From: a virus
Length of the DNA stretch: 28,169 bases
Strand: one strand, 5' to 3'
Virus record (IMG/VR): IMGVR_UViG_3300030116_001217
Span: 1 to 28,169 of that record
Shown: positions 1 through 28,169 of the stretch, piece after piece
Layout of the letters: each line of letters begins with the position of its first letter
How positions within the stretch are numbered: the first letter of the stretch is position 1
Made by a program: the position numbers and the translations under genes
The notes under the pieces: generated by a model
The model's database searches: none
What the model was told of the DNA's origin: nothing
The model's input: the letters and a program-made list of their open reading frames with translations, nothing else

Positions 1-656
1 GGACTTTCTTTAAACTGCCAAACATAATATCTAGCTCTAGCTGTTATTACATTTGCATATTGGTCTGGTAGAACTATAGTGTCACTAAACGCTGATAGCT
101 CTGTAGGCTTGTTGTAGCCATAAAAATGTACGTTGTAAACTTTGTCAGGTATAGGACTTAGCCCAAACTTTCTATGGTCTGGACTACGTATTACATAAAC
201 AGGCTCTCCATAAGCTTGAGTTGATGCATCATCACTATTCTCACTATCTCTGTAATACCTAGTCCACTCATCTAATGTTAAAAATCTTAACCCTTTTGAA
301 ACAAACGGTGATGATTCTCCAGAGACACTAATAGTTGTGATATAAAAATCATCCCAATCTATTGATGCAAAGTCTGAAGTAATATCACTACTGCCCTCTT
401 TTAACAGATACCATCTAGTACCTGCAGTAGTTGCTACAGTTGTATTACCATAAAAAGGGTCTGTCTCACCACTAGCACCTGCCGAAAAGAAAGGTAACTG
501 TGGTTCTTCATTAGCAATATCGTTTATAGATTTGTTAATAGAGTTTTTGACAAACGCTTGTATGCCTGTAGCGTCTCCAAAGTTTGATGAAGTTAAGACA
601 ACTTCGTTCAACTCTCTGAGGACATCATTCGTCAGAGTTAAGAATGTTTTAGCCAT
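1..656 (-). CDS. Head-tail adaptor-like structural protein, 3' end outside window
   Basis: The reading frame opens at ATG 656-654 and stays open to base 1 (218 codons, no stop), so the C-terminus is missing. The protein starts MAKTFLTLTNDVLRELNEV and carries a middle segment with DWDDFYITT and a later block around LRFLTLDEWTRYYRDS. This layout (N-terminal helices, a DFY strand, then a beta-rich part) resembles the adaptor proteins that follow the capsid gene in many podoviruses (SU10-type adaptor). The family call is from memory of the pattern. The start overlaps the stop of the preceding gene in TAATG, so translation is probably coupled. Its place after the capsid gene supports a neck role. 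A generic virion protein is the alternative. Confidence 0.6.
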   Translation of the reverse strand, partial: MAKTFLTLTNDVLRELNEVVLTSSNFGDATGIQAFVKNSINKSINDIANEEPQLPFFSAGASGETDPFYGNTTVATTAGTRWYLLKEGSSDITSDFASIDWDDFYITTISVSGESSPFVSKGLRFLTLDEWTRYYRDSENSDDASTQAYGEPVYVIRSPDHRKFGLSPIPDKVYNVHFYGYNKPTELSAFSDTIVLPDQYANVITARARYYVWQFKES

Positions 657-802
657 TATTTACTATGTACTTTTTGTATTTCAAAAGAAGCTTTTTTACT
701 AGCTCCTTTATGAGGTTTATAACCGCCTTTTGGGTCTTTCATTAGTTTGTAGCCTTTACCAGACTTCATCCAATGATAACCTTTTGGTGCATCTACTTTC
801 AT
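656..802 (-). CDS. Small basic hypothetical protein, 48 aa
   Basis: A 48-codon frame begins MKVDAPKGYHWMKSGKGYKL and ends in TAA that shares its last base with the ATG of the adaptor gene. It is rich in Lys, Gly and Tyr, has no Cys and no membrane segment. It sits between the capsid and adaptor genes, spaced 2 bases after the previous stop. No clear Shine-Dalgarno sequence is seen, so it probably depends on coupling with the upstream gene. Function is unknown. Its position among virion genes and its charge suggest a small structural or DNA-contacting protein, which is inference only. Confidence 0.6.
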   Translation of the reverse strand: MKVDAPKGYHWMKSGKGYKLMKDPKGGYKPHKGASKKASFEIQKVHSK

Positions 803-804
803 GT

Positions 805-972
805 TTAGTTAGGTTTTTGATTTTCCATTGATGCCATTACCATGCCACCAGCATTCATAGCATTTCTTTTTTTCTTTTTCATGCCCATGCCACCGTACAT
901 CATGCCTTTTCTGCTACCGCCATACATCATGCCCATTCTTTTCTTTTTTTCCATTGGTTTGTGTCCAGCCAT
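805..972 (-). CDS. Methionine- and glycine-rich small protein, 55 aa
   Basis: The frame starts MAGHKPMEKKKRMGMMYGGS and is unusually rich in Met and Gly: it contains two copies of the block KGMMYGG/RMGMMYGG followed by GMGMKKKKR. It is preceded by a good ribosome site (AAAGGAGAAAAATAATG) that also contains the stop of the gene upstream, giving a one-base TAATG overlap. It is strongly basic with no cysteine. The low-complexity makeup makes homology assignment unreliable. It may be a small virion or nucleic-acid-binding peptide. No function can be assigned. Confidence 0.6.
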   Translation of the reverse strand: MAGHKPMEKKKRMGMMYGGSRKGMMYGGMGMKKKKRNAMNAGGMVMASMENQKPN

Positions 973-1127
973 TATTTTTCTCCTTTGTTTTCTTCGTATT
1001 TAAATCTCATAGTGTTGTAACCCACCATTTCTTTACACATCTCTTCTTTTGAATGAATAGAATCGTAATAAGAAATATTACCGCTAGGCTTTGGATTACC
1101 TTGTAAGTTTTGTTCGTTGTGTTTCAT
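972..1127 (-). CDS. Hypothetical protein, 51 aa
   Basis: The ATG at 1127-1125 follows a clear Shine-Dalgarno sequence (AAGGAGAG). The 51-residue product begins MKHNEQNLQGNPKPSGN, then has a charged segment with DSIHSKEEMCKEM and a C-terminal FKYEENKGEK. It is soluble and mixed-charge, with a single Cys. It is the first gene after the strong terminator that follows the capsid gene, so it and the adaptor genes need readthrough or their own promoter; none is obvious in the 46-base gap. Function is unknown. Confidence 0.6.
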   Translation of the reverse strand: MKHNEQNLQGNPKPSGNISYYDSIHSKEEMCKEMVGYNTMRFKYEENKGEK

Positions 1128-1138
1128 AATCTCTCCTT

Positions 1139-1166
1139 AAAAAAGGAGGAGTCCGAAGACTCCCCC
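1139..1166 (-). terminator. Strong intrinsic terminator after the capsid gene
   Basis: Read on the minus strand, GGGGGAGTC-TTCG-GACTCCTCC forms a 9-bp stem (one G-T pair) closed by a UUCG tetraloop and followed at once by six T. It starts 8 bases after the capsid stop codon. It would cut most transcripts after the capsid gene, lowering expression of the adaptor and tail genes relative to capsid. UUCG loops are known to be exceptionally stable. Confidence 0.9.
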
Positions 1167-1173
1167 AGTTTTA

Positions 1174-2157
1174 TTAGTCTACTGTGTAGAAAGCTGATAC
1201 TAAAGCTTCAGGTCTTAAAACCTTAGCTCCGTATACATGCAATCCTCTTACGATATCACCGAAAGAACTAGGGTCTCTTAGAACCTCAGTTGAGATGATA
1301 GTTTGAGCAGTTGCAGTAGAAGAAATGTGACCAGCAAGAATCTTACCAGTAGCTGTACTAGTAGCAGCAACATTGTTAGATTTGTACATGTCAAATCCTC
1401 TTAGTTTACCACTAGATACAAGACCATTTCTTATAGAGCCTTGACCTGCGTTAAAGTCTACGCTTAGAAGCTTAGAACCAGATTGTGCAAGTTCATTGTA
1501 GAATGAAGGTGGTGCAACGAACCATCTTCCTTCTTCAGGAACGCTTTGCTCATCTAGTAGCTTAGCCATGAATGACATCACGTCTAATGGGTCAGTTCCA
1601 GTACCATCAGAACCTAAAAGGTCGATAGCGTTAGAACCACCTTGATGCTGACCCATAGTTTGAGTAGCAGCAGATGCATCAGCACCTAAAACATGGTCAG
1701 GTGAAGATGTAGAAACTCCAGAGAACATAGAAGCTATAACAGCAGCATCATATGAATCTCTCAATGCATATGCAGCAGATGAAGTAGCAACTTCTTTGAA
1801 GTTAACGTGTGACATGTTAGTTTCAATATCATCTACGATGAATTTGAAAGCCTTTGCACTATCTACAACCAAAGTTAACTCTTGGTCAGTAAGTTTAGTA
1901 GCAGTAGTGTCAGAACCTCTTGTGTAATCAGAAACTGAAATCACAGGTTCTTTAATAATCCTAACTGAGTCTCCGAAAGCAGCAATCTCACCGGCATAGT
2001 CGGTGTTAGTAATAGCTTCAACTACCGAGGCTTTTCTGAAAAAGTTTAATACCTTTTTCGAGTAAATCTTAGGTAGGAAAAAACTATTGGTCTGTCCACT
2101 TACGGAGTTGGCAAAGTTAGCATCAGTATCAGTACTTGGTTCAAAAAATTGAGCCAT
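1174..2157 (-). CDS. Major capsid protein
   Basis: This 327-residue protein has the order expected of an HK97-fold capsid protein of podoviruses: an N-terminal arm (FLPKIYSKKVLNFFRKASVV), a basic strand with DSVRIIKEP, a long spine helix near residues 110-145 (including AAYALRDSYDAAVIASMF), a peripheral-domain WFVAPPSFYNEL block near 213-224 and the GFDMYKSNNV strand near 255. It has no membrane segment. A strong ribosome site (AAAGGAG) lies 8 bases before the ATG, fitting very high expression. The scaffold gene lies immediately upstream and a UUCG terminator immediately downstream, both typical of capsid genes. Identification rests on motif layout and context, and is fairly secure. Confidence 0.88.
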   Translation of the reverse strand: MAQFFEPSTDTDANFANSVSGQTNSFFLPKIYSKKVLNFFRKASVVEAITNTDYAGEIAAFGDSVRIIKEPVISVSDYTRGSDTTATKLTDQELTLVVDSAKAFKFIVDDIETNMSHVNFKEVATSSAAYALRDSYDAAVIASMFSGVSTSSPDHVLGADASAATQTMGQHQGGSNAIDLLGSDGTGTDPLDVMSFMAKLLDEQSVPEEGRWFVAPPSFYNELAQSGSKLLSVDFNAGQGSIRNGLVSSGKLRGFDMYKSNNVAATSTATGKILAGHISSTATAQTIISTEVLRDPSSFGDIVRGLHVYGAKVLRPEALVSAFYTVD

Positions 2158-2182
2158 GATAATACTCCTTTGTGTTTATAGT

Positions 2183-3070
2183 TTATTTAACGATTCTGCC
2201 TTGTTGCATGGCTTCGCTGATTTCACTTTCGTATTTATCAAACTCATCCATACTCATAGCAGCAATCTCCCTTTCCGACCAAACCTTTTCTGATTTAGGT
2301 TCTACAGCAGTTGTTTTTGTAGATACCATATCAGCAGCCGATTTAGTCTTAGAAGATGACTTAGTTTCTTTTTTAGGAACGTCAATACCTTTATCTTTTT
2401 TAAATAAATCTATAGCTCTACTAGCAAGGTCAGCATCATTAGCATTGTCATAAATCCATTTCTGAATAGATGATGGTTGCTCTTTTGCCCATGTATGAAA
2501 ATCATCACTGTTTCTAATATCATCAAAATCAGGATGTCTTTCCATCAACCTTTTTTCAGCTTCTTGTTGTACTATTTGCTGTTCACGTTCTTGGAGTTTA
2601 CTAAGACGTTCTTCTAGAACTTTTGCCTTAGATTCGCTTTGCATGTGAGCAACTGTTTCTACAACTTCATAAACATCAGGATAATTTTTTTTAAACTGTT
2701 CAAGTTCTTCTTCAGTTTTTGGAGCTTGATAGTCAGCTTTATTTTTAGTAGCTTCTTCTAATAGCTCTTGCTCTCTAGATTTAAACTCGTTAAGTTTATT
2801 ATCATAATGTCTTTTTAGGTCATCATAGCGTTTTTTATAATCTGGTTTTTTATAAGGTTCATCCTTAGGTGCATCCAAATTATCTACTTCTACGTTTCCT
2901 ACTTGCTCTGCTTCGTTAACATCGTTTGATTTGAATAATTTGTTCTTCTCAGACGGGTCTTCAAAATAGAGCTGTTCTGCTGATTTAAAAGGTTCATCAG
3001 TGCCTTCGTGCCAAGATTTTTTTAAATTATAAGGATTGGCTTGTTCCTCATTTGAGACTTCTTCAGTCAT
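2183..3070 (-). CDS. Capsid scaffolding protein
   Basis: The 295-residue product is highly charged, almost free of Cys, and predicted to be mostly helical, with a coiled-coil-like centre (residues about 75-185, rich in K, E, Q and R) and a C-terminal helical hairpin with SEREIAAMSMDEFDKYES. Its acidic N-terminus and position directly before the capsid gene match scaffolding proteins of T7-like and related phages, which line the procapsid and leave or are cut before DNA packaging. The start has an excellent AGGAGG site 7 bases upstream. No protease is seen nearby. The call rests on composition and synteny, since scaffold sequences are poorly conserved. Confidence 0.8.
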   Translation of the reverse strand: MTEEVSNEEQANPYNLKKSWHEGTDEPFKSAEQLYFEDPSEKNKLFKSNDVNEAEQVGNVEVDNLDAPKDEPYKKPDYKKRYDDLKRHYDNKLNEFKSREQELLEEATKNKADYQAPKTEEELEQFKKNYPDVYEVVETVAHMQSESKAKVLEERLSKLQEREQQIVQQEAEKRLMERHPDFDDIRNSDDFHTWAKEQPSSIQKWIYDNANDADLASRAIDLFKKDKGIDVPKKETKSSSKTKSAADMVSTKTTAVEPKSEKVWSEREIAAMSMDEFDKYESEISEAMQQGRIVK

Positions 3071-3074
3071 TTTC

Positions 3075-3197
3075 TTACCTCCTACTCAGGGCTTCATTAA
3101 CAAGGTAGCTGCGGTGTGCACTTGCAGGGCTTGTCTTGTAAAGGTAGCCTTTCAAAGTTGATTTAATGTAAAGTGCCGATAAATCGGGTAGCTTTAC
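3075..3197 (-). other. Open frame without a standard start, possible small gene or leader
   Basis: The 129-base gap between the acidic structural gene and the scaffold contains a 40-codon open frame ending RSYLVNEALSRR, whose last codons supply the AGGAGG ribosome site of the scaffold. The amino-acid order looks protein-like, but no ATG or GTG is present in the frame; a TTG at 3155-3153 is the only common alternative start and has no ribosome site. On the RNA level the stretch folds: GTAAAG pairs with CTTTAC around a CCGA-TAAA-TCGG hairpin, and GCTACC occurs three times. It could be a small gene with a lost or unusual start, or a regulatory leader for the scaffold. Confidence 0.35.
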
Positions 3198-3199
3198 TC

Positions 3200-3904
3200 C
3201 TATTGCATTCTAGGGTTAGTACCTCTCATGTCTTGGATAGTTTTCTCGTCTTGCATGACTTCTTCCTCATCCTCTTGCATAGGGTTAGCAAATCTACGAG
3301 TTGTAGTCGTAGTTTCACTTAGTACTCCCCCTTCTTGCATTCCTAGTCTTTCATCTGCTTTAGCTTCAGCTTCTTTCATCATAGACATTAAATTATCTAC
3401 TCCAAGTTCCTCTGTAGCTTTTGCAGTAAAGACAAACTCTCCATCCGATAACCTAGCAGGTATCGAATCTGAGACTTCTGTGCCCGGTCCTTCAACAGGA
3501 CCTGCACCAGAAAACTCTGAAGCAACTTCTATAACTTTATCAAATAACATAGATAGTTGCTCATCTTGTTCTAGTTTTGACATAAGCATACTTTCTTCTT
3601 CTTCAGAAAGTGCTTCATCAATTATAAAATCTAAATAATTATCTTCCATTATTTCATCAGGAAGCATTTCTTGTTCTTCTTCTTTTCCCATGAGCATTTC
3701 CATTTGCTCATTTACTTCTGGTGACATTTCTTCTGCCATACCACCTTCTTGCATTTCTTCTCTTTTTTCTTTTTCTTCTTTTTCTTTTTTAAGAATTGCA
3801 AAGTCTTCGCCACTAATTTTACCATCTTTATTAGCATCAATTTTAGTTTGACCGCCTGTTAGCATAGCCATTCTATCTGGGTCATCTCTTAACATACTTT
3901 TCAT
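3200..3904 (-). CDS. Acidic structural protein with EF-hand-like loop
   Basis: The 234-residue protein lies between portal and scaffold genes. Residues 23-36 read IDANKDGKISGEDF, a full 12-position EF-hand calcium loop (acidic or polar ligands at 1, 3, 5, 9 and 12), seen only once. The middle is very acidic and Met-rich. Residues about 140-185 contain SDSIPARLSDGEFVFTA, a block that I recognise from many phage structural proteins and that ends in an Ala/Glu-rich helix. An AGAGGAC ribosome site precedes the ATG, which follows the previous stop by one base. It is probably a virion-assembly component. Calcium binding and exact role are inference. Confidence 0.65.
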   Translation of the reverse strand: MKSMLRDDPDRMAMLTGGQTKIDANKDGKISGEDFAILKKEKEEKEKREEMQEGGMAEEMSPEVNEQMEMLMGKEEEQEMLPDEIMEDNYLDFIIDEALSEEEESMLMSKLEQDEQLSMLFDKVIEVASEFSGAGPVEGPGTEVSDSIPARLSDGEFVFTAKATEELGVDNLMSMMKEAEAKADERLGMQEGGVLSETTTTTRRFANPMQEDEEEVMQDEKTIQDMRGTNPRMQ

Positions 3905-3905
3905 A

Positions 3906-4136
3906 TTAGTCCTCTGTTCTAGTTAGTGCCTCTTTAACTTGCTGTGGTAATGTTTCCAATCGTGCCAGAGAATGTATCCTCCCCTGCAACCGGAACATTT
4001 CCGATTCCGATGTTGCCACCGCCAGTGCCTGTAGCTCCAAGGTCTTGAGGTGCGACAGGTGTTCCTCCAAGACCTCCCATACCTGCGGGTTGTTCACCAC
4101 CGGGTTGAGTTTCTTCGCCTGTTGTTTGTCCAGCAT
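3906..4136 (-). CDS. Small helical protein overlapping the portal 3' end, 76 aa
   Basis: This 76-codon frame is read in a different phase from the portal gene and overlaps its last 203 bases. The product is well formed: PQVWEVLEEHLSHLKTLELQ, then SESEMFRLQGRIHSLARLET and a final helix VKEAL. Three amphipathic helices with Leu/His patterning are expected. Small helical proteins with a similar RLQGR block following the portal gene occur in related phages, to my recollection, which supports reality. Its stop is 1 base before the next ATG. Portal codons in the overlap encode a Gly/Pro/Thr tail, a low-constraint sequence that tolerates overprinting. Function is unknown; a scaffold or portal-associated role is possible. 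Confidence 0.6.
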   Translation of the reverse strand: MLDKQQAKKLNPVVNNPQVWEVLEEHLSHLKTLELQALAVATSESEMFRLQGRIHSLARLETLPQQVKEALTRTED

Positions 4137-6144
4137 TTTGCATTCCTATAATTTGTGCCATTATAGCTGCTTCCTCTGGGTCATTTAATATTTCATCTGG
4201 GTCGAGGTCTAAGCTATAAGCAAGTTCACTTACGAGTTTAGAAATTTTAACAAACGGTGCAATAGCTGGACTTTGTGCAGTTTGTAAGAACATAGTAAGT
4301 CTTTGACTTCTAACTTCTTTTTGCATCAAGCTATTTGTACCAGTAGCTTTAACTTCTAAATCACCAGCCACATCTATCTCACCATCAAAGAACTGCATGT
4401 TCCATTGAAAGTAAGCTTCGCCTAGTGGCTTCAACAAAAAGTCATCAAGATTTTTAACAACTGTTTTGATGTTTAAACTTGCTGCTCCTAATAACATTGA
4501 CATACCTGATGCAGTTCTAGTCATACTTTGTACTCCAGTTTGACCATGACTGTAACTAGGTATACCAGTTTGTTCATCAGCAAGTTGCCTGAACCTATCA
4601 AACATCATCATGTTTTCAGGTGCAGTATTTGGAAACTTCAATCCGTATATTGATTGACCCGGCATACCAGCTTGTCTTCTGAATATTTTACCGGGATAGA
4701 CTTCCATATTTTGCCCTCCGACCAATGCAGACTCATCAACATCAAATACTAATGAACCTGCTAAAGCTAAATTATCAATAGCCATTCTAGCATGACCATT
4801 CATAATTTGTTGTGAGTCATCCATGTTTTCTGCAACTCCAACACCAAAAAAATTATAAGGATTTCTTTCGTATGGAAAAGCATTGTAAGGTATGCGATAA
4901 GGTGTAAACGGATTAATAACAGCTCTTAGCAATTTGCTACCGCATATCCAAGCATTGATTTGTACTTCATCTAAGTCATCTACTGATTCAGGTAATTCAA
5001 TACCTACCTCTCTTGCATATTCAGCATCCATGATTCCCCAGTATTCCAACACTTCAAAGTTTGGCATATAGGTTTCATCTGCTTTATAGTCATCTCGTAA
5101 TTGTGATTCAAAGTCTTTTTCTTCGTAATTAGGACCTTGTTGAATACACTCACGAATTGCTTCTTCATCAAAGTAAGGCATGTTTCTAAGTTGCCTTAGT
5201 TGACTACGATTCATTTTATGACGATGAACTACGTACTCACACTCTTCTATATTTGTAGCTGCAGGGTCTGGATAAAAATCCCAACAACTAACAAATTCTA
5301 TTCTAGGTACTCTAACTTCAAGTGGGTTATATTCTCTTTCACCTGTTTCATTTCTATCCCACTTATGTAATTTTTTATTAAAGTTAAATGGACCTTTAAC
5401 TATTCCTGTTCCTAATAGTGCTGCTTCTAATAAAGCACTTCTTATTTCTGAACCACCGTTTGATTCTTCTATTTGGTCATGCACGAGTTTTTCCATTCTT
5501 CGTGCAGCTCTTTGTGCTGGAGATATCTCTATTTTTTGTGGGTCAGCACTTGTTCCTTCTTTAACAACTCCAGCTTCTTCTGCTAACTCTTCAATAGTAT
5601 CTTCAAATAGACCTGTTCCGTAAGTAGCACCAGCTTTTAAAGTTTTACCATCTCCCTCGTAGCCAACATCATAAATACTTTCTACTGGAGCATCCTCTAA
5701 TCTATTACCTATATTATCTGGCATATTACCTTCTAGATTAGGAGAAGGATTTTGAAAATCTAAAAATGCATCTTCTTTTTCGCCTTCTGGTAATTTAGTT
5801 TCTGCTATACCTATTGGAAACTTACCTGTACCAAAGATAACATCTACTAATTGTCCAAAGGCTGCAAGTACTTTAGTTTTAGTTATCTTGACAAATATTC
5901 TAGATTTTTCTGATTCTCTAAATTTGACAGATTTATTATATAACCCTCTATAGTTTTCGTATGACCTTAACCATCTTCTTTCATCAGAATCTCTAGATTC
6001 TTCAGCAAGAGCAAATCTACTTTTAATAATACCAACTAAGTTTAGTTGTTGGTCTTCTTCTAAACTTAAATTTTTTCCTGCTTCACCTTCAACATCTTCA
6101 TAAATGTTGTCGGCTGTTAAAAAAGAGTTGTCATTCTCTGCCAT
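3934..6144 (-). CDS. Portal protein
   Basis: A 736-residue protein starting MAENDNSF, placed directly after the large terminase (2-base gap). It is long, acidic and lacks membrane segments. It contains the typical portal-like centre NPFTPYRIPYNAFPYERNPY followed by GVGVAENMDDSQQIMNGHARM and SLVFDVDES, then TASGMSMLLGAASLNIKTVV, matching large portals of podoviruses without strong Walker or enzyme motifs. The C-terminal 60 residues are Gly/Pro/Thr-rich and are also covered by another reading frame. A TTG two codons upstream would extend it by MI; the ATG is preferred. It forms the dodecameric DNA-entry vertex that docks the terminase. Synteny makes this call firm. Confidence 0.88.
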   Translation of the reverse strand: MAENDNSFLTADNIYEDVEGEAGKNLSLEEDQQLNLVGIIKSRFALAEESRDSDERRWLRSYENYRGLYNKSVKFRESEKSRIFVKITKTKVLAAFGQLVDVIFGTGKFPIGIAETKLPEGEKEDAFLDFQNPSPNLEGNMPDNIGNRLEDAPVESIYDVGYEGDGKTLKAGATYGTGLFEDTIEELAEEAGVVKEGTSADPQKIEISPAQRAARRMEKLVHDQIEESNGGSEIRSALLEAALLGTGIVKGPFNFNKKLHKWDRNETGEREYNPLEVRVPRIEFVSCWDFYPDPAATNIEECEYVVHRHKMNRSQLRQLRNMPYFDEEAIRECIQQGPNYEEKDFESQLRDDYKADETYMPNFEVLEYWGIMDAEYAREVGIELPESVDDLDEVQINAWICGSKLLRAVINPFTPYRIPYNAFPYERNPYNFFGVGVAENMDDSQQIMNGHARMAIDNLALAGSLVFDVDESALVGGQNMEVYPGKIFRRQAGMPGQSIYGLKFPNTAPENMMMFDRFRQLADEQTGIPSYSHGQTGVQSMTRTASGMSMLLGAASLNIKTVVKNLDDFLLKPLGEAYFQWNMQFFDGEIDVAGDLEVKATGTNSLMQKEVRSQRLTMFLQTAQSPAIAPFVKISKLVSELAYSLDLDPDEILNDPEEAAIMAQIIGMQNAGQTTGEETQPGGEQPAGMGGLGGTPVAPQDLGATGTGGGNIGIGNVPVAGEDTFSGTIGNITTAS

Positions 6145-6146
6145 TA

Positions 6147-7802
6147 TCAATATCCAAATGTCGAATCAGAAGGTTTAAATATATCTCTTTTTATGCCTCT
6201 TAACCTTTCTAATGGACTATCCATTCTAGGTCGACTCATAATCATATAACGTAAAGCGTCATATGCGTGGTCCGAAGCATGAGTATCTACATCTTCTGGA
6301 TTGGTCTTTGATAGTGGTATACTCTGTAATTCTCTAATTAAATTAGGGCATGTATTGAATATTTGCAACTTAGGTCTACCACTTTCTCGGACCTTTAAAT
6401 ATTCGTGTATTTGGATTTTGCCTTGAACTCTATTCTTATCAGCACGTCTTAACTTATGACCTGCTCTAAGTAAGGCTTCTCCAACAGTAGGTCCTGTTGT
6501 TCCAGTTCTAGCCCAAGCTGCTGTATCCAATACACCGTTTACTGAAAATGGGTCTACCATCTCCATATCAGTTATTATACTGCCTAATTCTTCACCTGTC
6601 AAGCCTTTTTTATATAATTCTCTATAAATTATTAAAGTACCATCATTCATATCTATAGTTCCCCATAGACAACAACTTTCTGAAGCATACCCGTAGTCAA
6701 TGCCTTTTACACGTTCCCAAGACAAAGGTATCTCAAAAGGTGTAATAATATGTGCGTCTGGGTCAAACTCTACGAATGCAGCACCTTCTGCAACATCCCA
6801 GTTTCCTTCTAATAACTGTCTACGTTGAATAGGCGGTAACGAGTTAAGCATTTGCTCGTACACACCATCTTCAGATAAATATGGATTGTCTGCAAGTTTT
6901 GCAGGAATAAATTTACGAGTTAGTCCATCTGTACCTACAAAACTTTTATTAGATTCTTCTGGTTCTATGTATCTTTTCTTAACCCAACTTGAACCAACAC
7001 CACCGGGGTTAGCAGTACATCGAAGATAAGTTTTTATTTCTGGGTCAGTTGTTCTAAGACGAGAAGCTAAATAGTTCCAACTAAACTCTGTAGGTAAGTG
7101 TGTTATTTCATCAAACCCAATCCAAGAGTATGCTTGACCTTGATATCTATAAACATCTGCATCACGTTCTAAGAAACCAAACTCTATTTTTGCACCACTT
7201 GGAAAGTTCCAAAGTTTTTCTACTTCTCTAAACTTAGCACCGGGAAATGCTTGTGGGTATAACTCTCGGCTTTTATCTATCATTTCTCGCAACTCTGGCA
7301 TAGACCTACGAAGTATTAAAGCACGATGAGCTTTTTTGTGAGCATATCGGAGGGGGTCTACCAACATTGCGTATGACTTTCCCCCACCTGCAGCACCGCC
7401 ATATAGTACGTCTTTTTCGTCTGCAGCTAAGAAATCTGTTTGTGGTCCTTCGTTAGGATGAAATAAAACATTTGCATCTTTAAGGTCTTCTTGGACTGCC
7501 TTGGGAAGTGCTGAAATATCTGAATCAGTAACAAGTGTTTGTTCACCGCTACCAATATTTTCTAAAGTTGTTTTTTGTTTTTTTAAAGAAGTTTTAGCGT
7601 TCTTTAGTTTTTGTTCTAGTTTTTGAATATTTTTTTGTTTTCTAGAAACTGTTCTCTGTGCTGCTAACTTTGCTTGTTCTGCAGTATTAGGGCGACCTCC
7701 TTTTTTTCTAGGAGTACCATCTTTTTTTAAAACAAAGTTACCGTCTTTATCTTGCAAGTAAAGATGAGGGTTTTTCTCCCAATCTTTTATCTCTTGGTCC
7801 AT
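6147..7802 (-). CDS. terL: Terminase large subunit (packaging ATPase-nuclease)
   Basis: The 551-residue protein has the full packaging motor: Walker A GGAAGGGKS (135-143), Walker B SWIGFDE (226-232, catalytic E232), coupling motif TANPGG (263-268) and an RNase H-like nuclease with acidic residues D369 (GIDYG), D426 (VLDTAAW) and D511/D515 (ASDHAYD). Before the ATPase lies an unusual 110-residue extension with an AT-hook-like PRKKGGRP (31-38) and a Lys-rich coiled coil (about 50-83). The start overlaps the upstream gene by 56 bases and has no good ribosome site, so coupling is likely. It translocates DNA through the portal encoded next and cuts concatemers. Confidence 0.95.
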   Translation of the reverse strand: MDQEIKDWEKNPHLYLQDKDGNFVLKKDGTPRKKGGRPNTAEQAKLAAQRTVSRKQKNIQKLEQKLKNAKTSLKKQKTTLENIGSGEQTLVTDSDISALPKAVQEDLKDANVLFHPNEGPQTDFLAADEKDVLYGGAAGGGKSYAMLVDPLRYAHKKAHRALILRRSMPELREMIDKSRELYPQAFPGAKFREVEKLWNFPSGAKIEFGFLERDADVYRYQGQAYSWIGFDEITHLPTEFSWNYLASRLRTTDPEIKTYLRCTANPGGVGSSWVKKRYIEPEESNKSFVGTDGLTRKFIPAKLADNPYLSEDGVYEQMLNSLPPIQRRQLLEGNWDVAEGAAFVEFDPDAHIITPFEIPLSWERVKGIDYGYASESCCLWGTIDMNDGTLIIYRELYKKGLTGEELGSIITDMEMVDPFSVNGVLDTAAWARTGTTGPTVGEALLRAGHKLRRADKNRVQGKIQIHEYLKVRESGRPKLQIFNTCPNLIRELQSIPLSKTNPEDVDTHASDHAYDALRYMIMSRPRMDSPLERLRGIKRDIFKPSDSTFGY

Positions 7803-8046
7803 ACTTTTTATCTATGTGTTTTTTCAATCCCGGAGTAGATAGTTTTCTACCTGTTTTATATTCCAACCAATCACAAGCTTCTTGTAGACTACACTCTTCA
7901 TTTACAATCATACTTTCTGCAAAAGATAAAGCATCTAGTTCTTCTTCAATAGGTTTTAAATAATTAGGAGTATTTTCATCTATTTCATACCCAAAAGGAA
8001 TAGTAGATGTAACTCTTCTTATATAACCATCTGGAACTAACTTCAT
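7747..8046 (-). CDS. Helix-rich DNA-binding-like protein upstream of terL, 99 aa
   Basis: The chosen start (MKLVPDGYIRRV) lies 4 bases after the previous stop; a longer frame upstream exists but overlaps a well-supported gene. Residues 35-85 (YLKPIEEELDALSFAE, then CSLQEACDWLEYKTGRKL and TPGLKKHIDKKYG) look like a helix-turn-helix with a basic recognition helix. I recall similar segments at the N-terminus of large terminases of related phages, so this may be a detached terminase domain that recognises DNA. Its end overlaps terL by 56 bases in another phase. It competes with the 138-residue protein at 10347-10763 for the small-terminase role. Confidence 0.6.
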   Translation of the reverse strand: MKLVPDGYIRRVTSTIPFGYEIDENTPNYLKPIEEELDALSFAESMIVNEECSLQEACDWLEYKTGRKLSTPGLKKHIDKKYGPRDKRLGEKPSSLLAR

Positions 8047-8050
8047 TTCT

Positions 8051-8299
8051 TTAGGAGGTTTTTCTATACTTTCTAACTTTTTTGGCGATTCGTTTTGGTT
8101 GTTTAACAAATTGTTTGCCTTTCTTCGTGCCTTTTCTTTTTGCTCTTGTCGTTGCTGCATATTCTTCATCTGATAAGGCTTTAATAGCTTTTTCAGGTAA
8201 GTAGCGTTCCCCGGTCTCTGAGGACTTCTTGCCACTCTTAGTTCTCCATTTTTGTTTGGTCCATTGTCTAAGACTACGCTGACTTTTCTTTAGTGACAT
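8051..8299 (-). CDS. Basic conserved phage protein, 82 aa
   Basis: The product contains KWRTKSGKKSSETGERYLPE, then KAIKALSDEEYAATTRAKR and a C-terminal stretch KGKQFVKQPKRIAKK. About a third of the residues are Lys or Arg. I recognise this arrangement (SGK-ETG-RYLP-KAI-AL-EYAATT) as a recurrent hypothetical family of marine phages, of unknown role. It lies in a run of small basic genes between iscU and terL, overlapping the gene before it by 26 bases. Nucleic-acid contact is plausible from charge only. Confidence 0.7.
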   Translation of the reverse strand: MSLKKSQRSLRQWTKQKWRTKSGKKSSETGERYLPEKAIKALSDEEYAATTRAKRKGTKKGKQFVKQPKRIAKKVRKYRKTS

Positions 8300-8390
8300 A
8301 TTCTTTCTCTATTTTTATAAATTCATTCCAACGATAAAACTTTTTAGTGTGTGAACTCCAAAACCAACCTTCATGCTTTTGTTTTTCCAT
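8274..8390 (-). CDS. Small hypothetical protein, 38 aa
   Basis: A short frame starting MEKQKHEGWFWSSHTKKFYR, preceded by a good AGGAGA ribosome site 5 bases before the ATG. Upstream codons in the same frame are shadowed by the neighbouring 98-residue gene, so this ATG is preferred. It is aromatic-rich (three Trp, two Phe, two Tyr in 38 residues) and charged. It overlaps the genes on both sides by 17 to 26 bases, fitting the packed layout. Function unknown. Confidence 0.5.
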   Translation of the reverse strand: MEKQKHEGWFWSSHTKKFYRWNEFIKIEKEYVTKEKSA

Positions 8391-8667
8391 GCTTTCTCCT
8401 AATAGCTTCTTTGCCTCGTTTAGCAATGTTTGCTTGTTCTCGTTTGCCTTGTACCTTGGCTCTTTGCTCAAGTACAGTAAGTATTTGAATCTTCCGAGCA
8501 TATGGTTTTTTAATCTTTTTAACTTTTGCGACAGTAGCACGAGCATCAGCAGGTGTTGCATACTTGATACTAACTGTATCTTTTGGGTTCTCATCGGTAT
8601 ATAAACGTCTACCGCTACCCTTAGGTTTTTTACCTGTTCCTACTTTTGGGTCTTTTCTTTTTGACAT
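8371..8667 (-). CDS. Lysine/arginine-rich conserved protein, 98 aa
   Basis: The N-terminal half reads KDPKVGTGKKPKGSGRRLYT followed by DENPKDTVSIKYATPADARA; the C-terminal half is a basic helix with KKPYARKIQILTVLEQRAKV. I recognise this block from a family of unknown function shared by marine phages and some algal viruses (a DUF family; number not certain). It is very basic, with no Cys. The ATG lies inside the 3' end of the preceding gene and lacks a clear ribosome site. Role unknown; DNA or RNA contact is likely from charge. Confidence 0.7.
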   Translation of the reverse strand: MSKRKDPKVGTGKKPKGSGRRLYTDENPKDTVSIKYATPADARATVAKVKKIKKPYARKIQILTVLEQRAKVQGKREQANIAKRGKEAIRRKHGKTKA

Positions 8668-8758
8668 AAGGTGCAGTACGTTTTCCTTGTTTGTTATATT
8701 TTCCTGATTTCTTTTTAGCTATCGCAATAGCTGCTTGTTGTGCTCTAGATTTAGCCAT
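8630..8758 (-). CDS. Small basic protein, 42 aa
   Basis: The frame encodes a 42-residue peptide beginning MAKSRAQQAAIAIAKKKSGK and ending KKKRPKSRNR. An N-terminal Ala-rich helix is followed by a polybasic tail. Peptides starting MAKS-AQQAAIAIA are a recurring hypothetical type in phages, in my recollection. It overlaps the downstream 98-residue gene by 38 bases in another phase. No ribosome site is obvious. Function unknown. Confidence 0.55.
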   Translation of the reverse strand: MAKSRAQQAAIAIAKKKSGKYNKQGKRTAPYVKKKRPKSRNR

Positions 8759-8798
8759 ATTAAGTTGAGCAGTTTTGCTTCATACTCAGGAAATAAAA

Positions 8799-8906
8799 TT
8801 AAGCAGCTTTGTCGTGCTTGACACCTCTATAAATCATCTGCTTGTTAGTTTTAACAGGCTTCTGACTTTTTTGAGGAGCTACTTTTGTACCTCTATAAGT
8901 AAACAC
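8799..8906 (-). CDS. YRG-type small protein, 35 aa (GTG start)
   Basis: A GTG at 8906-8904 sits 5 bases after a strong GGAGG site and opens a 35-residue frame containing FTYRGTKVAP near the start and IYRGVKHDKAA at the end. The two YRG segments resemble the DUF4278 style of short proteins (TYRG-Y) known from cyanobacteria and phages; this is a weak resemblance. A second in-frame GTG lies two codons upstream. The only ATG nearby is in another frame and stops after nine codons. Function unknown. Confidence 0.5.
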   Translation of the reverse strand: MFTYRGTKVAPQKSQKPVKTNKQMIYRGVKHDKAA

Positions 8907-8933
8907 ATTCACCTCCAGTTTGCAATTAAATAC

Positions 8934-8951
8934 GATGTACTTATGTACATC
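8934..8951 (-). other. Perfect hairpin upstream of the YRG gene
   Basis: GATGTAC-TTAT-GTACATC is a perfect 7-bp inverted repeat with a 4-base loop. It lies in a 105-base gap, about 20 bases upstream of the ribosome site of the 35-residue gene. It is not followed by a T run in either direction, so it is not a simple terminator. It could be an operator or an RNA hairpin shaping translation. Confidence 0.45.
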
Positions 8952-9011
8952 ACCCATTGCGTTCCTTCGATATCTCTATCTACTTCCGGCTTTTACAAGC
9001 TGAACGAAAAT

Positions 9012-9098
9012 CTATTGATTATGACAAGCTAATTGTTGTTGTCGTATACGTTCTTGTAGCTCTGCAAAGTCTACTTGTTGTTCTTTAGGTTTAGCCAT
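9012..9098 (-). CDS. Very small hypothetical protein, 28 aa
   Basis: The frame starts MAKPKEQQVDFAELQERIRQ and ends in TAG. Its ATG shares a base with the stop of the gene before it (TAATG), the same junction used across this operon, which supports translation. It is predicted to be one charged, Gln-rich amphipathic helix. Function unknown. Confidence 0.5.
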   Translation of the reverse strand: MAKPKEQQVDFAELQERIRQQQLACHNQ

Positions 9099-9301
9099 TA
9101 TTTATAGCCACCACCTTTCTTTTTATATTCTGATGCTAAAAGCTGGGCTTTTCGAGCTGACCATTGACCGGGTTTACCTCCTTTAGAACCAGCCTTAATC
9201 TTCTCAAAAAGCCTCTTACGCATAGTCGGCTTGGTATAATTACCAGCCTCGTTAACTCTGGATTTACTTTTCTTTTTTGTTGTTGTTTTCTTTCTTGGCA
9301 T
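9098..9301 (-). CDS. DUF5872-like basic protein, 67 aa
   Basis: After a polybasic N-terminus (MPRKKTTTKKKSKSR) the protein carries VNEAGNYTKPTMRKRLFEKI and then KAGSKGGKPGQWSARKAQLL, ending in GGGYK. The NEAGNYTKP and GGKPGQWSARKAQ blocks are hallmarks I associate with DUF5872, found in marine phages and large algal viruses; function unknown. The ATG chosen follows GGAGAT; an upstream ATG would add 11 residues overlapping the preceding gene. It overlaps the gene upstream by 38 bases. A small DNA-contacting role is likely from composition. Confidence 0.7.
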   Translation of the reverse strand: MPRKKTTTKKKSKSRVNEAGNYTKPTMRKRLFEKIKAGSKGGKPGQWSARKAQLLASEYKKKGGGYK

Positions 9302-9434
9302 CTTTATCTCCAAAAATTTTATCCCAGTTATCACTAAACTGTGCGTCAGAGACTTGTTTAGCTCTAGCTTTATTACGAGCCATCCTATTACGTTTGGCTG
9401 CTGATTTTACTCCGAAATGTCCTGCGTGTGGCAT
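9264..9434 (-). CDS. Small basic hypothetical protein, 56 aa
   Basis: The frame starts MPHAGHFGVKSAAKRNRMAR and ends in a Lys/Asn/Glu-rich tail. Its ATG overlaps the iscU stop by one base (TAATG), with AAAGAAG upstream as a possible ribosome site. The first 26 residues are strongly basic and helical; the centre has FSDNWDKIFGDKD. It overlaps the next gene by 38 bases in another phase. Function unknown. Confidence 0.55.
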   Translation of the reverse strand: MPHAGHFGVKSAAKRNRMARNKARAKQVSDAQFSDNWDKIFGDKDAKKENNNKKEK

Positions 9435-9862
9435 TATACTTCTTTATATATTTGATTATGTTGTCTATGTCTTAATTTATCTTCCCAGTCTGCTATAGCT
9501 CTGTGAATACTTTCTTCTGCTAACACACTACAATGTAATTTAATTGCAGGTAGTTCTAAGGCTGCAGCAATATCTTTATCTTTAATTTCTTTTGCTTCAG
9601 CTATAGTTTTACCTTTTAACATATCAACAAACATTGTGCTTGATGCTATGGCAGAACCACAACCATAGGTTTTAAACTTAACATCCTCTATTATATCATT
9701 ATTTAGTTTTAATTGCAACTTCATAACGTCACCACATGCGGGAGCACCAGTTAAACCGGTAGCTACATTAGGGTCGTTAGGGTCAAACCTACCAACTGCA
9801 TGTTGCTCAGGATTATTTAAAACACTTTCAAAACGGTCAACTACTTGCTTGGAATAAGCCAT
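9434..9862 (-). CDS. iscU: IscU-type iron-sulfur cluster scaffold protein
   Basis: The 142-residue protein covers a full-length IscU (E. coli IscU is 128). All three cluster-binding cysteines are present: C43 in GAPACGD, C68 in TYGCGSAIASS and C111 in IKLHCSVLAEE, with D45 and H110 also kept. The motif recognised by the chaperone HscA (LPPVK in bacteria) reads LPAIK at 104-108. IscU assembles 2Fe-2S clusters from sulfide supplied by the IscS desulfurase and hands them to apo-proteins in the cytoplasm. No iscS, iscA, hscA or ferredoxin is visible, so it would work with host partners. It is embedded with TAAT/TAATG spacing in the virion-assembly operon, so it is expressed late. Confidence 0.93.
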   Translation of the reverse strand: MAYSKQVVDRFESVLNNPEQHAVGRFDPNDPNVATGLTGAPACGDVMKLQLKLNNDIIEDVKFKTYGCGSAIASSTMFVDMLKGKTIAEAKEIKDKDIAAALELPAIKLHCSVLAEESIHRAIADWEDKLRHRQHNQIYKEV

Positions 9863-9863
9863 A

Positions 9864-10172
9864 TTACCATTTTACTTTATCTGCCCACCATGCTGCTGAC
9901 ATCTTGCCTTTAGCAATATTCTTAGCATGACGAGCTTTGAAAGACTTACGCTTTGCTTTCATTCTAGCAGACTCACCTTTTTTAGGAGCACCTGCTGTAC
10001 CACTAAGAGTACCGACCTTTTTACCTTGCTGACCAAACCTAATTAATTTAATCTTGTCACCTTCTTTAGCAACAACTACATGCGACTTAGTTGGATGCTT
10101 TGGAGTACGCTTAGGTTTATTATAACCTGATACTCCAGCTTTTTCAAGTCTTGGGTCTTTCTTTTTAGCCAT
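9864..10172 (-). CDS. DUF6321-like basic protein, 102 aa
   Basis: Residues 1-30 read KKKDPRLEKAGVSGYNKPKR and TPKHPTKSHVVVAKEGDKI; the C-terminal part is RMKAKRKSFKARHAKNIAKG followed by KMSAAWWADKVKW. This combination is one I recognise as DUF6321, shared by marine phages and algal viruses; function unknown. It is strongly basic with no Cys. The ATG shares a base with the previous stop (TAATG), and iscU begins one base after its own stop. A virion or DNA-binding role is suggested by charge and place. Confidence 0.75.
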   Translation of the reverse strand: MAKKKDPRLEKAGVSGYNKPKRTPKHPTKSHVVVAKEGDKIKLIRFGQQGKKVGTLSGTAGAPKKGESARMKAKRKSFKARHAKNIAKGKMSAAWWADKVKW

Positions 10173-10372
10173 TAGTGCAACACTCGTTTATCTTCAAATT
10201 TTTCTACATAATGCATTAAATCGCCATCAGTAACTATTTCAACAAACTCACCAACTAGTATTAAGTTATTAAACTTTGCAGCTTGTTCAGCCTTTTTCCA
10301 GTCTTCTGCAAGTATATTAGGACCTGCATAGCGTTTGCCATCCTCTTCAACTTCTGTCAGAAATATCTTCAT
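10172..10372 (-). CDS. Small acidic hypothetical protein, 66 aa
   Basis: The product starts MKIFLTEVEEDGKRYAGPNI and continues AEDWKKAEQAAKFNNLILVG to a DKRVLH end, which fits a small alpha/beta fold. It is acidic, unlike its very basic neighbours. Proteins of this look are common downstream of small terminase genes in phages, in my recollection, but have no function. It overlaps the terminase small subunit candidate by 26 bases and the next gene by one base. Confidence 0.65.
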   Translation of the reverse strand: MKIFLTEVEEDGKRYAGPNILAEDWKKAEQAAKFNNLILVGEFVEIVTDGDLMHYVEKFEDKRVLH

Positions 10373-10763
10373 AGTCTACATCTATAGCTTGTTTTTCAGG
10401 TAAGATAAAAATACCACCTGTTGCATTATGGTTAACCTCAACTCTATCAGTCTTAGCAACACCAACTCTATCTAGGATAGTTTGGGCTGCGGTCAATTTT
10501 TGACTAGCTTGAGGTATAGGTCTATCTGATTCCATCATCTGAACTAACTTAAATGCAGCCTTTGGAGCAGAACGAGCAAGTACATCCGAGGCTAAATCGA
10601 CTACTTCTTCTCTTAATGATTTTAATACTTGATAGTGATTGCCTGAGTATCCTGCTAACTCTGCGGACTTTTTAAAGTCGCCATCTGTTGTAACAAGATT
10701 ATCTAAAAAAGCCTGTTGCTTTTCAGTTAAATTACGTTGTTTCTTAGGTTCAAGATAAGACAT
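10347..10763 (-). CDS. terS: Terminase small subunit candidate
   Basis: The 138-residue protein begins LTEKQQAFLDNLVTTDGDFK and AELAGYSGNHYQVLKSLREE, an N-terminal helix-turn-helix typical of small terminases (LT-KQ-FL, then AA-AGYS). A central helical part (AAQTILDRVGVAK) and a short acidic C-terminal tail follow, also as in the family. Small terminase recognises the packaging site and activates the large subunit. It is the first gene of the leftward block, right behind a perfect sigma70 promoter whose expected start point is only 2-3 bases before the ATG, so its mRNA would be practically leaderless. terL is separated from it by about ten small genes, an uncommon arrangement. Confidence 0.8.
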   Translation of the reverse strand: MSYLEPKKQRNLTEKQQAFLDNLVTTDGDFKKSAELAGYSGNHYQVLKSLREEVVDLASDVLARSAPKAAFKLVQMMESDRPIPQASQKLTAAQTILDRVGVAKTDRVEVNHNATGGIFILPEKQAIDVDYEDISDRS

Positions 10764-10771
10764 ACCTTATT

Positions 10772-10800
10772 ATTATAGAGGCACTTTATAAATTTGTCAA
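10772..10800 (-). promoter_or_regulatory. Perfect sigma70 promoter of the leftward (late) block
   Basis: On the minus strand TTGACA (10800-10795), a 17-bp spacer and TATAAT (10777-10772) match the sigma70 consensus completely. The -10 box ends 8 bases before the ATG of the small terminase gene, so transcription should begin at about 10765 and give a leaderless or nearly leaderless message. Confidence 0.9.
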
Positions 10801-10815
10801 GTATTAAAATAATGC

Positions 10816-10844
10816 TTGACAAAATGGAAAGAAAAATATATAAT
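10816..10844 (+). promoter_or_regulatory. Perfect sigma70 promoter of the rightward block
   Basis: TTGACA (10816-10821), 17 bp, TATAAT (10839-10844). Its -35 box lies 15 bp from that of the divergent promoter, and the two form an imperfect 11-bp inverted repeat (TGTCAAGTATT / AATGCTTGACA, one mismatch). Transcription would start near 10851 and run about 520 bases before the first ORF. Confidence 0.9.
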
Positions 10845-10935
10845 AAAGGTGTAGCCGGCGGGGGTTAACTACATATTATAGAGCCTGAAAAATACTTTAC
10901 AAACCTAGTTAATTTTATATAAACTTTATAAAGTT

Positions 10936-11007
10936 GGGGGGTCACTGGTTAATACTGTAAAGCTTTGTAAAATGTAGAAGCACTATAGTATATCCCTAGT
11001 ACCCCCC
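10936..11007 (+). other. G6/C7 long stem-loop in the rightward leader
   Basis: GGGGGGTCACT (10936-10946) can pair with AGTACCCCCC (10998-11007) with a single bulged C, closing a 51-base loop that contains a smaller palindrome ACTATAGT. Runs of six G and seven C are striking in DNA this rich in A and T. It is not followed by a T run, so termination is not suggested. Confidence 0.5.
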
Positions 11008-11071
11008 CTGTATATCCTGCCCACCCATTTACCACACTTCACAAACTTTGTCAATACTTCCAAACCTTTTG

Positions 11072-11085
11072 GAATAAGCTTATAA
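11072..11085. repeat. 14-bp palindrome, copy 1
   Basis: GAATAAGCTTATAA, a one-mismatch member of a palindromic set with consensus TTATAAGCWTATAA. Others lie at 11141, 11636, 11708, 13187 and 13210. It sits right beside the TTCCAAA hairpin. Candidate operator. Confidence 0.5.
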
Positions 11086-11140
11086 ACCATGCACACTTTT
11101 TAGAATTTGTCAAGTTTTTTCTGCTCCCACTTCACAAATT

Positions 11141-11154
11141 TTATAAGCTTATAA
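11141..11154. repeat. 14-bp palindrome, copy 2 (perfect)
   Basis: TTATAAGCTTATAA is fully palindromic. It is the best-matching copy of the set and lies in the non-coding control region. Candidate operator for a dimeric regulator. Confidence 0.5.
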
Positions 11155-11372
11155 CTTTTTTAAAAAAAATAAAATAAAACTTTACAAACTTTTTAAGTTG
11201 TGTTAGCTGGTTAACAAGCTTGACAAGTCTTATGAAGTTTGAAGATTATTATTAAAACTTCACAATGGTTATAAAAATTATTCTGTTTATTCCAAAATAT
11301 TCTAAAAAATACTTGACAATGCTTTACAAGTATTAGAAAGTTACACCATTAATAATTTAAATGGAGTAAAAA

Positions 11373-11462
11373 ATGCTATATAAAAAAGATACTTTAACTG
11401 ATACACTATCTGAGTTAGATATTTTAGACGAGTTAAATTCAGAAGATATCGTTATCAGATAA
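11373..11462 (+). CDS. 29-residue leader-like peptide
   Basis: ATG at 11373 follows ATGGAG, a moderate ribosome site. The frame encodes MLYKKDTLTDTLSELDILDE and nine more residues, an acidic Leu-rich amphipathic helix. Ten bases after its stop comes a strong intrinsic terminator, so it is the only ORF on the transcript from the perfect promoter at 10816 if termination is efficient. It could be a short regulatory peptide or an attenuation-type leader. No Trp/His-type codon run is seen. Confidence 0.5.
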   Translation: MLYKKDTLTDTLSELDILDELNSEDIVIR

Positions 11463-11471
11463 ACTAAAAAG

Positions 11472-11505
11472 AAAAGCCCTCAATAGCAATATTGGGGGTT
11501 TTTTT
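11472..11505 (+). terminator. Strong intrinsic terminator after the leader ORF
   Basis: GCCCTCAATA-GCAA-TATTGGGGGT forms a 10-bp stem (two G-T pairs) with a GCAA tetraloop of the GNRA type, flanked by A4 and T7 that extend the stem. The T run is directly attached. It ends the short transcript and separates it from the early gene cassette. Confidence 0.88.
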
Positions 11506-11629
11506 GTGCCTTTTTGAAATATACCCCTAGAAAGCCCATAATCGCCCTGTATGCAAAAACTTTATTTTCTGGTACTTTGTATCATCTTTTTTGCTCAAAA
11601 GCATTACAGGAAAGTCAAGGGTTGCAAAC

Positions 11630-11742
11630 TTTTAATTATAAGCATATAACTAAAAAGTATTGGACAAATTTTATAAACTATGTTATTTAAATGTTTATAA
11701 CTTTTAGTCATAAGCATATAACTAGAAAGTACTTTACAAATC
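11630..11742 (+). repeat. Pair of about 41-bp direct repeats, 72-bp period
   Basis: 11630-11670 and 11702-11742 match at most positions, with an identical core ATAAGCATATAACTA and a shared AAAGTA followed by ACAAAT. Each copy holds one 14-bp palindrome (11636 and 11708). The second copy supplies the -35 box of the promoter of the next gene. The rest of 11463-11788 contains no gene that I can support. Confidence 0.7.
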
Positions 11743-11761
11743 TGAAAAATTCCTGTAAAGT
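11733..11761 (+). promoter_or_regulatory. Sigma70-like promoter with spanning inverted repeat
   Basis: TTTACA (11733-11738), 17 bp, TAAAGT (11756-11761). An 8-bp perfect inverted repeat ACTTTACA (11731-11738) / TGTAAAGT (11754-11761) runs from the -35 to the -10 box, which is suited to a repressor. It would drive the gene at 11789. Confidence 0.6.
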
Positions 11762-11788
11762 AGTTTGCATAAATTGTGAGGTGTTTAT

Positions 11789-12118
11789 ATGAAGAATGGT
11801 AAATTCTTTTTTAATGCCAAAGAATTTGAGGTTATTACTAATAATGGATATAAAATATTTATCCATAAAAGAACCCGACAATCTCAGGTTTTAAGGCAGA
11901 TACAACAGCACCATATAGAAAGGGTAGATATTACTTTTAATAAACTTACTAATTCTATAATGGTAGTTAAGACTAATAGACTTAATGAATTCGGCAAGTC
12001 TGTAAATGGGAAAGGAACTGTAATATCTAGTCAGAAAGGTTTAACAGTTAGAGTAAAACAAAAAAGACCACCTAGCAAGTGGCAAGAACCAAAATTGACA
12101 AGATTGGTTTTAGCATAA
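11789..12118 (+). CDS. Basic early hypothetical protein, 109 aa
   Basis: First sizeable gene of the rightward block. ATG follows GTGAGGTGTTTAT with GAGG as ribosome site. The product has an N-terminal beta-like part (FNAKEFEVITNNGYKIFIHK), a basic helix RTRQSQVLRQIQQHHIERVD and a very basic C-terminal third (QKRPPSKWQEPKLTRLVLA). Its net positive charge and first position behind an operator-like promoter would suit a DNA-binding regulator. No known motif confirms this. Confidence 0.65.
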   Translation: MKNGKFFFNAKEFEVITNNGYKIFIHKRTRQSQVLRQIQQHHIERVDITFNKLTNSIMVVKTNRLNEFGKSVNGKGTVISSQKGLTVRVKQKRPPSKWQEPKLTRLVLA

Positions 12119-12126
12119 GATAAACA

Positions 12127-12172
12127 GTAGCATAAATTTATTCTTGACAAGATTATATTTTTATGCTACAGT
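12127..12172 (+). promoter_or_regulatory. Promoter with operator-like 10-bp inverted repeat
   Basis: TTGACA (12144-12149), 17 bp, TACAGT (12167-12172). GTAGCATAAA (12127-12136) and TTTATGCTAC (12160-12169) are perfect inverted copies placed on both sides of the -35 box, the right one overlapping the -10 box. A repressor bound here would block the promoter. It drives the genes at 12198 and 12464. Confidence 0.65.
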
Positions 12173-12197
12173 TTACAAAATCAAGTGAGGGTATTTT

Positions 12198-12467
12198 ATG
12201 AAATTGTTTGATATAGAAAAAGAGGAATTTATGAAAATGTTAGATAAAGAAAAACAAGAAAAAGAAGTTTTGTTGGCACGTCACGACTACGAAAAGTTAA
12301 GAGATGATGTCATTGATATGATACATCTTAGAGAAAAAATCAACTCTAAACTAAAAGAGTTTAACATTGATGCGGAACTTCCTAGCGGTTGTAACAGCAT
12401 ATCAGATGTACTAGGGGACATTGACGCACATTTTGATGAGATAACTAACACAAGTAAGGTAATATGA
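12198..12467 (+). CDS. Charged helical hypothetical protein, 89 aa
   Basis: ATG follows GTGAGGG. Residues 1-60 form a very charged likely coiled coil (FDIEKEEFMKMLDKEKQEKE), the rest reads DAELPSGCNSISDVLGDIDA. Its stop overlaps the start of the next gene in ATGA, so the two are translationally coupled and may act together. No known family recognised. Confidence 0.65.
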   Translation: MKLFDIEKEEFMKMLDKEKQEKEVLLARHDYEKLRDDVIDMIHLREKINSKLKEFNIDAELPSGCNSISDVLGDIDAHFDEITNTSKVI

Positions 12468-13174
12468 CTAAACTACTAACAATAAATGGCAATCCAAAAG
12501 TTATAAAAGGCGATAGAGTGAATGCCGATTGGCAAAGTGCCATCATGCATTTACACCCTAGCAGTACGAGGATTTGTCCATATCAAGATATTGCTAAATG
12601 TAAAGAGGCTTGTTTAAATACTGCGGGTCGTGGCGGTATCTTCAAGAAAGGCGAAACGACTAACAGAATACAAGAGGCTAGAAAGTGGCGTACTGATTTA
12701 TTTATTAACAATCAAACAGTATTTATGGATAATCTATATACAGAGATTGATAGATTTATTGCGAAGTGTGCAAGGGATAATAAAAAACCATGCATAAGGT
12801 TAAATGGTACTTCAGATATTCAATGGGAGTATATAGAACACAATGGGAAAAATGTCTTTGATACTTTTCCAGATGTGCAGTTTTACGACTATACAAAAAT
12901 ACCCACAAGGAAAGTATCAGATATTAAAAATTATCATTTGACTTGGTCATACTCAGAAGCTAATCAAAAATATGCGGATTGGTTTGAGAAGATTAAATAT
13001 AATATAGCGGTTGTGTTTAATGGCGATATGCCCTTATGGTTTAAAGGTAAACGAGTTATCAATGGTGATGACTACGATATGCGATTTTTAGATGAGCCTA
13101 ATACAGTTGTTGGACTGAAAGCAAAAGGTAAAGCTAAAAAAGATAGTAGCGGTTTTGTTATAGCAGTTAGCTGA
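12464..13174 (+). CDS. Conserved phage protein of the Gp88-like family
   Basis: This 236-residue protein shows a set of blocks that I recognise from a widespread phage family of unknown function: a three-cysteine motif C38-x7-C46-x3-C50 followed by LNTAGRGG, RLNGTSDIQWE (112-122), PDVQFYDYTKIPTR (136-149), NYHLTWSYSEAN (156-167), GDDYDMRFLD (201-210) and VVGLKAKGKA (215-224). The Cys cluster could bind a metal or iron-sulfur cluster, but it is not the radical-SAM CxxxCxxC. NGTSDI and YDYTK look like active-site or ligand residues by their strict conservation in memory. It is coupled to the preceding gene. The name Gp88-like is from memory. Confidence 0.75.
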   Translation: MTKLLTINGNPKVIKGDRVNADWQSAIMHLHPSSTRICPYQDIAKCKEACLNTAGRGGIFKKGETTNRIQEARKWRTDLFINNQTVFMDNLYTEIDRFIAKCARDNKKPCIRLNGTSDIQWEYIEHNGKNVFDTFPDVQFYDYTKIPTRKVSDIKNYHLTWSYSEANQKYADWFEKIKYNIAVVFNGDMPLWFKGKRVINGDDYDMRFLDEPNTVVGLKAKGKAKKDSSGFVIAVS

Positions 13175-13186
13175 TATAACGAAAAG

Positions 13187-13223
13187 TTATAAGCTTATGG
13201 TTGAAAGTCTTGTAAGCTTATGA
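13187..13223. repeat. Two palindrome copies (5 and 6) over a promoter
   Basis: TTATAAGCTTATGG (13187-13200) and TTGTAAGCTTATGA (13210-13223) keep the TAAGCTTA core of the set seen at 11072-11721. Copy 5 abuts the -35 box and copy 6 fills the spacer of the promoter at 13201-13229, an arrangement typical of operators. Confidence 0.6.
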
Positions 13224-13229
13224 TATTAT
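13201..13229 (+). promoter_or_regulatory. Sigma70-like promoter inside the palindrome pair
   Basis: TTGAAA (13201-13206), 17 bp, TATTAT (13224-13229), five of six matches in each box. It would start near 13236, 21 bases before the ATG of the gene at 13257, and serve the small-gene cassette that follows. Confidence 0.7.
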
Positions 13230-13256
13230 TAACAAAATAAACAAGTGAGGTAAACT

Positions 13257-13457
13257 ATGTTAACAATAAAAACTTTCAAAGATAGTGAAGATAAAGCAAA
13301 AAACTTTTATCATGTAAATGCTTTTGGTTATAAATTTAGAATAGCCACAAGGACTAGGAGTATAAATTGGGTAGGATTACCCTTTACTTATACAACAGGT
13401 AGAGGAAGAGTGTTTAACATTGGTAGAAAGTACATCTGTTTTATGAGAGGTGCTTAA
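13257..13457 (+). CDS. Small basic hypothetical protein, 66 aa
   Basis: ATG follows GTGAGGTAAACT. The product is beta-rich and basic: KTFKDSEDKAKNFYHVNAFG then RIATRTRSINWVGLPFTYTT and FNIGRKYICFMRGA. Its TAA shares a base with the next ATG. First gene of the cassette behind the operator-flanked promoter. No family recognised. Confidence 0.6.
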   Translation: MLTIKTFKDSEDKAKNFYHVNAFGYKFRIATRTRSINWVGLPFTYTTGRGRVFNIGRKYICFMRGA

Positions 13458-13738
13458 TGCAAATTAGAAAACTATTAAAACTACAAGAAATAATTGATGG
13501 GAAAAAATTACCATCTGATATTAATCCACATGAAAAGTCAGATACTCCACCTAATAATTTACTTTATTGGACAAGGACTAAAGGAGAATGGATTAATATA
13601 TTAGATATGGATTTGATTCATGTTATCAGAGCATTGAACTCTGAGAGTAAAATTGAATTACAAAAGTATCAAGATAAAAACCTTGAGATTCTCAAAGAGT
13701 TTATTGAAAAGGAGTATATGGAAAAAGAGGTACACTAA
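13457..13738 (+). CDS. Hypothetical protein, 93 aa
   Basis: Starts in TAATG overlap with the previous gene. It reads RKLLKLQEIIDGKKLPSDIN in the first part and ends in a charged helix NLEILKEFIEKEYMEKEVH. A middle block LLYWTRTKGEWINILDMDLI is rich in aromatics. The mix of helices is compatible with a small soluble binding protein. Function unknown. Confidence 0.6.
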   Translation: MQIRKLLKLQEIIDGKKLPSDINPHEKSDTPPNNLLYWTRTKGEWINILDMDLIHVIRALNSESKIELQKYQDKNLEILKEFIEKEYMEKEVH

Positions 13739-13740
13739 TT

Positions 13741-13908
13741 ATGAATGATGGTTTAACTTGTGACATTTGTAACAGCGAGGAAGTTGTTTACAGAGATAGT
13801 CATATCTTTATGTGTCATAAATGTTTTATGGCAGAGAAAGACAAACCACATGAGATGGTGGTTGATGGTAACATAATATTTGTCGATAAATTTAGGAGGG
13901 ATACATGA
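13741..13908 (+). CDS. Small zinc-ribbon protein, 55 aa
   Basis: ATG lies 2 bases after the previous stop, with GAGGT 9 bases before it. The four cysteines C7-x2-C10 and C25-x2-C28 (CDIC, CHKC) form a zinc-ribbon pair, followed by a short beta hairpin EMVVDGNIIFVDKF. Such small zinc proteins in early phage genes often bind host enzymes, but no target can be named. The stop overlaps the next ATG by four bases (ATGA). Confidence 0.6.
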   Translation: MNDGLTCDICNSEEVVYRDSHIFMCHKCFMAEKDKPHEMVVDGNIIFVDKFRRDT

Positions 13909-14075
13909 TATTTAAAATCAAAACAGATAACTTATCTAAGATTGTAGATACAGATGATTTTTGGGAAGAAGATATTGATGCTATTCTAGAAAACGAAATT
14001 TATAATTTAAGAGAAGAAGAAGTAGATATGTTTGGCACTATGTCAAGCACTATAAAAGTAGAGGAAATAATATGA
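13905..14075 (+). CDS. Small acidic hypothetical protein, 56 aa
   Basis: The ATG at 13905 follows TAGGAGGGATAC, a strong ribosome site inside the upstream gene, and overlaps its stop. The product begins MIFKIKTDNLSKIVDTDDFW and is very acidic (EEDIDAILENE, REEEVDMF). It ends in an ATGA overlap with the next gene. Function unknown; acidic early proteins of phages sometimes mimic DNA, which is a speculation here. Confidence 0.55.
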   Translation: MIFKIKTDNLSKIVDTDDFWEEDIDAILENEIYNLREEEVDMFGTMSSTIKVEEII

Positions 14076-14308
14076 TATATATAGACGAACAAGCTATTGA
14101 AGAAGGAGTTAAAGCTAAACAAATACTAAGTGAAACAGAAGATATTATCTCTGACTTATGTGACTTAGACTACGAAGAAGGCGAGATGAAACTGCGAGAA
14201 GGAGTTACAGTTGAAGACTTCATAAGTGGTATAAGTATGGCATTATCTGGCTATGCTAGTAAATGGGAATCGTGTCGAAGATTAAAACAATTAGAGGAGG
14301 AAGCATGA
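14072..14308 (+). CDS. Acidic hypothetical protein, 78 aa
   Basis: A mainly helical acidic protein starting MIYIDEQAIEEGVKAKQILS, with DIISDLCDLDYEEGEMKLRE and a final helix ending CRRLKQLEEEA. Starts in an ATGA overlap with GAGG upstream; its last codons GAGGAGGAAGC form the ribosome site of the next gene. Function unknown. Confidence 0.6.
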   Translation: MIYIDEQAIEEGVKAKQILSETEDIISDLCDLDYEEGEMKLREGVTVEDFISGISMALSGYASKWESCRRLKQLEEEA

Positions 14309-14574
14309 GTTATGATAAAGTTAGATATGTTGAAGCTAATTACAATACAACATTGAGATGGGATTTACAAGACATAGCAGAGTCAAAAGGATTTAATTTT
14401 GATGATATTAAACATATAGAAGTTGGGAAATGGGGTAGTCTTTACATTACACTTAAAAATGATAAGGTTTATGTAGAAGATTATGTTTATAGCTATGGAG
14501 AGGAAACAGATTGGAAATGGTCTGAAGAAGATTTTTTCTTTGATGAAAATTATGACATGGTGGAGGTAGCATGA
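14305..14574 (+). CDS. Aromatic acidic hypothetical protein, 89 aa
   Basis: The start at MSYDKVRYVEANYN is chosen over an ATG 14 codons upstream because GAGGAGG lies 6 bases before it and it forms the ATGA overlap used throughout this cassette. The sequence alternates strands (HIEVGKWGSLYITLKNDKVY) and acidic stretches (DWKWSEEDFFFDENYD). It ends in EVA from the junction module. Function unknown. Confidence 0.6.
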   Translation: MSYDKVRYVEANYNTTLRWDLQDIAESKGFNFDDIKHIEVGKWGSLYITLKNDKVYVEDYVYSYGEETDWKWSEEDFFFDENYDMVEVA

Positions 14575-14801
14575 GTGAATGTCAATTTTGTAAAGAGGAA
14601 TATACTTGTGACGTTGATAATGGATTTTGTGATACCTGTTGGTTTGAAGTTGGTATCTGGGAACATGAACAACTATGGGTTTTTGAAGAAACTGCAATTA
14701 AATATGGTTGGACAAAAGAAACGTCTCCAATAGAAGTTATAGACCCCTCTGATGAAATATGGCAAGACGAAGAATATTATTATATTAAAGAGGTAGCATG
14801 A
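14571..14801 (+). CDS. Small zinc-finger-like acidic protein, 76 aa
   Basis: Four cysteines as C4-x2-C7 and C20-x2-C23 (CQFC, CDTC) near the N-terminus make a zinc ribbon, followed by an acidic, Trp-rich remainder (FEVGIWEHEQLWVFEETAIK, WQDEEYYYIKEVA). Starts and ends at copies of the GAGGTAGCATGA junction. Second Cys4 protein in this cassette after that at 13741. Function unknown; protein-protein contact is plausible. Confidence 0.6.
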   Translation: MSECQFCKEEYTCDVDNGFCDTCWFEVGIWEHEQLWVFEETAIKYGWTKETSPIEVIDPSDEIWQDEEYYYIKEVA

Positions 14802-14998
14802 GTGAATGGTTAGTGATTAAAACAAATAAACATATGAAAATATTTACACAAAGAATAAAAGCTAATAAACTTAATGATGCTTTAAATAAAGCAGAAGAAA
14901 TATCTGATTGGAAAAATACTTTTTATGATGATTCTATATTAGAAGGTTTAGCTATTTATCCTGATGATATACAAGCTATACAAGAGGAGGTAGCATGA
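14798..14998 (+). CDS. Small hypothetical protein, 66 aa
   Basis: Begins MSEWLVIKTNKHMKIFTQRI, continues KANKLNDALNKAEEISDWKN and ends EEVA. An alpha/beta layout with a beta hairpin followed by a helix (LNDALNKAEEI) is likely. Both ends lie in the repeated junction. Its MSEW start resembles the MSKW start of the next gene, which may reflect the repeat rather than homology. Function unknown. Confidence 0.6.
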   Translation: MSEWLVIKTNKHMKIFTQRIKANKLNDALNKAEEISDWKNTFYDDSILEGLAIYPDDIQAIQEEVA

Positions 14999-15273
14999 GT
15001 AAATGGATTACAGCAAAAAAATTAAAGCAAGGAAAGGCTCAAGCAAAAAAATTTTATAAAGAATTTTTGCAAGATGAAACTATAGGTGAACAATCATGGA
15101 ACGAAATAGAAATAGATGGACAGTATTTTGATGTTGAATGTTTTGATGACGATATGGAAAAACCAAGAACTGAAACCTATTGTTCCATATACCCGACATA
15201 CCTTATAAACGATTGGAGAGAAACAAATAGTGAGAAATGGATTCGTTTATTTACAAATGGGGAGGTAGCATGA
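14995..15273 (+). CDS. Hypothetical protein, 92 aa
   Basis: Starts MSKWITAKKLKQGKAQAKKF after the third junction copy. A basic N-terminal helix is followed by an acidic beta-rich part (EIEIDGQYFDVECFDDDMEK) and a Trp-containing end. Translation is coupled on both sides by ATGA overlaps. Function unknown. Confidence 0.6.
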   Translation: MSKWITAKKLKQGKAQAKKFYKEFLQDETIGEQSWNEIEIDGQYFDVECFDDDMEKPRTETYCSIYPTYLINDWRETNSEKWIRLFTNGEVA

Positions 15274-15458
15274 CACAATACACAAAAGAAGTTGATGAGC
15301 AAAGACAACGCTTGAAGTTTGAAGAGAAAGATGATACATTAGTATACTATTATTGGCAAGCAGATGGAGATTTACGAAAGTATAAATACGAGTCTGGCAA
15401 GGTAATAGAAACAGTAAATAATGTAGTAAAATCAGTAACTTACGAGGAGGAAGTATGA
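15270..15458 (+). CDS. Small hypothetical protein, 62 aa
   Basis: The start MTQYTKEVDEQRQRL is preferred to one 11 codons upstream, because it falls exactly in the fourth junction copy with GAGG 7 bases before it. It has a charged N-terminal helix and a beta-rich end with YYYWQADGDLRKYKYESGKV. Its final codons GAGGAGGAAG serve as ribosome site for the next gene. Function unknown. Confidence 0.6.
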   Translation: MTQYTKEVDEQRQRLKFEEKDDTLVYYYWQADGDLRKYKYESGKVIETVNNVVKSVTYEEEV

Positions 15459-15718
15459 AGATTTGGGAAGACACAATACACGAAAGTTTATCGGCTATTA
15501 ATGAGTTGTCTGCTAAACTACCAGATAAAACTATTGATAGATTAGTAGCAGATATATATGATGATATGATTACTAACAGCGATTACGATATGGACAGAGG
15601 ACTCAAAGAGAATGAGATTATAGACTTTGTTTATGAGAAGATTGCTGAGATAGTATCAATGCATTATGATAGCGAATTACCAAGAGTTACAGTAGGGAGT
15701 CTACCCTATGATGAATGA
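15455..15718 (+). CDS. Helical acidic hypothetical protein, 87 aa
   Basis: Starts MKIWEDTIHESLSAINELSA behind GAGGAGG in ATGA overlap. It contains RLVADIYDDMITNSDYDMDR and IIDFVYEKIAEIVSMHYDS, forming an acidic all-helical protein. It is the last member of the overlapping cassette; an 89-base gap follows that has a few weak hairpins and no gene that I can support. Function unknown. Confidence 0.6.
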   Translation: MKIWEDTIHESLSAINELSAKLPDKTIDRLVADIYDDMITNSDYDMDRGLKENEIIDFVYEKIAEIVSMHYDSELPRVTVGSLPYDE

Positions 15719-15807
15719 GGGGTAGGCTATCAAAACAATTCTTGTGCCTTAGACGAGACTTATGGGCTTCCTAGGGCTATGTTTGACTAACAGTTGAAGG
15801 AGTAAAA

Positions 15808-15969
15808 ATGACTAACAAAGAAAAACAAAAAAGTAAAAAGATAAAATTTGCAGAGAGTATGATTGCAAATGAAGACTCTAGTTTAGAGGAATGGAAAAAA
15901 AATCTTGAGAAAAAGATTGAAGAAGATTTTGGTAAAGAAATGTTAAAGAAAATAACAATCCTTACTTGA
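15808..15969 (+). CDS. Small charged helical protein, 53 aa
   Basis: ATG follows GAAGGAG 6 bases upstream. The product begins MTNKEKQKSKKIKFAESMIA and continues as a charged amphipathic helix (LEEWKKNLEKKIEEDFGKEM). It is not coupled to its neighbours; a promoter starts over its stop codon. Function unknown. Confidence 0.55.
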   Translation: MTNKEKQKSKKIKFAESMIANEDSSLEEWKKNLEKKIEEDFGKEMLKKITILT

Positions 15970-15994
15970 TTTAACAAGAAATGTATGTTATAAT
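15966..15994 (+). promoter_or_regulatory. Sigma70-like promoter
   Basis: TTGATT (15966-15971), 17 bp, TATAAT (15989-15994). Transcription would start near 16001, about 80 bases before the gene at 16083, and run through an A/T-only leader. Confidence 0.6.
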
Positions 15995-16013
15995 CTTTAT
16001 AAGTTTTATAAAT

Positions 16014-16071
16014 AATTATATTAATAATAATAATAAATATTATTATATATTATAAAATATATAATAATAAT
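16014..16071. other. 58-bp tract of A and T only
   Basis: No G or C occurs between 16014 and 16071. The tract is made of TAA/TAT repeats (for example AATAATAATAATAAATATTA). It forms the leader of the next gene and would melt easily. It could be a DNA-unwinding element or a simple spacer. Confidence 0.7.
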
Positions 16072-16082
16072 GAGGGAATACA

Positions 16083-16178
16083 ATGGATAGAATATACGAC
16101 AAAATAGTTGACGAGTATTATGACAATGCTCCGATTGTTGATACTAACGAGCAAACTTGGGAAGACTATGGCGATTAA
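16083..16178 (+). CDS. Very small acidic protein, 31 aa
   Basis: ATG follows GAGGGAATACA, a good ribosome site. The frame reads MDRIYDKIVDEYYDNAPIVD and 11 more residues, acidic and Tyr-rich. It overlaps the next start by 11 bases, so it may mainly deliver ribosomes to the following gene. Function unknown. Confidence 0.5.
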   Translation: MDRIYDKIVDEYYDNAPIVDTNEQTWEDYGD

Positions 16179-16323
16179 AAAGGAAGTAAAATTAATTAAT
16201 CATGTTAAGAAAAGCACATCTCAGGGTAGAGGTGGCAGAGGTAGACGAGTTAAGATATCTACTAAGCACATGAATAAAAACAAAAGGAAGAGTTACAAAG
16301 CATATCGAGGGCAAGGCAGATGA
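16168..16323 (+). CDS. Arg/Gly-rich basic protein, 51 aa
   Basis: The start MAIKKEVKLINHVKKS is chosen inside a longer frame because upstream codons overlap the previous gene. Then come QGRGGRGRRVKISTKHMNKN and KRKSYKAYRGQGR. Nearly half of the residues are basic or Gly, which fits RNA or DNA binding. The STKHMNKNKRKSYK-YRGQGR end is one I recall from other marine phages, with unknown role. ATGA overlap with the next gene. Confidence 0.65.
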   Translation: MAIKKEVKLINHVKKSTSQGRGGRGRRVKISTKHMNKNKRKSYKAYRGQGR

Positions 16324-16865
16324 ATATATTTTATTTTTATGACTGTCCAGTTTTATCAGCACAAGCACAACCAGATAAGATGTTGGTTAAAATGCCATTA
16401 GAAACTGCACAGATGTTGTGTACTGCACACAGAGAATTAGATGGTGATGAGTATGCAGACGAAGTAGGACTTTACAAGCGAGCATATTGGAATCACCCTT
16501 GTACAGTTTGGGCAAGAGAATCAAAAGGAAACTATCAATGGTTGTACGACCACTTCATTGCATTAGGAGATGAATATAAATATAGATATGGTAGAGAACA
16601 TGCGAGCATTACTAAACTTAGTGAAGCTCTAAAAAAAGTACCTACAAATATTAACGATTATGATTTATCTTTAGGGAATATACCACCTGAAAATCCTATA
16701 GTTCGTAAGTGGAACATGACACCACTTGCTCAGGCTATGCCAGATAAATACAAACACGAAGACCCTATCGTTGCTTATCGCAGATATGTTGTTAACGAAA
16801 AGCATTACGCTAAATGGGAGAAAGGTAGACCAATGCCTAACTGGTGGCACAAGGAAGCGGTATGA
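16320..16865 (+). CDS. Conserved phage protein of unknown function, 181 aa
   Basis: The blocks KMPLETAQMLCTAHRELDG (24-42), YKRAYWNHPCTVWARESKGN (52-71), YRYGREHASITKL (88-100), LAQAMPDKYK and YRRYVVNEKHYAKWEKG are those of a family seen in T4-like cyanophages and other large phages. It is all-helical, with conserved His (THR, HPC, H95) and Trp residues that look like an enzymatic site. I cannot name its activity with confidence. It lies in the early block just before the structured leader. Confidence 0.7.
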   Translation: MNIFYFYDCPVLSAQAQPDKMLVKMPLETAQMLCTAHRELDGDEYADEVGLYKRAYWNHPCTVWARESKGNYQWLYDHFIALGDEYKYRYGREHASITKLSEALKKVPTNINDYDLSLGNIPPENPIVRKWNMTPLAQAMPDKYKHEDPIVAYRRYVVNEKHYAKWEKGRPMPNWWHKEAV

Positions 16866-17110
16866 ACGACATAGAGATTGCTATTGTTATTGATGAGCAA
16901 GGAAAGAAACATGAAGTGTATGGTACATGGGAAGAGGTAGAAAGATACGCTGATAGTATAGATGGTTGGGTTGATAAGTATCTTGACCATCTTGCTCCAT
17001 GCATGGTACAATCTAACTTTACTTACATTGGCGATGGACACGACCCATACCAAAAGAGTAGAGGATTTAGTTACGAACAGGGAAAAGTAATTAATATTTT
17101 AAAATGGTAA
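16862..17110 (+). CDS. Hypothetical protein, 82 aa
   Basis: The start MNDIEIAIVIDEQGKKHEVY is chosen over an upstream ATG because it overlaps the previous stop in ATGA and follows AAGGAAG. A beta hairpin, then a helix with TWEEVERYADSIDGWVDKYL, then the aromatic end SRGFSYEQGKVINILKW. Function unknown. Confidence 0.6.
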   Translation: MNDIEIAIVIDEQGKKHEVYGTWEEVERYADSIDGWVDKYLDHLAPCMVQSNFTYIGDGHDPYQKSRGFSYEQGKVINILKW

Positions 17111-17113
17111 GAC

Positions 17114-17142
17114 TTGCAATCTTATTCATTATATGTTATAAT
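17114..17142 (+). promoter_or_regulatory. Sigma70 promoter of the structured leader
   Basis: TTGCAA (17114-17119), 17 bp, TATAAT (17137-17142). It begins 3 bases after the preceding stop. The predicted start at about 17149 coincides with the first base of an 11-bp stem-loop. The GACTTGCAA context is repeated in the promoter at 17559. Confidence 0.8.
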
Positions 17143-17149
17143 GTATCCT

Positions 17150-17310
17150 TTAATACAGTTGCCCTCACAATAACACCTTCCTAACTGTATTAAGTGGACT
17201 GCAAAAGTCTGAAAAAAAGTAGGGTATTCCAGTAAGGGATTACTACAGGAAGGAATTTAAATGTGTTCCTGTCGAGTGGGTTTACAAGCACTCTATAAAC
17301 ACCGCCCTAC
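17150..17310 (+). ncRNA. Predicted structured RNA leader or small RNA
   Basis: Reading 5' to 3': TTAATACAGTT (17150-17160) pairs perfectly with AACTGTATTAA (17183-17193); GGACT pairs with AGTCT (17196-17210). Then GTAGGG (17219-17224) pairs with CCCTAC (17305-17310) and encloses three hairpins: AGTAA/TTACT (17231-17244, GGGA loop), ACAGGAA/TTCCTGT (17245-17272) and GAGTG/CACTC (17274-17293). GTTTA (17280-17284) in the last loop can also pair with TAAAC (17296-17300) as a pseudoknot. The four-way junction recalls a tRNA outline, but arm lengths and loops are not those of a tRNA. It ends 16 bases before the next ATG, so it may be a cis-regulator or an independent RNA. Confidence 0.55.
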
Positions 17311-17326
17311 AATATCATGAGGTAAT

Positions 17327-17581
17327 ATGTTTTACACTTACAACGAGCAACTTGACAAAACTTTTCAATGGTCTTGGAAGAAGTCGTGCCAAGAGAAACA
17401 ATATTGGAAAACTTGGATACAAAAGAAAAGTGATATACAATTAATTGATGTGCCGAAAGAACATCATCAGATAGTATTAGATGAACTATGGGAGGACATG
17501 CAAGAGGATATACAACACACTAGAGAATTAATTAACAAACAAAGAAGAGAAAAAAGACTTGCAAATAAAAATAAAGTGTGA
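17327..17581 (+). CDS. Basic hypothetical protein, 84 aa
   Basis: ATG follows ATGAGGTAAT with GAGG as ribosome site, directly after the structured leader. The product begins MFYTYNEQLDKTFQWSWKKS, is Trp-, Lys- and Gln-rich and ends in a basic helix NKQRREKRLANKNKV. If the leader is a regulatory element, this is its nearest target. The promoter of the SSB gene starts within its 3' end. Function unknown. Confidence 0.6.
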   Translation: MFYTYNEQLDKTFQWSWKKSCQEKQYWKTWIQKKSDIQLIDVPKEHHQIVLDELWEDMQEDIQHTRELINKQRREKRLANKNKV

Positions 17582-17587
17582 TATAAT
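17559..17587 (+). promoter_or_regulatory. Sigma70 promoter of the replication genes
   Basis: TTGCAA (17559-17564), 17 bp, TATAAT (17582-17587), giving a start near 17594 and a 35-base leader before the SSB-like gene. It shares GACTTGCAA with the promoter at 17114. Confidence 0.8.
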
Positions 17588-17628
17588 CGCACAAGTTTTA
17601 AACAAATTTAATACAAAGGAGTAAAATT

Positions 17629-18039
17629 ATGTATGAATATGTAACAGGAAAGGCGATGTGGGCTAACATTACTACACCCAACACTCGCTTTGGTGACCCT
17701 AAATATCAGATAACAGTATTAACTGATGAAGATACTGCATCTTCTTTAGAGGCTATCGGATTATCTCAGGTAAGAGATAAGTCTGGTCAACCTAAGTATG
17801 ACCAACCTGCTTTTTCTTTCAGTAGAAAAGTAAATGTAGGAACTCGTGTTAACGAAGCACCTAAGTTAGTGGACACAGAAAACAATCCACTAGATGTGTT
17901 GGTTGGAAATGGTTCTGAGGTTAAGGTTAAAATCAAACCTTACTCAAATAACTTTGGAACTTTTGCTGAACTTATGGCAGTAAAGGTAGATAAGTTAATT
18001 GAGTATCAAGAAGAAGATACTGATAACGAGGAGTTTTAA
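17629..18039 (+). CDS. Single-stranded DNA-binding protein, gp2.5-like
   Basis: The 136-residue protein begins with YVTGKAMWANITTPNTRFGD and PKYQITVLTDEDTASSLEAI, continues SFSRKVNVGTRVNEAPKLVD and KVKIKPYSNNFGTFAELMAV, and ends in the acidic tail QEEDTDNEEF with a terminal Phe. The beta-rich OB-like body and acidic tail ending in an aromatic residue are the marks of T7 gp2.5-type SSBs, whose tail binds the polymerase and helicase. AAGGAG lies 8 bases before the ATG. It stands at the head of the replication genes, supporting the call. Confidence 0.8.
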   Translation: MYEYVTGKAMWANITTPNTRFGDPKYQITVLTDEDTASSLEAIGLSQVRDKSGQPKYDQPAFSFSRKVNVGTRVNEAPKLVDTENNPLDVLVGNGSEVKVKIKPYSNNFGTFAELMAVKVDKLIEYQEEDTDNEEF

Positions 18040-18040
18040 T

Positions 18041-18301
18041 ATGATTATAACTGTTAAGAAAGACGATGGTGAACTTGTTTACGATGTCAATAAGATTGAA
18101 GACGAAGGTAAACAGAATGAAGCCAGAGTTATTATATCAAAAGTAGGTAGTTTAGAAGTAATATTAGAAGCACTAACTTTTGCCTCTGCTACTCATAGAG
18201 CAAACTTAGAAAAGTTACTTGACGAATGTGACGAAGCTAAGGTTGAGGAGATAGTAGAAGCAGAAGAAGTTTCTGAGACTAAAACTATAAAAGAAAAATA
18301 A
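18041..18301 (+). CDS. Acidic hypothetical protein, 86 aa
   Basis: The ATG at 18041 lies 1 base after the SSB stop and behind GAGGAG; an upstream in-frame ATG would overlap SSB. It starts MIITVKKDDGELVYDVNKIE with a beta part, then a helix EVILEALTFASATHRANLEK and a Glu-rich C-terminal tail (VEEIVEAEEVSETKT). Position between SSB and primase-helicase suggests a replication accessory role. Function unknown. Confidence 0.6.
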   Translation: MIITVKKDDGELVYDVNKIEDEGKQNEARVIISKVGSLEVILEALTFASATHRANLEKLLDECDEAKVEEIVEAEEVSETKTIKEK

Positions 18302-18320
18302 CTAAATAGTGAGGGTAAAC

Positions 18321-19982
18321 ATGACAAGTACTTGGGATAAAGTACACCAACCCTGTCCGCTATGTAACAGTAGTGACGCAGTTGGTGTTAATGAAGATGG
18401 TTCAGCTAAATGTTTTAGTTGCGATTCTTTTATACCTAACTATAAAGAAGCATGTGAAGGAAAAGATATGGAGTTAACACAAGAAGTAAGAAAACAGCCC
18501 GACAATGTTGAGATAGGCTCTTTCTCTGCACTTACTGACAGAAGAATAAGTAAAGATACTGCTCAGAAGTATGGAGTAAAAGTTGTCCATGACTTACAAG
18601 GTAATGTTATTAAACACATGTATCCATTCTACAATGGGCATGAGATTTCAGCTACAAAAACCAGAAGCGTTAGAGAAAAACAATTCTTCTGGCATGGTAC
18701 TAAATCAGATACCGGTTTGTTTGGACAACAGTTGTTCAAGAGTGGTAAGTATATTACCATAACAGAAGGAGAGTGCGATGCGATGGCTGCTTACGAGTTA
18801 CTTGGTAGCAAGTGGGCAGTCGTCTCTATCAAAAGCGGAGCAGCCGGTGCAGTCAAAGATGTAAAAGAAAACTTAGATTTCTTTGATGACTTTGAAAATG
18901 TTATCATTGCATTTGACAATGACAAAGCCGGTAAGGAAGCTTCTAAGAAAGTTGCTAGACTATTCAAGCCTAGTAAGGCTAAGATAGCAACACTTCCTAA
19001 TGGTTGGAAAGACCCCAACGATATGCTTAGAAACAACAAGCACAAAGAGTTTGTTGAATGTTGGTGGGCTGCTAAAGTTTATACTCCTTCTGGAGTTATA
19101 AATGTTTCTGAACAAAGAGACAAGTTTCACAACAGAGAGAAGAAAGAAAGCATACCTTTCCCTTGGGAAGGATTGAATGATAAACTTTATGGTTTGAGAC
19201 AAGGCGAGTTAGTAACTCTAACAGGTGGTACAGGACTTGGTAAATCATCTGTAACTAGAGAACTAGAACATCATCTAATTAAAAACACTACAGATAATGT
19301 AGGAGTTATTGCTCTTGAAGAAGACTGGCGAAGAACTATCGATGGTATTCTATCTATCGAAGCTAACGCTAGACTTTACATTGACCAAGAACGAGAGAAG
19401 TTTAGCCGAGAAGAATTAGATAAATTCTTTGACATTCTTTATGATGGCGATAATAAAAATAGAGTTTGGGTACATGCTCACTTTGGTACAAATGATATTG
19501 ATGATATCTTTTCTAAATTAAGATATATGATTATTGGATGTGAATGTAAGTGGGTTGTCGTAGACCATTTGCACATGTTAGTAAGTGCTGTTTCAGAAGG
19601 GGACGAGAGACGAGCAATAGATACTATCATGACTAGACTTAGAAGTTTGGTCGAAGAGACAGGTGCAGGAATCGTTCTTGTGTCTCACTTGAGAAGAGTC
19701 GATGGTAACAAAGGACATGAGAATGGTATTGAGGTTTCTCTGTCACACTTGAGAGGTTCAAATAGTATTGGACAATTATCTGATTGTGTGATAGCATTAG
19801 AAAGAAATCAACAATCTGATGATATTGATGAAGCCAGAACAACTAGAGTAAGAGTATTAAAATCTAGATATACTGGCGATGTAGGATTGGCTACTCATCT
19901 ATTGTATGATGGAGAAACCGGCAGACTGTCAGAGATAGACATGTCAGACATTGAAGTAGATACAAACGAAGAAGGATTTTAA
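18321..19982 (+). CDS. Primase-helicase, T7 gp4-like
   Basis: From the ATG at 18321 (GAGGG upstream; a GTG four codons earlier is less likely) it encodes 553 residues, close to T7 gp4 (566). An N-terminal zinc-binding domain has C12-x2-C15 and C31-x2-C34. The TOPRIM primase core has E149 in TEGECDAM and the acidic AFDNDKAGKE. The RecA-like helicase has Walker A GGTGLGKS (302-309), Walker B VVVDHL (D415) and SHLRGSNSIGQLSDCVIAL. It unwinds the fork as a ring and lays primers for the polymerase encoded one base downstream. An acidic tail follows (SDIEVDTNEEGF), as in gp4. Confidence 0.95.
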   Translation: MTSTWDKVHQPCPLCNSSDAVGVNEDGSAKCFSCDSFIPNYKEACEGKDMELTQEVRKQPDNVEIGSFSALTDRRISKDTAQKYGVKVVHDLQGNVIKHMYPFYNGHEISATKTRSVREKQFFWHGTKSDTGLFGQQLFKSGKYITITEGECDAMAAYELLGSKWAVVSIKSGAAGAVKDVKENLDFFDDFENVIIAFDNDKAGKEASKKVARLFKPSKAKIATLPNGWKDPNDMLRNNKHKEFVECWWAAKVYTPSGVINVSEQRDKFHNREKKESIPFPWEGLNDKLYGLRQGELVTLTGGTGLGKSSVTRELEHHLIKNTTDNVGVIALEEDWRRTIDGILSIEANARLYIDQEREKFSREELDKFFDILYDGDNKNRVWVHAHFGTNDIDDIFSKLRYMIIGCECKWVVVDHLHMLVSAVSEGDERRAIDTIMTRLRSLVEETGAGIVLVSHLRRVDGNKGHENGIEVSLSHLRGSNSIGQLSDCVIALERNQQSDDIDEARTTRVRVLKSRYTGDVGLATHLLYDGETGRLSEIDMSDIEVDTNEEGF

Positions 19983-19983
19983 A

Positions 19984-21717
19984 ATGGATTTAGTTTTTGA
20001 CATAGAAACAGATGATTTAAAAGCCACGAAAGTCTGGTGCATAGTAGCACAAGATGTAGAGACTAATAAAATTTATCAGTTTCCTCCTGACAAACTAAAA
20101 GAAGGAGTAGAGTTATTAGCTAGTGCTGATAAACTCATAGGTCATAACATCTTAGGTTTTGATATACCTATGGTCCAAAAGTTTTTCGATGTAAATTTAC
20201 TTACAGATAAAGAGATACTAGATACTCTAGTTTTATCTAGACTGTTTAATCCTACTAGAGAAGGTGGTCATAGTCTAGAGAAGTGGGGATACAAACTTGG
20301 TTTTCAAAAGATTGAGTTTGAAGATTACCTAAACTACTCAGAAGACATGATGAAATACTGTACTCGTGATGTTCAGTTAAATACTTTAGTGTTCAAAGAA
20401 CTTAGAAAAGAATCAAAAGGTTTTTCTAAAGAATCAATTTATCTAGAACATGAAGTTGCTAAGGTTATCAAAGAGCAGGAGACAAATGGTTTTAAGTTTG
20501 ATGATAGATATGCTAATTTATTATTAGCAGAACTTAGAGAACGAATGCAGTCTATCGAAGATGAGGTGCACAAAACATTTAAACCTAAGTGGGTTGATAT
20601 AAAAGAAGTAACTCCTAAGTTTAAGAAAGATGGCACACTATCTAAATCTGGACTGACAGACTGTGAGTTTGATAGAATTAAAATGACTGGTGACACTAAA
20701 CCTTTTATGAGAAAGCAACTACAAGAGTTTAATCTTGGTAGTAGAAAACAAATAGGAGAGTATCTAAAAGAGTTTGGTTGGAAGCCTGATAGGTTTACAC
20801 CAACAGGTCAGCCGATAGTTGATGAGAAAACTTTATCAGAGATAACTCACATTAAAGAAGCTAAGTTAATAGCTGACTTTCTTCTTATACAAAAAAGAAT
20901 AGCACAGGTTGAATCATGGGTAGAAGCTGTTGAAGATGATAACAGAGTACATGGTTTTGTAATACCTAATGGTGCTATTACTGGTAGAATGACACATAGA
21001 AATCCCAACATGGCACAAGTACCTAGCATTAATAGTGAGTATGGTAGAGAGTGTAGAAGTTGTTGGGTAGTAGAAGATGGAAACAAATTGATAGGAGTTG
21101 ATGCTTCTGGTCTTGAGATTAGAATGTTAGCACACTACATGAATGACGAGGAGTTTACAAATGACATCATTAATGGAGACATACACACATCTAACCAAAA
21201 GTCTGCAGGACTTAAATCTAGAAATCAGGCAAAGACATTCATCTATGCACTTATGTACGGAGCAGGAGATGAGAAACTTGGAAAAGTGGTCGGAGGAGAT
21301 TCGGGAGATGGTAAAAGAGCTAGACAACATTTCTTCGATAATAGACCTTCATTTAAATCTCTTGGAGACAGGGTTAAAAGAGCAGCGACTAAGGGTTACC
21401 TCAAAGGTATAGATGGTAGAAAACTTTATGTGAGGAATGCTCACGCTGCTTTGAATACTTTACTACAAGGTGCAGGTGCTATTGTTATGAAACAAGCATT
21501 GGTAGATTTATCTAAGAAGCTTAAATTAAATTTATTAAAAGTAAAGTTTGTAGCTAACATACATGATGAATGGCAGTTAGAGGTTGAAGAAGCTAAGTCA
21601 GAATACATAGGAATGATGGCAGTGGAGAGCATTGTAAATGCAGGTAAGCATTTTAATCTTCGTTGTCCTTTAGATGGCGAATATAAAATAGGAGGTAACT
21701 GGAGTGAAACCCACTAA
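19984..21717 (+). CDS. polA: Family A DNA polymerase with 3'-5' exonuclease
   Basis: The 577-residue enzyme has exonuclease motifs D6/E8 (FDIET), D60 (HNILGFD) and Y125-D129 (YCTRD), so proofreading should be active. The palm carries motif A VDASGLEIRM (D373), motif B R413-x3-K417-TFIY with Y421, and motif C HDE (527-529). Tyr at the position of E. coli Pol I Phe762 is as in T7 polymerase and favours dideoxynucleotide acceptance in T7. It is shorter than T7 gp5 (704); the thumb and other inserts look reduced and no thioredoxin-loop is evident. It is coupled to the primase-helicase gene and its end overlaps the next gene by 14 bases. Confidence 0.95.
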   Translation: MDLVFDIETDDLKATKVWCIVAQDVETNKIYQFPPDKLKEGVELLASADKLIGHNILGFDIPMVQKFFDVNLLTDKEILDTLVLSRLFNPTREGGHSLEKWGYKLGFQKIEFEDYLNYSEDMMKYCTRDVQLNTLVFKELRKESKGFSKESIYLEHEVAKVIKEQETNGFKFDDRYANLLLAELRERMQSIEDEVHKTFKPKWVDIKEVTPKFKKDGTLSKSGLTDCEFDRIKMTGDTKPFMRKQLQEFNLGSRKQIGEYLKEFGWKPDRFTPTGQPIVDEKTLSEITHIKEAKLIADFLLIQKRIAQVESWVEAVEDDNRVHGFVIPNGAITGRMTHRNPNMAQVPSINSEYGRECRSCWVVEDGNKLIGVDASGLEIRMLAHYMNDEEFTNDIINGDIHTSNQKSAGLKSRNQAKTFIYALMYGAGDEKLGKVVGGDSGDGKRARQHFFDNRPSFKSLGDRVKRAATKGYLKGIDGRKLYVRNAHAALNTLLQGAGAIVMKQALVDLSKKLKLNLLKVKFVANIHDEWQLEVEEAKSEYIGMMAVESIVNAGKHFNLRCPLDGEYKIGGNWSETH

Positions 21718-22123
21718 AAAAGATAGAAAAAAGTTTGACATAGATTTAAAATATGGTACAATACGAGAAGAAAAGATAGCAGAAATGCTAACCAATAAAA
21801 AGATAGAGGTCAAATCCGAAAGAGATATGTGGATGAAGACAGGAAACATAGCTATTGAATATGAATCTTGGAACAAACCTTCCGGAATAAAAGCAACTGA
21901 ATCAGATTATTGGTTTCACAATCTTTGCATAGGAGATAACGAATACTGTACTTTAGTTTTTAAAACAGATGTTCTAAGAACTATAGTAGATAATCTTGAT
22001 TATTTTAAAACAGTTGCAGGTGGCGATAACAAAGCAAGTAAGATGTACTTAGTAAACTTGCAAAAGTTATTTTCAAAAGATGTAATTAAAGCGTTCAAAG
22101 AATATGATAAAAAATGTAAATGA
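21704..22123 (+). CDS. PD-(D/E)XK-type endonuclease candidate, 139 aa
   Basis: Residues 14-37 run DLKYGTIREEKIAEML to IEVKSER with E35-V-K37, the E-x-K half of the nuclease motif. GNIAIEYESWNKPSGIKATE follows at 48-67, with a conserved Glu and SGI-T. This layout is common in small phage nucleases of Holliday-junction or T7 endonuclease I-like function, though the exact class is not clear. It lies between polymerase and exonuclease, which is also where T7-like phages hold recombination nucleases. Role: resolution of junctions or host DNA breakdown is probable. Confidence 0.7.
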   Translation: MKPTKKDRKKFDIDLKYGTIREEKIAEMLTNKKIEVKSERDMWMKTGNIAIEYESWNKPSGIKATESDYWFHNLCIGDNEYCTLVFKTDVLRTIVDNLDYFKTVAGGDNKASKMYLVNLQKLFSKDVIKAFKEYDKKCK

Positions 22124-22895
22124 CGAATACAGTAAATTTAAATCAGAGTCCGGTCATTGGTATACTCAGGAAGGAGAGCCTATGTATACTATCATCGGTG
22201 CTAATGGTAAAGAAAGAAACACTACACTAAGAGACGCTAAAAACTTAGGACTAGTTCCCTCGGTAACTACAATACTAGGAATGGTTGCTAAACCAGCTTT
22301 AGAAAATTGGAAGATAGAACAAGCTATAAACTCTGCTTTAACTTTAGAACAGGAAGAGTTGGAATCTAATGAAGAGTTTATGTACAGGTGTAAAGAACAC
22401 TCAAAAGAAATTGGTAAAAATGCAGCTAAGAAAGGAACTGAAATACATGCTAAAATAGAAAAAGGATTCTTAGGTAAATCTAAAAATAAAATATACAAGA
22501 AGATAAAAAATTATTTAGACGAAACATTCCCAGATGAAAATTGGATTGCAGAAGATTCTTTCTGTGCTGATTTAGGTTATGGTGGTAAGATTGATTTGTA
22601 TTCTAAGTCAGGAATATTTGTTGACTTTAAAACTAAAGATAACTTAGAGGGTAAAGACCCTGCTAAATTAGTTTATGATGAACATGGTATGCAACTATCA
22701 GCGTATGCACAAGGATGTAATTATAGTAATCCAGAAAGAGTTTCTATTTTTGTAGACAGAAAAAATCCTGACATAATATCTTGTCACATATGGGATAAAG
22801 AGTCGCATGAAAAGCACATCAATATGTTTAATAGTATTTTAAATTATTGGAAACTTGTTAAAAATTATGAATCAGAAAAAAGCAAAGAAGCTTAG
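22104..22895 (+). CDS. PD-(D/E)XK exonuclease (RecB/Cas4-like fold)
   Basis: The 263-residue protein has a helical N-terminal part with VPSVTTILGM (51-60) and GTEIHAKIEKG (H115 and E118), then the catalytic core: E150, GGKIDLY with D164, VDFKTK with D174 and K176, and MQLSAYAQG (Q197), the order of RecB-type exonucleases. In T7-like phages this place is held by gp6, the 5'-3' exonuclease; here a different fold would supply primer removal, recombination and nucleotide recycling. It overlaps the preceding gene by 20 bases and the next by 29. Start chosen at the ATG inside AAAGAATATG. Confidence 0.85.
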   Translation: MIKNVNDEYSKFKSESGHWYTQEGEPMYTIIGANGKERNTTLRDAKNLGLVPSVTTILGMVAKPALENWKIEQAINSALTLEQEELESNEEFMYRCKEHSKEIGKNAAKKGTEIHAKIEKGFLGKSKNKIYKKIKNYLDETFPDENWIAEDSFCADLGYGGKIDLYSKSGIFVDFKTKDNLEGKDPAKLVYDEHGMQLSAYAQGCNYSNPERVSIFVDRKNPDIISCHIWDKESHEKHINMFNSILNYWKLVKNYESEKSKEA

Positions 22896-23121
22896 AAAAA
22901 AATCTAAACTTTTATTATTGGAATGGTTAAGGACTATGATTCCAGATGGAGAAGAAAAAGATAAAATAAATTTAGATAATATAGAACAGTTCTTACCTGA
23001 AGAACAACATGTTTATCTGAATAATAATTTTATGTTAAGTGCATATTCTCCTAGATGGTTTTATAAAAAAGTAAAAACAAATCCTGATATAACATTGGAG
23101 GATATATTAAATGGCAGATAA
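22867..23121 (+). CDS. Hypothetical protein, 84 aa
   Basis: Starts MNQKKAKKLRKKSKLLLLEW inside the exonuclease 3' end; a TTG four codons upstream is possible. The polybasic head is followed by an acidic centre (DGEEKDKINLDNIEQFLPEE) and SAYSPRWFYKKVKTNPDITL. The SPRWFYKKVK segment is a look shared by small phage proteins of this region. Its end overlaps the DUF3310 gene by 11 bases. Function unknown. Confidence 0.6.
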   Translation: MNQKKAKKLRKKSKLLLLEWLRTMIPDGEEKDKINLDNIEQFLPEEQHVYLNNNFMLSAYSPRWFYKKVKTNPDITLEDILNGR

Positions 23122-23329
23122 AGTAAATCATCCTGAACATTATAATCAAGGTACTATAGAGTGTATAGATGCTATTGAAGCTATGCTATCTCAAGAAGAG
23201 TTTGTGGGATATCTACGTGGCAACTCATTGAAGTACAGATGGAGATTTCGTTACAAGAATGGCATAGAAGACTTACGCAAAGCTGAGTGGTACGAAAGAA
23301 GATTATTAAAAATATTAGAGGATAAATAA
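23111..23329 (+). CDS. DUF3310 protein, 72 aa
   Basis: The sequence VNHPEHYNQGTIECIDAIEA followed by EEFVGYLRGNSLKYRWRF and KNGIEDLRKAEWYERRLL is the full DUF3310 signature, from the HPxHYN start to the Trp-Tyr helix. The family is common beside phage nucleotide-metabolism genes, sometimes labelled nucleotide kinase, but without proven activity to my knowledge. Its stop overlaps the nrdA start in TAATG, which fits a link with deoxynucleotide supply. Confidence 0.88.
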   Translation: MADKVNHPEHYNQGTIECIDAIEAMLSQEEFVGYLRGNSLKYRWRFRYKNGIEDLRKAEWYERRLLKILEDK

Positions 23330-25224
23330 TGGTAGATGATAAAGTAGGAACTAAACCTTATTTAGGAATCGTAATAGATTATGACAAAGAAAAAAAGCTA
23401 GACAAATTTAGTCTGGATACATTAAGAGATAGATATTTCTGGGAGGAAGAAACACATGCTCAAGAAGCTTTCGCAAGGGCTGCAGTATTTGCAGCAACAT
23501 ATAAAAAACAAACTGACTTCGAACTGGCTCAGAGGCTTTATGACTACGCTTCTGACAGTTGGTTCATGTTCAGCACTCCTATACTTAGTAACGGGGGGAC
23601 AACTAGGGGGTTACCTATCAGTTGTTTCCTTAACTATGTTCCTGACAGTCGTGATGGGTTATCTTCTCATTATGATGAAAACATATGGTTGGCAAGCTCA
23701 GGTGGAGGTATCGGTGGATATTGGGGAGATATTCGTAGTAACGGGGTATCTACTGCTAATGGCAGTCGTTCTACTGGAAGTATACCTTTCATCCATGTTG
23801 TAGACTCACAGATGTTGGCTTTCAATCAGGGAGTCACAAGACGTGGTAGCTACGCTGCCTACATGGATGTTTCTCATCCTGAGATTGAAGAGTTTATAAA
23901 CATGAGGAAAGAGTCAGGTGGAGATATCAATCGTAAATGTTTAAACTTACACAATGGTGTAAACATAACTAATGAATTTTTACAAGCTGTACAAGAGGAT
24001 TTAGATTGGCGATTAGTAGACCCTAAAACTCAAGAAGCTGTTAAGATTGTAAAAGCTAGAGACTTATGGTGGCAGATGATATCTGCAAGAGCAGAGACGG
24101 GAGAGCCTTACATGGTTAACATAGATACTTGTAATGAAGCTCTCCCTAAAGAACAAAAAGATTTAGGACTAGAGATAAAACAGAGCAATCTATGCTCTGA
24201 GATAACTCTACCTACAAACGAAGAAAGAACTGCTGTGTGCTGTTTATCAAGTGTAAACCTTGAACATTTTGATTCTTGGTCCAAGGATAGTAACTTTATA
24301 AATGATTTAATTACTATGCTTGACAATGTTTTACAACATTTTATTGATAATGCTATTGACACGGAGCAACTTGGAGAGTATAATGCTAATTATAAAAGAT
24401 TTAAAAATTATGTTAGAGAGGGTAAAGAAGGTTTTACAAAAGCAACTTATTCAGCCTATCGTGAAAGGTCTATCGGACTTGGTGCAATGGGTTTCCATGC
24501 TTACTTACAAAGTAAAAACATTCCTTTCGAAGGTTTATTCGCTACTAGTTTTAACTACAGAGCATTTAAACACATTAAGGAAAACTCTGTTGAAGCGTCT
24601 AAGAAGCTGGCTGAGATTCGTGGGGAAGCTCCTGATGTCGCTAACTCTGGTATGCGGAATGCTCATCTTCTCGCTGTTGCTCCTAATGCTAGTAGCAGTA
24701 TTATATGTGGTGGAACGTCTCCGTCAATAGAACCCTTTCGAGCAAATACATTTACTCATAAAACTTTATCTGGAAGTTATCAAGTTAAAAATAAATATCT
24801 TGATAAAGTTCTTCGTTCAAAAGGTTTGAAAGGTGAAGAACTTGAAAATGTTTGGAAAGATATTTCAGCTAACTCAGGTTCTGTACAACACTTAGATATT
24901 TTGGAAGAGAATGAAAAAGAAATATTTAAAACAGCAAATGAGATAAATCAGATTTGGGTTATTGAACATGCATACAAAAGGCAAGAGTTTATTTGTCAAA
25001 GTCAAAGTGTAAATCTTTTCTTCACGCTACCAAAAGCTACTGAGGAACAAGATATTCACGATGACTACATGCAGTATGTAAACGATGTTCATTGGTATGG
25101 TATGAATAGATTAAAATCTTTATATTACTTTAGGTCGGATGCAGCAAGAGCAGCAGAGAATGTAAATATTAAAGTACCTAGAATAAGATTAGACGAAGTA
25201 GAGTGTATAAGTTGTGAAGGATAA
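23329..25224 (+). CDS. nrdA: Ribonucleotide reductase class I, alpha subunit
   Basis: The 631-residue protein contains the catalytic set of class I reductases: the redox cysteines C99 (PISC) and C304 (TAVCCLSS), the NLCSEI block with N287, C289 (thiyl radical) and E291, the radical-transfer tyrosines Y599-Y600 (SLYYFR) and a C-terminal CISC pair (626, 629) that takes electrons from thioredoxin or glutaredoxin. The N-terminus begins near the core fold and has no ATP-cone, so overall activity control by dATP should be absent. It makes deoxynucleotides from host ribonucleotides together with NrdB, encoded 0.5 kb downstream. No redoxin gene is visible. Confidence 0.97.
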   Translation: MVDDKVGTKPYLGIVIDYDKEKKLDKFSLDTLRDRYFWEEETHAQEAFARAAVFAATYKKQTDFELAQRLYDYASDSWFMFSTPILSNGGTTRGLPISCFLNYVPDSRDGLSSHYDENIWLASSGGGIGGYWGDIRSNGVSTANGSRSTGSIPFIHVVDSQMLAFNQGVTRRGSYAAYMDVSHPEIEEFINMRKESGGDINRKCLNLHNGVNITNEFLQAVQEDLDWRLVDPKTQEAVKIVKARDLWWQMISARAETGEPYMVNIDTCNEALPKEQKDLGLEIKQSNLCSEITLPTNEERTAVCCLSSVNLEHFDSWSKDSNFINDLITMLDNVLQHFIDNAIDTEQLGEYNANYKRFKNYVREGKEGFTKATYSAYRERSIGLGAMGFHAYLQSKNIPFEGLFATSFNYRAFKHIKENSVEASKKLAEIRGEAPDVANSGMRNAHLLAVAPNASSSIICGGTSPSIEPFRANTFTHKTLSGSYQVKNKYLDKVLRSKGLKGEELENVWKDISANSGSVQHLDILEENEKEIFKTANEINQIWVIEHAYKRQEFICQSQSVNLFFTLPKATEEQDIHDDYMQYVNDVHWYGMNRLKSLYYFRSDAARAAENVNIKVPRIRLDEVECISCEG

Positions 25225-25357
25225 AAAGGTAAAAACACATGAAGATGATTTGGATTTTCTTGCTGATAATGGCATGTTTTGGTTTGTATTTGTTCCTTCC
25301 ATCATTCCTATATGCGGTGCTTTATTAGTAGGAACTTTAGTATATTTATTTGAATAG
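25214..25357 (+). CDS. Single-span membrane protein, 47 aa (GTG start)
   Basis: A GTG inside the nrdA end opens a frame with a charged N-terminal part (KDKKVKTHEDDLDFLADNG) and one hydrophobic segment (FWFVFVPSIIPICGALLVGT) ending YLFE. A competing ATG at 25239 in another frame gives a 29-residue hydrophobic peptide. The GTG frame is preferred because it has a more natural anchor and ends next to the ribosome site of the next gene. Role unknown; the N-terminus is probably cytoplasmic. Confidence 0.45.
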   Translation: MKDKKVKTHEDDLDFLADNGMFWFVFVPSIIPICGALLVGTLVYLFE

Positions 25358-25365
25358 GAGTTATT

Positions 25366-25575
25366 ATGAGTGTATATTCTGGAACTAAGCTTTATGAAGC
25401 ACTAAAAGCTAAATATGAAGCTCAGATTATGGAAGCCAAAGCTAACTTAGAAAACTATTTAGACAACAAAGTAGGTGTTGCAGAACACCCTAATGTTGTT
25501 GAGTCAGCAGATACTTTAGTAGAACAGTTAGCTACTGCAGAAGATAAGTTAAGAACTTTAAAACAAAATTATTAG
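25366..25575 (+). CDS. Small helical protein, 69 aa
   Basis: ATG follows TAGGAGTTATT. The product (SVYSGTKLYEALKAKYEAQI, MEAKANLENYLDN, DTLVEQLATAEDKLRTLKQN) should form two amphipathic helices, likely a coiled-coil hairpin around VGVAEHPNVVES. It has no Cys. It lies between nrdA and nrdB with two small membrane proteins. Function unknown. Confidence 0.65.
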   Translation: MSVYSGTKLYEALKAKYEAQIMEAKANLENYLDNKVGVAEHPNVVESADTLVEQLATAEDKLRTLKQNY

Positions 25576-25582
25576 GAGAGGT

Positions 25583-25732
25583 ATGAAAAATCCATTTAAT
25601 TATATTTTAGTATTTGTATTTTTATTTGTAGCGTTTGGCTTTTATGTCAGCACTATTTATGGAGATTTAGATTATACTAACTATCAAGACAATCATTTAT
25701 GTATACAAGAATGTTGGGAGGACATAGGATGA
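25583..25732 (+). CDS. Single-span membrane protein with two cysteines, 49 aa
   Basis: ATG lies behind TAGGAGAGGT, a strong ribosome site. The N-terminus (MKNPFNYILVFVFLFVAFGF) is a membrane anchor or uncleaved signal, with the remainder (YGDLDYTNYQDNHLCIQECW) probably outside; C40 and C44 could form a disulfide. Its stop overlaps the nrdB start (ATGA), so it is co-translated with NrdB. Function unknown. Confidence 0.6.
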   Translation: MKNPFNYILVFVFLFVAFGFYVSTIYGDLDYTNYQDNHLCIQECWEDIG

Positions 25733-26733
25733 GTTTACTAGGAACAAGAGATTATTACAAACCATTTGATAACCCTTGGATGTTTGATTATTATGTACTA
25801 CAGAATCAAATGCATTGGATGCCGGAATCTGTACCATTACATACAGATGTCAAAGATTGGCAAGAGTTATCAGACAATGAAAAGAATTTATTAACTCAGA
25901 TATTCAGGTTGTTTACACAGTCTGATGTAGATGTCGGCTCTGGTTATGTAGACAGATACATGAGAATATTTAAAAAGCCAGAAGCACGAATGATGATGGG
26001 TTCTTTTGCTAACATGGAATCTATTCATCAACATGCTTATAGTCTGCTACTAGATACAGTAGGTATGCCTGAGTTAGAGTATAAAGCTTTTGCAGAATAC
26101 GAAGAGATGGCAGATAAGCATGACTATATTAGTAATATAAAAACAACTAGAAGAGATAAAGAAAGCATAGCTAAAACATTAGCAGTATACTCTGCCTTTA
26201 CAGAGGGTCTTCAGTTGTTTAGTAGCTTTGCAATCTTATTAAACTTTCCAAGGTTCGGAAAGATGAAAGGTATGGGTCAGATAGTAACCTATTCTATAAG
26301 AGATGAGTCAATGCACGTTGAAGCTATGACTAAATTATTTAGAGAGTTTATCCAAGAAAACCTAGACATATGGACTGATAAATTTAAAAAAGAAATATAT
26401 GACATATGCAGACAGATGGTTAAGCTTGAAGATAAGTTTCTTGACTTAGTGTTTGAAATGGGAGACTTAAAAGGATTAACTAAGAAAGATATGTATGCTT
26501 ATAATAGATACATAGCAGATAGAAGACTATTACAACTTGGACTTAAAACTAACTATGACCAGAGAGAAAATCCTCTTGGTTGGTTAGATGAAGTTATGGG
26601 AGTAGAACATCAAAACTTTTTTGAGGGTAGAGCAACTGCTTATATGAAAGCAGGTTTGCGAGGAAGGCAAGATAAAATAACCTTTGCAAATCTGGAGGAA
26701 GATAATGTCGCAGAGCAAAAAGCAGGAAGCTAA
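25729..26733 (+). CDS. nrdB: Ribonucleotide reductase class I, beta subunit
   Basis: The start MSLLGTRDYYKPF is chosen over an upstream ATG because GGGAGGA lies 6 bases ahead and the ATGA overlap fits. The 334-residue protein has all six diiron ligands D66, E97, H100, E159, E193 and H196 (ESIH and DESMH motifs), with D66-to-E97 and E159-to-E193 spacing equal to E. coli R2. Y104 stands where Tyr122 of E. coli carries the radical, so a tyrosyl-radical enzyme is expected. It supplies the radical to NrdA. The 3' end overlaps the next gene by 29 bases. Confidence 0.97.
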   Translation: MSLLGTRDYYKPFDNPWMFDYYVLQNQMHWMPESVPLHTDVKDWQELSDNEKNLLTQIFRLFTQSDVDVGSGYVDRYMRIFKKPEARMMMGSFANMESIHQHAYSLLLDTVGMPELEYKAFAEYEEMADKHDYISNIKTTRRDKESIAKTLAVYSAFTEGLQLFSSFAILLNFPRFGKMKGMGQIVTYSIRDESMHVEAMTKLFREFIQENLDIWTDKFKKEIYDICRQMVKLEDKFLDLVFEMGDLKGLTKKDMYAYNRYIADRRLLQLGLKTNYDQRENPLGWLDEVMGVEHQNFFEGRATAYMKAGLRGRQDKITFANLEEDNVAEQKAGS

Positions 26734-26935
26734 CTTAGTAAGTTTTAAAGTATTACTTACTAGAGATAACAAACTCGTTACTGAGTTTAGTATGTTACCT
26801 GAAAGTGAAGTAAATAATTTATTTAAGAATGAGAATGAGAATCAAATAATTAAAAGTATCCTACAGTTAGGTAAGCGTAAACTTTCTAACTTGCATAATT
26901 TATTTGAAAGTGAGTTAAATGTTCTAAATGATTAA
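26705..26935 (+). CDS. Hypothetical protein, 76 aa
   Basis: The start MSQSKKQEANLVSFKVLLTR follows GGAGGA within the nrdB end; an ATG 7 codons upstream is less well placed. A beta-type N-terminal half (LLTRDNKLVTEFSMLP) is followed by helices ending FESELNVLND. It is the last gene of the rightward block; its TAA touches a long inverted repeat. Function unknown. Confidence 0.6.
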   Translation: MSQSKKQEANLVSFKVLLTRDNKLVTEFSMLPESEVNNLFKNENENQIIKSILQLGKRKLSNLHNLFESELNVLND

Positions 26936-26987
26936 GTGTTTATATAGTAGAAGCAGTATAAAAAAACGCTGCTAAAAACCAAACACT
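26935..26987 (+). other. Long stem-loop after the rightward block
   Basis: AGTGTTT (26935-26941) pairs with AAACACT (26981-26987) and encloses AGCAG (26952-26956) / CTGCT (26969-26973). It begins in the stop codon of the last rightward gene. With the next hairpin it probably protects or ends converging transcripts. Confidence 0.5.
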
Positions 26988-26996
26988 AAAGCACAA

Positions 26997-27033
26997 GATA
27001 CAGATTTCTTCTGTATCGTATCCCATGTTTTTT
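26997..27033 (+). terminator. Convergent-gene terminator
   Basis: GATACAGA (26997-27004) and TCTGTATC (27010-27017) form a perfect 8-bp stem with a 5-base loop. On plus, T6 follows at 27028-27033, 10 bases after the stem, so it is not a classic terminator. On minus it is followed by T-rich sequence. The place between converging gene blocks supports a two-way end point. Confidence 0.55.
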
Positions 27034-27049
27034 CTCCGTTAGGGAATTG

Positions 27050-27400
27050 TTAATCTTTACGTTTATCTTTTTGCTGTGCCTTGGCAATCTTATCTTTCTC
27101 AATAAGTTGTGGTGCTCCAAGGGCAGTTTTAAGAAAAACCTCCTGTCGTATGATTTCGTTATCGACTGAACGCACTCGGTCTATGAGAGAAACAAGAATG
27201 TTCATCTGCGAATCCAGTTTAGCATCCAGTCTTTTTTCAACAGCAGTTAGACTCTCATTGATTTTGTCATCAACTACATCTATTTTCTGCTCCATTCCAT
27301 TAATAATTTTATTCAGTAGCTTCCATACGAAAAAGCCCAGTCCTAGTGTCATAGCAATAGGAAAGCCGACATCATTTATTAATGTAATAATTTCATTCAT
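27050..27400 (-). CDS. Membrane-anchored coiled-coil protein, lysis cluster
   Basis: The 116-residue product has one N-terminal membrane segment in NDVGFPIAMTLGLGFFVWKL and then a charged helix (residues about 36-95, heptad-like: KIDVVDDKINESLTAVEKRL). The NVGFPI-like start resembles small YvrJ/BhlA-type phage membrane proteins. By the positive-inside rule the C-terminus (KLLNK after the span) should be cytoplasmic, which speaks against a spanin. It lies after the holin, so a holin-like or antiholin role is plausible but not shown. Confidence 0.6.
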   Translation of the reverse strand: MNEIITLINDVGFPIAMTLGLGFFVWKLLNKIINGMEQKIDVVDDKINESLTAVEKRLDAKLDSQMNILVSLIDRVRSVDNEIIRQEVFLKTALGAPQLIEKDKIAKAQQKDKRKD

Positions 27401-27470
27401 CTTCTTCTGATTCTTCCCAGATATTCAGGGATTGGTCAACTATGTCTTGTATAGTCTTAGGTCTCTCCAC
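27393..27470 (-). CDS. Possible 25-residue coupled peptide (GTG start)
   Basis: A GTG shares its G with the holin stop (TAGTG) and opens a 25-codon frame with RPKTIQDIVDQSLNIWEES that ends inside the next gene (8-base overlap). The exact junctions on both sides suggest real translation, at least for coupling the two lysis genes. It would be an acidic amphipathic helix. No ribosome site is visible. Confidence 0.35.
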   Translation of the reverse strand: MERPKTIQDIVDQSLNIWEESEEDE

Positions 27471-27868
27471 TAGTTACCTTTTGTAACTTTTTGTTGCTTC
27501 TCATATGTCCTAAGTCCTGCCATTCCTAGCATCGCCATAAGAATTGTAGAGAGTTGTGAAAAATCAAACTCAGGTAGCTCTACTTGCATACCTGCAATAT
27601 TAATACCAAACTGAATCATTGGTGCGATTATGAAGTGATACATCATAGCCAACGAGCAGCACCATCCCACACTAGGTCTCCATCCACTTACAAAGATAGA
27701 CTTATGTTGTGCTTCTAATTTATTAACTTCTATCTGTGCAAGGTTAGCAGTTTGTAATTGTGTCTTGAGTTCATGCTCAAGTTGCATTTTTAAGTTTTTA
27801 TCTGCAACGAATTTACCAAGTACTTTACCTGCTATTCCCACTACAGAGTTAGTTATTGGGTCAGCCAT
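27470..27868 (-). CDS. Holin of the 3-TM type
   Basis: The 132-residue protein has an amphipathic N-terminal helix, a charged section with KLEAQHKSIFVSGWRPSVGW and then hydrophobic spans (CCSLAMMYHFIIAPMIQFGI and STILMAMLGMAGL), ending RTYEKQQKV. The blocks SGWRPSVGW and LSTILMAMLGMAGLRTYEK are the signature of the 3-TM holin family linked to gene transfer agents and many proteobacterial phages. It forms membrane holes that end the infection. Its start overlaps the upstream gene by 8 bases. No endolysin is visible in the window. Confidence 0.85.
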   Translation of the reverse strand: MADPITNSVVGIAGKVLGKFVADKNLKMQLEHELKTQLQTANLAQIEVNKLEAQHKSIFVSGWRPSVGWCCSLAMMYHFIIAPMIQFGINIAGMQVELPEFDFSQLSTILMAMLGMAGLRTYEKQQKVTKGN

Positions 27869-28121
27869 CTGTGTCCTCCGGTGTAAAATCTAAACTGTTT
27901 TCTAATGTTTGGTGTACTAAGCCTATAATATGTTCAGCTAATTCATCAGCTTTGTTTTGATAGGTTTTATCTAAGGCTCTAGTAAAATGCATGTCTAATA
28001 AACTTTCATAGACACGTCTAAATTGTTCTCTTTTTAACCAAGGCTCATTACCTTTAGCTCTAGCTTTACAATCTATCTTGTAAGCTTCATCAAGGTCTGA
28101 TTCTCTATATAGCACTAACAT
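27861..28121 (-). CDS. Hypothetical protein upstream of holin, 86 aa
   Basis: Starts MLVLYRESDLDEAYKIDCKA and continues KGNEPWLKREQFRRVYESLL with a helical end (ADELAEHIIGLVHQTLENSL). It is soluble and mostly helical. It overlaps the holin start by 8 bases and the previous gene by one base (TAATG), so it belongs to the same late transcript. Family not recognised; genes at this place are often of unknown function. Confidence 0.6.
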   Translation of the reverse strand: MLVLYRESDLDEAYKIDCKARAKGNEPWLKREQFRRVYESLLDMHFTRALDKTYQNKADELAEHIIGLVHQTLENSLDFTPEDTDG

Positions 28122-28169
28122 TAATAACTCCAGATACGAGGAGAAGCTCTTGTTTCATCCATGTCTAAG
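28121..28169 (-). CDS. C-terminal end of a late gene, rest outside window
   Basis: A frame enters from the right edge and ends DETRASPRIWSY then TAA, which shares a base with the next ATG (TAATG), the coupling style used in this phage. Only 15 residues are visible, so the product cannot be identified; a tail or lysis protein is likely by position. Confidence 0.5.
   Translation of the reverse strand, partial: LDMDETRASPRIWSY

Follow-up and report, generated by a model that had tools for sequence, protein, structure and literature searches.

The window analysed here, a stretch of 28,169 nucleotides from the viral record IMGVR_UViG_3300030116_001217, contains between an early promoter and a small open reading frame two structured RNA elements, a promoter-proximal hairpin (element L) and a 93-nt pseudoknotted cassette (module A). 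Judged by the related viral loci, the two are independent and separable. Comparison of these loci leaves us highly confident that both folds are real. Module A has been exchanged between distant phages, as the identities given below show. As a tentative reading we prefer an early leader made up of two independent RNAs, in which module A is itself a functional RNA and acts in trans.

Two elements downstream of an early promoter

Direct inspection of the letters at positions 17114-17326 agreed with the sequence and the coordinates of an earlier note on this DNA. A sigma70-type promoter, TTGCAA-N17-TATAAT, is situated at 17114..17142 (+ strand; 10/12 match, with a TG before the -10 box, i.e. extended -10). 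Its expected start is ~17149-17150 and, as the earlier note had claimed, it directly precedes an 11-bp perfect stem beginning at 17150. Sites matching this pattern are no commoner in the region than by chance (14 vs 14.1) and the promoter call therefore rests on context. A AACTTGCAA..TATAAT promoter is also present upstream of the element in the related loci L003, L006, L007, and L010.

The leader is followed by ORF84 (17327..17581, +), an open reading frame for a small early protein without a Pfam or PHROG match, with a Shine–Dalgarno-like TGAGG at 17318..17322 (+). A second promoter copy of the same type, TTGCAA-N17-TATAAT (17559..17587, +), is located upstream of the gene of a gp2.5-like single-stranded DNA-binding protein (SSB; 17629..18039, +; phrog_112 match), the landmark of the locus. 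The DNA before this SSB promoter (17530-17587) shows an 81% match over 58 nt to a promoter annotated in Pseudomonas phage LUZ24. According to its polymerase and terminase (51% and 65% identity) the phage is a relative of the Pelagibacter phages HTVC103P, HTVC104P, and HTVC115P. Elsewhere in the window a glutamine riboswitch aptamer (RF01739) was found at 8956-9008 (- strand) with 57 bits, exceeding the gathering score. In a ~1-kb AT-rich gap between divergent operons (10763-11789) motifs like TTTACAAACTT recur, and the gap also contains a short open reading frame with an ATG start (11374-11463) and a terminator-like hairpin at ~11470-11510.

Using the SSB protein as query, 80 viral loci were collected and the regions upstream of SSB were aligned. 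The blast matches in these regions covered either the hairpin half of the leader (L003-L007, L010) or the junction half (L018, L020, L031). Moreover, A and L occur at separate loci in L106, L140, L150, and L155. What had been described as a single integrated leader is instead composed of two separable elements. The folding energy of the leader is unremarkable (z about -1.3 to -1.8 for the whole leader and z = -2.4 for module A alone), and the case for the structures therefore rests on comparison and covariation. In the related phages the pairings of both L and A are preserved with compensating changes.

The P1 hairpin of element L spans 17150..17193 (+), with the stem 17150-17160/17183-17193 and the loop GCCCTC..CCTTCC at 17161-17182. 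The 11-bp stem is perfect and, compared with shuffled sequences, has z = -5.6; all further perfect hairpins in the window with at least 11 bp and a loop of at most 30 are part of a single AT palindrome at 16038. In the relatives element L consists of a stem with the loop GCCCTC..(A)CTTCC and an H-type pseudoknot, CAAG-N3-4-xCGGT-CTTG-..-ACCGx, sometimes with a second hairpin as well. Its alignment comprises 35 distinct rows with 97.8% of the cells paired and 18/23 pairs changed on both sides (slid controls: 30-42% paired), numbers obtained from an alignment that was fitted to the covariance model and is biased towards structure. The covariance model of L matches across marine phage loci. In the window, model R1 matched 17139-17245 with 24.1 bits (E = 0.005). 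This divergent member has kept P1 and is missing the downstream H-type pseudoknot of most relatives. A weakly predicted small hairpin, GGACT/AGTCT (17196..17210, +), replaces the P2 hairpin and the H-type pseudoknot of the relatives and found no covariation support within the window clade.

In the examined phages element L is located upstream of SSB, either directly (L040, L150) or across ORF84 and/or a promoter, and in the L085 fragment the sequence downstream of L differs from that of other phages. Within ~5.4 kb around the SSB genes of HTVC115P and HTVC103P element L was not found. The cultured pelagiphage HTVC115P has a ~400-nt noncoding, hairpin-rich leader before SSB (7518-7922; L257 2090-2490), which is unlike L or A.

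The fold of module A

Copies of module A were gathered by pattern scans of viral contigs and with a covariance model, which yielded ~20 distinct full-length copies. In the window, model R2 matched 17219..17311 (+) with 114 bits. The closing helix P0 comprises the GTAGGG/CCCTAC pairing already noted earlier, whose coordinates hold (17219-17224/17305-17310, 16 nt upstream of the ATG at 17327). The complete 5' strand of P0 (17219..17225, +) pairs with 17304-17310. P0 covaries with two-sided changes in 4/7 pairs, and the variants GTAGGG/CCCTAC, GTAAGG/CCTTAC, and ACAAGG/CCTTGT occur among the copies.

The aligned copies support a fold in which P0 encloses a classical pseudoknot, formed by the crossing helices Pa and Pc and holding Pb in its first loop, followed by Pd. 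The 5' strand of Pa (ATTCC, 17226..17230, +) pairs with GGAAT at 17252-17256; this helix is 98.9% paired and shows two-sided changes in 3/5 pairs. The Pb hairpin, AGTAA-GGGA-TTACT (17231..17244, +), is 88.4% paired, its stem being disrupted in a minority of the copies, and its loop is GGGA or GCGA (GNRA type) in every aligned copy. The pseudoknot helix Pc is formed by CAGGAA (17246..17251, +) and TTCCTG (17266-17271) and is 97.4% paired and nearly invariant. It is compensated in the divergent L221 (ACAGC/AGCTGT, read by eye) and retained in the circular permutant L238. Covariation in related phages supports what the earlier note had proposed in general terms, a structured RNA near the promoter that includes a pseudoknot. 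The Pd hairpin, GAGTG/CACTC (17274..17293, +), is 100% paired with the variants GGATG/CATCC and GAATG/CATTC. A second pseudoknot, Pe (17280..17300, +), might be formed by GTTTA (17280-17284) and TAAAC (17296-17300) with a tight loop geometry; in the aligned copies Pe is invariant or changes by wobble only, which gives no covariation proof.

Over 19 copies, aligned with MAFFT without fitting to the structure, 96.5% of the cells were paired and 10 pairs were changed on both sides, compared with 40-47% of cells paired in slid controls. A fold with three hairpins was tried as well. Its helices are 83-85% paired with zero two-sided changes, which is worse than the pseudoknot helix set. The four-way junction of three hairpins in a row that had been proposed is merely the minimum free energy structure, and the pseudoknotted fold suits the relatives better. 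In L238 the helices of module A occur in circularly permuted order and are closed by a new stem. This permuted copy (L238 515-625) is surrounded by a long structured stretch of apparently noncoding DNA on a contig of 60.8 kb.

Comparison with Rfam 15 at the site (17050-17400) gave no match up to E = 5 with gathering and permissive thresholds, and in the related loci nothing beyond chance was found. A twister ribozyme was considered on account of CAAG..AUAAA and UAAACACCGCC strings; Rfam gave no match to it. ARAGORN detected no tRNA or tmRNA in the window; the structure is, as stated earlier, not a tRNA, and the tRNA-like outline ascribed to it was not borne out. A distant DNA search of a collection of named phages with the region, the L147 array, and module B returned only the promoter match, to LUZ24-like phages. 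One DNA pattern for module A gave six matches in host genomes, all of them chance on inspection. Since no homologue was found in Rfam, in the named phages, or with this one pattern in host genomes, there is no function to borrow. The literature search found no description of these RNAs. By these comparisons the module A family is absent from Rfam 15, the IMES marine RNAs (reportedly those of Weinberg 2009) being outside the comparison.

Distribution of module A and further modules

Module A was found in ~20 distinct viral contigs at unrelated intergenic sites. No record holds more than one confident copy, most records being contigs and possibly fragments. The copy of the window is 96% identical to that of L151 and 94% to that of L147. 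It is only 77% identical to the copy of L031 and 73% to that of L018, though both hold A at the same SSB locus. The polymerase of the L151 record is only 35% identical over 150 residues to that of the window. No primase-helicase match was detected in the L151 record, and the L147 fragment gave neither a polymerase nor a primase-helicase match. The entire records of the cultured relatives HTVC115P and HTVC103P do not contain module A.

The genes downstream of module A vary and include ORF84, a primase-like open reading frame (judged by eye), and open reading frames without assigned function. In several phages A is immediately flanked by a stop codon or promoter on one side and a Shine–Dalgarno site on the other, a placement resembling that of a cis element. 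Promoter-like sites are present just upstream of 5/20 copies of A, 8/45 of B, and 6/15 of L, compared with about 3% at random positions.

Module A is accompanied by other folded modules in differing order in L147, L156, L106, and L158. These arrays of structured modules (A, B, D, E, and others) are situated at L147 1140-1660, L156 12440-12830, L106 7580-8000, and L158 720-985. Module B was found in ~45 distinct contigs, again never with more than one confident copy in a record. Its closing stem covaries (two-sided changes in 10/11 pairs) and its inner loop is exchangeable. It is absent from the window genome and from HTVC115P, the one of the two cultured relatives that was searched. In L148 (3550-3830) module A is nested within a loop of module B, and the leaders of the L003-L011 group differ in which modules are present. 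Compared with its close relative L072, L073 carries at 1331-1470 a ~105-nt structured insert, apparently a filled/empty site of module C.

Possible functions of the leader RNAs

In the explanation that we tentatively prefer, element L is the resident 5'-terminal hairpin and is part of a leader that precedes SSB in phages of this group. Module A is a self-contained pseudoknotted cassette; it would be transcribed early from the promoter at 17114 and would fold regardless of context by means of its closing stem. It may act on a host target, i.e. a component of defence, RNA processing, or translation, and would be comparable to the tRNA genes that phages keep in arrays of variable composition. Phage tRNA gene arrays are similar in that they consist of short, stable, single-copy RNA units and differ in content and order, and module A shares the variable closing stem; unlike them, module A has neither a tRNA fold nor an anticodon, and its core is pseudoknotted. 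The action in trans, for which our confidence is likewise limited, is favoured because the neighbours of module A vary, its copies are single, and the arrays are combinatorial. Of the kinds of RNA suggested by the earlier note, a stand-alone viral RNA is favoured over a protein-binding leader. Against a riboswitch speaks the change of downstream gene from one phage to another: the genes that follow module A do not form a coherent set.

The main rival, possible but less probable, is a cis-acting leader controlling its own mRNA with the P1 loop masking the Shine–Dalgarno sequence of ORF84, by protection of the 5' end against decay, or by a put-like modification of RNA polymerase. The argument for cis control is strongest for element L, in which CCTCA (17163-17167) of the P1 loop is complementary to the TGAGG of ORF84, a suggestive match only. 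In the relatives GGAGGGC at the downstream Shine–Dalgarno site faces the GCCCTC of the L loop (37/469 GGAGG starts in partly redundant viral DNA). This match is weak evidence because any Shine–Dalgarno sequence is partly complementary to CCTC. Also in favour of a cis-acting leader are the position of L upstream of SSB and a P1 stem that begins where the promoter's +1 is expected. For the put antitermination RNAs of phage HK022, positions at an early promoter or ~270 nt beyond it are described (PMC9378689), and the leader resembles them in being a structured RNA just after or within ~270 nt of such a promoter. They comprise two stem–loops in ~70 nt, a pseudoknot being unmentioned (PMC9378689), and the fold of module A differs from this. 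In phage T4 the pseudoknot of the gene 32 translational operator directly adjoins gene 32 and has UUAAA repeats (PMC535899). The relatives, too, have in element L an H-type pseudoknot upstream of the SSB gene, but the window lacks that pseudoknot, and ORF84 and the second promoter intervene before its SSB gene. A second promoter between L and SSB is also present in many relatives, which argues against a cis leader, as does the variable gene downstream of A. Furthermore, the copies of A are single, whereas generic leader elements could be reused, and action in cis accounts poorly for arrays that combine several modules.

Small pseudoknotted folds with a freely varying closing stem, of which circularly permuted forms are known, are typical of the hammerhead (PMC3088659) and twister ribozymes. 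Module A, with its compact pseudoknotted core, freely varying closing stem, and circular permutant, could accordingly be taken for a new self-cleaving ribozyme that would process the early transcript. We consider this improbable, since Rfam gave no match at the site up to E = 5, ribozyme families included, and the permutation demonstrates a robust fold, not catalysis. That module A is selfish mobile DNA of the MITE or REP type, its folding being incidental, is very improbable: near-identical sequences do occur at unrelated sites, but there is at most one copy per record, variation is greatest at the ends (P0), which covary instead of forming fixed terminal repeats, selection on the RNA is indicated by the compensatory changes and by the GNRA-type loop, and inspection of the SSB locus by eye showed no duplicated target.

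Going beyond this locus, we tentatively propose that marine phages may possess a toolbox of undescribed pseudoknotted RNA cassettes, present in one copy each per genome and passed among unrelated phages. Their arrays would be interchangeable, with nesting in some cases, and would often follow an early promoter. Module A, missing from Rfam 15 and with a fold robust enough to withstand circular permutation, would be one of them, trans-acting or catalytic in host takeover. Few classes of structured RNA combine a conserved pseudoknot with a circular permutant. As the array is exchangeable, function is directly testable by comparison of phages that have a given module with phages that lack it. Action of the cassettes in trans, if true, would constitute a new layer of phage–host interaction in some of the most abundant bacteria of the ocean.
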